64,000 nucleotides of DNA from positions 15,001 through 79,000 of the forward strand of contig NZ_JSZE01000005.1 of the NCBI RefSeq assembly GCF_000802365.1, written 5' to 3'. The notes below the pieces were generated by a model, which saw only the letters and a list, made by a program, of their open reading frames with translations, was not told the DNA's origin and made no database searches. A program made the translations under genes and the position numbers. Positions 1 to 64,000 of this stretch are shown piece by piece (position 1 is the first letter of the stretch; every line of letters begins with the position of its first letter). Source of the DNA: Xanthomonas cannabis pv. cannabis (GTDB lineage: Bacteria > Pseudomonadota > Gammaproteobacteria > Xanthomonadales > Xanthomonadaceae).

Positions 1-981
<981 letters not shown>

Positions 982-1137
982 AATTACATGTCCGAAGACA
1001 AATACTTTAGCTGCAGAAGTTCAACCACTGACAACTTATCGCTTGCAAAGCAATTAATATGTTGCTTTTTGATTAAACGTCTGCAAGATGGACAATCATC
1101 CTTCCTGCAGGCGTCCGCACAAATTACCTGCGCACAC

Positions 1138-1149
1138 TGTCAAAGAACA
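1138..1149 (-). promoter_or_regulatory. boxA-like antitermination element in the rRNA leader
   Basis: On the minus strand the sequence reads TGTTCTTTGACA, close to the bacterial rRNA boxA consensus (TGCTCTTTAACA) bound by NusB/S10. It lies about 155 nt upstream of the 16S 5' end and about 65 nt downstream of the last promoter, the usual leader position. Assignment rests on motif and position only. Confidence 0.6.
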
Positions 1150-1211
1150 TTGGGAAGTGGCCTCAGCGCCGTTCCCGTCAGCTTCGTCGTTTCCGTCGAA
1201 GCGAGCCGCCC

Positions 1212-1239
1212 ATTATAGCGGACTTTTTCTTGCCGTCAA
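1212..1239 (-). promoter_or_regulatory. rRNA promoter, copy proximal to 16S
   Basis: The minus strand reads TTGACG (1239-1234), a 16-bp spacer, then a perfect TATAAT (1217-1212). It is followed by the GC-rich discriminator GGGCGGCTCGC, the kind of sequence that makes rRNA promoters sensitive to ppGpp. It is the closest to consensus of three near-identical tandem promoters. Confidence 0.85.
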
Positions 1240-1307
1240 CACCTCATTTCGAGGAGGTTGACGCTGCTTCGTTTCGACCCGAAGGTTTTCTGCGAAGCGA
1301 GCCGGCC

Positions 1308-1335
1308 ATATTAGCAGGCTTTTCATCCTCGTCAA
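1308..1335 (-). promoter_or_regulatory. rRNA promoter, middle copy
   Basis: The minus strand reads TTGACG (1335-1330), a 16-bp spacer and TAATAT (1313-1308), then GGCCGGCTCGC. It has the same spacer length and almost the same spacer and discriminator sequence as the copy 96 bp downstream, so the unit appears duplicated. Confidence 0.8.
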
Positions 1336-1408
1336 CCCCTCGTGAAGAGGAAGTTGCCGCCGCTGCACTTCAATCCGCCGTAGCGTCTTTCCGTGTAGCG
1401 AGCCGCCC

Positions 1409-1436
1409 ATCATAGCCGGCTTTTTCGTTTCGTCAA
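1409..1436 (-). promoter_or_regulatory. rRNA promoter, distal copy
   Basis: The minus strand reads TTGACG (1436-1431), a 16-bp spacer and TATGAT (1414-1409), then GGGCGGCTCGC. It is the third member of the tandem set, 101 bp upstream of the middle copy. Its -10 hexamer is weaker than that of the proximal copy. Confidence 0.75.
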
Positions 1437-1549
1437 CACCTTAATTTCAAGGAGTTTTCGAACCCTTTCTGCTTTGGCGCCGTGTTTGCGGGCCGTTGCG
1501 TCGGGGGAGGCGAACTATATGCCCAGAGAACGGATTTGGGAAGGGTTTT

Positions 1550-1565
1550 GTGAAAAATTTTTCAC
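1550..1565. promoter_or_regulatory. 16-bp perfect AT-rich palindrome upstream of the rRNA promoters
   Basis: GTGAAAAATTTTTCAC is perfectly self-complementary. It lies about 115 bp upstream of the most distal rRNA -35 box, in an AT-rich patch within GC-rich DNA. Position and base composition fit an upstream activating site such as a Fis-type or other nucleoid-protein site, but no specific binding protein can be named from the sequence. The remainder of 1440-1719, up to the tyrS stop codon, shows nothing else recognisable. Confidence 0.4.
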
Positions 1566-1719
1566 TAAGCTGCCAAAAACTTGCGCTATGGCTCACTCAA
1601 CCCCGGATCAGCCTCTTGCACATCTACGAATTCACCCTCTCTATCTAATGGCGTGGTTCGTACAACCGTCGAGGTTGCCGCCCTACAGCAACCTCGAATC
1701 GCTCCAGGCCAGTCACGAG

Positions 1720-2931
1720 TCAGGCACTCACGAGCGACACCCGGGCGAAATTGCGTTTGCCCACCTGGATGACACCTTCGAAGCCGTGGGCGAAGACGCG
1801 GCTGGCATCTTCCATCACTTCGCCGTCGATCTTGACCGCGCGCTCCTTGAGCTTGCGGGTGGCTTCGGAATTGCTGGGCGTCAGGCCGGCGGCTGTCAGC
1901 AAGCTGGCGATGCGCAGGCCTTCGGCCGGCACGACCACTTCCTGTAGTGGCAATAGGCTGGTGTCGCCCTGCCCTGTCACTACGGCGTGCCAGCCGGCAA
2001 TGGCCTGCTCTGCGGTGGCCGCATCGTGGAAGCGCGTGGCCAGTTCGCGCGCCAGACGTAATTTGACCTCACGCGGGTGCAGCTCACCGGAGGCAACCTG
2101 TTCCTTCAGACGCGCGGCCTCGGCCATGCTGATCTCAAAGGACAGCAGGTCGATCCAGCGCCAGGTCAGCTCATCGCCGATCTTCATGGTCTTGGTGACG
2201 ATGTCGATGGCCGGTTCGTTGATGCCAATGTAGTTGCCCAGCGACTTGGACATCTTGGCCACGCCGTCCAGGCCTTCCAGCAGCGGCATGGTGATCACGA
2301 TCTGCGGCGCCTGGCCGTAGTGCTCCTGCAGGCCACGACCCATCAGCAGGTTGAACTTCTGATCGGTGCCGCCCAGCTCGACATCGGCTTTCAAGGCGAC
2401 CGAGTCGTAGCCCTGTACCAATGGATAGAGAAATTCGTGGATGGCGATCGGCTGCTGGCCGCCGAAGCGCTTGGCGAAGTCGTCGCGCTCGAGCATGCGC
2501 GCCACCGTGTGCTGGGCGGACAGCTTGATCATGTCCGCCGCGCTCATCTGGCCGAACCACTCGGAGTTGAAGCGCACTTCGGTGCGTTCGCGGTCCAGGA
2601 TCTTGAAGACCTGCTCCTCATACGTACGGGCATTGGCCAGCACGTCCTCGCGACTGAGCGGCTTGCGGGTGACGTTCTTGCCGCTCGGGTCGCCGATCAT
2701 GCCGGTGAAGTCACCGATCAGGAAGATGACCTGGTGCCCAAGCTGCTGGAACTGCCGCATCTTGTTGAGCAGCACGGTGTGGCCCAGGTGCAGGTCCGGC
2801 GCGGTGGGATCGAAGCCGGCCTTCACCCGCAGCGGCACGCCGGATTTCAGTCGCGCTTCGAGCTGATCGAGCTTGAGGATCTCTTCGGCGCCACGGCCGA
2901 TGAGTGCGAGGGATTCTTCGATAGTGGCCAA
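1720..2931 (-). CDS. tyrS: tyrosyl-tRNA synthetase
   Basis: Cytoplasmic class I aminoacyl-tRNA synthetase that charges tRNA-Tyr with tyrosine using ATP. The 403-aa product has the HIGH-type motif HLGH at residues 48-51 and a KMSKS loop at 226-230. An S4 RNA-binding domain occupies roughly the last 65 residues. Length and motif form fit the TyrRS branch in which HIGH reads HLGH, common in proteobacteria. The start is the first ATG with the conserved N-terminus. It is divergent from the M23 peptidase gene, and its 3' end faces the rRNA promoter region on the same strand, so the rRNA operon lies downstream of it. Confidence 0.97.
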
Positions 2932-3027
2932 CCACAGACTCCAGCGGCGCTTGCCGTCAAAAACGTGAATGATGTTAAACGCGGGTTAATTTCGCGCCAA
3001 GTGAAAATAATGAACAGGCTCAATGGT

Positions 3028-3056
3028 TTGACGCGCTGTTACAGGCTGTCTATGGT
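3028..3056 (+). promoter_or_regulatory. sigma-70-type promoter for the M23 peptidase gene
   Basis: TTGACG (3028-3033), a 17-bp spacer and TATGGT (3051-3056) lie 45 bp upstream of the peptidase start codon. The -35 and spacing are near consensus and the -10 is weaker. Predicted from sequence only. Confidence 0.45.
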
Positions 3057-3101
3057 ACCGGCGATTGGGCTCGCACTTCGAGCCAGCGAGGAATTTGAAC
3101 G

Positions 3102-4520
3102 ATGCAGAACTCAGAGCAGGGCCGTGCACGCAAGCGGCGCTTTCACGAACGCCTCCACGTCCTCCACGACACTGCACTGCATCGCAAGCTCAAGGCGCAT
3201 CTTCCGGCGGCCTTCAATGACCGTTGGACACGCCGCCATTGGATCCACGCCAGCCTGTTCGCCACCATCGGTGCGTTGGTGGCCACCATTGTGCCGGGCT
3301 TTTCCAACGCCATCGATACGCCACTTTCCAGTCATTCGACGCTGGCATTGCCGTTGCCGCCGCTGGTGCCCAGCCGCAAGCAACTGGCGCCAAGCACCGA
3401 TTGGGAGATTCTGCAGGTCAAGTCGGGCCAGACGCTGAGCACCTTGTTCGGCGAGCTGGGAATCCCGACGGCGGTGATGTATCAGGTACTGGCGCATCCG
3501 GGCACCAAGGAGGCGCTGACCAAACTGCGTCCCGGTACTGAAATTGCGTTTGACATGCCGACACCCGGCCAGCTGCGGGCGCTGCGCTTCGATCGCGATG
3601 ACAGCCACCGGGTGGAATTGCGCCTGCTGGGCGACAGCGTGCGCGAGCATGTGACCGAGCGGGCGACCACCACGCGCACGGTGGTGGCCAGCGGGGAGAT
3701 CAGCAGCTCGCTGTATGCCTCTGCCGGGAAATCCGGGCTGTCGCCGGCGGCGGTGGCGGTCATGACCGATGAAATCTTCAAGTACGACATCGACTTCGAT
3801 AAAGACCTGCAGCCGGGCGACCGTTTCAGTGTGGTGATGGACGAGACCTGGCGCGAAGGTGAGCGGATCAGCACCGGCGACATCCTGGCGGCGACCTTCA
3901 CCACCGGTGGCAAGACGTACACCGGCTTCCGCTTCGAGCGCGCCGGCAAGCCGGCCGAGTATTACGACATCACCGGCCGGCCCTTGAAGAAGAGCTTCAT
4001 CCGCATGCCGGTGGCTTATAGCCGGATCAGCTCCACCTTCGGTGCGCGCAAGCACCCGGTGCTGGGCACCATGCGCATGCACAAGGGCGTGGACTATGCG
4101 GCCGCTTCGGGCACGCCGATCATGGCGGCCGGCGATGCGCGGGTGGTGTTTGTCGGTACCCAGCGCGGCTACGGCAATGTGGTGATCCTGGACCACGGCA
4201 AGAACTACAGCACGCTGTACGGGCACATGTCGCGCTTCGGCAAGATCAAGGCCGGCCAGCGCATCAACCAGGGCACGGTGATCGGCTATGTCGGCATGAC
4301 CGGCCTGGCGACCGGCCCGCATCTGCATTACGAATTCCGCGTGGCCGGGCAGCAACGCAACCCGATGTCGGTGACGATGCCGCCGCCGGAGCCGCTGCAA
4401 GGTGCCGAGCTCGCGGCCTTCCGGGCGCAGACGGCGCCGGCCCTGGCGCGAATCGAAGGCATGGAAAAGTTGATCTATGCCGACGCCGCCAAGCCGGCCA
4501 AGGGCAAGTCGCGCGGTTGA
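3102..4520 (+). CDS. M23 family murein endopeptidase (MepM/YebA-like)
   Basis: Predicted membrane-anchored zinc metallopeptidase that cuts peptide cross-links in peptidoglycan. The 472-aa product has a basic cytoplasmic N-terminus, one transmembrane segment at about 47-70, an OapA/LysM-like segment starting near residue 100, a linker domain and a C-terminal M23 (LytM) domain. Metal ligands are visible as HxxxD (H327, D331) and HLH (H407-H409), so the enzyme should be active rather than a degenerate LytM activator. An AGGA ribosome-binding site precedes the ATG. It lies next to anmK, which acts on cell-wall breakdown products. MepM and NlpD-type activators share the domain; the intact ligands favour an endopeptidase. 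Confidence 0.9.
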   Translation: MQNSEQGRARKRRFHERLHVLHDTALHRKLKAHLPAAFNDRWTRRHWIHASLFATIGALVATIVPGFSNAIDTPLSSHSTLALPLPPLVPSRKQLAPSTDWEILQVKSGQTLSTLFGELGIPTAVMYQVLAHPGTKEALTKLRPGTEIAFDMPTPGQLRALRFDRDDSHRVELRLLGDSVREHVTERATTTRTVVASGEISSSLYASAGKSGLSPAAVAVMTDEIFKYDIDFDKDLQPGDRFSVVMDETWREGERISTGDILAATFTTGGKTYTGFRFERAGKPAEYYDITGRPLKKSFIRMPVAYSRISSTFGARKHPVLGTMRMHKGVDYAAASGTPIMAAGDARVVFVGTQRGYGNVVILDHGKNYSTLYGHMSRFGKIKAGQRINQGTVIGYVGMTGLATGPHLHYEFRVAGQQRNPMSVTMPPPEPLQGAELAAFRAQTAPALARIEGMEKLIYADAAKPAKGKSRG

Positions 4521-4901
4521 GCGGCTGCGGCCAGGCAACCGAGGCAGTTGCTGCAACGGTGACGCGGCGCGGGCCGCGCAGAACGCCGACCACTGTATGC
4601 GGTCACGCTGGGTGGCTGATCCATCCGCAGCCACCGTTGTGGTCTGCTGGGTGTCGTAAGCGCCAGTAGCTCCCACACCCTGCCTTGGTCTCACTGCCGT
4701 CCGTTACTGCGATAGGTGCGGTGGCCGGAGAGGCCTGAGATCTGCGGGGAAACTGCGCGCCGCCGTGGCCCTGGCGGCACGCGTCCCGGTAGTGAGGTCC
4801 GGTGGCGACGCGGGTATCGCGCATCAGTGGCGCGCGCGAGACCGGTTGACGGACCTGGCCCGGCTGCACAAGCTGGCCGACCGTGCATCTCTGGCTTCGG
4901 C
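4521..4901. other. intergenic, no gene recognised
   Basis: No convincing coding region. An 8-bp hairpin (GGTGGCTG / CAGCCACC, 4611-4635) could cap the upstream transcript, but it lacks a U-tract. The anmK reading frame stays open leftward to 4716, but that extension has no family similarity I recognise. Confidence 0.4.
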
Positions 4902-6035
4902 ATGTCTGTCCTGGAACGCGTTGACTCTCCGCTCTATCTTGGCCTGATGTCGGGCACCAGCGCCGATGGCATCGATGCGGCCCTGGTGCGTTTTGCCGAT
5001 GACAGCCACCGCCGCTGCGAACTGGTTGCGGGCACGACCGTGCCATGGGCGCCGCCGCTGCGCGCTGCCCTGATCGCACTAGGCCAGGGCGCCGAGACGG
5101 TGGCCATCGATGCACTGGGGGAACTGGATGCGCAGGTGGGGCTGGCCTTTGCGGACGCCGCCAACCGGTTGATCGCAGAGAGCGGCGTTGCGCGGCAACA
5201 TATCCGCGCGATCGGCTCGCATGGGCAGACCATCCGCCACCGGCCCAAGGCCGACCCGGCCTTTACCTGGCAGATCGGCGATACCAGCCGGATTGCCGAG
5301 CATACCGGCATCACCACGGTGGCCGATTTCCGCCGCCGCGACGTGGCCGCCGGTGGCCAGGGCGCGCCGCTGATGCCGGCCTTTCACGTGGCCATGCTGG
5401 GTGCGGGCGATGAGGATCGCGCGGTACTCAACCTGGGCGGCATCGGCAACCTGACGCTGATTCCGCGCGATGGCACGGTACGGGGCTTCGACACCGGGCC
5501 GGCCAATGCGTTGCTGGACAGCTGGTGTCAGCAGCACCGCGGCACGGCCTTCGATGCCGATGGCCTGTTTGCTGCCAGTGGGCACGTCGATTCGGTCCTG
5601 CTGCAGGCACTGCTGACCGACCCGTGGTTTGCGTTGGCACCACCAAAGAGCACCGGGCGCGAGCAGTTCCATCTGGCCTGGGTCCGGGAGGCGATGGGCA
5701 GCACGGCGCTGCAGGCGGCAGATGTGCAGGCGACCTTGCTGGAACTCACGGCGGCCACGGTGGCCGAGGCCTTGCTGCGGCTGCAGCCGCAGACCCGGCG
5801 CGTGCTGGTGTGCGGCGGCGGCGTACGCAACCCGGTGTTGATGGCCCGCCTGGCAGCCCGGTTGCCAGGCGTGGTGGTGGAATCCAGCGCGCGGCACGGG
5901 CTGGATCCGGACTATCTGGAAGCGATGGGTTTTGCCTGGCTGGCGGCCGAACTGCTGGCCGGACGCCCGGCCAATCTGCCCTCGGTGACTGGGGCTGCGG
6001 GGCCACGGCTGCTGGGGGCGATCTATCCGGCGTAA
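4902..6035 (+). CDS. anmK: anhydro-N-acetylmuramic acid kinase
   Basis: Converts 1,6-anhydro-MurNAc plus ATP to MurNAc-6-phosphate in the cytoplasm, a step of peptidoglycan recycling. The 377-aa length is normal for AnmK. The N-terminal motif [13 protein letters not shown] (about 14-26) is the family hallmark, and [21 protein letters not shown] and [10 protein letters not shown] are the expected ATPase/sugar-kinase motifs. I chose the ATG at 4902 because it puts the hallmark at the usual distance from the N-terminus. The gene follows an M23 endopeptidase, and an AmpG-like permease lies 0.6 kb away on the other strand, which supports a recycling role. Confidence 0.96.
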
Positions 6036-6279
6036 GCGCAACAGCGGGCCGAACGGCCGCGCCGCTCGCCGGTGGTGGCTGCTTGCGCAGGTGCATGCAT
6101 GGTGTGTCGACCGGCGCTGCCGCTGGACCGGACTACGGTTGACGCGGCAAGCCGCTGGCGATGGTCTGCGTGAACTGCGCGAGCGGCCGGCAGGCAGACT
6201 CCTCGTCAGCGCTATCGCCGATCGTCCGTCTTCCGGGTCGGCGCCGGATGGTCCGCGCCAGCACCACCGGCATCCGCTG

Positions 6280-6507
6280 TCAGGGGTTGTTGCCCGCCGG
6301 CAGCGCCTTGAGCGCGGCGATCGCTTCGGCCAGGGCATCGACCTCCGGATGCTGCAGGCCACCGGTGACTTCATATTCGCTGGCGAACAGGCCTTGTTCG
6401 AGCAGATGCATGACGGTCTGGTGCTGGGTCCAGCCACGTGCGACGGAAATGCGACGGATGCGGTCTACCAGCACCGGGTCGATGTCACGCAATACCAGAT
6501 CGGTCAT
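6280..6507 (-). CDS. small conserved hypothetical, ribbon-helix-helix-like
   Basis: A 75-aa ORF starting MTDLVLRDIDP with a good ribosome-binding site (AAGGAAT) 5' of the ATG at 6507. The N-terminal pattern (a strand containing LVLRDIDP, then a helix with VDRIRRISVARGW, then a second helix) resembles the ribbon-helix-helix fold of Arc/MetJ-type DNA-binding proteins and antitoxins. No toxin gene adjoins it. The start at 6507 was preferred over longer upstream starts because of the ribosome-binding site. Function is not established; a DNA-binding role is inference. Confidence 0.6.
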   Translation of the reverse strand: MTDLVLRDIDPVLVDRIRRISVARGWTQHQTVMHLLEQGLFASEYEVTGGLQHPEVDALAEAIAALKALPAGNNP

Positions 6508-6586
6508 GCTTATTCCTTGTCTGCGAGGCACCGTCCCCTCGGCGCGTCGAGCGATCATCCCGTAACGATGGGGCGGCCCACAACGA

Positions 6587-7954
6587 TTACACGACAGCCG
6601 TCTGCCGGCGCTGCTGCAGGATCAGCATCCCGCACAAGACCACAACCGGAATCGCAACTAGCGCGGTCCCGATAAAGAACAAGGCGTAGCCTTCCATCAA
6701 CGTTCGCCCCTGCGTCAAGACCTGCACCGACCATCCAGAAAAGCCTTTCAGGGCTTTGCCAGGCATGGCGTAGAACGAACTCAATAAGGCGTACTGGGTT
6801 GCGGTATAGCCAATACTGGTCAGGCTGGACATGTACGCGATCAACGCGGTGCCGGCAAAGCCATTGGCAAAATTGTCGATCGCCATTGCTACTGCGAATT
6901 TGGTTGTGTCCGGACCAACATAGGCCAGCCAGGCAAATGCCAAATTTGAACAAGGTCCAAGTACCGCACCGGCCATCAGGGTCACCAAAACACCCCAACG
7001 CACTGACACTAAGCCAGCCGCCGCGATGCCGATGAAGGTCGCCACCAGACCCACCGATCCGCGGATGGTGCCGACGGTGTCTTCAGACAAGCCAAGGTCG
7101 ACGTAGAACGGGTTTGCCATTGGCCCCATCACGAAGTCGGCCATGCGGTAAACACTGATGGCCACCAGGATCAGGATGGCGCCGCCACGATGTTCGCGGA
7201 CGAATGCCAGAAATGGCCCGGCGATCGCGTCGAATAACCCTCCAGGCGTCCACAGTGACGCAGCCCGCGTCTTCACGGCGACCGCTTCGCGGGCCGGCTC
7301 TCGGGCCATGGTGACGGCGACCACGCCCAGCACCATCAGGGCGGCCATCACTTCATAGGACATCTGCCAGCCGACACGTGCGGCGATGATCAAGATCAGA
7401 GCATCGGTAACTAGCAGGGCCGAGCGATAGCCCAGTGCAGAAGCGGACGTGAGCAGGCCGAGCTGTTCACTGTTGTCGGCACTCTCGATGCGCCAGGCGT
7501 CAATGACGATGTCCTGCGTGGCCGAGGCGAAGGCAACCACCACCGCCGCCGCCCCAAAGACCACCAGGTGCTCCCAGACGATACCCATCACGAGCACCTC
7601 ACCGCCCTTGGGCTGAACCAGCGCCATGCCAATCAGGCCTATCGCCACGATCGCCTGCGATAACAGCATCCAGCCGCGGCGTCGGCCCAACCGGCCCAAC
7701 AGCGGCACGTCCGTCTTGTCGACAATCGGTGCCCATAAAAACTTCATGGTGTAGGCCAGACCCACCCAGGACAGGAACCCGATCGTGCCTAGATCGATGC
7801 CTTCCTTGCGCATCCAGAAGCCGAGGGTGTTGCCCACCAGATACAGCGGCAGGCCGGAACTGAAGCCCAGCAGCAACATCGCCAGCACTTTGCGCTGGCG
7901 AAGGTTGTTCAGCACTTGCTGCCAGCGTCGGCGCGGTTTGGCGGTCTCACTCAC
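6587..7954 (-). CDS. ampG: AmpG-family muropeptide permease (MFS)
   Basis: Inner-membrane major facilitator predicted to import anhydro-muropeptides for cell-wall recycling. The ~455-aa protein is strongly hydrophobic, with 12 or more transmembrane segments. It begins with a basic segment and an AmpG-typical first helix (LLLGFSSGLPLYLVGNTLGF). The probable start is GTG at 7954, inside a GTGA that overlaps the stop of the exonuclease gene by 4 nt, so the two are translationally coupled; an upstream start would read far into that gene. In related bacteria AmpG activity governs beta-lactamase induction. Substrate is inferred from family and from the nearby anmK. Confidence 0.88.
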   Translation of the reverse strand: MSETAKPRRRWQQVLNNLRQRKVLAMLLLGFSSGLPLYLVGNTLGFWMRKEGIDLGTIGFLSWVGLAYTMKFLWAPIVDKTDVPLLGRLGRRRGWMLLSQAIVAIGLIGMALVQPKGGEVLVMGIVWEHLVVFGAAAVVVAFASATQDIVIDAWRIESADNSEQLGLLTSASALGYRSALLVTDALILIIAARVGWQMSYEVMAALMVLGVVAVTMAREPAREAVAVKTRAASLWTPGGLFDAIAGPFLAFVREHRGGAILILVAISVYRMADFVMGPMANPFYVDLGLSEDTVGTIRGSVGLVATFIGIAAAGLVSVRWGVLVTLMAGAVLGPCSNLAFAWLAYVGPDTTKFAVAMAIDNFANGFAGTALIAYMSSLTSIGYTATQYALLSSFYAMPGKALKGFSGWSVQVLTQGRTLMEGYALFFIGTALVAIPVVVLCGMLILQQRRQTAVV

Positions 7955-8751
7955 AGCGCGTAATCCACGATGTAAGGCGCGTGATCGGAAAAGCGCTGCT
8001 CGCGATAGATCGCGCAGGCCTGCAGTGCCTCGCGCAGGCCAGGGGTGACCAATTGATAGTCGATGCGCCACCCCACGTTGTTGGCGCGCGCCGCGCCGCG
8101 GTTGCTCCACCAGGTGTAGTCCTGGCCTTGCGGGTGCAGGACGCGGTAGCTATCGACCCAGCCGCGGCCTTCGGCGGCGTTGGCGTCGTCTGCCGCGTCG
8201 GCGCACAGGCCGTTGAGCCAGTCGCGCTCGGGCGGCAGGCAACCGGAATTCTTCTGGTTGGACTTCCAGTTCTTGATGTCCAGCGCAGTACGCACGATGT
8301 TCCAGTCGCCGCACAACACGTACTGGCGGCCGCTGGCCAGCCACTCGTCCAGGATCGGCCGCAGCCATTCCATCACCTGGAACTTGTAGCCCTGGCGCAG
8401 CTCGCCCGAAGAGCCGGACGGGATATAGAAAGAGACCACGCTGAGGTTGCCGAAGCGCGCCTCGATGTACCGGCCTTCTTCGTCGAACTCGGGCCAGCCC
8501 AGGGCGGTGCGCACTTCGTCGGGTTCGCGCCTGGCATAGATCGCCACACCGCTATAGCCCTTCTTGGTGCTGGCATCGCGAAACCAGGCCTTGTAACCGG
8601 CCGGCAAGAATTCCGGCCCGGCCAGCTGATGCTCCTGCGCCTTGGTCTCCTGGATGCACAGCACGTCGGCATCCTGGGTGGCGAACCAGTCGAAGAACCC
8701 CTTGCTGGCGGCCGAGCGCAGGCCGTTGGCATTGAAACTGATGATGCGCAT
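7951..8751 (-). CDS. xthA: exodeoxyribonuclease III family protein
   Basis: Endonuclease/exonuclease/phosphatase-fold protein acting at abasic sites and 3' DNA blocks in base-excision repair. The 266-aa length is typical. Motifs visible are the N-terminal strand MRIISFNANGLRSA, the metal-binding QETK near residue 35, and C-terminal FSDHAPYIVDY with the catalytic Asp-His. The start is the ATG giving the family N-terminus; longer in-frame upstream sequence runs into pyrE and the intergenic repeat. Some relatives serve as the catabolite regulator Crc in pseudomonads, but the intact catalytic residues favour a nuclease. It overlaps the downstream ampG by 4 nt and is divergent from pyrE. Confidence 0.92.
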   Translation of the reverse strand: MRIISFNANGLRSAASKGFFDWFATQDADVLCIQETKAQEHQLAGPEFLPAGYKAWFRDASTKKGYSGVAIYARREPDEVRTALGWPEFDEEGRYIEARFGNLSVVSFYIPSGSSGELRQGYKFQVMEWLRPILDEWLASGRQYVLCGDWNIVRTALDIKNWKSNQKNSGCLPPERDWLNGLCADAADDANAAEGRGWVDSYRVLHPQGQDYTWWSNRGAARANNVGWRIDYQLVTPGLREALQACAIYREQRFSDHAPYIVDYAL

Positions 8752-8763
8752 GGATGAGGAGCC

Positions 8764-8858
8764 GGGATTCGGGAATGGGAATTGGAGATTCGTGAAAGCG
8801 TACCGCATCAGCGGATGCCGCAAGGCGCGACCGGCTATGCTTTCCAATCCCGAATCCC
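8764..8858. repeat. GGGATTCGGGAAT-type inverted repeat between xthA and pyrE
   Basis: GGGATTCGGGAATGGGAATT (8764-8783) is matched in inverted orientation by TCCAATCCCGAATCCC (8843-8858). The pair fills most of the 127-bp divergent intergenic space. Related sequence occurs at 57718-57745 and 63379-63445, so this is a dispersed family. Confidence 0.65.
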
Positions 8859-8878
8859 TACTCCCCAATCTCGTCACC

Positions 8879-9544
8879 ATGACCAACCACCGCACCCGTT
8901 TCCTGCAGCTGGCCCTGGGCGCCGATGCCCTGCGCTTTGGCGAGTTCACGCTCAAGTCCGGGCGCGTCAGCCCGTACTTCTTCAATGCTGGGCGGTTCGA
9001 TTCCGGGGTCAAGACCGCGGAACTGGCGCACTGCTACGCCGATGCGATCGATGCGGCCGGCGTGGAGTTCGACCTGCTGTTCGGCCCGGCCTACAAGGGC
9101 ATCCCGCTGGCCACCGCACTGGCCTGTGCCTATGCCGGGCGTGGGCGTGGGCGTGACCTGCCGCTGGCGTTCAACCGCAAGGAGGCCAAGGACCATGGCG
9201 AAGGCGGCACCCTGATCGGCGCGCCGCTGGCCGGGCGCAAGGTACTGATCGTGGACGACGTGATCACCGCCGGCACCGCCATCCGCGAGGCCCAGGGCAT
9301 CATTCGCGCCGCTGGCGGTACGCCGTCGGGCATCGTGGTGGCGCTGGACCGGCAGGAGATCGCCTCCGAGCAGGATCGCCGGTCGGCGGCGCAGGCGGTG
9401 GCGGCCGAGGCCGGTATTCCGGTGATCGCAGTGGCCAACCTCGCCGATCTGCTTGCTTTTGCGGAAGGAAACGCCGACCTTGTCGGCTACCGGGAACCGC
9501 TGCTGGCCTATCGAGGCCGCTACGGAACCGACACCACAGGCTGA
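8879..9544 (+). CDS. pyrE: orotate phosphoribosyltransferase
   Basis: Cytoplasmic enzyme of de novo pyrimidine synthesis that joins orotate to PRPP to give orotidine 5'-phosphate. The 221-aa product has the PRPP-binding signature VLIVDDVITAGTAIREA, a nearby NRKEAKDHGEGG catalytic loop, and the N-terminal FGEFTLKSGRVSPYFFNAG segment typical of PyrE. The ATG at 8879 gives the family N-terminus; an upstream start at 8642 would overlap the divergent exonuclease gene. The next gene follows after 22 bp. Confidence 0.97.
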   Translation: MTNHRTRFLQLALGADALRFGEFTLKSGRVSPYFFNAGRFDSGVKTAELAHCYADAIDAAGVEFDLLFGPAYKGIPLATALACAYAGRGRGRDLPLAFNRKEAKDHGEGGTLIGAPLAGRKVLIVDDVITAGTAIREAQGIIRAAGGTPSGIVVALDRQEIASEQDRRSAAQAVAAEAGIPVIAVANLADLLAFAEGNADLVGYREPLLAYRGRYGTDTTG

Positions 9545-9566
9545 CGGCAGGCGACAGGGGGCTGCG

Positions 9567-10232
9567 ATGATGCCGAGACACACACGTTTGGCATTGCTCG
9601 CTGCCGTTGCGGCAGCCGTCGTCGTGGCCCCTGGCCTGGCGCAGGACAAGCCGACGGCCAAGAAACTGTATTGCTGGAACCAGAACGGCGCCCGGGTGTG
9701 CAGCGACACGCTGCCACCGGAGGCGGTGAACCAGGCGCGCGACGAGTTCAACGTCAAGAGCGGGCTGCGCAGCGCCGAGGTGCAGCGCGCGATGAGCAGC
9801 GACGAGCGTGCTGCCGCTGCGGCCAGCGAGCAGCAACGCCAGGCCGATCTGGCCGCCGAGCAGATGCGCCAGCGCACCGACCAGGCGATGCTGATGTCGT
9901 ATCAAAGCGAAGACGACCTGCGCCGGGTGTTCAACGAGCGCATCGCCATCGTCGACAACAACATCCACACCGCGCGCTTCAATGTGACCAGCCTGCGCGA
10001 AGGGCTGGCCAGCATGCTGCGCACGGCCGGCGACCGCGAACTGGCCGGCCAGGCCGTGGCCGACAAGCTGGCTGGCGACATTCAGCAACGCCATCGCGAG
10101 CTGATGGCGCAGTTGCGCCTGCAGACCAGCTTCGAGCAACAACGGGTGGCGCTGGACGGCGAGATCGCCGACATCCTGCAGCGCTACCGCGCCATGAAGG
10201 AACCGCCCGGCGGCGCTCCGCCCGCCGGCTGA
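9567..10232 (+). CDS. secreted coiled-coil protein of unknown function (DUF4124-like N-terminus)
   Basis: A 221-aa product with a clear signal peptide (hydrophobic stretch about residues 8-25, ending near GLAQ), so probably periplasmic. The mature N-terminus KLYCWNQNGARVCSDTLPPE resembles the short DUF4124 domain. The remainder is a long charged helical region rich in Ala, Glu, Gln and Arg, probably a coiled coil. The ATG at 9567 follows a GGGG-rich weak ribosome-binding site. It lies directly after pyrE and 113 bp before parA. The function is unknown; I see no enzyme motif. Confidence 0.82.
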   Translation: MMPRHTRLALLAAVAAAVVVAPGLAQDKPTAKKLYCWNQNGARVCSDTLPPEAVNQARDEFNVKSGLRSAEVQRAMSSDERAAAAASEQQRQADLAAEQMRQRTDQAMLMSYQSEDDLRRVFNERIAIVDNNIHTARFNVTSLREGLASMLRTAGDRELAGQAVADKLAGDIQQRHRELMAQLRLQTSFEQQRVALDGEIADILQRYRAMKEPPGGAPPAG

Positions 10233-10345
10233 GCGGCGGCCGTCATTCCCGTCCAGGCGCACGGTCGCTGCGGGCGGCATTTCCCGATCCGACGCCCTGC
10301 CCGCATAATGGCCGGTCTTACTCCTTGCCCACGAGGCTCTCCCGC

Positions 10346-11143
10346 ATGGCCCGGATCATCGCCATTGCCAACCAGAAGGGCGGCGTCGGCAAGACCACGA
10401 CGGCAGTCAATCTGGCGGCCGGCCTGGCGCGCGCGCCCAAGCGTGTGCTGCTGGTGGATCTGGACTCGCAGGGCAATGCCACCATGGGCAGCGGCATCGA
10501 CAAGCGCGATGTGGCCGCGTCCACCTGCGATCTGCTGCTGGGCGAAAACACCGCGGCCGAGATCCGGGTCACCGCGCCGGAAGGCTTCGACCTGCTGCCG
10601 GGCAACATCGACCTGACTGCCGCCGAGATCCAGCTGATGGACCAGGGCGAGCGCGAGCAGCGGCTCAAGCGCGCGCTGGCGCCGATCCGCGACGAGTACG
10701 ACTTCATCCTGATCGACTGCCCGCCGGCGCTGTCGCTGCTGACGCTCAATGCGCTGACCGCGGCCGATTCGATCATCGTGCCGATGCAGTGCGAGTACTA
10801 CGCGCTGGAAGGGCTCACCGCGCTGCTGGAAACCATCGAAGCGCTGCGCGCCAACCTCAACCCGGCGCTGGAAATCGAAGGCGTGCTGCGCACGATGTTC
10901 GACATCCGCAACAACCTGGCCAACGCAGTGTCGGCGGAGCTGACCGAGCATTTTGGCGACAAGGTGTTCCGCACCATCGTGCCGCGCAACGTGCGCCTGG
11001 CCGAGGCGCCCAGCCATGGCCAGAGCATCGTCGGTTACGACCGCAGCTCCCGGGGTGGCGTGGCCTACCTGGGGCTGGCCGGCGAAATCGTGCGCCGCCA
11101 GAACGACCGTAACAAGGCCGTCCGGCCCGTGGAGACCGTCTGA
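10346..11143 (+). CDS. parA: chromosome-partitioning ATPase ParA
   Basis: ParA/Soj-type ATPase that binds nucleoid DNA and moves ParB-parS complexes. The 265-aa product has the deviant Walker A motif KGGVGKTT near the N-terminus (IAIANQKGGVGKTTTAVNLA), the LLVDLDSQGN A' motif and an IDCPPAL Walker B. It has no N-terminal helix-turn-helix, so it is the short chromosomal type. The stop overlaps the parB start by one base (TGATG), indicating coupling. No gidA/gidB or parS-like site is visible nearby. Confidence 0.97.
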   Translation: MARIIAIANQKGGVGKTTTAVNLAAGLARAPKRVLLVDLDSQGNATMGSGIDKRDVAASTCDLLLGENTAAEIRVTAPEGFDLLPGNIDLTAAEIQLMDQGEREQRLKRALAPIRDEYDFILIDCPPALSLLTLNALTAADSIIVPMQCEYYALEGLTALLETIEALRANLNPALEIEGVLRTMFDIRNNLANAVSAELTEHFGDKVFRTIVPRNVRLAEAPSHGQSIVGYDRSSRGGVAYLGLAGEIVRRQNDRNKAVRPVETV

Positions 11144-12072
11144 TGAGCAAGCCGCCTCTGGCGAAGAAGCGCGGCCTGGGCCGTGGCCTGGAAGCGCTAT
11201 TGGGACCGAAGGGCGCAGCAGCGGCAACGGCGCCCGGCGCCACCAGCGACGACGTGCTGCAGCCGGGTGACACATTGCGCCAGTTGCCGGTAGGCCAGCT
11301 GCAACCGGGCAAGTACCAGCCGCGCCAGGAGATGGACGAGGTCAAGCTGGCCGAGCTGGCGGAGTCGATCAAGGCGCAGGGCGTGATCCAGCCGATCGTG
11401 GCGCGCGAGCTGGCGCCGGGGCAGTTCGAGATCGTGGCCGGCGAACGCCGCTGGCGCGCCTCGCAGCTGGCCGGGCTGACCGAGGTGCCGGTGGTGGTGC
11501 GCGAACTGGACGACCGCACCGTCATCGCGATGGCGCTGATCGAGAACATCCAGCGCGAAGATCTCAACCCGCTGGAAGAAGCGCAGGCGCTGCAGCGGCT
11601 GATCGACGAATTTTCGCTGACCCATGCCGAGGCCGCTGCGGCGGTGGGCCGCTCGCGGGCCTCGGTGTCCAACCTGTTGCGGTTGCTGGAATTGCCGGTG
11701 GCGATCCGGGTGCTGCTGGAAACCCGCCGCCTGGAAATGGGCCATGCGCGGGCGCTGCTCACGCTGGCACCGGAGCTGGCCAGCAAGCTGGCGCAGGAAG
11801 CGGCTGACCAGGGCTGGTCGGTGCGCGAGGTCGAACACCGTGCGCAGCAATTTGCCGCCGGCAAGGTGCCCGGTTCGCTGCGCAAGGGCAAGCCGGTGGC
11901 CGCGGCCCCGCAGGCCGATATCGCCTCGCTGCAGACCGAACTGTCCGAGTCGCTGGGCACCAAGGTGGTGTTCAACCATGGCCGCGGCGGCAAGGGCAAG
12001 CTGGTGATCCATTACACCGACCTGGACACCCTGGAAGGCGTGCTGGAACGTCTGCGCGCGCAGCGCGGCTGA
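11143..12072 (+). CDS. parB: chromosome-partitioning protein ParB
   Basis: DNA-binding CTPase that loads at parS and spreads. The 309-aa protein has the ParB N-terminal domain with the CTP-binding motif GERRWRA, the IENIQREDLNPLEEA segment and a central helix-turn-helix (AEAAAAVGRSRASVSNLLRL). The C-terminal dimerisation domain ends the protein. The basic N-terminus KKRGLGRGLEALLG is the conserved ParA-stimulating segment. It is translationally coupled to parA through TGATG. Confidence 0.97.
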   Translation: MSKPPLAKKRGLGRGLEALLGPKGAAAATAPGATSDDVLQPGDTLRQLPVGQLQPGKYQPRQEMDEVKLAELAESIKAQGVIQPIVARELAPGQFEIVAGERRWRASQLAGLTEVPVVVRELDDRTVIAMALIENIQREDLNPLEEAQALQRLIDEFSLTHAEAAAAVGRSRASVSNLLRLLELPVAIRVLLETRRLEMGHARALLTLAPELASKLAQEAADQGWSVREVEHRAQQFAAGKVPGSLRKGKPVAAAPQADIASLQTELSESLGTKVVFNHGRGGKGKLVIHYTDLDTLEGVLERLRAQRG

Positions 12073-12107
12073 TCGCGGCCGCACATCCAACAGGATCCTC
12101 GTCGGCA

Positions 12108-12416
12108 ATGAATCCCGCCAAGGTGGACCGCCAGCATCTGCTGCAGCTGACCGACCTGCCCAATGTCGGGCCGGCCTGCGAAAAGGACCTGCGCCTGATC
12201 GGTATCCGCGTGCCTGCGCAGCTGCGCGGTCGCGATGCCTACGACATGCATGCACAGCTCTGCCTGCGCACGGGCGTGCTGCACGACCCCTGCGTGATCG
12301 ATGTGTTCCTGTCGATCGTGCGTTTCATGGAAGGCGGGGCGGCGCAGCCGTGGTGGAAGTTCAGCGCCGAACGCAAGGCCAAGCTCGCCAGCGAAGCGCC
12401 GCTCGCGCTGCGGTGA
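12108..12416 (+). CDS. helix-hairpin-helix protein, Cdd1/pathogenicity-locus family
   Basis: A 102-aa protein with a helix-hairpin-helix segment at about residues 12-30 (LLQLTDLPNVGPACEKDLRL), which suggests non-specific DNA contact. Overall pattern, including the HDPCVIDVFLSIVRFMEG segment and C-terminal WWKFSAERK, matches what I know as the Cdd1 (pathogenicity locus) family, some members of which are annotated as mitomycin-resistance related. It follows parB by 35 bp on the same strand. Biochemical function is not established. Confidence 0.75.
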   Translation: MNPAKVDRQHLLQLTDLPNVGPACEKDLRLIGIRVPAQLRGRDAYDMHAQLCLRTGVLHDPCVIDVFLSIVRFMEGGAAQPWWKFSAERKAKLASEAPLALR

Positions 12417-12620
12417 ACGACCACGCATGGCGCGTTGCCGTCCTTCGCTGGAGCACCGCATGAGCCGCGCCCACCGCGAGCCGAGCCTGGCGCCCTGCGC
12501 ACTGCAGGCACGTCAGCAGCATCAACCCGCCGGCGCCGCATGCAGCCATGCCTTTGGCGGCTGGCGCATGCAGATCGATCGCACCGGCCTTTTGTTTCCG
12601 CATTTTTCAGGATCACAGCC

Positions 12621-13586
12621 ATGACCATCCTCGTCACCGGCGCCGCCGGTTTCATCGGTGCCTACACCTGCCGCGCGCTGGCCGCGCGTGGCGACACGGT
12701 GGTGGGTCTGGACAACTACAACAGCTACTACGATCCGCAGCTCAAGCACGACCGGGTTGCCGCGTTGTGCCCGGACATCGATCTGCGCACGCTGGACCTG
12801 ACCGACCGCGATGGCCTGGCGGCGCTGTTCGACGAGATCCGGCCCACCCGCGTGGTACATCTGGCCGCGCAGGCCGGGGTTCGCTACTCGCTGGAAAACC
12901 CGCATGCCTACGTCGACAGCAACCTGGCCGGGTTCGTCAACATGCTGGAGCTGTGCCGGCACCGCGGCGTACAGCACCTGGTGTATGCCTCCAGCAGCTC
13001 GGTGTACGGCGATTCGGCCACGCCACCGTTCTCCGAAGACCAGCGCGTGGACCAGCCACGCTCGCTGTATGCGGCGACCAAGGCCGCCAACGAATTGATG
13101 GGCTACACCTATGCGCAGTTGTACGGCCTGCGCGCGACCGGGCTGCGCTTCTTCACCGTGTATGGCCCGTGGGGCCGGCCGGACATGGCGCCGCTGCTTT
13201 TCAGCCGCGCGGTGCTGGCCGGGCGCCCGATCGAGGTGTTCAACCACGGCAGGATGCAACGCGACTTCACGTTCGTGGACGACATCGTGGCCGGCGTGCT
13301 CGGCGCGCTGGACGCGCCAAGCAGCGAGCCGATACCGCACCGGGTGTTCAACCTGGGCAACCACACGCCGGTGGAGCTGGAATATTTCATCGACGTGATC
13401 GCCCAGGCCGCCGGCCGGCCGGCCGACAAGGTCTACCGGCCGATGCAGCCGGGCGACATGATCCGCACCATGGCCGACACCCGGCGCGCGCAGGCGGCGT
13501 TCGGCTTCGAACCGGCCACGCCGGTCGAACGCGGATTGCCGCAGGTGGTGGACTGGTGCCGCAGCTACTTCGGCGAGCGCGCTTAG
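12621..13586 (+). CDS. NAD-dependent sugar-nucleotide epimerase (UDP-glucuronate 4-epimerase-like)
   Basis: Extended short-chain dehydrogenase acting on a nucleotide sugar, probably for surface polysaccharide or lipopolysaccharide. The 321-aa product has the NAD-binding GAAGFIG motif at residues 8-14, ASSSSVYGDS, the catalytic YAATK, and the DNYNSYYDPQLK loop typical of UDP-glucuronate/UDP-glucose 4-epimerases (CapI/LpsL-like). The ATG at 12621 gives the standard N-terminus. A polyprenyl-phosphate-type glycosyltransferase lies 0.5 kb downstream. Substrate is inferred. Confidence 0.88.
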   Translation: MTILVTGAAGFIGAYTCRALAARGDTVVGLDNYNSYYDPQLKHDRVAALCPDIDLRTLDLTDRDGLAALFDEIRPTRVVHLAAQAGVRYSLENPHAYVDSNLAGFVNMLELCRHRGVQHLVYASSSSVYGDSATPPFSEDQRVDQPRSLYAATKAANELMGYTYAQLYGLRATGLRFFTVYGPWGRPDMAPLLFSRAVLAGRPIEVFNHGRMQRDFTFVDDIVAGVLGALDAPSSEPIPHRVFNLGNHTPVELEYFIDVIAQAAGRPADKVYRPMQPGDMIRTMADTRRAQAAFGFEPATPVERGLPQVVDWCRSYFGERA

Positions 13587-14093
13587 AGCGACTGACAACG
13601 CTGCTGCGCAGCCGCCAGGCGGGTCCGGCCGGTGCCCGGAATCGGCATGATCTGCTCGTACTCCGGTTCCTGCGCGCCGTCCGCTCCCACCTGACCACCG
13701 TTCACCAGGTCTAGCCCCTCTCGGCCCTGGGGTCGGGATCGGTGTGTTGGCGGCTGCCGGAGGCGCGCAGCATTGGCTTGCAGTGGCTGACCGGTGTGGT
13801 TTTGGGCTGCGAGGCGACATCGCATGGCCATCTTGCCGCCTCTCGTCGCCCGCGCAGCAGCTGATCGCAGGGCAGACCGCGGTGCAAGACCCTGGCGTGG
13901 CTGCGCTGACACGGCATGATCCGGGTATTGGCCCGCGCCGTTGCCGTCTCTGCTTGCGCCCAACCACACGCTACAGGCCGCTTGCGGGTCGCAGCCCGGC
14001 ACATGAGGTGTGCTTGCTTCATGCCTGACTCAGACAGTCAGGGCACAATGCGCGATCTTTTTCGCTCAGCCTTCATCCGGCCACCACGAATCC
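13587..14093. other. intergenic, nothing recognised
   Basis: Short open frames on both strands show no family resemblance, and no strong hairpin, repeat or promoter stands out. It probably contains the promoter of the downstream glycosyltransferase pair. Confidence 0.4.
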
Positions 14094-14816
14094 ATGAGCC
14101 AACCTCAGCTTTCCGTCGTCGTCCCGGTGTTCAATGAGCGCGACAACGTCGCGGCCCTGGTCGAGGAAATCACGCGCGCCTTGCGCGGGGTGGTGGCCTT
14201 CGAAATCGTCTATGTCGACGACCATTCGCGCGATGACACCCTGGCGGTGCTGCAAGGCCTGAAGGCCACCACGCCGGAGCTGCGCGTGCTGCATCACCTG
14301 ACCCAGAGCGGCCAGAGCACGGCGGTACGCAGCGGGGTCAAGGCCGCGCGCGCCAGCTGGATCGCCACGCTCGACGGCGATGGCCAGAACGACCCGGCCG
14401 ACATCCCCAAGCTGCTGATCGCGCGCAGCCAGGCACAGGCGCAGGTCAAGTTGTTCGCCGGGTGGCGGGTCAACCGCCAGGACTCCGGCTCCAAGCGCTG
14501 GGCCAGCAAGTGGGCCAATGCGATCCGCTCGCGCATGCTGCAGGACAACACGCCCGACACCGGCTGCGGCATCAAGCTGTTCGAGCGCGAGGCGTTTCTG
14601 GACCTGCCCTATTTCGACCACATGCACCGCTATCTGCCGGCACTGATGCAGCGCGCCGGCTGGCGCACGGTGAGCGTGCCGGTGAACCACCGCCATCGCA
14701 CCGCCGGCGTGTCCAAGTACAACAACCTCAATCGCGCCCTGGTCGGTATCCGCGACCTGCGCGGCGTGGCGTGGCTGATCACCCGCAGCAAGCGCACCGA
14801 GGTGGAGGAACGTTGA
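14094..14816 (+). CDS. family 2 glycosyltransferase, polyprenyl-phosphate sugar synthase-like
   Basis: Likely transfers a sugar from a nucleotide donor to undecaprenyl phosphate at the cytoplasmic membrane face. The 240-aa GT-A protein starts MSQPQLSVVVPVFNERDNV, has DDHSRDDT, then LDGDGQNDP containing the metal-binding DxD, followed by DTGCGIKLF. It lacks the C-terminal transmembrane helices of ArnC/GtrB and so resembles the soluble DPM1 type. Its stop overlaps the start of the next gene by one base (TGATG), so the LAB_N protein is probably its functional partner. Confidence 0.88.
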   Translation: MSQPQLSVVVPVFNERDNVAALVEEITRALRGVVAFEIVYVDDHSRDDTLAVLQGLKATTPELRVLHHLTQSGQSTAVRSGVKAARASWIATLDGDGQNDPADIPKLLIARSQAQAQVKLFAGWRVNRQDSGSKRWASKWANAIRSRMLQDNTPDTGCGIKLFEREAFLDLPYFDHMHRYLPALMQRAGWRTVSVPVNHRHRTAGVSKYNNLNRALVGIRDLRGVAWLITRSKRTEVEER

Positions 14817-15157
14817 TGGAACCGTCGTTTCTCGATCAGCAGCTGACCTGGCTGTACTGGACCGGCATCCACGTCACCGGCTGGAAGCTGATCGGCTATG
14901 TGGGCGCGCTGATGTTCGGCGGCCGCTGGCTTGTGCAGTTCGTGGCCTCCAAGCGCGCCGGCAAGCCGGTGATCCCGCGCCTATTCTGGTACATGAGCGT
15001 GGTCGGCAGCCTGATGACGCTGAGCTACTTCGTGTTCTCGGCCAAGCAGGATTCGGTGGGCGTGCTGCAGAACCTGTTCCCGGCATTTACCGCGTTCTAC
15101 AGCCTGTATCTGGACGTGAAGCATCGCGGCTGGAAGCGCGATCGCGCGGCGCATTGA
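14816..15157 (+). CDS. LAB_N-domain membrane protein
   Basis: A 113-aa integral membrane protein with three predicted transmembrane helices, matching the lipid-A-biosynthesis N-terminal (LAB_N) family. Conserved features are GWKLIGYVGALMFGGRWLVQ, the SKRAGKPVIPRLFWYMSVVG loop, and C-terminal FPAFTAFYSLYL. Stand-alone LAB_N proteins usually occur beside polyprenyl-phosphate glycosyltransferases, as here. A role in moving or using the lipid-linked sugar is inference. Confidence 0.88.
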   Translation: MEPSFLDQQLTWLYWTGIHVTGWKLIGYVGALMFGGRWLVQFVASKRAGKPVIPRLFWYMSVVGSLMTLSYFVFSAKQDSVGVLQNLFPAFTAFYSLYLDVKHRGWKRDRAAH

Positions 15158-15498
15158 TGTGTTGCCGGGATTGCGGACGTGCGCGGTCACCGGCGCAGGC
15201 GATGGCCTTGCGGGCGGGATAGGCGTCGCCAAGCCGCAGGGATTGATGGACGTCTGAGGGCGCGATCGCCGCTTGGCATGTGCTGCGGTGCGGGCGCGTA
15301 GACCAGACGCGTGGCGTCTGCCACGGTCCGGTGCGGGTGCCGACTGTGTGGCGACCGGATGGATCCGTCATGGCGGGTTGTCACGCGCGAGTGCCGGCGC
15401 TTGGTAGCCGAGTCGTACACGAGGCTGCGAAGCTTACCGACCTGCGCGCGGGAAGCTGACCGATAGTGCCGCCATCACCCCGTCGGCAGGCTGTGCGC
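15158..15498. other. intergenic, nothing recognised
   Basis: GC-rich sequence with no convincing coding, RNA or repeat signal. Confidence 0.35.
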
Positions 15499-16026
15499 AT
15501 GTCCAGCACGCGCCACTTTCCCCTGCCCCTGCCTGCGCCCACTGCGGCGTGTTGGTCGCTGTGCCTGCATGCACATCAGGGTGTGCCTTTGTTTGCAGAC
15601 TGGCGCTGCGCGCGTGCTGCGGCCGCCAGTCTGGCCCTGCCGGGCCAGTGGCCTGGCGCGCGGCTGCTGTGCTGGGTGCTGCTGCCACGACGGTGGTGCG
15701 CCCTGGTGCAGGCACCGGGCAAGGCCGCCGTGCTGCAGCTGGCGCTTGCTGCACGACAGGCCGCCGGCGATGCCGTCAATCGTGCGCGCGGGCGCGGCGG
15801 CACGGTCTGGCAGCCGGACATCGAGGCGACCGCGCTTGCGCCGCAGGCCGACCACCGCCACTTTGCGCGCAGCCTGGTGGCCTTGCCGTTGCGCGCGGGC
15901 CTGGCCGAGCGGATCGGCGCGTATCCGTATTGGGATGCGGTGTGGTTGCCCGACCAGCGCGATGCTGCACCACTGCGTGCGCCCCACCCTCCCGCGCAGC
16001 TGGCAGCAACAGGTGGCACGCGGTGA
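15499..16026 (+). CDS. degenerate REP-associated tyrosine transposase (RAYT)-like protein
   Basis: A 175-aa ORF whose C-terminal half contains HFARSLVALPLRAGLAERIG followed by AYPYWDAVWL, which is the RAYT/Y1-transposase tail (normally IARYIVxNPVRAGLV, then YPYWDAVWL). Upstream, LLCWVLLPRRWCALVQ lies where active RAYTs have the HuH motif (AWVLMPDHxHxLL). Both metal-binding histidines appear replaced here, as RWC. The N-terminal strand region is also altered. The frame is open throughout, so it may be expressed, but transposase activity is not expected. It could be a domesticated REP-binding protein or a decaying gene. Confidence 0.65.
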   Translation: MSSTRHFPLPLPAPTAACWSLCLHAHQGVPLFADWRCARAAAASLALPGQWPGARLLCWVLLPRRWCALVQAPGKAAVLQLALAARQAAGDAVNRARGRGGTVWQPDIEATALAPQADHRHFARSLVALPLRAGLAERIGAYPYWDAVWLPDQRDAAPLRAPHPPAQLAATGGTR

Positions 16027-16130
16027 GCCGCGTCGACGCCGGCGCTTCATCGAGGCGGGCGGTCGATGTCCGCGTCGGCGCGCGCCCTGGCGTTCTGCAG
16101 GCAGGGCGGTGCGCCGCAAGCGTGCGGTGT

Positions 16131-18476
16131 TCAGAACGCCAGCGGGTGTTCCGGCAGCAGGGCCTGCAGTTCGCTGCGGAACAGCGCGCGGATGCGCTCC
16201 AGCGCGGCCTCGCTGTCGGCCTCGAAACGCAGCACCAGGATCGGCGTGGTATTGGAGGCGCGCACCAGGCCCCAGCCGTCCACGAAGTCCGCGCGCAATC
16301 CGTCTATCGTGGACAGGCGCGCCGATTCGAACGGCGATTCTTCGCCAGCCTGCGCACGCTCCACAAACCGCGCCACCAGTGCATGCGCATCGCCGTCCAC
16401 CGGGACCTTGATCTCCGGCGTGGACACGCTCTCGGGCAGCGCGTCCAGCACCTCGGACGGGGTTTCCTCGCGCTGGGCCAGGATCTCCAGCAGGCGTGCG
16501 GCAGCATAGATGCCGTCGTCGAATCCGTACCAGCGTTCCTTGAAGAAGAAGTGCCCGCTCATCTCACCGGCCAGTTCGGCGTCGGTCTCGCGCATCTTGG
16601 ACTTGATCAGCGAATGCCCGGTCTTCCACATCAGTGGGCTGCCGCCGTTGCGCAGCACGTAGTCGGACAGCTTGCCGGTGCACTTCACATCGTAGATGAC
16701 CAGCGCGCCGGGATTGCGCTGCAGCACGTCGGCGGCAAACAGCATCAGCAAGCGGTCCGGGAACACGACCGTGCCTTTCTTGGTCACCACGCCCAGGCGG
16801 TCGGCATCGCCATCGAAGGCCACGCCGATGTCTGCATCGAAGCGCTGCACCATGTTCACCAGGTCGTCGAGATTGTGCGGCTCGCTCGGGTCGGGGTGAT
16901 GATTGGGGAAGGTGCCGTCGATGTCGCAATACAGCGGCACGACCTCGGCACCGATGGCCTCCAGCAGGCGTGGCGCGATGTCGCCGGCCGCACCATTGCC
17001 AGCGTCCACCACCACCTTGATCGGGCGGTCGAGCTGCACGTCGTCGGCAATGCGCTGGATGTAGGCATCGCTGATGTCGCGCTGCTCCAGGTCGCCAGGC
17101 GTGGCCGCGGTATGCAGCCGGCCTTCGTTGATGCGCTGATGCAGTTCGGTGATGGCCGCGCCGGACAGCGTCTCGCCCCCGATGACGATCTTGAAGCCGT
17201 TGTAGTCCGGCGGGTTATGGCTGCCGGTCACCGCCACGCAGCTGCCGGCGCGCAGTTCATAGGCACCGAAGTACACCACCGGCGTGGGCGCCAGACCGAT
17301 GTCGGTCACGTTGCAGCCGGCACGCCGCAGGCCTTCGATCAGGCCAGTGGCCAGCTCCGGCCCGGACAACCGCCCATCGCGGCCCACCACCACATCGCGC
17401 AGACCCTGCGCCTGCATCACGCTGCCGATGGCCTGGCCGATCAGCGCTGCAACCCCGGGAGTGAGCTCCTTCCCGACCACCCCGCGGATGTCGTAGGCGC
17501 GGAACATGTCGGTGGCGACCTGGACCACCGGCAGCGGCGGTGGCGGTGCAGGCGATACCGCCTGGTCCAGCGCACGCGCGTCGCTGGCAAGGCTGGCGTC
17601 GTGCTGCAGGCTTTGACTGAAGGTGGGCTCGTCGGCCGTGGTATCGCCGGCAACGCGACGACGTGGCAGTGCCACCCGGCCACGGCTTGCCAGCACCAGC
17701 AACACGGCAATGGCCAGCAACAAGGCGGCCACGATGGCGCACCCCAGCGCGCCCAGACCCAATGGGCCGTTGTCGCTCTGCGGTACCGCAGCGGCCACGC
17801 GCAAGCCACTGGTGCCGAGCGGGCGTGCCAGGGTTTCGGCGGCATCGGCCAGGCCTACGTCGCCTTGTTGGGCCACGTTGTAGCTGCCCTGGCGCAAGGC
17901 CAGGTAGGCGCTGCCGGGCACGGCGATCGCATCCAGCGGGCCGATCAGGCGCAACAGCGGCAGCCGGGCATACGCCACCGCCGGCTGCGCGCCCAGGCGC
18001 ACTGCGGCAGCCACGCCCAAACGTACCTGCCTGGCATCGCGCACCACATGGACCTGCGCACGCTCGGCCACCAGCGCCGATTCGAGCAGGCTCAGTCGCG
18101 CATAGCCGAAGTCCTTGGGATTGGCATAGGCGGCGGCCAGATCGCCGGGCAGCACCTGCACGTCCTCGGCGCCCTTGAAGCGCTCGCGGATCGCCGAGGC
18201 GGCGGCCAGCGCATCGCCGTTGGCCAACGCAGCGGCCACCGGCGGCTGTTTGAGCACCGCGTCGAGCTGGCTGGCCTGCGCAGACATTGCCTGGCTGACA
18301 TCCTGCACGGCGCGATCGCGCGCCTGTTCCAGGTCGTGCGCAATCGCGTCCTCACGCCATTGCGTGTAGCTGCTCCAGCCAAACCAGGCCGCCAGCAGCA
18401 CCAGCACGCCCCCCAGCACCGGACCACTCGTACGCACGCTGGACATCGACTGCCTGCGCTCGTTCGCCTTGCTCAT
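16131..18476 (-). CDS. algC: membrane-anchored phosphomannomutase/phosphoglucomutase (AlgC-type)
   Basis: Interconverts mannose/glucose 6- and 1-phosphates for exopolysaccharide and lipopolysaccharide sugars. The 781-aa protein is far longer than the ~450-aa standard enzyme. The catalytic part begins about residue 322 (MFRAYDIRG), with phosphoserine loop TGSHNP near 419, metal loop DGDADRLG and sugar loop GEMSGH. The extra N-terminus has transmembrane helices at about 17-36 and 243-263 enclosing a ~200-residue presumably periplasmic helical region. It lies 12 bp from dut, in the coaBC-dut-algC order seen in pseudomonads. The xanA gene proper would be elsewhere. Confidence 0.92.
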   Translation of the reverse strand: MSKANERRQSMSSVRTSGPVLGGVLVLLAAWFGWSSYTQWREDAIAHDLEQARDRAVQDVSQAMSAQASQLDAVLKQPPVAAALANGDALAAASAIRERFKGAEDVQVLPGDLAAAYANPKDFGYARLSLLESALVAERAQVHVVRDARQVRLGVAAAVRLGAQPAVAYARLPLLRLIGPLDAIAVPGSAYLALRQGSYNVAQQGDVGLADAAETLARPLGTSGLRVAAAVPQSDNGPLGLGALGCAIVAALLLAIAVLLVLASRGRVALPRRRVAGDTTADEPTFSQSLQHDASLASDARALDQAVSPAPPPPLPVVQVATDMFRAYDIRGVVGKELTPGVAALIGQAIGSVMQAQGLRDVVVGRDGRLSGPELATGLIEGLRRAGCNVTDIGLAPTPVVYFGAYELRAGSCVAVTGSHNPPDYNGFKIVIGGETLSGAAITELHQRINEGRLHTAATPGDLEQRDISDAYIQRIADDVQLDRPIKVVVDAGNGAAGDIAPRLLEAIGAEVVPLYCDIDGTFPNHHPDPSEPHNLDDLVNMVQRFDADIGVAFDGDADRLGVVTKKGTVVFPDRLLMLFAADVLQRNPGALVIYDVKCTGKLSDYVLRNGGSPLMWKTGHSLIKSKMRETDAELAGEMSGHFFFKERWYGFDDGIYAAARLLEILAQREETPSEVLDALPESVSTPEIKVPVDGDAHALVARFVERAQAGEESPFESARLSTIDGLRADFVDGWGLVRASNTTPILVLRFEADSEAALERIRALFRSELQALLPEHPLAF

Positions 18477-18488
18477 GTGACTCCCCCG

Positions 18489-18956
18489 TCAGCGCACGCC
18501 GGTGTGGCCGAATCCACCCGCTCCCCGCGCGCTGTCGACGAAAGTATCCACCACTTGCAAGCCCACGCGCACGATCGGAAGGATCACCAATTGCGCAATC
18601 CGGTCGCCCGGCTCGATGGTGAAGGCCTCACGGCCGCGATTCCAGGTACTGATCAGCAGCGGCCCCTGGTAGTCGGCATCGATGAGCCCGGTGCCGTTGC
18701 CCAGCACGATGCCGTGCCGGTGGCCCAGCCCCGAGCGCGGCAGGATCACTGCGCACACCTGCGGGTCGGCCAGATGGATGGCGATGCCGCTGGGAATCAG
18801 CGCCGCATCGCCCGGCTCCAGCGTCATCGGCGCTTCCAGGGCCGCGCGCAGGTCCATGCCCGCGCTGGCTTCGGTGGCGTAGGCCGGCAGCGGCCACAGA
18901 TCGCCGAAGCGCGGGTCGAGCAGCTTCACCTGCAAGGACTGGGTCGGGATGCTCAT
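18489..18956 (-). CDS. dut: deoxyuridine 5'-triphosphate nucleotidohydrolase
   Basis: Trimeric dUTPase hydrolysing dUTP to dUMP and pyrophosphate, keeping uracil out of DNA. The 155-aa product shows the family motifs in order: [40 protein letters not shown], and C-terminal [10 protein letters not shown], which closes over the nucleotide. Its start overlaps the coaBC stop by 4 nt (ATGA). Confidence 0.97.
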
Positions 18957-20218
18957 GCCTGCAATCTCTCCGCGATCAGGGCCAGCAACTGGTCGGCCAG
19001 TTCAGTCTTGCTGCTGCTGGGAAACACGCGCTCGCCCCCCTGCCAATAGGCGGTGGCGGCATTGTTGTCGCTTTCGAACCCGCCGCCTTCGATCCCCACC
19101 TGGTTGGCGATGATCAGATCCAGCCGCTTGGCTGCCAGCTTGCCACGCGCGTAGTGCTCCACGTCGTGCGTTTCGGCCGCAAATCCGACCACCAGCTTGA
19201 GCGCGCCGGTCTGCGCGGCCACCTCGGACAGGATGTCCGGGGTGCGCACCAGTTCCAGGGTCAGGGTTTCGCCGGTCTTCTTGATCTTCTGCGCGACCAC
19301 CCGCTTGGGGGTGTAGTCGGCCACCGCGGCGGCGCCGATGTAGATGTCGGCCGGGAACGCACCCAGTACCGCATCGCGCATCTGCGCGGCCGAGCGCACG
19401 TCGATGCGCTGCACGCCGGCCGGCGTGGTCTGGTGCACCGGCCCGCTGACCAGCACCACCTCGGCGCCCTGGCGGGCCGCGGCGGCGGCCAGGGCATAGC
19501 CCATCTTGCCGCTGCTGCGATTGCCGACGTAGCGCACCGGATCGAGGTCTTCGAACGTGGGGCCGGCGCTGATCACGATGCGCAGGCCCTCCAGTTGCGC
19601 GCTGCTGGGCACGAAGGCCGGCGCAGCACTGACCGACGGCGCGGCGGCGAGCGTGGCGGCATCACCCGCCAGTGCGGCAATGATCGCCGCCGGCTCGGCC
19701 AGCCGGCCGGGGCCGGATTCGCCTTCGGCCAGCGGGCCGTCGTCCGGGCCCACCACGGCCACGCCGCGCGCGCGCAACGTCGCCACGTTGGCCTGGGTGG
19801 CCGCATGCAGCCACATGCGATGGTTCATGGCCGGGGCTACTGTCAGCGGCGCAGTCGTGGCCAGGCACAGGGTGGTGACCAGATCGTCGGCCAGACCGTG
19901 CGCCAGGCGTGCCAGCAGGTCGGCGGTGGCCGGGGCCACGACCACCCGGTCGGCCCAGCGGGCAAGCTCGATATGCCCCATCGCCTGCTCGGCGGCGCTG
20001 TCCCACAGCGTGGTGCGGGTCGGGTGCCCGGACAGCGCCTGAAAGCTCAGCGGAGTCACGAACTGTTGTGCGCCGGCGGTCATGGCGACCTGCACCTGTG
20101 CGCCGGCGTCGCGCAGGCGACGGACCAGTTCAAGCGATTTGTAAGCGGCGATGCCTCCGCCGACGCACAGCAGCAAACGCTGTCCGTCCAGGGGGCGGGC
20201 CTGAGTGGAGCCGATCAC
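18953..20218 (-). CDS. coaBC: bifunctional phosphopantothenoylcysteine decarboxylase/synthetase
   Basis: Carries out two consecutive steps of coenzyme A synthesis. The 421-aa protein has an N-terminal CoaC flavin domain with VGGGIAAYK, the catalytic His in [10 protein letters not shown] and the substrate clamp APAMNHRMW. The C-terminal CoaB domain has the CTP-binding [10 protein letters not shown] and [11 protein letters not shown]. It is first in the coaBC-dut-algC run, overlapping dut by 4 nt, and divergent from radC (96 bp between starts). Confidence 0.97.
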
Positions 20219-20314
20219 GTCGGGGTCGTCCTACGGTTACAAGGACAACTAGATTAGCCGATGCCCCCGCTTGGCCTGATGGGCGTCGGCGATGAGCACC
20301 GGCAATCTCGCCAT

Positions 20315-20992
20315 ATGCACATACACGACTGGCCCACCCACGAACGTCCGCGCGAGAAACTTCTGGCGCGCAGTGCCGCTGCGCTTTCCGATGCCGAGCT
20401 GCTGGCGATCTTTGTCGGCTCGGGGCTGCGCGGCCAGGACGCGGTGCAGACCGCGCGCGATCTGCTGGATCGCCACGGCCCATTGCGCCCGCTGCTGGAT
20501 CGTCCGCCCAAGGTCCTGGCGCGGCTGCCCGGGCTGGGCCCGGCATCGGCGTGCAAGCTCAGCGCCGCGATGGAGCTGGCGCATCGCCACCTGATGAGCG
20601 AGCTGGAGCGCGGCGACGTGCTCAGCGACCCGCTCAGCGTGGGCCACTATTTTTCGCAGCGGCTGCGCGCGCGGCCCTACGAAGTGTTTGCGGCGCTGTT
20701 CCTGGACAATCGCCATCGCGCAATCGCATTCGAGGAGCTGTTCACCGGCACCATCGACGGCGCCGATATCCATCCGCGTGAAGTGGTGCGCAAGGCGCTG
20801 CTGCACAACGCTGCGGCGGTGATCGTCGGCCACAACCACCCCTCCGGCAATCCGGAGCCGTCCGAGGCCGACCACGCAGTCACCGTGCGCCTGTCGCAGG
20901 GCCTGGAACTGGTGGATATCCGCCTGCTCGACCATTTTGTGATCGGCGATGGCCGCCCCGTCTCGCTGGCCGAGCGCGGCTGGCTGCGATGA
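20315..20992 (+). CDS. radC: DNA repair protein RadC (JAMM/MPN+ family)
   Basis: The 225-aa product has an N-terminal helix-hairpin-helix ([15 protein letters not shown]) and a C-terminal JAMM metalloprotease-like domain with the motif [14 protein letters not shown]. The family is widespread, but its role in repair is uncertain. The ATG at 20315 was chosen because the conserved MHIHDWP start follows; an in-frame start 54 nt upstream would extend it. Confidence 0.95.
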
Positions 20993-21078
20993 GGCCGCCG
21001 CGTTGACCTGAACCATCACCCGGACCCCAGGGCCCGCGGTCGGGTAAAATCGCTGGTTTGGTTCCAAGCAGATCCCAC

Positions 21079-22767
21079 GTGAAAGCCCTACTCCGCGCAC
21101 TGATCGGCCAAGGCATCGAAGCCTTGCGCGCCAACGGCACCCTGCCTGCCGACACCCTGCCGCCGGATTTTGTGGTCGAGCGACCCAAGACACGCGAACA
21201 CGGCGACTTCGCCACCAATGCGGCGATGCTGCTGGCCAAGGCGGCGCGCAGCAATCCGCGCGCGCTGGCGCAGGCGCTGGTGGCCGCACTGCCGGCCAGC
21301 GAGGACGTGGCCAAGGTCGAGATTGCCGGCCCCGGCTTCATCAACTTCCACCTCGCCCCCACCGCCTACCAGCGCGAAGTGGCGCATGTGATCAAGCAGG
21401 GCCACGACTACGGCCGCGGCCTGGCCGGCAATGGTCGCTCGGTGGGCGTGGAATACGTTTCGGCCAACCCGACCGGCCCGCTGCATGTCGGCCACGGCCG
21501 CGCGGCGGCGATCGGCGACAGCCTGGCGCGCGTGCTCGACGCCAACGGCTGGAACGTCAAGCGCGAGTTCTACTACAACGATGCCGGCGTGCAGATCGAA
21601 AACCTGGCGTTGTCGGTGCAGGCACGCGCGCAGGGGCTGACCCCCGACAGCGCGGGCTGGCCGGAGAACGGCTACCGCGGCGACTACATCGCCGACGTGG
21701 CCAATGCCTACCTGGCCGGCGACACCGTGGACCTGGAAGGCCACCTGGTCACCGGCACCAAGGATCCGGCGGACCTCGAATCGATCCGCCGCTTCGCCGT
21801 GGCCTATCTGCGTAACGAGCAGAACCACGACCTGGCCGCCTTCCGCGTCGATTTCGACATCTACTTCCTGGAAAGCTCGCTGTACAAGGACGGCAAGGTC
21901 GAAGAGGCGGTGCAAAAGCTCATCGCCTCCGGTCACACGTACGAGGAAGGCGGCGCGTTGTGGCTCAAGTCCACCGACTTCGGCGACGACAAGGACCGCG
22001 TCATGCGCAAGTCCGACGGCACCTACACCTACTTCGTGCCGGACGTGGCCTACCACCTGACCAAGTGGCAGCGCGGCTACGAGCGCGCGATCACCGAACT
22101 GGGCGCCGACCACCACGGCTCGCTGACGCGCGTGCGCGCCGGCCTGCAGGCGCTGGAGCTGGGCATCCCGCAGGGCTGGCCGGAATACGTGCTGCACCAG
22201 ATGGTCACGGTGATGCGCGGCGGCGAGGAAGTGAAGCTGTCCAAGCGTGCCGGCAGCTACGTCACCCTGCGCGACCTGATCGAGGAAACCAGCGCCGATG
22301 CGGTGCGTTGGTTCCTGATCGCGCGAAAGCCCGATTCGCAGCTCACCTTCGACATCGACCTGGCACGCGCGCAGAGCAACGACAACCCGGTGTTCTACGT
22401 GCAGTACGCGCATGCGCGCGTGTGCAGCGTGCTGCGCCAGGCGCAGGAAAAGGGCTACAAATACGAGCAGGGCCACGGTCTTGCCCAGCTCGCCCGGCTG
22501 GACGATGAGCACTCGCTCACCGTGATGCTGGAGCTGTCGCGTTACCCGGAAGTGGTGGAAATCGCCGGTCAGGCACTGGAGCCGTACCAGATCGCGCAAT
22601 ACCTGCGTGAATTGGCGCACGCCTTCCACACGTGGTATCACAACAGCAAGGTGCTGGTGGACGATGCCGCCGAGCGCGACGCCAAGCTCACCCTGGCTGT
22701 CGCGACGCAACAGGTGCTGGCCAACGGTCTGGAACTGCTCGGCGTCAGCGCCCCGGAAAAGATGTAA
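21079..22767 (+). CDS. argS: arginyl-tRNA synthetase
   Basis: Class I synthetase charging tRNA-Arg. The 562-aa product (GTG start) has the HIGH-type motif [10 protein letters not shown] and, in place of [16 protein letters not shown], as is usual in many ArgRS. N-terminal tRNA-recognition and C-terminal DALR anticodon-binding domains are present. I preferred the GTG at 21079 because [16 protein letters not shown] is the family N-terminus; a TTG 21 nt upstream is possible. A SPOR-domain gene follows, the same order as in pseudomonads. Confidence 0.96.
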
Positions 22768-22927
22768 GCGCTGTCGGAAAAGCACAGGCGCGGCGATCGA
22801 CCGGGCGCGAGCGCCCCGCGCGGGCGTGCCACCTGCCGGGCTCAGCCGCCTGACGGCGACGCGGATCGCGCGCGCTACACGCAGGGCCTTCCACGGCCCG
22901 CAACGACATGATTCGGAGAAGTGGTAG

Positions 22928-23815
22928 ATGGCAGCACGACGCGGTAAGAGCCAGGCACGACGCAACACCAGCAATGGCACCCCCGGTTGGGTGTGGTTGG
23001 TGGCGGGCGCCGCGATTGCGGCAGTGATCTTCCTGGCCGCCCCCAACCTGTTCAAGAAGGACGGCGACGGCTTCCTGCGCGTGGGCCCGCGGGCCAACCC
23101 GGACGCCCAGCCCGAACCGGTGGCCGACGCCGACACCGATACCCCTGCCGAACTGCCCAAGCCCAGCACGCCGCCTGCCAAGCCGCAGCCCAAGCCCGGC
23201 GATGCGCAGACCCAGTACGACTTCTATACCTTGCTGCCCGGCAAGGAAGTGCAGATGTCCGATGCCGAGCTGGCCGCCAGCGCACGCGCCGAAGAGGCCG
23301 CGCGTGCGCGCGCAGCGCTGGAAGGCAAGCCGGTGCCGCCAGCACCCGGTGCGGCCGCAAGCGTGGCCGCTGCTACGCCAGCCGCCAGCGTGCCGGTGCC
23401 CTTGAACGAATCTGCCGCCAGCGCACCCAAACCGCTGCCGGAAACCGCTCCGGCACGGCCGGCAGCCACGCCGGCGCCGGCCGGCACTGCGGCCATCACA
23501 ACGCCCGCGGCCACGGCGCCGAAGCCTGCGACAACGCCTGCCGCTGCAGCGCCCTCGTCCGCTGCAGCGGCGGTGACCGACAACACCCGTTACATCCTGC
23601 AGGCCGGCTCGTTCGGCGCTTCCGGCGATGCCGAATCCACCAAGGCCAAGCTGGCGATGATGGGGCTGGCCGCACGCGTGGAATCGGCCGAAATCAGCGG
23701 GAAAACCGTCTATCGCGTGCGCATGGGGCCCTACGGCAGCGCCGGCGAACTGGCCGAGGCCAAGCAGAAACTCACCGGCAGCGGCCTGCCGGCCATTGCG
23801 ATCAAGGCGCAGTAA
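22928..23815 (+). CDS. SPOR-domain cell-division protein (FtsN-like)
   Basis: A 295-aa single-pass inner-membrane protein. The basic cytoplasmic N-terminus MAARRGKSQARRN precedes a transmembrane helix at about 20-40. A long Pro/Ala-rich periplasmic linker follows, then a C-terminal SPOR domain (about 217-294, beginning RYILQAGSFGASGDAE), which binds denuded septal peptidoglycan. Position directly after argS and the architecture match FtsN-like proteins, but the essential FtsN motif is not evident, so the symbol is left blank. Confidence 0.9.
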   Translation: MAARRGKSQARRNTSNGTPGWVWLVAGAAIAAVIFLAAPNLFKKDGDGFLRVGPRANPDAQPEPVADADTDTPAELPKPSTPPAKPQPKPGDAQTQYDFYTLLPGKEVQMSDAELAASARAEEAARARAALEGKPVPPAPGAAASVAAATPAASVPVPLNESAASAPKPLPETAPARPAATPAPAGTAAITTPAATAPKPATTPAAAAPSSAAAAVTDNTRYILQAGSFGASGDAESTKAKLAMMGLAARVESAEISGKTVYRVRMGPYGSAGELAEAKQKLTGSGLPAIAIKAQ

Positions 23816-23821
23816 GCGCGC

Positions 23822-24355
23822 ATGCTGCGTCGCTGCGCCGGGCTGTTGCTGGGAACGCTGGCACTGACCGGCACGGCGCAGGCCACCGATCAGATCCGCG
23901 ACCGCATCCAGATCGACGGCCAGCAGGCAACGTTGCTGGCCGAGCCGTTGTCCGGGCCCCTGGATGACCCGGACACCTGGACGCGCTTCGTGGCGCACGC
24001 ACGCAGTGCGATGGGCAGCTGCACCGCCAACTGGCGCGGCTATCGCGCGGACTGGCGTCTGGACGCGCAGCAGCTGGTGCTTGATCGCGTCGTGCTGGGC
24101 GCCTGCGCCGATGCGCCACCAACCTTGCCGTTGGACGTCCTGTTCCCCGGCCAGCCGGCGCCAGTGCCGGCCGTGTGGGTGGATGGCGAAGTGATCGTCG
24201 CACTGCCGTCCACCGCGACGCCTGCCACGCACGCAGCGGGCGCCTACGTGGTGCTGCGGCTGCGCCGTGGCCATGTCGTCTCGCGCGAGAGCGTGACCGA
24301 AGAGATGCTGCGTGCGCGGCGTGCCGCAATGGCAAGCCCGCCCCCTGCGCTCTGA
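23822..24355 (+). CDS. secreted hypothetical protein
   Basis: A 177-aa product with an N-terminal signal peptide (about residues 1-22, ending GTAQAT) and no later transmembrane segment, so probably periplasmic. It holds two cysteines (in GSCTAN and LGACAD) that could form a disulfide. It starts 6 bp after the SPOR gene stop, suggesting one transcript. I do not recognise a family. Confidence 0.75.
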   Translation: MLRRCAGLLLGTLALTGTAQATDQIRDRIQIDGQQATLLAEPLSGPLDDPDTWTRFVAHARSAMGSCTANWRGYRADWRLDAQQLVLDRVVLGACADAPPTLPLDVLFPGQPAPVPAVWVDGEVIVALPSTATPATHAAGAYVVLRLRRGHVVSRESVTEEMLRARRAAMASPPPAL

Positions 24356-25159
<804 letters not shown>

Positions 25160-25238
25160 CATGCCGCGGCATGCTGGACGTATGCATCGGCAAGGGCCGA
25201 GCGCGTACGGAGGCAAGACGCCATCGCGCAATGCCTGA

Positions 25239-25266
25239 GAAGCCGCGCACTGCGCGGCTTTTCTTC
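25239..25266 (+). terminator. Rho-independent terminator after the short-chain dehydrogenase
   Basis: An 8-bp GC-rich stem (AGCCGCGC / GCGCGGCT, loop ACT) is followed by TTTTCTT. It is properly placed for the rightward dehydrogenase transcript. Confidence 0.75.
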
Positions 25267-25416
25267 CAGGAACGCATTCATGCGATCAAAGCACGCGCGC
25301 GTGGCAACGGCGATGCCACACAGCGTCGTTTGCCAAGCAATCATCGGCATGCGATCGATGGCCGAAGTCTGACCAGAGCGCACGCGGCAGCAGTGGTGCT
25401 GAGCGGCGTGGGCACG

Positions 25417-26544
25417 CTACGCCGCCTCGGCACCACCGGCCGGCCTGGCGCGCTGCCGCAGCAACATTCCACGCAGGCGCAGGAAAGGCCGCTCCACCGC
25501 GTAGTGCAGCAACGCGCCCACCAGCAACGCCACCCCACCATAGACGGCAAATGCCAGCAGGCCGTGGCCGTCCAGCGCGGCGCCGAGCCAGCCCTGCGTC
25601 ACATGGAACATGGCCTTGTGGGTCAGATACAGGCTGTAGGAGATGGTTGCTAGCCACGCTGCGCCCGGCACCCGCAGCCGGCCGAAGGCGCTGCCGGTGG
25701 CAGTGCCGGCCAGCACGAGCAATGCCAAGCCCAGCGAAAGCACCGGCCAGCCCAAGGCATTGCCGATCAGGCCGGTGCGCTCGCGAAACAACCACATCGC
25801 CAGCGCTAGCACCGCCATGCCCGCCAGCAACCACGCGCTGCCGTACTGCTGCAGCCGTTGCCAGGTCTGCGGGCGGAAGACCTTCAGCACCGCGAGCATC
25901 ACACCAGCCAGCAGGCCATCGAGGCGGTTCCAGGTGGGGTAGTAGATATCTTCGACGAACCAGTTGCGCTGCTGGTCACCGCCGATCTGGTCCAGCGCGG
26001 TGTTATGCAGCCAGACGCTGGTGCGCAAGGCGATGCCTGCCACTACCACCGCCATGCATAACGCGATGAATCGCCCGGCCGACGGACGCCGCAGCAGCAC
26101 CGTGGCCAGTAGCGGAAACACCAGATAGAAGTGCTCCTCCACGCAAAGCGACCAGGCATGCGAAAACGCAGCCTGCTGGCCGTAATCGACGAACAGGTTC
26201 AGGGTGAAGGTGGCAAACATCCACCACGGCGCCAACCCGGGCGCTTCGCGAAACCCCGGCCATGTGATGTAGACGATCAGCACCAGCAGAAATGCCGGCA
26301 GGATGCGGAAGGCGCGACGCAGGTAGAAATCGGTGAAGTCCAGGCGCTGCCCGCGCGCCAGCGGCGTCAGCACCTGGCTGCCGATCAAAAAGCCGCTCAG
26401 CACGAAGAACAGGTCCACGCCCATCCAGCCGTAGCGCGACAGCCACGCCCAGTCCGGCCCCAGCCCGCCGACCACGAACGAATGGAACAGCATCACCCAG
26501 GCGATGGCGATGGCACGCAGCAGGTCCAAGGCGGGATAGCGCAT
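25417..26544 (-). CDS. acyltransferase 3 family membrane protein (OafA/YrhL-like)
   Basis: A 375-aa multi-pass inner-membrane protein. The N-terminus MRYPALDLLRAIAIAWVMLFHS and the following GWMGVDLFFVLSGFLIG are hallmarks of acyltransferase-3 proteins that O-acylate surface glycans or lipids. HAWSLCVEEHFYLVFPLL carries the conserved glutamates, and about ten transmembrane helices are predicted. A GTG 6 nt upstream of the chosen ATG is an alternative start. Substrate unknown. Confidence 0.9.
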   Translation of the reverse strand: MRYPALDLLRAIAIAWVMLFHSFVVGGLGPDWAWLSRYGWMGVDLFFVLSGFLIGSQVLTPLARGQRLDFTDFYLRRAFRILPAFLLVLIVYITWPGFREAPGLAPWWMFATFTLNLFVDYGQQAAFSHAWSLCVEEHFYLVFPLLATVLLRRPSAGRFIALCMAVVVAGIALRTSVWLHNTALDQIGGDQQRNWFVEDIYYPTWNRLDGLLAGVMLAVLKVFRPQTWQRLQQYGSAWLLAGMAVLALAMWLFRERTGLIGNALGWPVLSLGLALLVLAGTATGSAFGRLRVPGAAWLATISYSLYLTHKAMFHVTQGWLGAALDGHGLLAFAVYGGVALLVGALLHYAVERPFLRLRGMLLRQRARPAGGAEAA

Positions 26545-26868
26545 GCGCACGCTCGATGACTGAAGGACGTCGATTGTGCCGCATGGCCGGTGTGATGGCG
26601 CCGGGATGTGGCGGCCGTGTCATTGCCATTGCATCGGGCAGTGCCGCCCGGGCATGCCATGCGACCGCAGACAGTCCCTGTCGGTGATGCGCGCATCGCC
26701 ATCCATCAGCGGCGACGCAGGTGCAGGTCAACCTGGTGGGGGCACGACAACGGCGCCGCGATCATCGCGCCATCACCGCAGCCGCTGCCGCTGCCGCTCC
26801 AGGCGAGCGCCGTGACATGGCTCCAGCGCCTTACTACGCGCCACGGCAGTGCCGCAGCGCGTGCACGA
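26545..26868. other. intergenic between two leftward genes, nothing recognised
   Basis: No convincing gene. It probably carries the acyltransferase promoter; no clear terminator for speA was found. Confidence 0.35.
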
Positions 26869-28755
26869 TCAGCCCAATGGTTCGTCGGACAGATAGGTGT
26901 AGCCGGTCAGCCCGGCTTCCAGCGCGTCGCTCAGTTCCTTTGCGCGCTCCGGTGGCAGCTGCGCGGCGGCAATGCGTTCGGCGTAGGTCGCGCGCAGCGT
27001 ATCCAGCTGATAGCCCACGTAGTCGAGCATCACGTCGGTGGTATCGCCGCGACGCTGCTGCACGATGCGATAGCCATCGCCGTCCACCGCCACTTCCACC
27101 GCGTCGGTATCGCCGAACAGGTTGTGGATGTCGCCGAGAATTTCCTGGTAAGCACCGACCAGAAAGAAGCCGATACGGTAGCTTTCGCCCGGGTTCAATG
27201 TGTGCAGCGGCAACGAGCTGTCAAGGCTTTCGTTCTCGACATAGGTTTTGACCATGCCATCGGAATCGCAGGTCATGTCGGCGATGATGCCGCGCCGCTG
27301 CGGCGCTTCGTTCAGGCGTTCGATCGGCACGATCGGGAACACCTGGTCGATCGCCCACACATCCGGAATCGACTCGAACACGCTGAAGTTGACGAAGTAC
27401 TTGTCCACCAGCCGCTCGTTGAGCTCGTCCAGTACCGGGCGGTGGCTCTTTTCGTCGAAACTCAACCGCGCACGCACGCCGTGCGCGATGGCATAGAACA
27501 GATCATCGATACGCGCACGATGGGTCAGGTCGATCTGGCCCAGGGCGTAGGCGCTCAAGCCCTCGGCATGGAAGTGCTGCGCCTCCTGGAAGAGTTCCAC
27601 CGCCGGGCGCACATCCAGTTCGTCGTGGATCTCGCGCAGGTGGCGGATGGCCGCCGGTTCATCGTCGTGCGCATCGGGCACGCGGCCTTCCGGCGCCTGC
27701 TCCACTTCGGAGACATTGGCGATCAGCACCGCGTGGTGCGCGGTCATCGCGCGCCCGCATTCGGTGACGATGCGCGGCGGGGTCAGCCCGTGCTCTTCGC
27801 AGGCGCTGGCCAGGGGCTGCACGATGTTGCTGGCGTACGAGTGCAGGCCATAATTGATCGAGCAATAGCTCCGCGAGCGGGTGCCTTCGTAATCGATACC
27901 CAGGCCGCCACCGACGTCCACATGGCTGATCTTGGCACCCAGGCGCGAAAGCTCCACGAAATAGCGGGTGGCCTCGCGCATGCCGTTGGCGATGTCGCGC
28001 ACGTTGGAGATCTGCGAGCCCATGTGGAAATGCAGCAGATTCAGGCTGTCGGCGTACTCGGTGTCGCGCAGCGTCTTCCACAGGTCCAGCACCTGCCGCG
28101 GCGACAGCCCGAACTTGGCCTTGTCGCCACCGCTGTTCTGCCACTTGCCCGCGCCCAGCGAGGCCAGGCGCATGCGCACGCCCAAGCCCGGCTTGACGTC
28201 CAGCGCGCGCGCCTCTTCCAGCACCAGCTTCAGCTCGGAAGGCTTTTCGATCACGATGAAGGTCTGCAGGCCCAGCTTGCGCCCGATCAGCGCCAGGCGG
28301 ATGTATTCGCGGTCCTTGTAGCCGTTGCACACGATCAGCCCGCCCGGGCGCGACAGCGCCAGCACCGCCATCAGCTCCGGCTTGCTGCCCGCTTCCAGCC
28401 CGAAGCCGTCGCCGTGGTGGCCGGCCAGGGTACCGGCCACGCCGCGGTGCTGGTTGACCTTGATCGGGTACACGGCGGTATAGCCGCCGGCGTAGTCCCA
28501 CTCCGACTGCGCCTGCGCAAAGGCCGCCTGCAGCTTGCCCAGGCGCTGGCCCAGGATGTCCGGAAAGCGCACCAGCAGCGGCAGCTTGGCGCCGGCCGCA
28601 CGCGCGGCGTCCACCACCTCGGGCAGCGACACCGACGGGCCATTGGCGGTCGGGCTGACCACCACGTGGCCGGCGGCGTTCACATCGAAATACCCATCGG
28701 CCCAATGCGGGATCGAGTAGGTCTTGCGGGCTTGGTCGAGGGACCAATCGCTCAT
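26869..28755 (-). CDS. speA: biosynthetic arginine decarboxylase
   Basis: PLP-dependent enzyme converting arginine to agmatine, the first step of the agmatine route to putrescine. The 628-aa length and N-terminus (YSIPHWADGYFDVN) are typical of SpeA. YPIKVNQHRGV holds the PLP lysine, VDVGGGLGIDYEG the phosphate-binding glycine loop, and CDSDG lies near the C-terminus. The ATG at 28755 is the family start. It is divergent from speE, with which it shares polyamine metabolism. A nested inverted repeat overlaps its 5' untranslated region. Confidence 0.96.
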   Translation of the reverse strand: MSDWSLDQARKTYSIPHWADGYFDVNAAGHVVVSPTANGPSVSLPEVVDAARAAGAKLPLLVRFPDILGQRLGKLQAAFAQAQSEWDYAGGYTAVYPIKVNQHRGVAGTLAGHHGDGFGLEAGSKPELMAVLALSRPGGLIVCNGYKDREYIRLALIGRKLGLQTFIVIEKPSELKLVLEEARALDVKPGLGVRMRLASLGAGKWQNSGGDKAKFGLSPRQVLDLWKTLRDTEYADSLNLLHFHMGSQISNVRDIANGMREATRYFVELSRLGAKISHVDVGGGLGIDYEGTRSRSYCSINYGLHSYASNIVQPLASACEEHGLTPPRIVTECGRAMTAHHAVLIANVSEVEQAPEGRVPDAHDDEPAAIRHLREIHDELDVRPAVELFQEAQHFHAEGLSAYALGQIDLTHRARIDDLFYAIAHGVRARLSFDEKSHRPVLDELNERLVDKYFVNFSVFESIPDVWAIDQVFPIVPIERLNEAPQRRGIIADMTCDSDGMVKTYVENESLDSSLPLHTLNPGESYRIGFFLVGAYQEILGDIHNLFGDTDAVEVAVDGDGYRIVQQRRGDTTDVMLDYVGYQLDTLRATYAERIAAAQLPPERAKELSDALEAGLTGYTYLSDEPLG

Positions 28756-28781
28756 TTCGCTGTCTCGGCTGGAATAAAAAA

Positions 28782-28844
28782 GGGCGTGAAGTGTAACGCC
28801 TGGCATGCGCAGGGTCCGTTACAATCCGCGCCGACTTCACGCCC
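28782..28844. promoter_or_regulatory. nested inverted repeat in the speA-speE divergent region
   Basis: Outer arms GGGCGTGAAGT (28782-28792) and ACTTCACGCCC (28834-28844) are perfect 11-bp inverted repeats. Inside them are GTAACG (28793-28798) and CGTTAC (28817-28822). A TACAAT hexamer (28820-28825) overlaps. It could be a regulator site or an RNA hairpin in the speA leader; I cannot decide which. Confidence 0.5.
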
Positions 28845-28914
28845 CGCTCCTGCTGGAGCGGGTTGGAATGCAGGTTCAGCCGCCGCGCAGGTTGACTGCA
28901 CGAGGCTGCGCCCG

Positions 28915-28970
28915 ACCCTCATCCGGCGCTTTGCGCCACCTTCTCCCGGTGGGAGAAGGAACAGCTCCCC
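28915..28970. repeat. dispersed REP-like repeat (copy 1)
   Basis: CCCTCATCCGGCGCTTTGCG is followed by CACCTTCTCCCGGTGGGAGAAGG. It is the inverted-orientation counterpart of two copies near 57.8 and 58.0 kb. The core CTTCTCCC..GGGAGAAGG is palindromic. It sits just upstream of speE. Confidence 0.75.
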
Positions 28971-28989
28971 TTCTTTTCAGGATCTTTGC

Positions 28990-29847
28990 ATGAGCGCCAA
29001 CGACAACTGGTACATCGAACACTTCCAGCCCACCGGGTCGGCCATCGGCTTCCGCATCAGCGGCAAGCTGGACGAGGTGCAGTCCCCGTTCCAGAAGATC
29101 GAGATCTACCAGACCACGGACTGGGGCAAGCTGATGCTCATCGACGGCGCGGTGATGCTGACCAGCCGCGACAACTTCTTCTATCACGAGATGATCAGCC
29201 ACCCAGCGCTGTTCACCCATCCCGCGCCCAAGCGCGTGGTGATCATTGGCGGCGGCGACTGCGGCACCCTGCGCGAGGTGCTCAAGCACCCGGGCGTGGA
29301 AAGCGCCACCCAATGCGATATCGACGAGCAGGTTACCCGCATGTCGGAGACCTATTTTCCCGAGCTGTGCGATTCCAACCACGATGCGCGCGCCGAGCTG
29401 TTGTTCGACGATGGCGTGGCCTACATGGCCAATTGCCCGGCCGGCAGCGTGGACATCGTGATCGTCGACTCCACCGATCCGGTGGGCCCGGCCGAGGGCC
29501 TGTTCAACAAGGCGTTCTACGAGAGCTGCTTCAAGGCGTTGAAGGACGACGGCATCCTGGTGCAGCAGTCAGAATCGCCGCTGGCGCTGCTGGACCTGAT
29601 CAACGAGATGCGCACCGAAATGGGCAAGGCCGGCTTCCAGTCGTTCAAGACCCTGCCGTTCCCGCAGCCGTGCTACCCCACCGGCTGGTGGAGCGTGACC
29701 ATGGCCAGCAAGCAGGCCAAGGCCGATTTCGCGTTCCGTCAGGACGCCGCGCAGGCCAAGGGCTTCGACACGCTGTATTACACCGCCCACCTGCACACCG
29801 GCGTGCTGGTCGCCCCGCCGTTCGTGGCCAAGGCGCTGGGCGAGTAG
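28990..29847 (+). CDS. speE: spermidine synthase
   Basis: Transfers an aminopropyl group from decarboxylated S-adenosylmethionine to putrescine. The 285-aa product has N-terminal WYIEHFQ, the strand region EIYQTTDWGKLMLIDG, the nucleotide-binding IGGGDCGTLREVLKH, and DSTDPVGPAEGLF containing the catalytic Asp. The ATG at 28990 fits the family. It is transcribed away from speA. Confidence 0.97.
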   Translation: MSANDNWYIEHFQPTGSAIGFRISGKLDEVQSPFQKIEIYQTTDWGKLMLIDGAVMLTSRDNFFYHEMISHPALFTHPAPKRVVIIGGGDCGTLREVLKHPGVESATQCDIDEQVTRMSETYFPELCDSNHDARAELLFDDGVAYMANCPAGSVDIVIVDSTDPVGPAEGLFNKAFYESCFKALKDDGILVQQSESPLALLDLINEMRTEMGKAGFQSFKTLPFPQPCYPTGWWSVTMASKQAKADFAFRQDAAQAKGFDTLYYTAHLHTGVLVAPPFVAKALGE

Positions 29848-30220
29848 GCGCGGCGAGCAACCCTTTGCCTGCGGGCGCGGACGGCGCGCGCAGGCGCGAT
29901 GCTTGAATGGTTGCGGCCGATTGACGACACCGGCCGCAACAGCCTGGCAGTGACGCCCCCGGGCTATCGGCAGCCGCCCGTTGACGAGACTGCCTGCGCG
30001 CCTGCAGCGCGCGGGCTGATCTGCCAGTGCGTTTCGCCTGGCGTGCTGTCGCACCCATGGCCGATGACGCGGCGATGCGCCGCTCACATTCCCTTGAACG
30101 GCGCTCGATCGACAGTGCAGCCGTGCGCGGGACGCATCGGTCTTGCGCGCCATTGCTGCGTCACGCTGCGGTCGATGCCGCTGCCCATGCCTTGCCGACC
30201 AATGTACGGGACCGCGCAGC
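29848..30220. other. intergenic, nothing recognised
   Basis: Short open frames only, none with family resemblance. No strong terminator or repeat. Confidence 0.35.
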
Positions 30221-30832
30221 CTATAACCGGGCCAGGACTTCCGTCTTCTTGGCGTCGAATTCGTCCTGCGTGACCAGCCCCGCATCCAGCAATTGCTTCA
30301 GCTTGCTCAACACCTGCACCGGATCGTCTGTGGCGGGAACGGCACTGGCCTGAGATGGCACTGCCGCGCCGTGCGCACCCGGCGCATGCACCACCACGCC
30401 ACCGGCCGCCGCACGCAATTTGTCGATCTCCAGCTGCTGGCGCTTTTCGTAGGCGGATTCTTCCACCTGCTGCGCATAGGCATAGACGCGCCGCGCCTGC
30501 TTCTTGGGCAGGCTGTCGATGGAGGCGGAGGTGCCTTGGGTGGTGCGGCACATGATGGTCGCCCCGAGCATCTGTTCGCTCATGTGCACATCGAGCACCT
30601 CGCGCCAGGGGAAATCGCGGAAGGTCATGCCGAACAACGTGGGGTAGACCACGATAAACCTGCGGTTGGTCAGCACCACCGCATCCGGCGACAGGTTCAT
30701 CACCATCTTCTTCTGCACGGCGATGTACTCGACCTGCTCGTCGCGGGTCAGCAACTCACTGACCTTGGGCAGGATCTTGCCGACTGCCACCGGGTCCTGC
30801 TCGTCTGTCAAAAACTGCGCCACTGCGTCCAT
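30221..30832 (-). CDS. PH-domain / SHOCT-domain protein
   Basis: A 203-aa soluble protein. Residues about 20-120 resemble a bacterial PH-like domain (VVLTNRRFIVVYPTLFG). A charged helix and an Ala/Pro/Gly linker follow, and the end is a SHOCT motif (LSKLKQLLDAGLVTQDEFDA then KKTEVLARL), a short oligomerisation module. I chose the ATG at 30832 over a TTG 12 nt upstream. Function is not known. Confidence 0.85.
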   Translation of the reverse strand: MDAVAQFLTDEQDPVAVGKILPKVSELLTRDEQVEYIAVQKKMVMNLSPDAVVLTNRRFIVVYPTLFGMTFRDFPWREVLDVHMSEQMLGATIMCRTTQGTSASIDSLPKKQARRVYAYAQQVEESAYEKRQQLEIDKLRAAAGGVVVHAPGAHGAAVPSQASAVPATDDPVQVLSKLKQLLDAGLVTQDEFDAKKTEVLARL

Positions 30833-31017
30833 AGGCCCTCCCAACGACTGTCACCGTTGGACACGACACTACAGCACCTTGCATGGATCGCCCCGCAACG
30901 TGGGAGTCGGTGGCCTGGGTACGCCCCCGCCGGCGTGGCAGTAACGCTGACTGGGTCGATTTCCTCAACGATCAGGGGCGGACGCTGCCGCCCGCCTTGC
31001 GGTCCTGGCCGCTGCAA

Positions 31018-31824
31018 TCAGAAGCGGACTTCGGCGCCGAAGCTCAACACCTCGGCGCGATTGATGGTGATGTCCTCGTAGTCGTCGTAATACTCGTCGG
31101 CATACACGTAGTTGGTGTACAGCGCGCTCAGGCTGACATGCCTGCCGATATCCACGCCGAGCCCGGCGCCCACGTAGGCGCCATACACACGCTCGTCGTA
31201 GTCCTCTCCCTTGGCCTTGCCACCCCAATAGCCCAGCCGTACGAGTGCAAACACCGGAGCGTCGCCGAAGTTGAAGCGCGCCGTTCCACCAACACTGCCG
31301 AAGTCCACCGTCGGGATGACGACAAACCCATCCTCATCCTTTGAACCATCGACGTTTCCGGTTGCCGCTTCGATGCCGATCAGGGTCACCGGACCTGCGC
31401 GCCAGCGATACCCGACATTGAAGCCCAACAGGTCCTGCTTGACTCCGTCGAATACCTTGGCCTTGCCGCTCTGCACGCCAAGGAACATGCCGCTCTTGAG
31501 CCGTTGGTCGTCTTCGATCGGCGCAGGAGAGACATCAACCGGCACGGGCGGCGCTGCCATCTCCGTCTGCGTCGTAACCGTGGTGAATCCGCCGGATTCG
31601 CCGGTGCCAGTGCCGCTTCCACCGACGGCAGCCGGCGCGCCGCCGATGCCGGCTTGCGAGGTGCGCGACGACTGCGCGACCGGCGCGCGCGCGTCCTGCG
31701 TGCCGGTCTGCTGCTTTTGCTGTTGCCGGTAGCTGTCCCAGCCGCGCGACAACGATTGCGCCGAGGCCTGTGCCGTGACGCCGAAGGCCGTGCAGGCCAA
31801 CAGCAGTGTTGCGGTCCTTTTCAT
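31018..31824 (-). CDS. outer-membrane beta-barrel protein
   Basis: A 268-aa product with a signal peptide (about residues 1-22, ending ASAQ), a low-complexity Gln/Ser/Gly/Thr-rich segment of about 70 residues, then a C-terminal domain of alternating strands. The last residues, LSFGAEVRF, end in Phe, the usual outer-membrane insertion signal. An 8-stranded porin-like or adhesin-like barrel is likely. The exact family is not identified. Confidence 0.82.
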   Translation of the reverse strand: MKRTATLLLACTAFGVTAQASAQSLSRGWDSYRQQQKQQTGTQDARAPVAQSSRTSQAGIGGAPAAVGGSGTGTGESGGFTTVTTQTEMAAPPVPVDVSPAPIEDDQRLKSGMFLGVQSGKAKVFDGVKQDLLGFNVGYRWRAGPVTLIGIEAATGNVDGSKDEDGFVVIPTVDFGSVGGTARFNFGDAPVFALVRLGYWGGKAKGEDYDERVYGAYVGAGLGVDIGRHVSLSALYTNYVYADEYYDDYEDITINRAEVLSFGAEVRF

Positions 31825-32382
31825 CGCTTCCCCAATGAGTCGTACTCCATCGTTCCCGCATCCTTGCGCACGCAGGGGTCACCTGACGGCGTCTGGAAGT
31901 GGCGCAGTTGCTGTCGAATTCGGGGGCTTTCCCGGCATCACCGGATGTCGTGCGACATCGATCCAGGCGCCGTCCCTGAGAACGTGCCCGTACTAACGCG
32001 TGATGCAGCCCCCTGACCGCAGCCGGCACAGTGTCTGGAGTCTCAGCAGCTGTCAAGAAGGGATGTGACCGCTCGCGCTTGGTTGAAGCGATCGCAAGTC
32101 ATGCGCTGATCGAAGCAGGCAGCTGGCATCGCCGATGCCGGCTTTCTGCGCGCGCACGCGCGGCGTGCCTGCCCTGCCCACCTGATGCCAACAGAGTCCT
32201 AGCGAAGGGGCCGCCAAGCACTTGATTAGCAAAGCCGTTCCACTTCCGGAACATTTCATTTGTTAAATAAAGGTAATTTCAATACTGACAAGTTCTAAAA
32301 TTGCGCGCACCGATCCCTCGCGATCATCGTGAACCTGCGCAACGCGTGACATCTCCGCGCCGCCAAGGTCCGGAGAACTGTC
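31825..32382. other. intergenic with an AT-rich segment
   Basis: No gene recognised. The part from about 32224 to 32305 is markedly AT-rich for this genome and contains the palindrome TTCCGGAA. It probably holds the promoter of the downstream kinase-like gene and perhaps that of the divergent barrel gene further left. Confidence 0.45.
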
Positions 32383-33039
32383 ATGCATTACCAGCCGCTG
32401 GACGTGTCCAGCCTGCACGTTGTCACGCCCGTGTTGCTCAAGCAGGGCACCCGCCTGCTGGAACCCGACGTCTACCGCACCCACGTGGATGGGCAGCTGG
32501 CGGTGGTCAAGGACTACGGCCGCTACCGCCGCACGCTGCTGGCACCGGTCGCGCGGTTGATGGTGCGCCACGAGGCCAGGATGCTGGAACAGCTGAAGGG
32601 CTGGCGGCATGCGCCGGCCCTGCTCGGCACCCTGGGCGGGCTGGCACTGGGCATGGAGTTCATTCCCGGCGACACGCTCAGCGCCAGCGCGGTGGTGGGC
32701 CAGGAAGTCTTCCAGCAACTGCAGCAGGCCTTGCGCCGGCTGCATGCGTTCGGCATCACCCATAACGATCTGCATGGCACCAATGTGGTGGTCAGCGCGG
32801 GCGTGCCGGTGCTGATCGATTTCACTTCGGCGTGGCGATTCCCGCGCTGGTTGCGTCGCGGCACGCTGGCGCGTCAGCTGCAACGCAGCGACGTGGCCAA
32901 CTTCCAGAAAATGCGCCAGCGCCTGGCCGGCATCGCACCGACGGCCGACGAAGCCGCACACAGCGCCGAACCGCGCTGGGTGCATGCCGTTCGCAGCGGC
33001 TGGAAGCGGCTGTATCGGCGTCTGAAAGGCACTGCGTAA
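32383..33039 (+). CDS. lipopolysaccharide kinase / RIO-like protein kinase-fold protein
   Basis: A 218-aa protein of the protein-kinase fold. AVVKDYGRYRR supplies the ATP-binding lysine, FGITHNDLHGTNVVV is the catalytic loop (HNDLHGTN), and VLIDF is the metal-binding Asp motif. This pattern matches Kdo/heptose kinases (WaaP/InaA type) and RIO-like kinases. Surface-sugar phosphorylation is plausible but the substrate is inferred. No signal peptide. Confidence 0.82.
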   Translation: MHYQPLDVSSLHVVTPVLLKQGTRLLEPDVYRTHVDGQLAVVKDYGRYRRTLLAPVARLMVRHEARMLEQLKGWRHAPALLGTLGGLALGMEFIPGDTLSASAVVGQEVFQQLQQALRRLHAFGITHNDLHGTNVVVSAGVPVLIDFTSAWRFPRWLRRGTLARQLQRSDVANFQKMRQRLAGIAPTADEAAHSAEPRWVHAVRSGWKRLYRRLKGTA

Positions 33040-33258
33040 CCAGCGCTGCTGACCGGGAGCCGCTTTGGAGCGGCTGGCCAACGTTGTGGCGTCATCCGCT
33101 GCGTCGATCGCATCGGTTTGATCTGCAGCGCGGAACGTCCCCGAGTGCTCTGTGCATACCACGTGCTGCGACGCGGATGGCTAGGGCGCTCCCGCGGTTG
33201 CCTGCACCGCGACGCGAACAGTCACCCATGCGCGTCGCGGTGCCTGCGCACTAACCCA

Positions 33259-35232
33259 TCACTTTGCTGCTGCCGAAGCGGCAACTGCCGGCGTGCGATA
33301 GGCGATCAGGCTCGGTGCATCGGTGACAAAGCGGTCGAGCACGCCGTCGGCGATCTTGACCGGGCCCCCGAAGCGGGTGGCGCCGGGAATCGATGGAATG
33401 GCTGCCGCTTTGGCTGCAAGCGCAGCCGCGTCCGCAAACAATGCCGGTGCCTCGGTGCCGCCGCGATTGGCGGCATCCAGCCCGGCTGCGGTCTGCTGCA
33501 GCGCGCGGCCCCAGCCTTCCATTGCCTCCAGCCAGGGACGCGATTGCGCGGCAAAGCCCTTGTCGGCCACGCCGTCACGGATGATCTGCGGCGCGGCGGC
33601 CATCTCGTCGGCCGTACGCGCCAGCTCGGCAATCGCCTGCGTGCGCGCGGCCGCATCGCCCAGCGCGATCGCTTCGCGCACATGGTCGAGCACGGCCTTC
33701 AGCCGCGGCGCCTGCTCCTGCCACGGCTGGCTGCCGAAGGTGGGCGCCAGGTGCTGGGTGTCGAAGAAGGTCAGCAAGGCCGCGGTGACGCGCGCATCGC
33801 CGCCGGCCAGATCGCGCGCCGCCGCATGCCAGGTGCGTTGTGCATCGTAGCCTTTGTCGTTCCAGGCGAAGGCGGTCAAGCCCATCACCGCCACGCGGCT
33901 GGGCACTTCCTGGTTCATCGGGTTGGAGACGATGCCCGACAATTCGGCCGACAGGCCGGCCTCGCGCCGCGCGTACGGCGCCATCAACAGGCGCCCGGCC
34001 GAGGTTTCGAAATCGTTGACCGGGTAGTTGTCCCACAACAAGGTCTTGCGGCCGAACGCCTTGGTGGCGGCGCGCGCATCGGGAATGGAAATGGCCGGGG
34101 GCACCACGTCGGTGCCGGTCCACTGCACCACGATCTTCGGGTCCAGATGCTTGCGCAGCGCTTCCTTGTACGGGCTCTCTTTGGCGTCGTAATACTCGGT
34201 CGGCACCATGATCAATTCCGACGCTGCATCGTGCCGCGCGACCAGATCGGCCTGCACCAGATTGAGCAGGTGCGATTGCGCGATGCCCGCCGCCTGCGCG
34301 CCGGATTCACCGAAGGTGGCCTTGTCGCGTTCGCAGTTCCACTTGGTGTATTCGATATCGTCCAGCGCCACATAGAAGCTGCGCACGCCCAGCGCGCGGA
34401 ACGCATCGAACTTGCGCAGCAGTGCCTTGGCGTCGGCGGGATCCGAGAAGCACACGGTCGGGCCCGGTGAGATCGCGTAGACGAAATCGACGTGATTGCG
34501 CTTGGCGGTGGCAGCCAGCTGGCCGAGCGCCTTCAAGGTCGGTTTCGGATACGGCTCGCGCCAGCGATCGCGCGCGTACGGGTCGTCCTTGGGGCTGTAG
34601 ATGTAGGTGTTGGCCTTGGTCCGGGCGAGGAAATCGATGTGCTTGCTGCGGTCAGCCATCGACCACGGCGCACCGTAGAAGCCTTCGATCGTGCCGCGGA
34701 TCGGCATGGCCGGGTAATCCTGGATCACCAGCGTCGGGATGGTCGGCCGCGCGAGCAGCTGACGCAGCGTCTGCGCGGCGTGGAACAGGCCATCGCCGTC
34801 GTGGCCGGCCAGGGTGATCAGGCTGCCGCGATCCAGGGCAATGCTGGCCAGCGTGTAGCCCTCCTTGTGCGTGTCCTGCACCGCCTTGCTGCGCGTCAGC
34901 GCGTCACGCACCACTGCCGCATCGCCGGTGCCAAGCACGATGTGCGGGCGGTCCAGCGTGGCGGGCAGGCGCGTGGCGGTGGCAATGTTGCTGACGCCGG
35001 CCGTGGTGAGGATGCCGCGCACCAGCGCGAGTGTGGCCTTGTCCGCGCCAGGCGCGACCACCAGCACCACGGACCGGCCCAGGCTGATCGTCTCGACATC
35101 CAGGGTGATCGATACCGGGGCCGGAAAGATCGCCGGCTGGGTGACCGGCTCGGCCAGCGCCGACGTCGCCAGACCCAGCGCCACCACCATCGGGAGCAGG
35201 CGCAAGCCCGACTTGCCACTGCGTCGCTTCAT
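33259..35232 (-). CDS. secreted GH84 family beta-N-acetylglucosaminidase
   Basis: Predicted periplasmic or secreted hexosaminidase of 657 aa. Signal peptide about 1-27 (ending SALAEP). An N-terminal mixed domain (about 30-165) is followed by the catalytic barrel: RGTIEGFYGAPWS at 179-191 and the catalytic Asp pair in ALDDIEY (D291-D292). That arrangement is that of GH84 O-GlcNAcase/hyaluronidase-like enzymes using substrate-assisted catalysis. A C-terminal helical region follows. Two direct-repeat operator-like elements lie upstream, suggesting control by an N-acetylglucosamine-type regulator (inference). Confidence 0.93.
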   Translation of the reverse strand: MKRRSGKSGLRLLPMVVALGLATSALAEPVTQPAIFPAPVSITLDVETISLGRSVVLVVAPGADKATLALVRGILTTAGVSNIATATRLPATLDRPHIVLGTGDAAVVRDALTRSKAVQDTHKEGYTLASIALDRGSLITLAGHDGDGLFHAAQTLRQLLARPTIPTLVIQDYPAMPIRGTIEGFYGAPWSMADRSKHIDFLARTKANTYIYSPKDDPYARDRWREPYPKPTLKALGQLAATAKRNHVDFVYAISPGPTVCFSDPADAKALLRKFDAFRALGVRSFYVALDDIEYTKWNCERDKATFGESGAQAAGIAQSHLLNLVQADLVARHDAASELIMVPTEYYDAKESPYKEALRKHLDPKIVVQWTGTDVVPPAISIPDARAATKAFGRKTLLWDNYPVNDFETSAGRLLMAPYARREAGLSAELSGIVSNPMNQEVPSRVAVMGLTAFAWNDKGYDAQRTWHAAARDLAGGDARVTAALLTFFDTQHLAPTFGSQPWQEQAPRLKAVLDHVREAIALGDAAARTQAIAELARTADEMAAAPQIIRDGVADKGFAAQSRPWLEAMEGWGRALQQTAAGLDAANRGGTEAPALFADAAALAAKAAAIPSIPGATRFGGPVKIADGVLDRFVTDAPSLIAYRTPAVAASAAAK

Positions 35233-35243
35233 GTCCGAACTCC

Positions 35244-35260
35244 GGTATTGGAATGGTATT
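35244..35260. promoter_or_regulatory. direct-repeat operator-like site, proximal to the GH84 gene
   Basis: GGTATT-GGAAT-GGTATT: two hexamers 11 bp apart, one helical turn. It ends 12 bp from the GH84 start codon. It is the same design as the site at 35399-35415. Confidence 0.6.
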
Positions 35261-35398
35261 AACGCCTAGAGTAGGCAAGTCGCTACGCGGGGACAAGAGC
35301 GCGCCGTGCCTTGGGTCGAGTCCGTTTTGCGCGTGACGAAAACCGTTGTTGCCTAGTTTCCGCAATACGGCGACGGCGCTGCGCAGCCTGCAGGCTGC

Positions 35399-35415
35399 GG
35401 TATTGAAATGGTATG
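35399..35415. promoter_or_regulatory. direct-repeat operator-like site, distal
   Basis: GGTATT-GAAAT-GGTATG: the same hexamer pair and spacing as the proximal site, 155 bp away. Only three bases differ across the 17-bp unit. Confidence 0.55.
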
Positions 35416-35686
35416 AAGCGAGATGGCTACGCGGCTCGGAGCGACAGCCGACTCACGGTCAACGGATTCTTGTCGGTACCGGTAGGCGCACCGCTGGCTG
35501 GTGCGTCGTTCATGGAGGCAGCCGCCAGGCAACCGCAAACCCCGTCGCGCAAGCCCTTTGGCATCACGCGCTGGCCTGCTTGTCGTCGATCGGGCCCGTT
35601 GATGCCGACACGTTCGACCCGGGCATCGCGGTCGCGCGGAGACCAGCAACGCCGCCGCAGGCTCGGCCTACGGCGTGCGCTCACTC

Positions 35687-36085
<399 letters not shown>

Positions 36086-36214
36086 CTAATGCGGCAGCGC
36101 CGTCACCGCGGACCACAGCCGAATGGGACTATCCTTACTGCCTGCCGACTGCCTTGCCGATGTCCCGCGTGTCCCGGCCTGCACTAGGCTTCCTACGGAC
36201 CTGCGGAGAACACC

Positions 36215-36499
36215 ATGATCGATTTCAATCAGCTCGACGACCTCGCCCGCCGCCTCAGCGACCTGGTGCCACCGGGCCTGCGCCAATCGCGCGAAGAATT
36301 GCAGAGCACCTTCAAGGGCGCGCTGCAGGCCGGCCTGGGCAAGCTGGACTTGGTCACCCGCGAAGAATTCGACGTGCAGCGCGCGGTGCTGCTGCGCACG
36401 CGCGAAAAGCTCGACGCGCTCGAACAGGCCGTCGCCGCACTGGAAGCGCGCGCAGCGGGCGCACCGCCCAGCGCCGCTGCCAGCGCCGACAGTCCCTGA
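36215..36499 (+). CDS. ubiK: ubiquinone biosynthesis accessory factor UbiK (YqiC-like)
   Basis: A 94-aa coiled-coil protein of the BMFP/YqiC family, which assists aerobic ubiquinone synthesis with the UbiJ lipid-binding protein. N-terminal IDFNQLDDLARRLSDLVPPG, then an amphipathic region and the C-terminal coiled coil (TREEFDVQRAVLLRTREKLD) are characteristic. comM follows 15 bp later, an order also known in pseudomonads. Confidence 0.9.
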   Translation: MIDFNQLDDLARRLSDLVPPGLRQSREELQSTFKGALQAGLGKLDLVTREEFDVQRAVLLRTREKLDALEQAVAALEARAAGAPPSAAASADSP

Positions 36500-36514
36500 G
36501 CTGAGCCGCCCACC

Positions 36515-38035
36515 ATGAGTCTGGCGCTGGTGCACAGCCGTGCCCGCGTAGGGGTGCAAGCGCCCGAGGTCCGGGTGGAAGTGCATCTCTCCGGGGGTCT
36601 CCCCTCCACCCAGATCGTGGGCCTGCCCGAGGCGGCGGTGCGCGAATCGCGCGAACGCGTGCGTGCGGCCCTGCTGTGTGCGCAGTTTGAATTCCCGGCG
36701 CGGCGCATCACCATCAACCTGGCGCCAGCGGATCTGCCCAAGGACGGCGGCCGCTTCGATCTGCCAATCGCACTCGGCATCCTGGCTGCCAGCGGGCAGA
36801 TCGACCGGCAGGCGCTGGCCGACTACGAATTCCTCGGCGAGCTGGCGCTGACCGGCGAGTTGCGCGGCGTCGACGGCGTGCTGCCGGCGGCCCTGGCGGC
36901 CGCGCAGGCCGGGCGGCGGCTGATCGTGCCGCTGGCCAATGGCGCCGAAGCCGCCATTGCCGGGCATGTCCAGGCCTTCACCGCACGCACCCTGCTGGAG
37001 GTGTGCGCCACGCTCAACGGCACCCAGCAGGCACCAGCCGCCGCGCTGGCGGTGGCCACCCTGGACACAGCGGCCCTGCCCGACATGGCGGATGTGCGTG
37101 GCCAACCGCACGCACGCCGCGCACTGGAGATCGCCGCCGCAGGGAGCCACCACTTGCTGCTGATGGGCAGCCCCGGATGCGGCAAGACCCTGCTCGCCTC
37201 GCGCCTGCCCGGCCTGCTGCCGGACGCCAGCGATGCCGAGGCGCTGGAAACCGCCGCCATCCGCTCCATCAGCGGGCGCGGGCTGGATCTGGCGCGCTGG
37301 CGGCAGCGGCCCTACCGATCCCCCCATCACACCGCCAGTGCGGTCGCCCTGGTCGGTGGTGGCACGCACCCGCGCCCCGGCGAGATCTCGCTGGCCCATA
37401 ACGGCGTGTTGTTTCTGGACGAGCTGCCCGAGTGGCAACGACAGACGCTCGAGGTCCTGCGCGAGCCGCTGGAATCGGGGCTGGTCACGATCTCGCGGGC
37501 AGCGCGCAGCGTGGATTTCCCGGCACGGTTCCAGCTGGTTGCCGCCATGAACCCGTGCCCGTGCGGCTGGGCCGGCGATGGCAGCGGGCGCTGTCGCTGC
37601 AGCAGCGACAGCATCCGCCGGTATCGCAGCCGCATCTCCGGGCCGCTGCTGGACCGCATCGACCTGCATGTCGACGTACCGCGCCTGCCGCCGCAAGCGC
37701 TGCGCAGTGGCAACCCGGGCGAGGACAGCGCCAGCGTGCGTGCACGCGTGGTCGCCGCGCGGCAGCGCCAGCTTGCGCGCGGCCCGCTGCCCAACGCACG
37801 CCTCGACCAGCCAGACACCGATCGCCACTGCCGCCTGCACGGCGACGACCAATTGCTGCTGGAGCGCGCGATCGAGCACCTGCAACTGTCCGCACGCTCG
37901 ATGCACCGCATCCTGCGCGTGGCGCGCACCATCGCCGACCTGGACGACAGTGCCGTCATCGCCACGCGCCACCTGACCGAAGCCATCGGCTACCGCAAGC
38001 TCGATCGCGCGCTTGCCCCTGCCAGCGCGGCCTAG
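36515..38035 (+). CDS. comM: ComM/YifB family Mg-chelatase-like AAA+ ATPase
   Basis: Hexameric branch-migration helicase family that supports natural transformation and recombination. The 506-aa product has N-terminal LonC-like domain features (SGGLPSTQIVGLPEAAVRES), Walker A GSPGCGKTLL, Walker B LFLDELPEW, and a zinc-finger-like PCPCGWAGDGSGRCRCS. Length and domain order match full-length ComM, with no truncation. Confidence 0.94.
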   Translation: MSLALVHSRARVGVQAPEVRVEVHLSGGLPSTQIVGLPEAAVRESRERVRAALLCAQFEFPARRITINLAPADLPKDGGRFDLPIALGILAASGQIDRQALADYEFLGELALTGELRGVDGVLPAALAAAQAGRRLIVPLANGAEAAIAGHVQAFTARTLLEVCATLNGTQQAPAAALAVATLDTAALPDMADVRGQPHARRALEIAAAGSHHLLLMGSPGCGKTLLASRLPGLLPDASDAEALETAAIRSISGRGLDLARWRQRPYRSPHHTASAVALVGGGTHPRPGEISLAHNGVLFLDELPEWQRQTLEVLREPLESGLVTISRAARSVDFPARFQLVAAMNPCPCGWAGDGSGRCRCSSDSIRRYRSRISGPLLDRIDLHVDVPRLPPQALRSGNPGEDSASVRARVVAARQRQLARGPLPNARLDQPDTDRHCRLHGDDQLLLERAIEHLQLSARSMHRILRVARTIADLDDSAVIATRHLTEAIGYRKLDRALAPASAA

Positions 38036-38235
38036 CGGGGCGGCCGGAAATGCCGGAACCGTGCTGCGGCGATTGAAGCAACACAAGCGGCTTCCGCACG
38101 CCCTGAGTGATGTGCGACTGCGGGCAGCGCCGCGCGATGCTTGGTCGCCGCATCGAGCGCAAGGCGGGACATCGCAACATCCACTTCATGGCGCTCCACG
38201 TACAACGTCTGCCACTCCATTGCGCAGAGGCCGTC

Positions 38236-38745
38236 ATGAGCCGACATCCCGACCTGACCACCGTTCCGTCGCTGGATCTGAACCGCTATCTGGGCACCTG
38301 GTACGAGATTGCGCGGCTGCCGATCCGCTTCGAGGATGCAGACTGCACCGACGTGTCGGCGCACTATTCGCTGCAGGACGACGGCAGCGTGCGCGTGCAG
38401 AACCGCTGCCTGACTGCGGCGGGCGAGCTGGAAGAGGCCGTGGGAGAGGCCCGCGCCATCGACGACACGCATGGCCGGCTGGAAGTGACGTTCCTGCCCG
38501 AAGGATTGCGCTGGATTCCCTTCACCAAAGGGGACTACTGGGTGATGCGGATCGATCCCGAGTACACCGCCGCCCTGGTGGGCAGCCCCGATCGCAAGTA
38601 CCTGTGGCTGCTGGCGCGGCTGCCGCAGCTGGATGAGAACATCGCCCAGGCCTATCTGGCGCAGGCGCGCGAGCAGGGGTTCGATCTGGCGCCGCTGATC
38701 CACACCCCACACACCGGACGGTTGACCGAACAACCGCTTCCCTGA
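38236..38745 (+). CDS. blc: lipocalin family protein (Blc-like)
   Basis: A 169-aa lipocalin. The fold hallmark LNRYLGTWYEIARLPIRFE lies at about 14-32, followed by NRCLTAAGELEEAVGEAR and YLWLLARLPQLDE, as in bacterial Blc. Unlike E. coli Blc, no signal peptide or lipobox is visible at the ATG at 38236 or at in-frame starts upstream, so location is uncertain. Blc-type proteins bind lysophospholipid or fatty acid. Confidence 0.9.
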   Translation: MSRHPDLTTVPSLDLNRYLGTWYEIARLPIRFEDADCTDVSAHYSLQDDGSVRVQNRCLTAAGELEEAVGEARAIDDTHGRLEVTFLPEGLRWIPFTKGDYWVMRIDPEYTAALVGSPDRKYLWLLARLPQLDENIAQAYLAQAREQGFDLAPLIHTPHTGRLTEQPLP

Positions 38746-39162
38746 AAACCCGTGAGGTACCAGCGCTGCTGCGCGACAGCCGAGCGGTGCGAGGTATCCT
38801 CGCTCGACCTGTCTCCTGCAGCAACTGATTGCGAGCGCATGCGACGGATAGCCGACTGATCCGGGACACGTCCGACGACGTTGTCCTCGTGCCATGCAGC
38901 CACGTACGCAGCGCCGCACATGCGACGCCGCAGCAGGTCACCCGGACTCGGCTGGCGCGCCGGCTTGGCTGCGGCGACAGCCGCGCAACGTTGTCCAGCC
39001 CGCGGCGCGAGCTGGCGCATGCCGCACCACACCCTTCCTCTCCTACCGGCAGCCTTATGAGAACGGCCGGGGCCGGAACAGCACTACCGGATCGGCACTG
39101 CCATCCTGACCCCGGCCGCACCGGCTCCTGCGCGCGATGGGTGGCCATACCGCCCGGCCGGT
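38746..39162. other. intergenic, nothing recognised
   Basis: GC-rich sequence with no convincing coding or RNA signal. Confidence 0.35.
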
Positions 39163-39339
39163 TTACCCGTTGAGGGTGCCCAGATCCTTGGCCGCGGCCT
39201 GGGCACCTTCCAGGCTATCGAAGGCCACGCCGGTATCGCCCACCACGTACTTGATCAGTTCGCCATCGCGCGTGGTTTCATGCATCTTGAAGATCGGCAC
39301 TGCGTCAGTGCCGCCGACGCGTTCTTTCTGCGTTGTCAT
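39163..39339 (-). CDS. small hypothetical protein, 58 aa
   Basis: A short ORF with a very strong ribosome-binding site (GGAGGAAT, 8 bp from ATG). The product starts MTTQKERVGGTDAVPIF; its middle (KYVVGDTGVAFDSLEGAQAA) suggests a compact beta-alpha fold like short DUF2188-type proteins, though I am not sure of the family. No signal peptide. Probably expressed given the ribosome-binding site. Confidence 0.7.
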   Translation of the reverse strand: MTTQKERVGGTDAVPIFKMHETTRDGELIKYVVGDTGVAFDSLEGAQAAAKDLGTLNG

Positions 39340-39721
39340 GGTGATTCCTCCAGTGAGAGCGCCTTGCAAGGGACCGGGTGGCCCCGCAGCCCGCGGTGGC
39401 GAGCACAGACGCACCGACCCTAGCGCGCCCATGCGTGCAGGCGCGTGAACCCCTCCAACGTAGCGGCCGCCCTGTGCGTGCGTGGTCCGCCGCAAGAAAA
39501 TCACAGCGACTTCGCTCCGCGGACGCGCGCAACGCACGCGTGTGTCGTACATTCGCGACGTGCAGCCTCATCCGTCCACTTCCGTTGTTCACCTAACGCC
39601 GTTACGGCGCACTGCCTGGCGCGGGGGCAGTGCCATGGCGCTGGCTCGATGCGTGCTGTGCCACCGGCATCACGCAAGGCCGTGTGCGTGAGCTGGCCTG
39701 TATGTCGATGCGGGTGAGGGC
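39340..39721. other. intergenic, divergent promoters expected
   Basis: It lies between the leftward 58-aa gene and the rightward EAL gene and should hold both promoters. No consensus boxes stand out. Confidence 0.4.
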
Positions 39722-41293
39722 ATGAAGCGTCAACGCATCATCAGTCTGACCGTGCTGCTGGTGGTGGTGTGCGCAACGCTCCCGATCGGACTGTCGTATT
39801 ACCTGGCCTGGCGGCTGGCGCTGTCGCGCGAGGAGAGCAGGCTCAGCCAACTTGCGGCGCTGTCGATCCGGCGTACCGACACGGCCTTCGACGAAGCCCA
39901 TGGCGCGTTGTTGAGCATGGCCGCCTCGCAGGTGCCGCCCTGCTCGCCCGCCCATCTGGCGCAGATGCGCGCGCTGGTGCTGACCAGCCATTACATCGTC
40001 GAGCTGGGCCACTTTCGGCACCGCTGGCTGCGCTGCACCTCGTGGGGGCAACTTCCCGACAACATTCCCCAGACCGCTCCGGATTTCGTGGTCAAGCGCG
40101 GCATTGCAGTGACCACCCGGCTGCTGCCGCTGGCCAATCCGCAACATCCGTTGATGGCGCTGCAGCTGGGCAACTACAACGTGCTGATCAATCCGAACAC
40201 GCTGGCCGACATCAACATCCCGCCGGGCCTGCAGCTGGCGATCGGCACGCCCGACGGCCAGGTGCTCAGTAGCACCGGCACCGCGGCCGAACAGTTGCTG
40301 GTGGCGCCGCCCGCCGACGCCGCCACGTCCCGCACCGACGGCGACACGCAGCCACAGGTGCTGTACGGCCGCGACCGCCGCGGCGACTGGGTGGCGGTAG
40401 TCACCGAGCCGGCGGCCTATCTGCGCGGGCCGCTGGCGGCGGCACGCCTGCAGGTGATGCCAGCCGGCATCGCGGTGGCCGTGCTGCTGGTGGGCCTGGT
40501 GCTGTGGGTGTCGCGGCGCCGCCTCTCGCCGCTGGCACGACTGGAGATTGCGGTGCAGCGCGGCGAATTCATCGTGCACTACCAGCCCATCATCTCGCTC
40601 GATAGCGGCCACTGCGTCGGTGCGGAGGCACTGGTGCGCTGGCAGCAACCCGACGGCGTGCTGGTGCCGCCGGATGCCTTCATTCCGCTGGCCGAAGAAA
40701 GCGGGTTGATCCTGCCGATCACCGATCTGGTGGTGGCCGAGGTCATTCGCGAGCTCGGCCCCACCCTGGCCGCCGACCCGACCCTGCATGTGGCCATCAA
40801 CGTGTCGGCCGACGACATCAAGAGCGGCCGGGTGCAGTCGGTCCTGGCGCAGGCGCTGCAAGGCACCGGGGTGGACAGCGGACAACTGTGGGTAGAGGCG
40901 ACCGAGCGCAGCCTGATGGATATCGACGCGGCGCGCACCACCATCACCCACCTGCGCGGCGCCGGCCACACGGTGTCGATCGACGATTTCGGCACCGGCT
41001 ATTCGAGCCTGCAATACCTGCAGGGGCTACCGCTGGATGCGCTGAAGATCGACAAGTCGTTTGTGGACACCATCGGCACCCACTCGGCTACAAGTTCGGT
41101 GACCGCGCATATCATCGAGATGGCCAAGACGCTGCAGTTGCGCACCATCGCCGAGGGCGTGGAGCGCCAGGAACAGCTGGATTACCTGCGCGCGCATGGC
41201 GTGGACCTGGCGCAGGGCTGGCTGTTCTCACGCGCGCTGCCGGCAACCGGCTTTATCGCCTACCACGCACAGACCCGCAGCGCGGCGCACTGA
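39722..41293 (+). CDS. CSS-motif EAL-domain c-di-GMP phosphodiesterase
   Basis: Inner-membrane phosphodiesterase (523 aa) degrading cyclic di-GMP. Transmembrane helices at about 7-29 and 242-262 enclose a periplasmic CSS-type sensor domain carrying RCTSWG, the redox-sensing cysteine motif. The C-terminal EAL domain is complete: EALVRW, NVSADD, EATERSLMD, DDFGTGYSSL, LKIDKSFV and AEGVERQEQL. Catalytic activity is therefore expected. In enterobacteria this architecture responds to periplasmic disulfide state (PdeC-like). Confidence 0.94.
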   Translation: MKRQRIISLTVLLVVVCATLPIGLSYYLAWRLALSREESRLSQLAALSIRRTDTAFDEAHGALLSMAASQVPPCSPAHLAQMRALVLTSHYIVELGHFRHRWLRCTSWGQLPDNIPQTAPDFVVKRGIAVTTRLLPLANPQHPLMALQLGNYNVLINPNTLADINIPPGLQLAIGTPDGQVLSSTGTAAEQLLVAPPADAATSRTDGDTQPQVLYGRDRRGDWVAVVTEPAAYLRGPLAAARLQVMPAGIAVAVLLVGLVLWVSRRRLSPLARLEIAVQRGEFIVHYQPIISLDSGHCVGAEALVRWQQPDGVLVPPDAFIPLAEESGLILPITDLVVAEVIRELGPTLAADPTLHVAINVSADDIKSGRVQSVLAQALQGTGVDSGQLWVEATERSLMDIDAARTTITHLRGAGHTVSIDDFGTGYSSLQYLQGLPLDALKIDKSFVDTIGTHSATSSVTAHIIEMAKTLQLRTIAEGVERQEQLDYLRAHGVDLAQGWLFSRALPATGFIAYHAQTRSAAH

Positions 41294-41690
41294 TCCACTC
41301 GGCGGCATCACCCGCACGTGCCGAGTCGGCTCGCTGCAGCGGTGGGTCGAAGGCAGATCTGCCGCCGCGCCGCGCGCCCATCGCCGACGGATATGGGCTG
41401 GCGCTGAGCGCGTCATCGACAGACGCGCGCGAGCCGATCATCCAACCACGACGGGAAAGTCGGTGCTGCGCCCGACCAGGCTGCGTGCGCAGCGCATCCT
41501 GCTCCAGCTGCGCGCCCAAGTGTTGGCCACCATCGCCGCAAGACAGCGACGGGCGCTGCCCATGGCCGAACAAGGCACCAGCCTGCGTGCGAGAACCCAA
41601 GGTGGACCTCTCCGCCGCCGTTGCCACGCGGCCTACCTGCAAAAAGAAAGGCCGCCAATGGCGGCCTTGCGATAGCGGCAGCGCGCTCGA
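41294..41690. other. intergenic between convergent genes
   Basis: No gene recognised. The 3' part contains the terminator of the leftward desaturase operon. Confidence 0.45.
41641..41668 (-). terminator. Rho-independent terminator of the desaturase operon
   Basis: The minus strand reads AAGGCCGCC ATT GGCGGCCTT and then TTCTTTTT. It is a 9-bp stem with a U-rich tail, 23 bp after the desaturase stop. Confidence 0.85.
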
Positions 41691-42812
41691 TCAGGCGCTC
41701 TGCAATGCGCCGCTGCGTTCGCGCACCGGCTTGGGCCGGCTGGGAAACGCATGCCGCACGATCCGCCACATCACCTGGCCAAACTGCCGCGGCAGCGAGC
41801 CGGTGTTGTAGTGCTGGCCGTAACGGGCGCAGATCTGCTTCACTTCGACGGCGATCTGCGCATAGCGATTGGCCGGCAGGTCCGGATAGAAGTGATGTTC
41901 GATCTGGTGGCTCAGGTTGCCCGACAGCACGTTCATCAGCTTGCCGCCGGTCAGGTTCGACGAACCGCGCAGCTGACGCAGGTACCAGTGACCGCGCGAC
42001 TCGTTGCGGATCGATTCCTTCGGAAACACTTCCGCATCGGCGGTGAAGTGGCCGCAGAAGATGATCACGAAGGTCCAGATACTGCGCAGCACGTTGGCGG
42101 CCAGGTTGCCCAGCAGCACGGTCAGGAAGAACGGGCCGGCCAGCGCCGGAAACACGATGTAGTCCTTGAGCATCTGGCGGCCGATCTTGCGGCCGACCGG
42201 CAGGAACGAGGCGCGCAATTCGGCGGCCTTCATCTTGCCGGCGAACCAGCGGCCCAGGCGCAGGTCCTGGATCGCCACGCCCCATTCGAACAGCAGCGCA
42301 AAGACCACCGCGATGAAGGGCTGCATCAGGTAGAACGGGCGCCAGCGCTGCTCGGGGAAGATGCGCAGCAGGCCGTAGCCGATGTCATCGTCCATGCCGC
42401 GCACATTGGTGTAGGTGTGGTGCTTGAAGTTGTGCGTCTTGCGCCAGTTGTCGCCGGTGGCGACGATGTCCCACTCGTAGGTGTTGCCGTTGAGCTGTGG
42501 GTCACCCATCCAGTCGTACTGACCATGCATGACGTTGTGGCCCAGCTCCATGTTCTCCAGGATCTTGGACAACGTCAGCAGCAGCACGCCGGCGATCCAG
42601 GCCGGGATCAGCACGCTGTGCACGAACGCGCCCAGAAACAGCAGCGCGCGGCCGGCCACGCCGGTCCAGCGCACGGCCGCCACGATGCGGCGGATGTAGC
42701 GCGCATCGTCGGCCCCGACCTGGCGCTGCACGCGGGCGCGGATGGCATCGAGTTCGTCGCCGAAGGACTGCAGTTCGGCAGCGGACAGGGCACGGTTGTG
42801 GACTCGGCTCAT
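41691..42812 (-). CDS. membrane fatty-acid desaturase (DesB-like)
   Basis: Inner-membrane di-iron desaturase of 373 aa. The three histidine boxes are HNVMH, HNFKHH and HQIEHH, with hydrophobic segments between. It is downstream of a ferredoxin-reductase-type gene and divergent from a TetR regulator, the arrangement of the Pseudomonas aeruginosa desT/desCB system for inducible acyl-CoA delta-9 desaturation. It probably adjusts membrane unsaturation. The exact substrate and position of the double bond are inferred. Confidence 0.92.
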   Translation of the reverse strand: MSRVHNRALSAAELQSFGDELDAIRARVQRQVGADDARYIRRIVAAVRWTGVAGRALLFLGAFVHSVLIPAWIAGVLLLTLSKILENMELGHNVMHGQYDWMGDPQLNGNTYEWDIVATGDNWRKTHNFKHHTYTNVRGMDDDIGYGLLRIFPEQRWRPFYLMQPFIAVVFALLFEWGVAIQDLRLGRWFAGKMKAAELRASFLPVGRKIGRQMLKDYIVFPALAGPFFLTVLLGNLAANVLRSIWTFVIIFCGHFTADAEVFPKESIRNESRGHWYLRQLRGSSNLTGGKLMNVLSGNLSHQIEHHFYPDLPANRYAQIAVEVKQICARYGQHYNTGSLPRQFGQVMWRIVRHAFPSRPKPVRERSGALQSA

Positions 42813-42821
42813 GTGGGTTCC

Positions 42822-43898
42822 TTACAGATCCAGGATCAGGTCAGTGCTCGGGGCACTGATGCACAGGCGGACCTGTGCGGTGGGTTCGTTGCTGCGCTCA
42901 CCGGTCAGCAGGTGGCGCGTGGTGCCGGACTGGCGCGCGCAGGCGCAGCTGTTGCAGATGCCCATGCGGCAGCCGTGCTTCGGCCGCAGGCCCTGGGCTT
43001 CCAGTCCTTCCAGCAGTGACTGGCCGCGCGGCAGGGTGAGCGTACGGCCGCTGCGTGACAGCTGGACCTGCACCTGCCCGGCTTCGCTTTCGTCCAGTGC
43101 CGGCACGCTGAAGGCTTCGGCCTGGAAGGCGGCCACGCGCCCTTGCAAGCGCTCGCGCGCCGCCTGCACAAAACCGCCCGGGCCGCAGACCATCACATGG
43201 CGCTGGTCCAGCGCGGCAATCTGCTCCAGCGGATAGTTGTCCACGCGCGCGGCCGGTGTCTGGCCCTCGCGAGTGGTGAGAAGGCGCACGCGCAGGCGCG
43301 GATGCGCCGCAGCCATCGCCTCGAACTCATCCATGAAGCAGGCTTCGTCGCGCTGGCGCACCCAGTACAGCAGGTCCACGTCCATCGGCATGCCGGCCTG
43401 TGCGGCGGCCTGCAGCAACGCCCGCATCGGGGTGATGCCCGAGCCGGCGGCCAGCAACAGCAACGGGGTGGGGGTGGCCGGCAGCAGCATGTCGCCAAAG
43501 GCCGGGTCCAGCGACACCACCGTGCCCAGCGCTGCATCGCGCGCCAGGTACCGGCTGACCTGCCCGCCTTCGATCGCCTTGACGGTGATCGCCAGCCGGC
43601 CGTCGGCCAGCACGGTCGGGCTGTAGCTGCGCAGCAGGCGGCGGCCATCGATCTCCACGCCAACGCTGACGTGCTGACCGGCCTGCAGACCCTGCCAATG
43701 GCCATTGGGCTGCAACACCAGCGTCACCGCATCGCGGCTGGCGGCGCTGCGGCCGACCAGGCGGGCCATCGGCCGCTCCAGCGTCCACAGCGGGTTGATC
43801 CGGGTTGCCCAGAAATCGAACAGCTGCGGCGACACCAGGCGGCGCGCCAGCCGTGCAGGCAGGGGGGACTTGGACTTGGAGGTGGATGCCAGGCTCAT
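42822..43898 (-). CDS. ferredoxin-type oxidoreductase, electron donor for the desaturase
   Basis: A 358-aa protein with an FAD-binding ferredoxin-reductase domain (LLRSYSPTVL), an NAD(P)-binding domain (LLLAAGSGITPMRALL) and a C-terminal plant-type 2Fe-2S domain. Cluster cysteines are CRMGICNSCAC and the later LCIS. It should pass electrons from NAD(P)H to the desaturase encoded 9 bp downstream. The ATG at 43898 was chosen; an in-frame start 30 nt upstream lies in the promoter region. Confidence 0.93.
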   Translation of the reverse strand: MSLASTSKSKSPLPARLARRLVSPQLFDFWATRINPLWTLERPMARLVGRSAASRDAVTLVLQPNGHWQGLQAGQHVSVGVEIDGRRLLRSYSPTVLADGRLAITVKAIEGGQVSRYLARDAALGTVVSLDPAFGDMLLPATPTPLLLLAAGSGITPMRALLQAAAQAGMPMDVDLLYWVRQRDEACFMDEFEAMAAAHPRLRVRLLTTREGQTPAARVDNYPLEQIAALDQRHVMVCGPGGFVQAARERLQGRVAAFQAEAFSVPALDESEAGQVQVQLSRSGRTLTLPRGQSLLEGLEAQGLRPKHGCRMGICNSCACARQSGTTRHLLTGERSNEPTAQVRLCISAPSTDLILDL

Positions 43899-43931
43899 AG
43901 GGTGCACTATACGCATGCATGCACACACGTG

Positions 43932-43945
43932 TATACAGTTGTATA
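43932..43945. promoter_or_regulatory. candidate TetR operator between the desaturase operon and its regulator
   Basis: TATACA-GT-TGTATA is a 14-bp inverted repeat in the 93-bp divergent gap. The adjacent ACACGTGT (43924-43931) is also self-complementary. Position suggests autoregulated control by the TetR protein. Confidence 0.5.
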
Positions 43946-43991
43946 TCGGCCGAAAGCGCTATGATTCATCCCCACGCCCGGCTGCTGCCTC

Positions 43992-44639
43992 ATGACCTCC
44001 ATCGCCCTGCCTTCCCACGACGCGCCGCCGTCACGCAAGCCGGCGATTTCACGCGAGGACCTGATCGCTGCGGCGTTGTCGCTGATCGGCCCGCACCGCA
44101 GCCTGTCCACCTTGAGCCTGCGTGAAGTGGCGCGCGAGGCCGGCATCGCGCCGAACAGCTTCTACCGCCAGTTCCGCGACATGGACGAGCTCGCCGTGGC
44201 CTTGATCGACCTGGCCGGGCGCTCGCTGCGCACCATCATCGGCCAGGCGCGCCAGCGCGCCACCTCCACCGACCGCAGCGTCATCCGCGTCTCGGTGGAA
44301 GCCTTCATGGAGCAGTTGCGCGCCGACGACAAGTTGCTGCACGTGCTGCTGCGCGAAGGTGCGGTGGGTTCGGACGCCTTCAAGCAGGCGGTGGAGCGCG
44401 AGCTCACCTACTTCGAAGACGAGCTGCGGGTGGACCTGATCCGCCTGGCCGCCGCCGACAATGCCAAGCTGCATGCGCCGGCGCTGGTGTCCAAGGCGAT
44501 CACCCGGCTGGTATTTGCGATGGGCGCGGTGGCGATGGACTCACCGCCGGGAAAAGACCCCGAACTGGTCGAACAGATCTCGCAGATGCTGCGCATGATC
44601 CTCACCGGCGCGCGCACCCTGGGCACGCACGGCGGTTGA
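43992..44639 (+). CDS. TetR-family regulator (DesT/FabR-like)
   Basis: A 215-aa repressor with an N-terminal helix-turn-helix (LREVAREAGIAPNSFYRQFR) typical of the FabR/DesT branch of TetR proteins, which sense acyl-CoA or acyl-ACP saturation. The C-terminal part is a ligand/dimerisation domain. It is divergent from the reductase-desaturase operon, which is the probable target. Ligand type is inferred. Confidence 0.9.
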   Translation: MTSIALPSHDAPPSRKPAISREDLIAAALSLIGPHRSLSTLSLREVAREAGIAPNSFYRQFRDMDELAVALIDLAGRSLRTIIGQARQRATSTDRSVIRVSVEAFMEQLRADDKLLHVLLREGAVGSDAFKQAVERELTYFEDELRVDLIRLAAADNAKLHAPALVSKAITRLVFAMGAVAMDSPPGKDPELVEQISQMLRMILTGARTLGTHGG

Positions 44640-45045
44640 TTGTTCGCGGTGGCGATCGCGTTGCCGCGAACGAGCAGCGGCATCGGCGCATGGACCAGCG
44701 CACACGCCGATGCTGAGCACGCCGTACATACCGCCTGACAAATGCTTGCTACGTTTGTCCGCGTGCTTCATCTGCAATGCCTGACATCAGGTCATCGCCG
44801 GACACCGACCGTCGCATTCAAATGCAATACTGCCTTGCGGTCGTTACACAACTGCATTCTCTTTCGACCACCCGAAAGATAATCTGAAAAATAATTGCAT
44901 AAAGTGCTTGCGCAATGAAAAGGACGCAGGTAGTGTTCGCGCCCTCAGCAGGTACGCCTGCACTTTCACCGACTCGACCTCATGCCCCTGCTCCATTCCG
45001 CCACATTCAATCGACTGCCCAGCGCACACCGCGCGGCGTCGTTTG

Positions 45046-45170
45046 TGCGCACGAAGAAAGCAGTCGTGCGCATCACCCGATTCGACTGATGTCCTGACGA
45101 GGAGATCGGTCACCCGATCTCCGAGGCAAGCGAACGCCCTCGGATGCTGCATCCGGGGGCGTTTTCGTTT
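45046..45170 (+). ncRNA. candidate structured small RNA ending in a terminator
   Basis: Three strong hairpins follow one another. The first is TGCGCACGA / TCGTGCGCA (45046-45072, 9 bp). The second is GGAGATCGG / CCGATCTCC (45101-45122, 9 bp, loop TCAC). The third is an ACGCCC..GGGCGT terminator. No coding frame spans them. The 5' end and any promoter are not defined; a larger transcript starting near 44900 is possible. I do not recognise it as a known Xanthomonas RNA. Confidence 0.5.
45132..45170 (+). terminator. Rho-independent terminator of the candidate small RNA
   Basis: AACGCCC-T-CGGATG, loop CTG, CATCCG-G-GGGCGTT, then TTCGTTT. The stem is about 13 bp with one mismatch and a U-rich tail. 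Confidence 0.75.
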
Positions 45171-45443
45171 GCGCGTTCGCATCGCATCGTGTGGATGACC
45201 TTCCAGGCACCCGGGCATGGATTGCCCGACAACATGGACGTTGCATGCGGTCAGGCGCGAAAGCGCTGTGCCCAGGTGCCGGGCACGGGTCGCGCGTGGT
45301 CATGCACATACAAGATTACCGTTTGAATAAAACGGTGATCAGAAACACTGCGGAAGAGATTCAGCGGCCTGGAGTTTATTCCAGCTGGTGCGCGCGGCGA
45401 TGCCGTGGCGTATACCGAACGCTTCCTCAATGTTTCTCGTTAT

Positions 45444-45511
45444 GGGTATCGGCTCCTGGTGGAGCGGCGGCGTAATCCGCAGGCCTGGTTCGATTCCGGA
45501 ATACTCACCAC
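45444..45511 (+). tRNA. compact tRNA-like element with encoded CCA (degenerate or specialised)
   Basis: It folds as a short tRNA. Acceptor GGGTATC (45444-45450) pairs with AATACTC (45501-45507) at six of seven positions, one of them G-U. D-stem CTCC/GGAG has a 4-nt loop. Anticodon-type stem GGCGG/CCGCC (5 bp) has a 6-nt loop, CGTAAT, instead of 7. The T-loop is canonical TTCGATT, and the end is ACCA. At 68 nt it is shorter than a standard tRNA, lacks U33 in the expected place and has no assignable anticodon. Either a decayed tRNA or a tRNA-mimic RNA. Confidence 0.55.
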
Positions 45512-45583
45512 TGGATAGCTCAGTTGGGTAGAGCAACAGATTTCTAATCTGTCTGTCGCGGGTTCGAATCCCGCTCCATGCAT
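45510..45583 (+). tRNA. tRNA-Arg(UCU)-like element with defective acceptor stem
   Basis: D-arm GCTCAGTTGGGTAGAGC, anticodon arm ACAGA-TTTCTAA-TCTGT (anticodon TCT) and T-arm GCGGG-TTCGAAT-CCCGC are all canonical. The acceptor strands CACTGGA and TCCATGC pair at only four of seven positions, and no CCA follows (the next bases are ATGACC). The 5' end overlaps the CCA of the preceding tRNA-like element by 2 nt. An automatic tool would probably call tRNA-Arg; I doubt that it is a normally aminoacylated tRNA. Confidence 0.65.
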
Positions 45584-45603
45584 GACCTTCTCGGTCATCT
45601 CTC

Positions 45604-45620
45604 GGGACGCAAGTCCCTTT
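45604..45620 (+). terminator. weak terminator-like hairpin after the tRNA-like pair
   Basis: GGGAC-GCAA-GTCCC then TTT, preceded by a second hairpin ATGACC-TTCTC-GGTCAT (45583-45599). It could end or process the tRNA-like transcript. The U-tract is short. Confidence 0.4.
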
Positions 45621-45940
45621 ACGGAAACGCCCATGCCGCAGGCACACAGGCAACCCATCGTCTGACTGCCTGCAGCAGCGGCGCCATTGCCGGGCCCTCG
45701 CCCTGAACGCGCACGCTGCACCGTTCGCAACCGCTGCGCACTACATCGCACAGCGCCCGCAACGCGCATGCAGGCGCCAATAGCGCATCGCGCCCCGCAC
45801 GGCCGCCGTCACCGGCGTTTCCACCTTTCAACGCCGCGTTGCATCGGCACACGTCTCGCCAGCAGTCCGATCTGGGCGGCGCGACGGCTATATCCCCCCC
45901 GGATCGGACCACCAGAGCCAAATGTAAAAGGAGTAGTGCC
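45621..45940. other. leader region of the slipin-rtcB operon
   Basis: No gene recognised between the tRNA-like pair and the slipin start. No convincing promoter was found; the slipin gene may be read from a promoter upstream of the tRNA-like elements. Confidence 0.4.
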
Positions 45941-47065
45941 ATGTTCTGGACCAAGAGGGTCGTGATCGGTGACGGCGAGCGCGGCCTGGTGTATCGCAAC
46001 CGTCGGTTCGAGCGCGTGCTCGTCCCCGGTGTCTATCGCCTGTTCGACCCACTGGGTCGCAGCGAGGTCATCGTCCACGCCATCAGCCAGGGCGCCTATG
46101 TCGGCCGCGACGCGGAGATGCTGATCGACACGCTCGGCAGCACCCTGCCGCAGCACTTCGTGCTGGCCGATATCGGGACCGCGCAGGTCGGCCTGCTGAT
46201 CCGCAACGGCAAGCTTGAGGAGGTGCTGCCACCGGGCACGCGCGCGCTGTACTGGCGTGGCCCGGCAGCGATCGAAGTGCAGACCCTGCCGCTGGGCGAT
46301 GGGCTGCAGGTGCCTACCGATGTGCAGCACAGGATGCGTCAGCTCGGCACGCTGTCGCGGGTGGCAGTGTGCATGGACGTGCCCGCCGAGTCGCAAGGGC
46401 TGGTGTTTGTGGACGGCAAGCTGGTCGCGCCATTCGGACCGGGGGCATACGCGTTCTGGAATTTCCAGAAGAACATCGCCACCGAGGTGATCGATCTGCG
46501 CGTGCAGTCGGTCGAGGTCTCCGGGCAGGAGCTGTTGACGCGCGACAAGGTGTCGTTGCGGGTCAACCTGGCCGCCAGCATGCGCGTCACCGATGCCGTG
46601 GCGATGCGCACGCGCGTGGCCAAGGCGGGCGATTATCTGTACCGCGAGTTGCAATACGGCTTGCGCCGTGCGGTATCGGCCAAGACGCTGGACGAGTTGC
46701 TGGGCGACAAGGCCTGCCTGGATGCGGATATCTTCGGTTATGTGCGTGGCAGCATGAGCGGCTTCGGTATCGAGGTGCTGGGCGTCGGCGTCAAGGACGT
46801 GATCCTGCCGGGCGAAATGCGCGAGATCCTCAATGCGGTCGTGCAGGCGGAGAAGCAGGCGCAGGCCAACGTCATCCGCCGGCGCGAAGAGGCCAACGCC
46901 ACGCGTTCGTTGCTCAACACCGCCAAGCTGATCGAAGACAGCCCGGTGCTGATGCGTTTGAAGGAACTGGAGGCGCTGGAAAAGGTCACCGAAAAGATCG
47001 ACAAGCTCACCGTGTTCAGCGGCCTGGATGGCGTGCTGAAGCAATTGGTGACGATCAGGCAATGA
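45941..47065 (+). CDS. slipin family protein (SPFH/band-7 domain)
   Basis: A 374-aa SPFH protein. The band-7 domain occupies about residues 155-320 (VDVPAESQG is replaced here by MDVPAESQGLVF, then KDKVSLRVNLAA-like RDKVSLRVNLAASM), and a coiled coil (ILNAVVQAEKQAQANVIRRR) follows. No clear N-terminal membrane hairpin is seen, unlike classic slipins, so membrane attachment is uncertain. The ATG at 45941 has a good ribosome-binding site (AAAGGAG). rtcB follows after 54 bp; slipin-RtcB pairing recurs in proteobacteria. Confidence 0.88.
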   Translation: MFWTKRVVIGDGERGLVYRNRRFERVLVPGVYRLFDPLGRSEVIVHAISQGAYVGRDAEMLIDTLGSTLPQHFVLADIGTAQVGLLIRNGKLEEVLPPGTRALYWRGPAAIEVQTLPLGDGLQVPTDVQHRMRQLGTLSRVAVCMDVPAESQGLVFVDGKLVAPFGPGAYAFWNFQKNIATEVIDLRVQSVEVSGQELLTRDKVSLRVNLAASMRVTDAVAMRTRVAKAGDYLYRELQYGLRRAVSAKTLDELLGDKACLDADIFGYVRGSMSGFGIEVLGVGVKDVILPGEMREILNAVVQAEKQAQANVIRRREEANATRSLLNTAKLIEDSPVLMRLKELEALEKVTEKIDKLTVFSGLDGVLKQLVTIRQ

Positions 47066-47119
47066 AGGCTGCGCGTGGCAGAAGGATCTGCCATGCACTG
47101 CCGCAAGGGAATGACGACA

Positions 47120-48343
47120 ATGAGTACCTCACAACATTTTGAATTACTGCATGCCGAAGGCAGCACCACACCGATCAAGGGCTGGGTGCGCGGCGTGCCG
47201 CTGGAAGCGCAGGCGCATGCACAGTTGCGCAACATCGCCGCGGTGCCGTTCGTCGGCCCCTGGGTGGCGGTGATGCCCGACGTGCATCTGGGCAAGGGCG
47301 CAACCGTGGGCTCGGTGATCCCGACCCGTGGCGCCATCATCCCGGCAGCGGTGGGCGTGGACATCGGCTGCGGCATGGCCGCCGTGCGTACCACGCTGCG
47401 TGCCAGTGATCTGCCGGACAATCTGGCGCAGTTGCGCTCCAGCATCGAGCGCAGCGTGCCGGTGGGCAACGGTCGCGGCGGCGAACACCGCATGCTGCCC
47501 GACAGCGTCGAAACCCGCATCGCGCGGTCGGGGTTGGTGCAACGTCTCGACGCGATCAAACAGCAGCACAGGCGCATCCGCACCGACAAGCTGGAATGCC
47601 AGATCGGCACGCTGGGCGGCGGCAATCACTTCATCGAACTGTGCCTGGACGAAACCGATGCGGTCTGGGTGATGCTGCACAGCGGCTCGCGCGGCACCGG
47701 TAACCTGATCGGCAGCTACTTCATCGAGCGCGCACGTGAGCAACTGGCGCACCGTGTGCTGGGCTTTCATCTGCCCGACAAGGACCTGGCCTTCTTCATG
47801 CAGGGCGAGCCCTTGTTCGACGAGTACGTCGAAGCGGTGTCGTGGGCGCAGGATTACGCCCGCGAAAATCGCGAGGCGATGATGGCGCGCGTGCTGGCCG
47901 AGATGCGTCACCGCTTGCCCAAATTCCAGCTGGAAAAGCTCGCGGTCAATTGCCACCACAACTACGTGCAGAAGGAGACGCACGCCGGCGAGGAGCTGTT
48001 GATCACCCGCAAGGGCGCAGTGAGCGCACGCGCCGGCGAGCTGGGCATCATTCCGGGCAGCATGGGCACGCGCAGCTACATCGTGCGCGGGCTGGGTAAC
48101 GCAGAGAGTTTTCACAGCTGCAGCCACGGCGCAGGCCGCGTGATGAGCAGGACGGCCGCACGTGCGCAGATCACCCTCGCCCAGCATCGCCAGGCAACGG
48201 CGCATGTGGAATGCCGCAAGGACGCCGCCGTCATCGATGAGTCGCCGGCCGCCTACAAGTCGATCGAGGCAGTAATGGCAGCACAGCAGGATCTGGTCGA
48301 AGTACTGCACACGTTGCGCCAGGTAGTGTGCATCAAGGGGTAA
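47120..48343 (+). CDS. rtcB: RNA-splicing ligase RtcB
   Basis: Mn/GTP-dependent ligase joining 2',3'-cyclic phosphate and 5'-OH RNA ends, for tRNA or rRNA repair. The 407-aa product has metal-binding DVHLGKG (about 55-61) and DIGCGMA (C84), GGGNHFIE, HSGSRGTG, GSMGTRSYIVRG, and SHGAGR with the guanylylated histidine near 336. All expected catalytic residues are present. Starts at 47111 and 47120 are possible; 47120 has better spacing from AAGGGA. No rtcA (RNA cyclase) gene follows. Confidence 0.95.
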   Translation: MSTSQHFELLHAEGSTTPIKGWVRGVPLEAQAHAQLRNIAAVPFVGPWVAVMPDVHLGKGATVGSVIPTRGAIIPAAVGVDIGCGMAAVRTTLRASDLPDNLAQLRSSIERSVPVGNGRGGEHRMLPDSVETRIARSGLVQRLDAIKQQHRRIRTDKLECQIGTLGGGNHFIELCLDETDAVWVMLHSGSRGTGNLIGSYFIERAREQLAHRVLGFHLPDKDLAFFMQGEPLFDEYVEAVSWAQDYARENREAMMARVLAEMRHRLPKFQLEKLAVNCHHNYVQKETHAGEELLITRKGAVSARAGELGIIPGSMGTRSYIVRGLGNAESFHSCSHGAGRVMSRTAARAQITLAQHRQATAHVECRKDAAVIDESPAAYKSIEAVMAAQQDLVEVLHTLRQVVCIKG

Positions 48344-48566
48344 AGCAAGGGCCGCAGCAGCGGCCCCTCTTCTGTAAGAAGCGTGTTCTGCAAGAAGCAT
48401 GCAACACCCGTCAGCGACCTCATCCCCAGTGCGACTGCACAGTTCAGTCATGTCGCGATCGCACTCACATCCAAGCACACGCGTTTCACTCCCGCGACGC
48501 CATCGTTGCGCCACATTCGCGGCCTGCGTTGCAGGGCGCATCCATTATCAGGCAACCGGAGGCGGC

Positions 48567-49367
48567 ATGAGCAATCTCGACAAGCAGGAACGCAAGGAAG
48601 AAGCAAAGGATCTGAACCGCGACCCGATCTCCGGCGCACCCGGTTCGCACCCGGTGGGTGTGGGCGTGGGCGGCATCGCCGGCGGTGCGGCGGCGGGCGC
48701 GCTGGCAGGCACGGTGTTCGGTCCGTTGGGCACCTTGATCGGCGCAGCGGCCGGCGTGGTTGCCGGCGCGGCGGCAGGCAAGGGTGTGGCCGAACGCCTC
48801 GACCCTACCGTGGAAACCGAATATTGGCGCCAGGAGCACCGGAACCGTCCTTACTACAAGGAAGGCACTGACTACGACCGCGACTACGCCACCGTGTACG
48901 GGTTTGGCCTGCAGGCGCGCGAAACGCGTCCGACCAGCACCTGGGAAGAAACCGAAGCCACGTTGGCCGGCGAATGGCCGCGCAACCGTGGTGAATCGCG
49001 CCTGGAGTGGGACGATGCCCGCCTCGCTGCGCGTGATGCCTGGGACCGCGCCGACCGTACCCACACCGTGTATCGCGACGGCGATACCCACTACGCCGGT
49101 CGCTTCGATAGTGCCAGCTACCGTGATGCCGAGTATTCGTATGACGATTATCGCCCGGCCTACCGGTACGGCATGCAGGCGCGCCAGCAGCACGCTGGCC
49201 GCCAGTGGGACGACCATCTGGAACGCGATCTGGGCGATGGCTGGGACCGTTTCAAGGCAGGTTCGCGTCTGAACTGGGAAAAGGCCAAGCACGCCGTGCG
49301 GGAAGCGTTCGATTCGGATCATCACGGTGACGCTGCGCGTCGTAACCCGACCGACCCACGGGTGTAA
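48567..49367 (+). CDS. glycine-zipper protein with a duplicated ~55-aa domain
   Basis: A 266-aa protein. Residues about 30-75 form a Gly/Ala-rich glycine zipper (GIAGGAAAGALAGTVFGPLG), a likely membrane-associating segment. Then two similar units follow: about 106-161 (YGFGLQAR.. WDDARLAARDAWD) and about 194-248 (YGMQAR.. WEKAKHAVREAFD). Both contain Y-G-x-x-Q-A-R and a tryptophan-rich acidic tail. The N-terminus is charged, with no signal peptide. It lies 223 bp after rtcB and ends in a strong terminator. A stress-related role is a guess. Confidence 0.82.
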   Translation: MSNLDKQERKEEAKDLNRDPISGAPGSHPVGVGVGGIAGGAAAGALAGTVFGPLGTLIGAAAGVVAGAAAGKGVAERLDPTVETEYWRQEHRNRPYYKEGTDYDRDYATVYGFGLQARETRPTSTWEETEATLAGEWPRNRGESRLEWDDARLAARDAWDRADRTHTVYRDGDTHYAGRFDSASYRDAEYSYDDYRPAYRYGMQARQQHAGRQWDDHLERDLGDGWDRFKAGSRLNWEKAKHAVREAFDSDHHGDAARRNPTDPRV

Positions 49368-49423
49368 CGGCTTCATGGGATGCAAGCTGTCGCGTCCATC
49401 GCGTCAATTGCATGATGCAAAAA

Positions 49424-49450
49424 ACGAACGGGCCCCACGGGCCCGTTCGT
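49424..49450. terminator. bidirectional terminator between the glycine-zipper gene and the hydrolase operon
   Basis: Perfect 12-bp stem ACGAACGGGCCC / GGGCCCGTTCGT, loop CAC. A-tract on the left and T-rich on the right, so it can stop transcripts from both sides; the converging hydrolase gene ends at 49599. Confidence 0.85.
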
Positions 49451-49598
49451 TTGTCGGAGGTTTGTGGTGGCGCTGGAGTAATCGAGACAACCACGCTGCA
49501 AGCAGATCGCAACGCTCACCCGGCATGACGCCTTCGTCAGTGGCGCTCCATCCAGCGCAACGGTGCCGCCAAACGCTGGCGAACAGGTCCGCGATCGA

Positions 49599-50462
49599 CT
49601 AACCGGACGTCTTCTCCACCGCGCGGATGTCGCCGCGGAACACCGCAGCGTCGGCGCCTGCCGATGGCGCCTCTTCCTGCTGCTTGATCAGTTGCTTGCG
49701 CGCTGCCACCACTTCGCGGGCCAGCGCAATCCGGCGACCCACCACCATTTCGGTCAACCAGTCGATCAATGCGCGCGTGTAGCGCTGCTGATGCTCCTTG
49801 ACGCTCAGGGCGTGGTCGGCTCCGGCGATCACCCGCGAGGTCAATGAGCGCGCCTTGCCAAAGGCATTTGCGTAATTGCGCAGCACCGGTTGCGGCACGA
49901 TGACATCGTGCTCGGCTTCGACCAGCAGGACATCGCCGGTGTACGCAGCGCATGCCGCCAACGCAATGTTGTCGTCGGGCGTCAGCGTGCGATGCCGGTA
50001 AGCCATCAGATCCGGATCGGCATTGAGGCTGACCTTGGGTTGGTCCCACTGCGCATCCTTGTAGAGCGCAGGCGAACGTAGTGCCAACCACTCCACCGGG
50101 CGCTCGCGTGTCAGCAGGGCGGACAGATAACCACCGTAGCTCAGGCCCACCACCGCAATCGACTGCGGATCCACGTACGGCAGGCCTGCCAACTGGTCGT
50201 AGGCGGCAATGATGTCGCGCAGGTTTTGCGCACGGGTGACGGTCTGCCGCATCGACGCATGGCCTTCATGCCCACGCAAATCGAAGGTCATGCAGATGCA
50301 GCCCAGACCTACCGCCTCGCGCGCGCGCACCAGGCTGTGGTGCTGACTTCCGCCCCAGCCGTGGACGAACAGCACCGCCGGAATGCCGGTGGGCGTGAGC
50401 AAGGTGCCGCTGAGTGCGTCGTGATCGACTGCGATGTCGATACTGGAAAGTTTGGCTTCCAT
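49599..50462 (-). CDS. alpha/beta hydrolase family protein
   Basis: A 287-aa cytoplasmic alpha/beta hydrolase. Features: [11 protein letters not shown] oxyanion region, nucleophile elbow GLSYGG, acid in [10 protein letters not shown], and catalytic His in AGADHALS. An ester or peptide substrate is not identifiable. Its start overlaps the stop of the DUF3182 gene by one base (TGATG), so the two are coupled. Confidence 0.88.
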
Positions 50463-51568
50463 CAGTCGGTTGAAACCCTCCGGTATTTGTAGCGCGGGCC
50501 TGCGCCGGGGCGGCTTGCACGGTAGTACACCTGTGCGTCGGCCGGCGGCTCGCCTTCATAGATCTCGTGGGTGGATGCCCGCACCCAGTGCAGCCCCGGA
50601 TGTTGCTGAAAACAGGCGATGGCCGCAAGTTCGGCCGGGGTGGCGCCACCGATCCGCCAGGACTGCTCGAGGACGCCGCACACCGCGCCCGCGTGCGGGT
50701 CTTCACCGCTGACCACATCGTAATTGCGCCGGGACACCTGCAGGTCTGCAAATGCAGCGGCAACGCTGCGATCGTACCGGCACGCCTGTTCCACCACGCG
50801 GCGCTGCAGCGGCGGCAGCCCGGTGCCCAACAGTGCCTCCAGCGATCCGCGATGGACGCGCAACGACGAGCCGCCATAGACATCCTCGCCCTCGGCATTG
50901 CGCACGCTGCATTGCGTTCCGTAGTACGCGATCTGCACACCGGCCACGCATAGCTCACCCACGCTGTGGGTCAGCGGCTGCAGGATATTGCGCTCCAGCA
51001 CTGCGCCATGGGTTTGCAGATAGTGTTCGGGCAACCCGTCGAGTACGAGTGCCAGCGCGGCCGCATCGGCGATGCGCCACTGCCCGTTGCCGCCGACGCC
51101 GGTGGGCAGCTTCAGGCGCACCTGACCATCAGGCAGCAATCGGTCCAACGCCTGCAAGGCATCGTCCCGCGAGAACACCGTGTAGCCGGGCAAGGTGGTC
51201 GGGATCAGGGCGAGCGCCAATGCCTGATTCCAGCCGGTGATACGCATCGCCGCAGGGTCGATCAAGGGGTGACCGATCACCTTGGTGGCCACAAATGCAT
51301 GCGGCACGATGCCGCCCAGCAGGCCGTGACGACCATCGATGCCAAGCGCACGGGCCTGCTCGGTGGTCAGCGTGTCGTCGGGCACATGCAACGCAGCATG
51401 TTGGTCACCTGCGGCGGAAGCCATCGCAGTGTCCAGGCCTGCATCATGTGCGCCCAGCAGGCGCGCAAGTTCGCTGCACACCCAGGCATGCGTGGCACGT
51501 TCGTGGCCATGCTCGACCACGGCACGCATGGTATGCCCGAGCACCTGCAAGTACCGTGGCTCCGCCAT
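50462..51568 (-). CDS. DUF3182 family protein (ATP-grasp-like)
   Basis: A 368-aa protein that I recognise as DUF3182-type, with ATP-grasp-like features: [17 protein letters not shown] may be a nucleotide-binding strand-loop and VLERNIL a glutamate-bearing strand. Function unknown. The ATG at 51568 ([12 protein letters not shown]) was chosen over an upstream start with an improbable Arg-rich leader. It sits in an operon with the small membrane protein upstream and the hydrolase downstream. Confidence 0.75.
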
Positions 51569-51649
51569 CTGCTGTCCCCGTGCTCGTGCCACATCCAGAC
51601 GCCTCCAGCTGCGTGCCGGGACGCACCGCTGCAAACGCTGAAACCAGGC

Positions 51650-51814
51650 CTATTTCATGGCGAGATACAAACCCACCACGATCAACACCACCACGATCAG
51701 GCTGATGGCCACCCGGCCCCCGCGCAGCTCCAGCAGGGCGTGCCACCACACGCGTGCTTCCGGTGTTCCGCTGGCATGGTGCGGCTTACGATGACTGCTT
51801 TCGCTGTCCTGCAT
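51650..51814 (-). CDS. 54-aa single-pass membrane protein
   Basis: A short ORF reading MQDSESSHRKPHHASGTPEA, then RVWWHALLELRGGR, then a strongly hydrophobic helix VAISLIVVVLIVVGLYLAMK. A charged N-terminal tail plus one C-terminal transmembrane helix suggests an inner-membrane anchor with its N-terminus in the cytoplasm. It is 82 bp upstream of the DUF3182 gene on the same strand. The function is unknown; it may tether that protein. Confidence 0.7.
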   Translation of the reverse strand: MQDSESSHRKPHHASGTPEARVWWHALLELRGGRVAISLIVVVLIVVGLYLAMK

Positions 51815-52213
51815 CCTGAGTACTCTCTCCTATACGTCGATGCCTACCTTAATGATCAGACGTTACACAGGTGTGGAGCGGTTCAGAATCTTCCGTGAAA
51901 TGCGGCACCGCACGCAGGCGATTGCGTGAATCTGGGCGCCACGCCGTGCCGTGCGACGGTGAGAATCGCAACGTCGTGCTGCGTTGCGCTGCAGGTTAGA
52001 GGTGTTCGTCCATCGAACAGAGTCGATCACGCCGATCAACATCCACAACGCGAACGAGGGTGCATGCACAGTGTGTAGAAACACCGACGCAGCCTGAGCA
52101 GTTAAGCGTTGGTGTTCCCGCTAACGCACTATTGTCGCGTTCGATGATCATTCGTTGACATACCCGCAGTTACTCTGCAGGTCAAGTTTGTTTAATCCGG
52201 AACGCCCCAAGCC
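51815..52213. other. divergent intergenic region
   Basis: It should hold promoters for the leftward hydrolase operon and the rightward small genes. No consensus operator or RNA is seen. The sequence near 52140-52205 is relatively AT-rich. Confidence 0.4.
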
Positions 52214-52495
52214 ATGAGCAGAGACCCATCCGTCATCGATGTACAGGCCGAAATCGCGCATTGGCAGGCGCGGCACGCCCAGGGGAACCTGGGTAGCGGC
52301 AAGTTCAGCGAATTGTCCCCGGTGGTGAAAATGGCCTGCGACATCTACCTGCAGGCGCCGCGTTCTAGCGATCAGGAACGTCTGCGCCTGTTTCGCGATC
52401 GCCTTGAGCATCACTTCATTTCATCCAGCACCCAGTCCAACTACGAACAGTTAGCGACCGACTGCTGGCAACGTCTGGGCACGCGCAATAGTTGA
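52214..52495 (+). CDS. small hypothetical protein, 93 aa
   Basis: A soluble, helical-looking protein (MSRDPSVIDVQAEIAHWQAR..) with no signal peptide or recognised motif. WQAR and QERLRLFRDRLEHHF suggest amphipathic helices. It is followed 53 bp later by another small gene on the same strand. Codon pattern and length are consistent with a real gene. Confidence 0.65.
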   Translation: MSRDPSVIDVQAEIAHWQARHAQGNLGSGKFSELSPVVKMACDIYLQAPRSSDQERLRLFRDRLEHHFISSSTQSNYEQLATDCWQRLGTRNS

Positions 52496-52548
52496 GCACG
52501 CCAGTGACGCCGGCGTTAAGCAAGACCCGTTATTCATTGGAGATCGTC

Positions 52549-52815
52549 ATGAAAACCCCGTATCAAGTGCAGCAGGAGCTGGAACGATTGGAGCGGTTGG
52601 TGCCGCACATCATCAGCGACCAGGGCGACCGCGCGGAGGAAATCCTTGGCTTCCATGTGGCCAGCCTGCTCGGCAGCGCACCTGCCAGCGAGCACGCCAT
52701 GATTCGTGAGCGCACTGCGCGCATGGCACGCATGTGCCGTACGGCGCAGGACGCGGTTCGCGCGCCAGTCAGACCCATGGGCATCGCCCCGGTCGCCCAG
52801 CCGCAGTGGGCCTGA
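52549..52815 (+). CDS. small hypothetical protein, 88 aa
   Basis: A short soluble protein beginning MKTPYQVQQELERLERLVPH, predicted helical with an Ala/Pro/Arg-rich tail. No family recognised. The ATG follows a GGAGAT ribosome-binding site. Probably in one transcript with the preceding 93-aa gene. Confidence 0.65.
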   Translation: MKTPYQVQQELERLERLVPHIISDQGDRAEEILGFHVASLLGSAPASEHAMIRERTARMARMCRTAQDAVRAPVRPMGIAPVAQPQWA

Positions 52816-52892
52816 CCAACGCATCGCCGGAGCCGCCTAGCGGCTCCTTTGCATTTCATCGTCGGCCAGTGCCGACTTACCTCAGGACCTCC

Positions 52893-53486
52893 ATGAAATC
52901 CACTCTCGCTGCCGCTTCGCTGCTTGCCATGCTGACTCTCACTGCCTGCGATCGCCCAGGTGGCGACGCCTCGCGCACTGCACCGGCGGTGTCGCCGGAA
53001 CCGACTGCGGCGCCGGTCAGCGGCAGCGGAGCGACCGAGCTGGCCAAGGGCGATGGTGCAGTGCTGGGCGTGCTGGCGGCCATTGACGAAAACGAGATTG
53101 CGCTGGCCAAGCAGGCCATCGGGCAGGACCTGGGCGGCTCCACCGGCCCGTTTGCCGAGCAGATGCTGCACGACCACCAGGCCAATCTCGAGAAGACCAA
53201 GGCCCTGGGCGCAAAGGACGGCCCGCGCGCCGATGCGGTGCGCGCCAAGGGCAAGGCCGCAGTGGAGGCGCTGGAAAAGACGTTGACGCTGCCCGATGGC
53301 AAGGATGCGTACCGCAATGCCTTCATGCGCAACATGGTCATCGACCATGGCGACACCATCAAGATTCTGGATTCGGAGCTGTTGCCCGCCGCCGAAAGCG
53401 CACCGGTCAAGCAACACCTGGAAGAAACCCGCCGTGTGGTGTCGGCACACTTCGAACGCGCCCATGCAGTGTCGTCGTCGAAATAA
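52893..53486 (+). CDS. DUF4142 family lipoprotein
   Basis: A 197-aa lipoprotein: hydrophobic signal ending in the lipobox LTAC (Cys 19), then a Ser/Pro/Ala-rich linker, then a DUF4142-like four-helix region with FAEQMLHDHQANL and FMRNMVIDHGDTIKIL. The paired HDH and DHGD motifs resemble a ferritin-like fold. Function unknown, likely outer membrane or periplasm. Confidence 0.85.
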   Translation: MKSTLAAASLLAMLTLTACDRPGGDASRTAPAVSPEPTAAPVSGSGATELAKGDGAVLGVLAAIDENEIALAKQAIGQDLGGSTGPFAEQMLHDHQANLEKTKALGAKDGPRADAVRAKGKAAVEALEKTLTLPDGKDAYRNAFMRNMVIDHGDTIKILDSELLPAAESAPVKQHLEETRRVVSAHFERAHAVSSSK

Positions 53487-53728
53487 GCACGCTGCATGCA
53501 GCACCTTGCAAACGCGCCGGCCTGTCCGGCGCGTCTGCGTTTGGGGATGAGGCGGCTACCCGGTGCCGCATTACGGCGCCGGCCCGGCGCGCCTGACGCC
53601 ACGCCTGACGCCACGCACCACCGGCCGCTGGCCGTATCGCTGCGTCGGCAGCGACATCGGCATCGGCTTCACTGCGCTTCAGCCCGCACTGGCCTATGGT
53701 GCCGCATCCCTCCGGCCAGGAACTTCTC

Positions 53729-54616
53729 ATGCGCGTGCTCATCACCGGCGGTACCGGCTTCATCGGCCAGGCCTTGTGCCCGGCCTTGGTGCAGGCCGGC
53801 CATCAGGTCTGCGTCCTGACCCGCAATACCGGCCGCGCCAGCCGCAGCCTGCCCGGCATCACCGCCGTGGAGACGCTGGACGGCATACAGGCCGAGGCCG
53901 TCATCAACCTGGCCGGTGAGCCGCTGGCGGCCGGCCGCTGGAGCGATGCACGCAAGCAGCGCTTTCGTGAGTCGCGGCTGGGCACCACTGACCGGTTGCA
54001 CGACTGGATTGCGCAGCAGCCGGCGCAGCAGCGCCCGGCAGTGGTGGTGTCCGGTTCGGCGGTGGGCTATTACGGCGAGCGCGGCGATGCGGCGCTGACC
54101 GAAGCGGACGGCGCCGGCGAGGATTTTTCGGCCGTACTCTGCCGCGACTGGGAGGCCGCCGCCGCCCGCATCGGCGCGCTTGGCCCACGCGTAAGCTGGG
54201 TCCGCACCGGCATCGTGCTGGACCGCGACGGCGGCGCACTGGCACGCATGCTGCCGGCGTTCCAGCTGGGTGGCGGCGGGCCGTTCGGCGATGGGCGGCA
54301 CTGGATGAGCTGGATCCACCGCGCCGACATGGTCGCGCTGCTGGTATGGCTGCTGCAACACGGGCAGCCCGGCGCCTACAACGCCACCGCCCCCAACCCG
54401 GTGACCAATGCGGAATTCGCCCGCACCCTGGCCAAGGTCCTGCACCGCCCGGCCTTGCTGGCGCTGCCGGCCGGGCTGCTGCGATTGGGCTTTGGCGAAA
54501 TGGCCGACCTGCTGCTGATCAGCCAGCGCGTGCTGCCGCAGCGTGCGCTCGATGCCGGGTTCGGCTTCCGCCACGAGCGGCTGGAGCCGGCCCTGCGCGC
54601 GATTCTGCAGCGCTGA
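53729..54616 (+). CDS. TIGR01777-type NAD(P)-binding epimerase (YfcH-like)
   Basis: A 295-aa Rossmann-fold protein: GGTGFIG at about 7-13, NLAGEPLAAGRW, VSGSAVGYYGERGD, SWIHRADMVALL and C-terminal RALDAGFGFRHERLEPALRA, the order typical of the YfcH/SulA-like epimerase family. Substrate unknown. The ATG at 53729 is the family start. Confidence 0.9.
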   Translation: MRVLITGGTGFIGQALCPALVQAGHQVCVLTRNTGRASRSLPGITAVETLDGIQAEAVINLAGEPLAAGRWSDARKQRFRESRLGTTDRLHDWIAQQPAQQRPAVVVSGSAVGYYGERGDAALTEADGAGEDFSAVLCRDWEAAAARIGALGPRVSWVRTGIVLDRDGGALARMLPAFQLGGGGPFGDGRHWMSWIHRADMVALLVWLLQHGQPGAYNATAPNPVTNAEFARTLAKVLHRPALLALPAGLLRLGFGEMADLLLISQRVLPQRALDAGFGFRHERLEPALRAILQR

Positions 54617-54764
54617 ACCGGCCGCGCAGGCAACTCGCCTGCGCATCCCGGCCGCCCCTCGGTTCGCCTGCCGGGCCGGTTTGCGCATGCACTAATATTT
54701 GCCTAACGCGCATCTCCGACAGTGCTGCGGATCTTGGAATGGCCCGGCGCCCGGCGGAACCCTG

Positions 54765-55430
54765 ATGCACCTGCTGCTTGTCGAAGACGCCCCCCTGTTG
54801 GCCAACGCCATCTGCGACGGCATGCGCCAGCACAGCTGGACCATCGACCACGTGGGCAACGCCGCCACCGCCAGGGCGGCGCTGGTGGACCATCGCTACA
54901 CCGCTGTCCTGCTGGATATCGGCCTGCCCGGCGAGTCGGGGCTGGCGGTACTCCGCTTCATGCGCAGCCATTACGACCCGACCCCGGTGATCGCGTTGAC
55001 CGCACGTGGCCAGCTCACCGACCGCATCCGCGGCCTGGACGCCGGCGCCGACGATTACCTGGTCAAACCCTTTCAGTTCGATGAGCTGATGGCGCGGTTG
55101 CGCGCGGTCACCCGGCGCAGCCAGGGCCGCGTGGTGCCGCTGCTCAGCCAGGGCGATGTCTGCGTGGACCCGAGCAGCCGCAAGGTCACCAGGGCCGGCA
55201 AATGGGTGGCGCTGAGCGCGCACGAATATCGACTGCTGCTGGCCTTGATGGAACGTGCCGGGCGCGTGGTCACCAAGGATCAGCTGGAAGAAGGCGTGTA
55301 TGGCGGCCCGTCCGACGGCGGCAGCAACATGATCGCGGTATATGTGCATCAGTTGCGCCGCAAGCTGGGCGAAGAGCTCATCGCCACCGTTTACGGCCAG
55401 GGGTACATGGTCGGCAAGTCCCCCGAATGA
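54765..55430 (+). CDS. OmpR-family response regulator
   Basis: A 221-aa transcriptional regulator with receiver domain (phosphorylation Asp in VLLDIGLPGESG), switch motif VIALTARG, and lysine in LVKPF. The C-terminal winged helix carries VHQLRRKLG. It overlaps the sensor kinase gene by 4 nt (ATGA). It resembles the QseB/PhoP group, with the signal unknown. Confidence 0.94.
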   Translation: MHLLLVEDAPLLANAICDGMRQHSWTIDHVGNAATARAALVDHRYTAVLLDIGLPGESGLAVLRFMRSHYDPTPVIALTARGQLTDRIRGLDAGADDYLVKPFQFDELMARLRAVTRRSQGRVVPLLSQGDVCVDPSSRKVTRAGKWVALSAHEYRLLLALMERAGRVVTKDQLEEGVYGGPSDGGSNMIAVYVHQLRRKLGEELIATVYGQGYMVGKSPE

Positions 55431-56611
55431 AGTCCCTGCAGGCACGCATGCTGGCGGCGCTGGCCGCAATCGTCCTGCTGAGCTGGTCCACTTCGCTGTG
55501 GATCCTGGTGGCGCTGGTCACCGAGGGTCACCATAGCGTGTTCGAGCAGGAGCTCAACCTGCTGGGCGACCACCTGGTCGGCATCCTGCCCGAAGCGCTG
55601 CAGCACCGCTTCGACAGCCCGTCAGCGCCGGCCAGTGGTGCAGACCTTGAAACGCCGATCGGCAATGCGTCCTCGCGCATGAGTTTCAAGCAGACCCTGA
55701 TCGCGATGGTGCTCAACACCGTGCAACTGGGCGTGCTCGGCGTGCTGGTGTGGTGGGCGGTACGTACCGCGCTGGCGCCGTTGCGCAGCGTCTCCTGCGC
55801 CATTGCGCAACGCACCGGGCTGGACACCGACCCCGTCCCGCTGGACCGGGTGCCCGACGAGATCCGTCCGCTGATCGCCGCGTTCAACACCTTGCTGGCA
55901 CGGATGGAACAGGCCGTGCAGGCCGAGCGCAATTTTGTCGCCGACGCCGCGCATGAACTGCGCACTCCGCTCTCGGCGCTGCATGCCTACGCCGAAGTCG
56001 CCTTGCGCGCGCCCACGCTGCAGGACAAGGACGCTGCCCTGCGCCAGTTGCTGGAAACCGCGCGCCGCAGCAATCGGTTGGCCGAACAATTGCTGGATCT
56101 GGCGCGGCTGGATGCCGGCATCAGTTCGGCTGCCTACCAACAGGTCGAGATGGGCGAATTGATCTCGCATGTCCTAGACGAATTCAGCGTGCAGGCCGAT
56201 GCACGCCAGCTCAATCTGCACGTGGAAGCGGCACCCTGCCTGCTGCGTTGCGATGTGGATGCAGTGGGCATCCTGATCCGCAACCTGGTCGACAACGCCA
56301 TCCGCTACGGACGCGTTCGCGGCACCGTGGAAGTGAGTTGCGGCTACTGCCTGCGCGCCGATGCACTGCACCCGTTCGTCCAGGTCAGCGATGACGGCCC
56401 CGGCGTACCGGACGCGGCGCATGCGTCCATCTTCGAGCGGTTCTATCGCGTGCCCGGCAGCGAGGTGCAGGGCAGCGGAATCGGACTGTCGCTGGTGGCG
56501 GGCATTGCCCGCCTGCACGGAGCCACCATCGAAACCTGCGAAGGCAACGAAGGGCGAGGCCTGTGCGTGCGCGTGGTGTTCGCCGATGACCGCGCGCCGA
56601 CAACGGCGTGA
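55427..56611 (+). CDS. sensor histidine kinase
   Basis: A 394-aa membrane kinase. Transmembrane helices at about 8-30 and 92-112 enclose a short periplasmic part. A HAMP-like linker follows, then HisKA with FVADAAHELRTPLSAL (phosphorylated His), N-box NLVDNAIRYGR, G1 VSDDGPGVPD and G2 GSGIGLSLVAGI. Partner of the preceding regulator. Confidence 0.94.
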   Translation: MKSLQARMLAALAAIVLLSWSTSLWILVALVTEGHHSVFEQELNLLGDHLVGILPEALQHRFDSPSAPASGADLETPIGNASSRMSFKQTLIAMVLNTVQLGVLGVLVWWAVRTALAPLRSVSCAIAQRTGLDTDPVPLDRVPDEIRPLIAAFNTLLARMEQAVQAERNFVADAAHELRTPLSALHAYAEVALRAPTLQDKDAALRQLLETARRSNRLAEQLLDLARLDAGISSAAYQQVEMGELISHVLDEFSVQADARQLNLHVEAAPCLLRCDVDAVGILIRNLVDNAIRYGRVRGTVEVSCGYCLRADALHPFVQVSDDGPGVPDAAHASIFERFYRVPGSEVQGSGIGLSLVAGIARLHGATIETCEGNEGRGLCVRVVFADDRAPTTA

Positions 56612-56703
56612 ACACCCAGGGCGGACGGTACTGCGGCCCGGCACCTCCAATAAGTTTCCAATCCTGGCCGCCTAGAGTGCACGCACCACACGCATCAGGC
56701 TGC

Positions 56704-56997
56704 ATGGTGATGACTTCCTCGACCCGCTCCACCTCGCCCATCGCCGCCCTGTCGCCGTGGGCCACGCACGCCGCAGCCAACGACAGCGTCGGCATGACGG
56801 TCAGTCACGTTGCCGCGTCGCCGGCATGTCGCTGTGGCCGCACCGGCACACGTAACCGCGACATCTGGTGCGCCTTGCCCGATATCCGCAGCGCGCGCCA
56901 CGTCCGCCGACTGCCACGTTGGGTAACACGCAGCGTGCTGTTGGGCGCGGCAGGCCTTGCATTTGCATTGGCACTGGCGCGCGTGCTGCTGCACTGA
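56704..56997 (+). CDS. possible small membrane protein, low confidence
   Basis: A 97-residue frame (MVMTSSTRSTSPIAAL..) ending in a convincing transmembrane helix with basic flank (WVTRSVLLGAAGLAFALALA, then RVLLH). The N-terminal part has no recognisable structure. The start is uncertain and it may not be coding. It lies in the 441-bp gap between the kinase and the DUF3313 lipoprotein, which otherwise holds nothing I recognise. Confidence 0.35.
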   Translation: MVMTSSTRSTSPIAALSPWATHAAANDSVGMTVSHVAASPACRCGRTGTRNRDIWCALPDIRSARHVRRLPRWVTRSVLLGAAGLAFALALARVLLH

Positions 56998-57052
56998 ACC
57001 TCGCTGCCCGCACTGGCCCTTCCACCGTCCTCACTCTATCCAGGTCTTTGTC

Positions 57053-57715
57053 ATGTCTGTCCATTTCGTCACTCGTTGCTGCACGCTTGCCGTTGTCGGC
57101 ATCAGTCTGATCGGCTGCTCCAGCACCCGCCCGTTGCCGTACAGCCAACTGCCGTCGTCCAGTTATTTGCGCCCACACGACGGCAGCCGCGGAGACCGCA
57201 TGCCGTACGCCTATCACGGCAACGTGGACTGGACGCGTTACCGGGCGGCCATCGTCGAGCCGGTGGCCATCTACCGCGGGCCAGATGCGCAGTTCGAAGA
57301 GGTGCCCGAACAGGACAAGCGCATGCTGGCCGATGACATGCAGCAGCAATTCGGCTACGCCCTTGCACGGCGTTGGCGCCCGACCACGGTGGCCGATGGC
57401 GATACCGTGCGGGTGCGCCTCACCCTTACCGGCGCCAAGCCCAGCAAGCGCGTACTGGGCACCGTCATGAAGGTGGACCTGGGCAGCGGCTCCTACAACG
57501 CGGTGCAGGCCGCACGCGGCAAGGAAGGTGCATTTTCCGGTTCGGTCAGCTATGCGCTGGAGATCTTCGACGCCCAAAGCGACCGCCTGCTCGCCGCCTA
57601 TGTCGAGAAGCAGTATCCCAGCGCGATGAACATCAAGGCCAGCCTGGGCGCCTACGGCGCAGCGAAGGCCGGGATTCGCAAGGGGGCCGAGCAGTTGCTC
57701 GAGGGGATCGAATAG
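57053..57715 (+). CDS. DUF3313 family lipoprotein
   Basis: A 220-aa lipoprotein with signal ending LIGCSS (lipobox Cys about 22). DYxKY-type region seen as VDWTRYRAAIVEPVAIYRG and C-terminal AAKAGIRKGAEQLLEGI match DUF3313. Probably outer-membrane or periplasmic, function unknown. Confidence 0.85.
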   Translation: MSVHFVTRCCTLAVVGISLIGCSSTRPLPYSQLPSSSYLRPHDGSRGDRMPYAYHGNVDWTRYRAAIVEPVAIYRGPDAQFEEVPEQDKRMLADDMQQQFGYALARRWRPTTVADGDTVRVRLTLTGAKPSKRVLGTVMKVDLGSGSYNAVQAARGKEGAFSGSVSYALEIFDAQSDRLLAAYVEKQYPSAMNIKASLGAYGAAKAGIRKGAEQLLEGIE

Positions 57716-57717
57716 TT

Positions 57718-57745
57718 TCGGGAATCGGGAATCGGGAATCGGGAA
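57718..57745. repeat. four-unit TCGGGAA tandem repeat
   Basis: Four 7-bp TCGGGAA units begin 3 bp after the lipoprotein stop. They belong to the same family as the GGGATTCGGGAAT repeats at 8.8 and 63.4 kb. Confidence 0.85.
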
Positions 57746-57811
57746 TGGGGAAGCGGGAGGCGGACGTAGTGCTTGAACGGGCTTGCGCGCGTCCTGTGAG
57801 TCTGCAGCGCC

Positions 57812-57871
57812 TTCCCTTCTCCCACCGGGAGAAGGTGCCCCGAAGGAGCGGATGAGGGTACGAGCGAAGCC
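57812..57871. repeat. dispersed REP-like repeat (copy 2)
   Basis: CCTTCTCCCACCGGGAGAAGG then TGCCCCGAAGGAGCGGATGA, then GGGTACGAGCGAAGCCTC. Nearly identical to copy 3 about 150 bp further right, and inverted relative to copy 1 near 28.9 kb. Confidence 0.85.
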
Positions 57872-57959
57872 TCATGCAAAGTGATATCCCAGCGCATCGT
57901 TCCGCCCCCTTCACCACACCCGTTCCCAGAAACAGATCTCTCACCGCCCCGCTGATCTC

Positions 57960-58021
57960 TCCCTTCTCCCACCGGGAGAAGGTGCCCCGAAGGGGCGGAT
58001 GAGGGTACGAGCGAAGCCTCG
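57960..58021. repeat. dispersed REP-like repeat (copy 3)
   Basis: CCTTCTCCCACCGGGAGAAGG then TGCCCCGAAGGGGCGGATGA, then GGGTACGAGCGAAGCCTCGC. Direct repeat of copy 2. The rest of the 57716-58229 gap is filler and the terminator at 58139-58169. Confidence 0.85.
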
Positions 58022-58138
58022 CGCAGAGCGCACATCGCACCTCGCGCCTGCCCTTGCCCAGCCCCTTGCTCCGTCAGCTGGCCACGCGCGACGCGGCGCG
58101 GTGCCATCGCAAGCGCATGCGGTTTTGACGTATCAAAA

Positions 58139-58169
58139 AAGGCCGGCGCTGCAGCCCAGCGCCGGCCTT
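58139..58169. terminator. bidirectional terminator at the 3' end of the histone-like gene
   Basis: Perfect 13-bp stem AAGGCCGGCGCTG / CAGCGCCGGCCTT, loop CAGCC, A6 on the left and TTCTT on the right. It lies 60 bp beyond the stop of the leftward histone-like gene. Confidence 0.85.
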
Positions 58170-58229
58170 CTTGCACCTTCGCGTGATGCACGCTTACCTG
58201 GCGGGCGCATCATGTGTTGGCGTCCAGCG

Positions 58230-59069
58230 TCAGCGCGTGACGCGCTTTACGGCCTTCTTGCCGACCGCCTTGCGGGCGGCGGTAGTCTTGGCCACTGCAC
58301 GCGTTGCCGGGGTCTTGGTCACCTTGGCCGCCTTCTTCAGGGCGGTCTTGGTCACTGCCTTCTTCAGCGGGGCCTTCTTCACGGCGGCCTGGCGTGCGGC
58401 GGTCTGCTTGGCGACCGGTGCCTTCTTGGCGATGCTCTTGGCAACCGCCTTCTTGACCGACACCGACTTGGCCGCAGCCTTCTTCGCTGCGGTGCGCGCA
58501 TTCACCGTTGCCACGGCGGTCTTGCGTGCCGCGCTCTTGGCGGCAGTCTTGGCACTCAGCGCGGCCGCGTCGGCCTTGGCATTGGCCTTGGCGGTTTCCA
58601 GCTTCTGTCTGGTGTTGGCCTTGGTGTCGGTGATCTTCTTCTTGGCAGCGGCACCGGTACTACTCAGCTTCTGCCTGGCCGCCTCTTTGGTGGAGGTGAT
58701 TTTCTGCTTCGCCGCGTCCTTGGTCGCGACGAGCTTCTGCTTGGCGGCGTCCTTGGTTGCAACCAGCTTGTCCTTCGCCGCGTCCCTGGTGGCCGTCAAC
58801 GAGCGTTTGGTCTTGGCCACGCGGCGCTTGACGGCGCCCGCTGCGTCGGCAGCCTTGCTGGCCGCGTCCTGCTCCGCCTTGACCACCGCCTTGCGTGCCT
58901 TGGCGACACGTACCTTGACTTCCTGCACCGCCGCGCCGGCCGCTTCCTGCACGTTGGCGACCGCCTCGCTGGTGGTGCTGGCGATGCTGTCGGTCAGTTC
59001 GGTGGCGGTGCTCTTTACGCTATCGACGGCGTCGGACAGGGTTGCCGTCACACCATTGCCGTTGCTCAT
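58230..59069 (-). CDS. histone H1-like / AlgP-type Lys-Ala-rich protein
   Basis: A 279-aa extremely basic protein. N-terminal 60 residues are Ser/Thr/Ala-rich and helical. Residues about 95-150 repeat an 11-residue unit (VATKDAAKQKL). The C-terminal 100 residues are KKA/AKK-type, as in bacterial histone H1-like proteins (AlgP, HctB-like). Likely binds DNA non-specifically. Strong long-range composition bias makes spurious antisense frames. Confidence 0.88.
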   Translation of the reverse strand: MSNGNGVTATLSDAVDSVKSTATELTDSIASTTSEAVANVQEAAGAAVQEVKVRVAKARKAVVKAEQDAASKAADAAGAVKRRVAKTKRSLTATRDAAKDKLVATKDAAKQKLVATKDAAKQKITSTKEAARQKLSSTGAAAKKKITDTKANTRQKLETAKANAKADAAALSAKTAAKSAARKTAVATVNARTAAKKAAAKSVSVKKAVAKSIAKKAPVAKQTAARQAAVKKAPLKKAVTKTALKKAAKVTKTPATRAVAKTTAARKAVGKKAVKRVTR

Positions 59070-59312
59070 AGACCCTCCTTAAGGGCATCAGTGCGGGAAA
59101 CGCGGGCGATGCGCGAGAGCATGCGTCTGCTGAACAGGCATCGGATCAAGCGGACGCTACGCCGGGCTCAACGGGCTGTCAACGCAGCGGCGGCAAGGCC
59201 TGCGCGGCGCTTTCACCGGCAGTTAAATTGCTCGCTGGCACTCTCGTTCAGCTTGATTTACGCAGTCAGACGCCCTATTCCTCTTCCACCGCGTAACCCG
59301 GACAGACGCTCC

Positions 59313-60749
59313 ATGCGACCGCTTCCCACCTTGCTGACGCTCTCACTGGCTGCCGCATTCGGCGGCTTTGCCGCCACCGGCATCAATGCCTGGCTGGACA
59401 ACCGCGCCGAGGCCACGCCGGCCGGCAATGCCACCTTCACCCTGCCAACGGCAGCGGCGTTGCCGGCGTCGGTCGCCGGGCAGCCGGTGCCCTCGCTGGC
59501 GCCGATGCTGCAACAGGCGATGCCGGCAGTGGTGAGCGTCAACACCAAGCAGGTGGTGCGCGTGCGCAACCCGTTCTTCAACGACCCGATCCTGCGCCGG
59601 CTGTTCCCGCAGGTCCCACAGGACCGCATCAACGAATCGCTGGGCTCGGGCGTCATCATCGATGCGCAAAAGGGCTATGTATTGACCAACCACCATGTCA
59701 TCGAGAATGCCGACGACGTGCAGGTGACGCTCGGCGACGGGCGCACGGTCAAGGCAGACTTCATCGGCTCCGATGCCGACACCGACATCGCGCTGATCCG
59801 CATCAAGGCCGACAACCTCACCGATATCAAACTGGCCGACAGCAACGCACTGCGCGTGGGCGATTTTGTGGTGGCCATCGGCAACCCGTTCGGCTTCACC
59901 CAGACCGTCACCTCCGGCATCGTCTCGGCGGTGGGCCGCAGCGGAATTCGCGGCCTGGGCTATCAGAACTTCATCCAGACCGATGCCTCGATCAATCCCG
60001 GCAACTCGGGCGGTGCGCTGGTCAATCTGCAAGGCCAACTGGTCGGCATCAACACCGCCAGCTTCAATCCGCAGGGCAGCATGGCCGGCAATATCGGCCT
60101 GGGCCTGGCGATTCCGTCCAACCTGGCGCGCAACGTGGTCGAGCAACTGGTGACCAAGGGCGTGGTGGTGCGCGGCACCCTGGGCCTGGAAACCCAGAAC
60201 CTCACCCAGCAGATGTTGCAGGGGCTGGGCGTGGACTCGCTGCGCGGCGCACTGGTGACGCGCGTGCTGCCCGGCTCGGCGGCCGCCGCGGCCGGCGTGC
60301 AACCTGGCGATGTGGTGGTGGCAGCAAACGACCAACGCGTGGACAGTGCGGAGGCGCTGCACAACTACGAGGGCCTGCAGGCCGTCGGCAGTGCGGTCAC
60401 CCTGGAAATCCGCCGCGACGGCAAACCGCTCAAGCTCAAGGCCACCTTGAAGGAGCAGGACCGCGCGGTGACCGGCGACATGCTCGACCCGCGCCTGAGC
60501 GGTGCCACCTTCGTGGACCTGCCCGAATCGCTGCGTCAGTCCGGTATCACCGGGGTAATGGTCAGCGAGGTCAAACGCGGTGGCCGTGCTGCGGCCAATG
60601 GCCTGGTGTCCGGTGACGTGATTGTGGCCAGCAGCGTCGGCGAGTTCGCCGACCTTGCCAGCTGGCGTGCCAATTTCCAGCGCAAACCACAACAGCTGGT
60701 AGTGCGCATCCTGCGTGGCAACGCGCAATACGACGCGCTCATGCGTTGA
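59313..60749 (+). CDS. degQ: periplasmic serine protease DegQ/DegP-type
   Basis: Periplasmic quality-control protease of 478 aa. Signal sequence about 1-22 then trypsin-like domain with catalytic His in TNHHVI, Asp in DADTDIALI and Ser in NPGNSGGAL. Two PDZ domains follow (about 275-370 and 385-475). All catalytic residues are intact. The ATG at 59313 gives a proper signal peptide; the frame is open far upstream but that region overlaps the antisense histone-like gene. Confidence 0.95.
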   Translation: MRPLPTLLTLSLAAAFGGFAATGINAWLDNRAEATPAGNATFTLPTAAALPASVAGQPVPSLAPMLQQAMPAVVSVNTKQVVRVRNPFFNDPILRRLFPQVPQDRINESLGSGVIIDAQKGYVLTNHHVIENADDVQVTLGDGRTVKADFIGSDADTDIALIRIKADNLTDIKLADSNALRVGDFVVAIGNPFGFTQTVTSGIVSAVGRSGIRGLGYQNFIQTDASINPGNSGGALVNLQGQLVGINTASFNPQGSMAGNIGLGLAIPSNLARNVVEQLVTKGVVVRGTLGLETQNLTQQMLQGLGVDSLRGALVTRVLPGSAAAAAGVQPGDVVVAANDQRVDSAEALHNYEGLQAVGSAVTLEIRRDGKPLKLKATLKEQDRAVTGDMLDPRLSGATFVDLPESLRQSGITGVMVSEVKRGGRAAANGLVSGDVIVASSVGEFADLASWRANFQRKPQQLVVRILRGNAQYDALMR

Positions 60750-60865
60750 CGCGATGTGCATTGCGGGCTGCGTCCACTAACGCCTCCTACACCCCCCCGA
60801 TGCTATTGCTACTGCACGACCGCACGTGAGTGACGGCTGCCCTCAATGACCCAAGGAGATATCGC

Positions 60866-61228
60866 ATGAGCCCCACCAATACCGATCAGCTGAAGGAAAA
60901 CCTGAGCGAAGCCGGCACCCACCTGAAGTCGGCCGCCAGCGCTGCCGGCGAAGCCGTTAAGGGCGCCACCAGCGCTGCAGGCGACGAGCTCAAGCTGGGC
61001 CGCGCCAACGTCAAGGCCGAACTCTCCGACACCGCGCTGGCCGGCATGGCCGCCGCTGAATTTGGTGGCGCCGCTGCCAAGGAGCAGATGGACGTACTGG
61101 TGGCCAAGGGCAACGACCTGCTCGAAAGCGCCACCGACCTGATCCGCGAGCGTCCGCTCGCCGCGTTCGGCGTGGCATTTGCAGCGGGTTGGGTCATCGC
61201 CAAGCTGGCACGCAGCAACGATAACTAA
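60866..61228 (+). CDS. DUF883/ElaB-YqjD family membrane protein
   Basis: A 120-aa protein with an Ala-rich amphipathic helical body and a C-terminal membrane helix (PLAAFGVAFAAGWVIAKL). E. coli YqjD/ElaB of this type bind stationary-phase ribosomes at the membrane. Excellent ribosome-binding site (AAGGAGAT). First of a three-gene yqjD-yqjE-like set. Confidence 0.88.
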   Translation: MSPTNTDQLKENLSEAGTHLKSAASAAGEAVKGATSAAGDELKLGRANVKAELSDTALAGMAAAEFGGAAAKEQMDVLVAKGNDLLESATDLIRERPLAAFGVAFAAGWVIAKLARSNDN

Positions 61229-61231
61229 GCC

Positions 61232-61714
61232 GTGAGCGATCAGGCCTCTACAGCTGCCGGCTCCGGCGCGCCAGACGCGCGCCCGGAAACGCCAGGACTG
61301 GACGAAAGCGTACGCGCGGTCGGTGCCGCCGGCCGTGCGACGTTGGGCTCGGCCAAGGACACCAGCCGCGCGTTACGCCGGCTGGTGTCGGCCGATCTGC
61401 AACTGGCGCGCAGTGCGTTCGGGCGTGGCCTGGCATGGGCCTGTGTCGCGGTCGTTTTCGGCGCCTCGTCCTGGCTGTTGTTGGCGGGCGCCATCATTGC
61501 GTTGCTGCAACGTGCCGGGTTGTCATGGTTTCAGGCGATGTTCTTCACCGCGTTGGCCAGCTTGCTGGTCACCGGCATCGCGGCGTGGCGAGTGTTCTTC
61601 TACTTCGATCACACCGGCATGAATGCCACGCGACGGCAGTTGATCAAGCTGGGCATCTTCGATGACTCCAGTGACGACGACACGGCCACAGCCGCCAATG
61701 GAGCACGCTCATGA
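61232..61714 (+). CDS. phage-holin-superfamily / YqjE-like membrane protein
   Basis: A 160-aa protein, GTG start, 3 bp after the previous stop. A charged N-terminus, then two transmembrane helices (WACVAVVFGASSWLLLAGAI and AMFFTALASLLVTGIAAW), as in YqjE. The following gene overlaps by 4 nt (ATGA). Function unknown, linked to YqjD in enterobacteria. Confidence 0.85.
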   Translation: MSDQASTAAGSGAPDARPETPGLDESVRAVGAAGRATLGSAKDTSRALRRLVSADLQLARSAFGRGLAWACVAVVFGASSWLLLAGAIIALLQRAGLSWFQAMFFTALASLLVTGIAAWRVFFYFDHTGMNATRRQLIKLGIFDDSSDDDTATAANGARS

Positions 61715-62094
61715 AGTTTGGCGCCTTGCGTCAGCGCGTCGAACGCGCTGAATTCCTGGTAGAAGGGCGGGCGCAGGAAACGCGCTCGCATTGGGCCCAG
61801 TTGCGCCAGACCTGGCGCGCCGGCTGGTCGCCGGTGCGCATCCTGGCAGTCGGTTTCGGGCTGGGCTTTGTGACCGGTCGCAACGAACCACAGGCTGCGC
61901 TGGGCAGCATTGCCAGCAAGCTTGGAGGCATCCCCAAGATTCTGCAGATGATCAGCACCATCTCTGCGTTGTTTACTGCGCATCGCGCACAGGAAGCGTC
62001 CGAGCAGGCCGAACGCGCTGCCGACAGTGCCGAAGAAGTGGCAGCCGACCCGCCGGTCACGGTGGTGCAGGTGCCGGCCGACCACGCCGCCTGA
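61711..62094 (+). CDS. small membrane-associated protein, YqjK-position
   Basis: A 127-aa protein with an N-terminal charged helix (LRQRVERAEFLVEGRAQETR), one moderately hydrophobic segment (PVRILAVGFGLGFVTG) and an acidic C-terminus. It overlaps the YqjE-like gene by 4 nt. It occupies the yqjK position, but I cannot confirm homology. Confidence 0.75.
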   Translation: MKFGALRQRVERAEFLVEGRAQETRSHWAQLRQTWRAGWSPVRILAVGFGLGFVTGRNEPQAALGSIASKLGGIPKILQMISTISALFTAHRAQEASEQAERAADSAEEVAADPPVTVVQVPADHAA

Positions 62095-62262
62095 CCCAGC
62101 GTGCAGGCACAACGCCATGCGCGTTGCTGCGCCTGCGGCTGAGCCCGCTGCATCAGCCAGTTCGTAATGACGCCGCGCGCACAGACCCTGTGCGCGCCGT
62201 TGACGCATTGTGCCGATAATGGCGCACCGCTGGCGGCACGCCAGTCTGCTGCCAGGGCACGC

Positions 62263-63369
62263 ATGTCTCTTCCTCTCGATCCGCTGGATGCTGCCGTCGC
62301 GGCAGATTCGCTCCCGCCACCACCGGCCCCGCGTCCGCGCGCACCCGCTTCGCTGGTGGTGCTGGCCACGCTCGCTGTTGGCTATACGCTGTGGGCAGCG
62401 CAGACGATCATCCTGCCGGTCATGCTGGCGGCGTTCTTCGCCCTCATCGGCAACCCCATCCTGCGCGGGTTGCGCAAGCTGTACATCCCGCGGTTTGTCG
62501 GCGCCTTGCTGGTGTTGTGCCTGGGATTGGCCGGGACCGTGGCCCTGGCGGCACAGTTGGCCGGCCCGGCTGCCGAATGGGCGCAGCAGGCACCGCGGCA
62601 GATGCGCCAGATTGCGCGCGATGTGCGCGACCTCACCAAGCCGATGATGCAGGCCAACCAGGCCGCAGAAAATTTTGCACGCGCGGCCGGTGGCGAAGGC
62701 CAGCGCGGCGTGCAGATCGTGCGCACGCAGATGGACGACCCCTACAAGGCGCTGGTGCGCACACCCAAACTGGCCGCGTCGGTGCTGGCGGTGGTGCTGC
62801 TGACGTTCTTCTTCATGGTGTATGGCGAGAGCCTGCAGCGGCATGCGATCGCCTTGCTACCAAACCGCCAGCAGCAACGTTTCACCACCGAAATCATGCT
62901 GGACATCGAACGCGAAGTCTCGCGTTACGTGCTCACCATCAGCGTCATCAACACGCTGGTCGGGTTGATATTTGCCGGCATTCTGTATGTGCTGCAGATC
63001 CCGCTGCCCGAAGCGATCCTGTGGGGCACGGTGGTGGCACTGCTGAATTTCGCGCCCTATGTGGGTCCGTTGATCGGCGTGATGCTGATGCTGCTGATGG
63101 GCTTTGTGGAATTCCGCACCACGGTGTCCTCGCTGCTGCCGGCAATCCTGTATCTGGCGCTGCACACCATCGAAGGCCAGGTGGTCACCCCCATCGTGCT
63201 GGGACGCCGCATGGCGATCTCGCCGCTGATGCTGATCCTGGCGCTGATGCTGTTCGGCTGGCTGTGGGGCATGGTCGGCCTGCTGCTGGCGGTGCCGCTG
63301 CTGGTCTGCATCAAGATGGTGCTGAGCCGGGTGGAGGGGATGCAGCGCTGGGCCAGGCTGTTGGAGTAG
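62263..63369 (+). CDS. AI-2E transporter family (PerM-like) permease
   Basis: A 368-aa multi-pass inner-membrane protein with about eight transmembrane helices. Family features include FFALIGNPILRGL, the extended periplasmic part, VVALLNFAPYVGPLIG and VTPIVLGRRMAISPLMLIL. Family members export diverse small molecules; autoinducer-2 transport is not implied here. ATG at 62263. Confidence 0.9.
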   Translation: MSLPLDPLDAAVAADSLPPPPAPRPRAPASLVVLATLAVGYTLWAAQTIILPVMLAAFFALIGNPILRGLRKLYIPRFVGALLVLCLGLAGTVALAAQLAGPAAEWAQQAPRQMRQIARDVRDLTKPMMQANQAAENFARAAGGEGQRGVQIVRTQMDDPYKALVRTPKLAASVLAVVLLTFFFMVYGESLQRHAIALLPNRQQQRFTTEIMLDIEREVSRYVLTISVINTLVGLIFAGILYVLQIPLPEAILWGTVVALLNFAPYVGPLIGVMLMLLMGFVEFRTTVSSLLPAILYLALHTIEGQVVTPIVLGRRMAISPLMLILALMLFGWLWGMVGLLLAVPLLVCIKMVLSRVEGMQRWARLLE

Positions 63370-63378
63370 CTGGGACTC

Positions 63379-63445
63379 GGGATTCGGGAATCGCAAGAGC
63401 AGTGGCGCTGCTCTACCCATTCGCCACTCCCGATTCCCCATTCCC
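63379..63445. repeat. GGGATTCGGGAAT-type inverted repeat upstream of the HAD gene
   Basis: GGGATTCGGGAATCG (63379-63393) has a partly inverted match in CCCGATTCCCCATTCCC (63429-63445). The element ends 25 bp before the HAD gene start, just as its relative at 8764-8858 ends 21 bp before pyrE. A central AGAGCAG / CTGCTCT hairpin is present. Confidence 0.7.
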
Positions 63446-63469
63446 AACGCAAGACCGTAAAATCTCGCG

Positions 63470-64000
63470 ATGAGCTTCTACATCAGCGCCATCACTCTCG
63501 ACCTCGACGACACGTTGTGGCCTTTCGCGCCGATCGGGGCGCGCATCGATCAGGTGCTGTACGACTGGATGCGTGAACACAGCCCGGTCACTGCCGAGCA
63601 GTTTCCGGTGGAAGCGATGCGGGAGCTGCGCGAGCGCAGCTTTGCCGACAACCCGCACCTGCACCACGACCTCAGCGCGTTGCGGCGCTTGACGCTGGAA
63701 ATGGCGTTGCGCGAAAGCGGTGGCGACCTGGCGTTGATAGAGCCGGCCTATGAGGTGTTCTACGCCGCGCGTAACCAGGTGGAATGCTATCCGGATGCGC
63801 TCGACGCGCTGGCGCGCATTGCCGCGCATGTGCCGGTGGCCGCGCTCAGCAACGGCAATGCCGATCTGCAACGCATCGGGCTGATGCATCACTTCGCGTT
63901 TCAGCTGGGCTCGCGCGAACACGGCAGTGCCAAGCCCGACGCGAGTATCTTCCACGCCGCATGCGCACGCCTGGAACTGCCGCCGGCACAGGTGCTGCAT
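63470..64000 (+). CDS. HAD-superfamily hydrolase, YigB-like (cut by right edge)
   Basis: First 177 codons of a HAD phosphatase. Motif I LDLDDTLW at residues 9-16 is followed by helical cap, then motif II in VAALSNGNAD and motif III lysine in GSAKPDASIF. The layout resembles YigB-type FMN/nucleotide phosphatases. The 3' end lies beyond base 64000. Confidence 0.88.
   Translation, partial: MSFYISAITLDLDDTLWPFAPIGARIDQVLYDWMREHSPVTAEQFPVEAMRELRERSFADNPHLHHDLSALRRLTLEMALRESGGDLALIEPAYEVFYAARNQVECYPDALDALARIAAHVPVAALSNGNADLQRIGLMHHFAFQLGSREHGSAKPDASIFHAACARLELPPAQVLH

What the first reader, a model, noticed from the sequence alone, without database searches (positions are those of the whole stretch)
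45444..45583. Back-to-back tRNA-like elements just upstream of slipin-rtcB
A 68-nt tRNA-shaped element with encoded CCA overlaps by 2 nt a tRNA-Arg(UCU)-like element whose acceptor stem is broken and lacks CCA. They precede slipin and rtcB. In Salmonella, Y-RNA-like RNAs with tRNA-mimic domains are encoded beside rtcBA, and RtcR systems are thought to sense tRNA fragments. A dedicated tRNA-mimic feeding an RtcB repair cassette is therefore plausible. The simpler alternative is decayed tRNA genes.
Basis: partly seen in the sequence, partly recalled or inferred. Interest (0 to 1): 0.75.

Follow-up and report, generated by a model that had tools for sequence, protein, structure and literature searches.

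The report
Slipin-linked RNA with two tRNA mimics
The two odd tRNA-like pieces are not broken tRNA genes but parts of a large, conserved folded RNA, for which I found no earlier description, that sits in front of a slipin gene (often with the RNA-repair ligase RtcB) in many bacteria, and one of its tRNA mimics carries different anticodons in different relatives.

Summary
Confirmed, and much larger than reported. E1 (45444-45510, encoded CCA) and E2 (45509-45581) overlap by 2 nt. A covariance model of the pair, built from 68 of these sequences, hits 77 of 80 slipin loci; the 3 misses are contig ends. Pairing is kept by compensatory change (22 of 38 pairs, 0/500 shuffles). Flanks covary from about 45206 to 45907, so E1/E2 are domains of a roughly 700-nt structured RNA ending at the slipin ribosome-binding site. 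Only tRNA reached an Rfam gathering score in it. E2's body is nearly invariant but its anticodon is hypervariable: 25 triplets in 62 loops. E2 keeps 4 acceptor pairs and rarely a placed CCA, so decoding is unlikely. The RNA tracks slipin rather than rtcB: found with slipin where rtcB is not adjacent; not found at 7 rtcB loci without slipin (loci picked for lacking it). Paired T-arms precede slipin in 24 of 28 testable loci sampled outside the family; probable reduced forms occur in E. coli and Clostridia. Decay and Y-RNA readings fail. Best mechanism, inferred: a tRNA-mimicking RNA partner of slipin (and RtcB) under translation stress.

The parts
44908..44936 (+). promoter-like TTGCGC-N17-TAGTGT (inferred)
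   Evidence: conserved block TTGCA..TAATGT in a 52-sequence upstream alignment; the sigma-70 consensus scan found no site
44982..45089 (+). candidate 35-aa leader ORF
   Evidence: an ORF of 34-36 aa ending just before the hairpin in 27 of 31 Xanthomonas loci searched, several of them the same sequence held twice; substitution pattern does not prove coding (15 synonymous, 53 nonsynonymous codon differences over 7 sequences)
45101..45173 (+). hairpin plus terminator-like stem (45132-45143/45153-45164) and T-run: candidate attenuator
   Evidence: pattern in 41 of 52 loci; 45085-45185, fold z -6.2; single match in own genome
45206..45293 (+). 5' hairpins of the RNA (for example 45266-45272/45282-45288)
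   Evidence: double changes above all 100 shuffles; helices were picked by searching the same 52-row alignment and some exclude one another
45315..45339 (+). P1 hairpin
   Evidence: 9 of 11 pairs with double changes, 110 cells against a shuffled maximum of 51
45342..45438 (+). upstream core domain: P2 45342-45348/45431-45438, P3 45355-45360/45419-45424, P4 45369-45384, conserved GGTGCGCGCGGC..GCGTAT
   Evidence: covariance model R2
45444..45510 (+). E1: tRNA-like domain, 6-pair acceptor, encoded CCA, short anticodon hairpin
   Evidence: 6 of 6 acceptor pairs covary; junction holds CCA in 50 of 68; 4-nt loop in 35 of 68, 7-nt in 9
45509..45581 (+). E2: tRNA-like domain, nearly invariant D and T arms, 4-pair acceptor, hypervariable anticodon (TCT here)
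   Evidence: (57.5 bits)
45582..45617 (+). hairpins D1 (45582-45598) and D2 (45604-45617)
45623..45822 (+). 3' domain closed by long-range helix D3 (45623-45632 with 45812-45822), with inner helices D4
   Evidence: 10 of 11 D3 pairs with double changes, 38 cells against a shuffled maximum of 10; complementary arms listed
45867..45907 (+). hairpin just before the slipin ribosome-binding site
   Evidence: 449 of 473 cells paired, 5 of 7 pairs with double changes
45941..47065 (+). slipin (SPFH/Band 7) gene, the constant partner of the RNA
   Evidence: Pfam Band_7 1.2e-31 at residues 148-318; hydrophobicity peaks at 1.26 over 19 residues
47120..48343 (+). rtcB RNA ligase, frequent but not constant neighbour
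   Evidence: Pfam RtcB 5.8e-123

Best explanation
SHOWN by comparison: 45206-45907 encodes a conserved structured RNA that contains two overlapping tRNA-like domains and lies directly before slipin. E1 has a 6-pair acceptor and, in most rows, CCA, but a short hairpin (four bases in about half) in place of an anticodon loop. E2 has nearly invariant elbow arms (D, T), a truncated acceptor and mostly a seven-base anticodon-type loop whose triplet changes freely. INFERRED: the RNA is made as the leader of the slipin(-rtcB) transcript and works as a ribonucleoprotein partner of slipin. Its tRNA-like elbows are bound by factors that recognise tRNA shape (processing, modification or cleavage enzymes). 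The exposed, fast-changing anticodon hairpin of E2 serves as bait or decoy for agents that cut or bind anticodons, while RtcB reseals cut RNA. Expression is raised by translation stress or tRNA damage: through RtcR/sigma-54 where these occur (Citrobacter), and perhaps through the leader-ORF/terminator in Xanthomonadaceae. I put the existence of the RNA class at about 0.95, a role in the slipin/RNA-repair response at about 0.6, and bait or decoy through the variable anticodon at about 0.25.
For: Pair model R1 hits 77 of 80 slipin loci (67 of these loci gave sequences to the model, so they match by construction; the fact shown is that the pair is there). Covariation within the pair; flanking helices; long-range helix. 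E2 triplet: 25 kinds in 62 seven-base loops (of 68), with T33 in 45 and A37 in 55 of 62; all five anticodon-stem pairs show compensatory change. No strong covarying partner for the E2 loop elsewhere in the RNA. Linkage to slipin: L173 and L174 have RNA and slipin without rtcB in the 9-11 kb fetched; seven rtcB loci without slipin (L177-L181, L239, L240) show no R1 match upstream of rtcB. Outside the family, T-arm pairs precede slipin in 10 of 14 class loci and 14 of 14 phylum loci with enough sequence. Stress link: rtcR lies divergent to the Citrobacter counterpart; TGGCAYN7GC in 8 of 33 non-family loci, expected 1.1 by base shuffling (one of the 8, L187, lies where it is probably chance); in Anabaena a silent tRNA array, rtcB and a slipin gene are under the repressor TrcR (PMC10272220, passages). 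Several relatives lie inside tRNA gene arrays.
Against: No transcript was examined. Some loci keep the upstream domain but have lost E1 and most of E2 (L176) or E1 (L067, 74 bits), so the mimics are dispensable in places. 4 of 14 class loci lack a T-arm pair and L194 has no T-arm. The seven slipin-less rtcB loci were fetched because one search showed no strong R1 match there, so they are not a blind control; L177 has a 54-bit R1 match elsewhere and L179 a 20-bit R2 match. E. coli and Citrobacter forms are found by neither model beyond a T-arm. No protein binding was tested. The variable anticodon could be drift in a loop kept only for its fold: position 36 is T in 38 of 62 and C (G-starting codons) in 1. 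Family loci show no excess of sigma-54 motifs (2 of 77, expected 3.4).
Confidence: 0.5

Rival explanations
1. Cis-acting leader: the RNA is a 5'-UTR switch. Binding or cleavage of its tRNA-like domains (RNase P, tRNase Z, an anticodon nuclease, the ribosome) changes transcription or translation of slipin-rtcB. It need not act in trans.
For: Same strand, ends at a covarying hairpin before the slipin ribosome-binding site; lies directly upstream of slipin in the loci examined, even where rtcB lies upstream of both (L200, L203, L205, L207); leader ORF and terminator-like stem further upstream.
Against: About 700 nt of ornate structure is large for a switch; I saw no alternative pairing that would mask the start site, though I did not search for one systematically; the anticodon loop has no strong covarying partner.
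Confidence: 0.3
2. Decayed tRNA genes, for example left by an integrated element.
For: Truncated E2 acceptor, no CCA in the window, ARAGORN calls nothing in the window.
Against: Same overlap and same truncated acceptor across many genera, 96.5% of cells paired with compensatory change; flanks covary.
Confidence: 0.01
3. A divergent Y RNA (YrlA type) of an RNA-repair operon.
For: Sub-threshold YrlA matches at the E1/E2 junction in 3 of 6 loci (34.0, 26.6, 25.5 bits; gathering 69) and in L137 (26.7), and none listed at the ordinary tRNA junctions of L200 and L137. Salmonella has Y RNAs in its rtcBA operon (PMC7790460, passages).
Against: No TROVE protein in this genome; YrlA's acceptor-like hairpin is not formed in L210; no YrlA match for the window up to E 5.
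Confidence: 0.04
4. Functional but unusual tRNAs supplying extra decoding under stress, like the Anabaena array.
For: Relatives embedded in tRNA arrays; some members score as full tRNAs (L198 66 bits).
Against: In the family E2 pairs at the outer three acceptor positions in only 7-10 of 57 rows; CCA stands at the canonical place after E2 in 3 of 68; no fixed identity; E1 has a seven-base loop in 9 of 68.
Confidence: 0.1

Closest known systems
YrlA (bacterial Y RNA, RF02553) of rsr-yrlBA-rtcBA operons
   Same: tRNA-mimicking noncoding RNA encoded beside an RNA-repair ligase; T-arm followed by D-arm at the E1/E2 junction
   Different: two tandem direct tRNA-like domains in a far larger RNA; no acceptor-like hairpin in the alignment inspected; slipin instead of Ro60; below the Rfam threshold
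GOLLD and ROOL large ornate RNAs
   Same: large, highly structured, near tRNA arrays in some members; tRNAs are sometimes in the GOLLD linker (PMC12286853, passages)
   Different: no Rfam match; chromosomal slipin locus; no slipin match in the phage collection; tRNA-like domains integral in the family
OLE RNA with OapA
   Same: RNA of several hundred nt encoded next to its protein partner and linked to stress (PMC12265935, passages)
   Different: OLE is in Gram-positives and its partner is a transmembrane protein; the window slipin shows no clear transmembrane stretch
Anabaena trn operon (L-array) with TrcR
   Same: tRNA array, rtcB and a slipin gene repressed by TrcR and induced by translation inhibitors (PMC10272220, PMC9938897; passages)
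   Different: array of tRNA genes, not one structured RNA; array on a megaplasmid, rtcB on the chromosome

Membership tests
tRNA (RF00005) | covariance-model score above gathering | tested here: met
   E2 57.5 bits against 29; E1 of the window not listed above gathering
tRNA (RF00005) | complete 7-pair acceptor stem and 3' CCA for aminoacylation | tested here: not met
   E2 aligns at positions 4-67 only; outer acceptor pairs 8, 7, 10 of 57; canonical CCA 3 of 68
tRNA-Arg(UCU) | conserved anticodon and identity among orthologues | tested here: not met
   25 distinct triplets among 62 loops
YrlA / Y RNA | Rfam gathering score | tested here: not met
   best 34.0 bits against 69; none in the window
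YrlA / Y RNA | Ro60-type TROVE partner in the genome | tested here: not met
   0 matches in own genome; the control rang in Deinobacterium
YrlA / Y RNA | permuted module with acceptor-like hairpin between T-arm and D-arm | tested here: not met
   hairpin pairs not formed in the one alignment inspected (L210)
GOLLD / ROOL / OLE | Rfam gathering score | tested here: not met
   no match listed
GOLLD / ROOL / OLE | multimeric cage or dimer, protein partners | not testable with these tools
   needs biochemistry or cryo-EM
RtcR-controlled RNA-repair operon | RtcR regulator and sigma-54 promoter | tested here: not met
   no RtcR in own genome, no sigma-54 excess in the family; rtcR adjacent in Citrobacter L215

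The most novel reading that the evidence does not exclude
A new class of large noncoding RNA, spread over Pseudomonadota and reaching Clostridia, that is the RNA subunit of a slipin particle. It displays paired tRNA elbows and an evolving anticodon as a changeable bait for tRNA-attacking toxins or phage and host nucleases, with RtcB as the repair arm: a vault-like SPFH ribonucleoprotein of bacterial RNA repair.
Probability: 0.2. Interest if true: 0.96.

Novelty: categorically new. Interest (0 to 1): 0.88.

Why it matters
It adds a large, widespread structured RNA to a pathway (RtcB repair, bacterial slipins) whose substrates and partners are largely unknown, and it makes testable what these slipins do. 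A conserved RNA body carrying a nearly free-changing anticodon is a very unusual pattern of evolution and points to an arms race or to a recognition event indifferent to identity. A probable reduced counterpart lies upstream of a slipin gene whose region matches in 1,627 of 5,426 complete E. coli genomes (the query was mostly slipin), so a tractable host may exist.

Tried and rejected
Decay: rejected by conservation and covariation. Y RNA: rejected by threshold, missing hairpin and missing TROVE. Kissing or pseudoknot of the E2 anticodon with another part of the RNA: a mutual-information scan gave no strong partner (best outside the loop itself 0.29, against about 0.5-1.1 for the leading helix pairs). 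R1 as a taxonomic detector: set aside, because it also hits what I take to be ordinary tandem tRNA genes (not inspected one by one) up to about 102 bits; co-location with slipin, or scores of 112 bits and above (74 of 297 family genomes), were used instead. Two family loci (L067 74 bits, L114 88 bits) lie below that level and rest on position. Vault comparison of slipin: only a weak MVP_shoulder match in 1 of 46 proteins (E 0.15), and no structure could be predicted. My repeat pattern matched two or more times in 14 of 46 slipins, so the repeat idea is only a lead. A Xanthomonas anticodon listing by pattern printed nothing (pattern fault); the rows were used.

Rows dropped before counts: of 81 sequences (window plus 80 loci) my E2 pattern missed 8 (L063, L122, L127 cut by contig ends; L077, L091, L095, L101, L114 for sequence) and L124 was too short for my window; 72 were aligned and 70 kept at 95% identity. 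A1 holds 68 of these 70 (L067 and L137 left out), A2 52 of 70. L235 (contig end) was left out of upstream tests. The rtcB-without-slipin loci were chosen because R1 was weak or missing there: nine fetched, of which seven have no slipin, L176 has slipin with a remnant RNA, and L238 has slipin but only 189 nt of upstream sequence. Helices were chosen on the same alignments they were counted on.

Full report
Observation. The window is Xanthomonas-like by its nearest named relatives. E1 (45444-45510) ends in an encoded CCA; E2 begins at 45509, so the two overlap by 2 nt. E2 matches the tRNA model with 57.5 bits over positions 4-67 only, E1 is weak on its own, and ARAGORN finds no tRNA. The own genome holds no second copy of the region; the nearest matches are tRNA-Lys(ttt) and tRNA-Thr(tgt) at about 80%.

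Conservation. A scan of genome contigs with the slipin protein kept 80 loci of 165 found. ARAGORN already found overlapping tandem tRNA-like elements upstream of slipin in many of them. A covariance model of the pair (R1, from 68 sequences) hits 77 of 80; the three misses have at most 360 nt of upstream sequence. 67 of the 77 gave sequences to the model. On that alignment 96.5% of cells pair, 22 of 38 pairs show changes on both sides, and no shuffle of 500 reaches the observed values; slid structures give 35-47% paired. The E2 D arm, T arm and four acceptor pairs hardly vary; its anticodon stem covaries at all five pairs; the E1 acceptor covaries at all six.

The anticodon. Of 68 E2 loops 62 have seven bases, with 25 different triplets; T33 is kept in 45, A37 in 55 and A38 in 44 of 62. 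In Xanthomonas rows the triplets TCT, TGT, TCA, CGT and CTT occur on an almost identical body. E1 instead has short hairpin loops, four bases in 35 of 68 by folding the arm; the same folding gives seven bases in 43 of 68 for E2. The E2 outer acceptor positions pair in only 7-10 of 57 rows, CCA stands at its canonical place after E2 in 3 of 68, and the junction contains E1's CCA in 50 of 68. In the family neither element looks like a decoding tRNA.

A larger RNA. The flanks are conserved and covary: an upstream core with P1-P4, two hairpins after E2, a long-range helix joining 45623-45632 to 45812-45822 with many compensated forms, inner helices, and a hairpin just before the slipin ribosome-binding site. 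All 11 helices counted exceeded their 200 shuffles. More covarying hairpins lie at 45206-45293. The RNA therefore spans about 45206-45907. The helices were chosen on the alignments they were counted on, and column shuffles do not remove shared ancestry, so these counts are support, not probabilities; the slid-structure control, which keeps ancestry, was run for the E1-E2 pair only. In Rfam only tRNA reached its gathering score in the loci given; YrlA and others stayed below.

Partner. The RNA tracks slipin. G055 and G289 (L173, L174) have RNA and slipin with no rtcB in the 9-11 kb fetched. Nine rtcB loci where one search showed weak or no R1 were then fetched: seven (L177-L181, L239, L240) have no slipin and no R1 match upstream of rtcB; L176 has slipin and the upstream domain but has lost E1 and most of E2; L238 has slipin but only 189 nt of upstream sequence. 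Because of that choice this is agreement, not a blind control. In a class sample 15 of 274 genomes have this slipin at E 1e-40; in a phylum sample 20 of 339 at E 1e-30; both counts include the own genome, and the second three more of the same family. Using a T-arm pattern, a pair stands upstream of slipin in 77 of 81 family loci, 10 of 14 class loci, 14 of 14 phylum loci and 2 of 5 plasmid-collection loci with enough sequence; at least one T-arm in 81/81, 13/14, 14/14 and 5/5. Controls: 0 of 5 slipin-less rtcB loci (of two more, one has a single T-arm), and no pair, with 74 showing any T-arm, in 1,955 random 800-base pieces of this window, which has no ordinary tRNA genes. The pattern cannot tell mimics from ordinary tRNA genes. 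L198 carries three tandem elements. Some relatives sit within tRNA arrays, for example rtcB, three tRNAs, RNA, slipin, then nine tRNAs in L200. Model R2 (upstream domain) confirms several distant members with lower scores and is rare in the class sample (3 of 369 with strict filters, two of them the own genome and a family member).

Named relatives. Photobacterium carries the pair (R1 111 bits) and Burkholderia multivorans a weaker form (79 bits) with slipin-rtcB; Citrobacter has rtcR, an RNA-like region, slipin and a nucleotidyltransferase; E. coli STEC639 has the same slipin pair without rtcR in the stretch shown; Subdoligranulum (Clostridia) keeps a GGTGCGC..GCGTATGCC core (R2 18.9 bits, E 0.017) and two T-arms. 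The E. coli region is in 1,627 of 5,426 complete genomes. The E. coli, Citrobacter and Subdoligranulum forms rest on position, T-arm and motif (inference).

Control of expression. A sigma-54-type motif occurs in 8 of 33 non-family loci (expected 1.1) but not above expectation in the family, and RtcR is absent from the own genome. In the family, a promoter-like block, a 34-36-aa ORF (27 of 31 Xanthomonas loci searched) and a terminator-like stem precede the RNA; a consensus promoter scan did not support the promoter. I read this as possible translation-coupled attenuation, unproven.

Mechanism. Shown by comparison: conserved fold, tRNA mimicry, linkage to slipin, free anticodon. Inferred: RNA partner of slipin, induced by translation stress or tRNA damage, with mimic domains engaging tRNA-recognising factors and RtcB as repair arm. 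The Anabaena regulon that joins a tRNA array, rtcB and slipin under TrcR (PMC10272220, passages) and the rtc-locus SPFH gene of Pseudomonas aeruginosa (PMC13086221, passages) support the functional theme. Slipin matches stomatin, QmcA and HflK in the PDB by profile; 5 of 46 members reach a hydrophobicity of 1.6 over 19 residues, and the window protein peaks at 1.26, so a soluble form is possible. Structure prediction did not run.

Print check. Nine paper searches listed no title or abstract describing this RNA; the main text of PMC8632094 holds neither 'slipin' nor 'rtcB'. The library lacks most subscription papers, and two papers I recalled as relevant were not held. Rating the RNA as categorically new therefore rests on Rfam 15 and these searches.

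Noticed in passing
window 44982-45089 and 45101-45173: Conserved short ORF followed by a strong hairpin and a terminator-like stem before the RNA; possible leader-peptide attenuator, single match in the genome.
   Followed up: partly
L200, L202, L201, L137: Slipin-RNA loci (L202 slipin only) within or beside tRNA gene arrays, sometimes with rtcB in the same cluster.
   Followed up: partly
L215, L216 (Citrobacter, E. coli): Slipin paired with a nucleotidyltransferase-domain gene instead of rtcB; rtcR divergent in Citrobacter.
   Followed up: no
L020 (G010): A same-genus genome matches only the first 74 bases of the 45300-45940 query and keeps the leader ORF: a possible natural loss or replacement of the rest.
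   Followed up: no
L198 / L210: Three tandem tRNA-like elements (Ser, undetermined, Thr by ARAGORN) upstream of slipin-rtcB.
   Followed up: no
window 45941-47065: Slipin N-terminal part (1-147) shows repeated GLxxRNxxxxxVLxPG units before the SPFH domain; a vault-protein-like layout is an untested lead.
   Followed up: partly
window 13647-13716: Rfam sX9 Xanthomonas sRNA, 44.3 bits against gathering 44.
   Followed up: no
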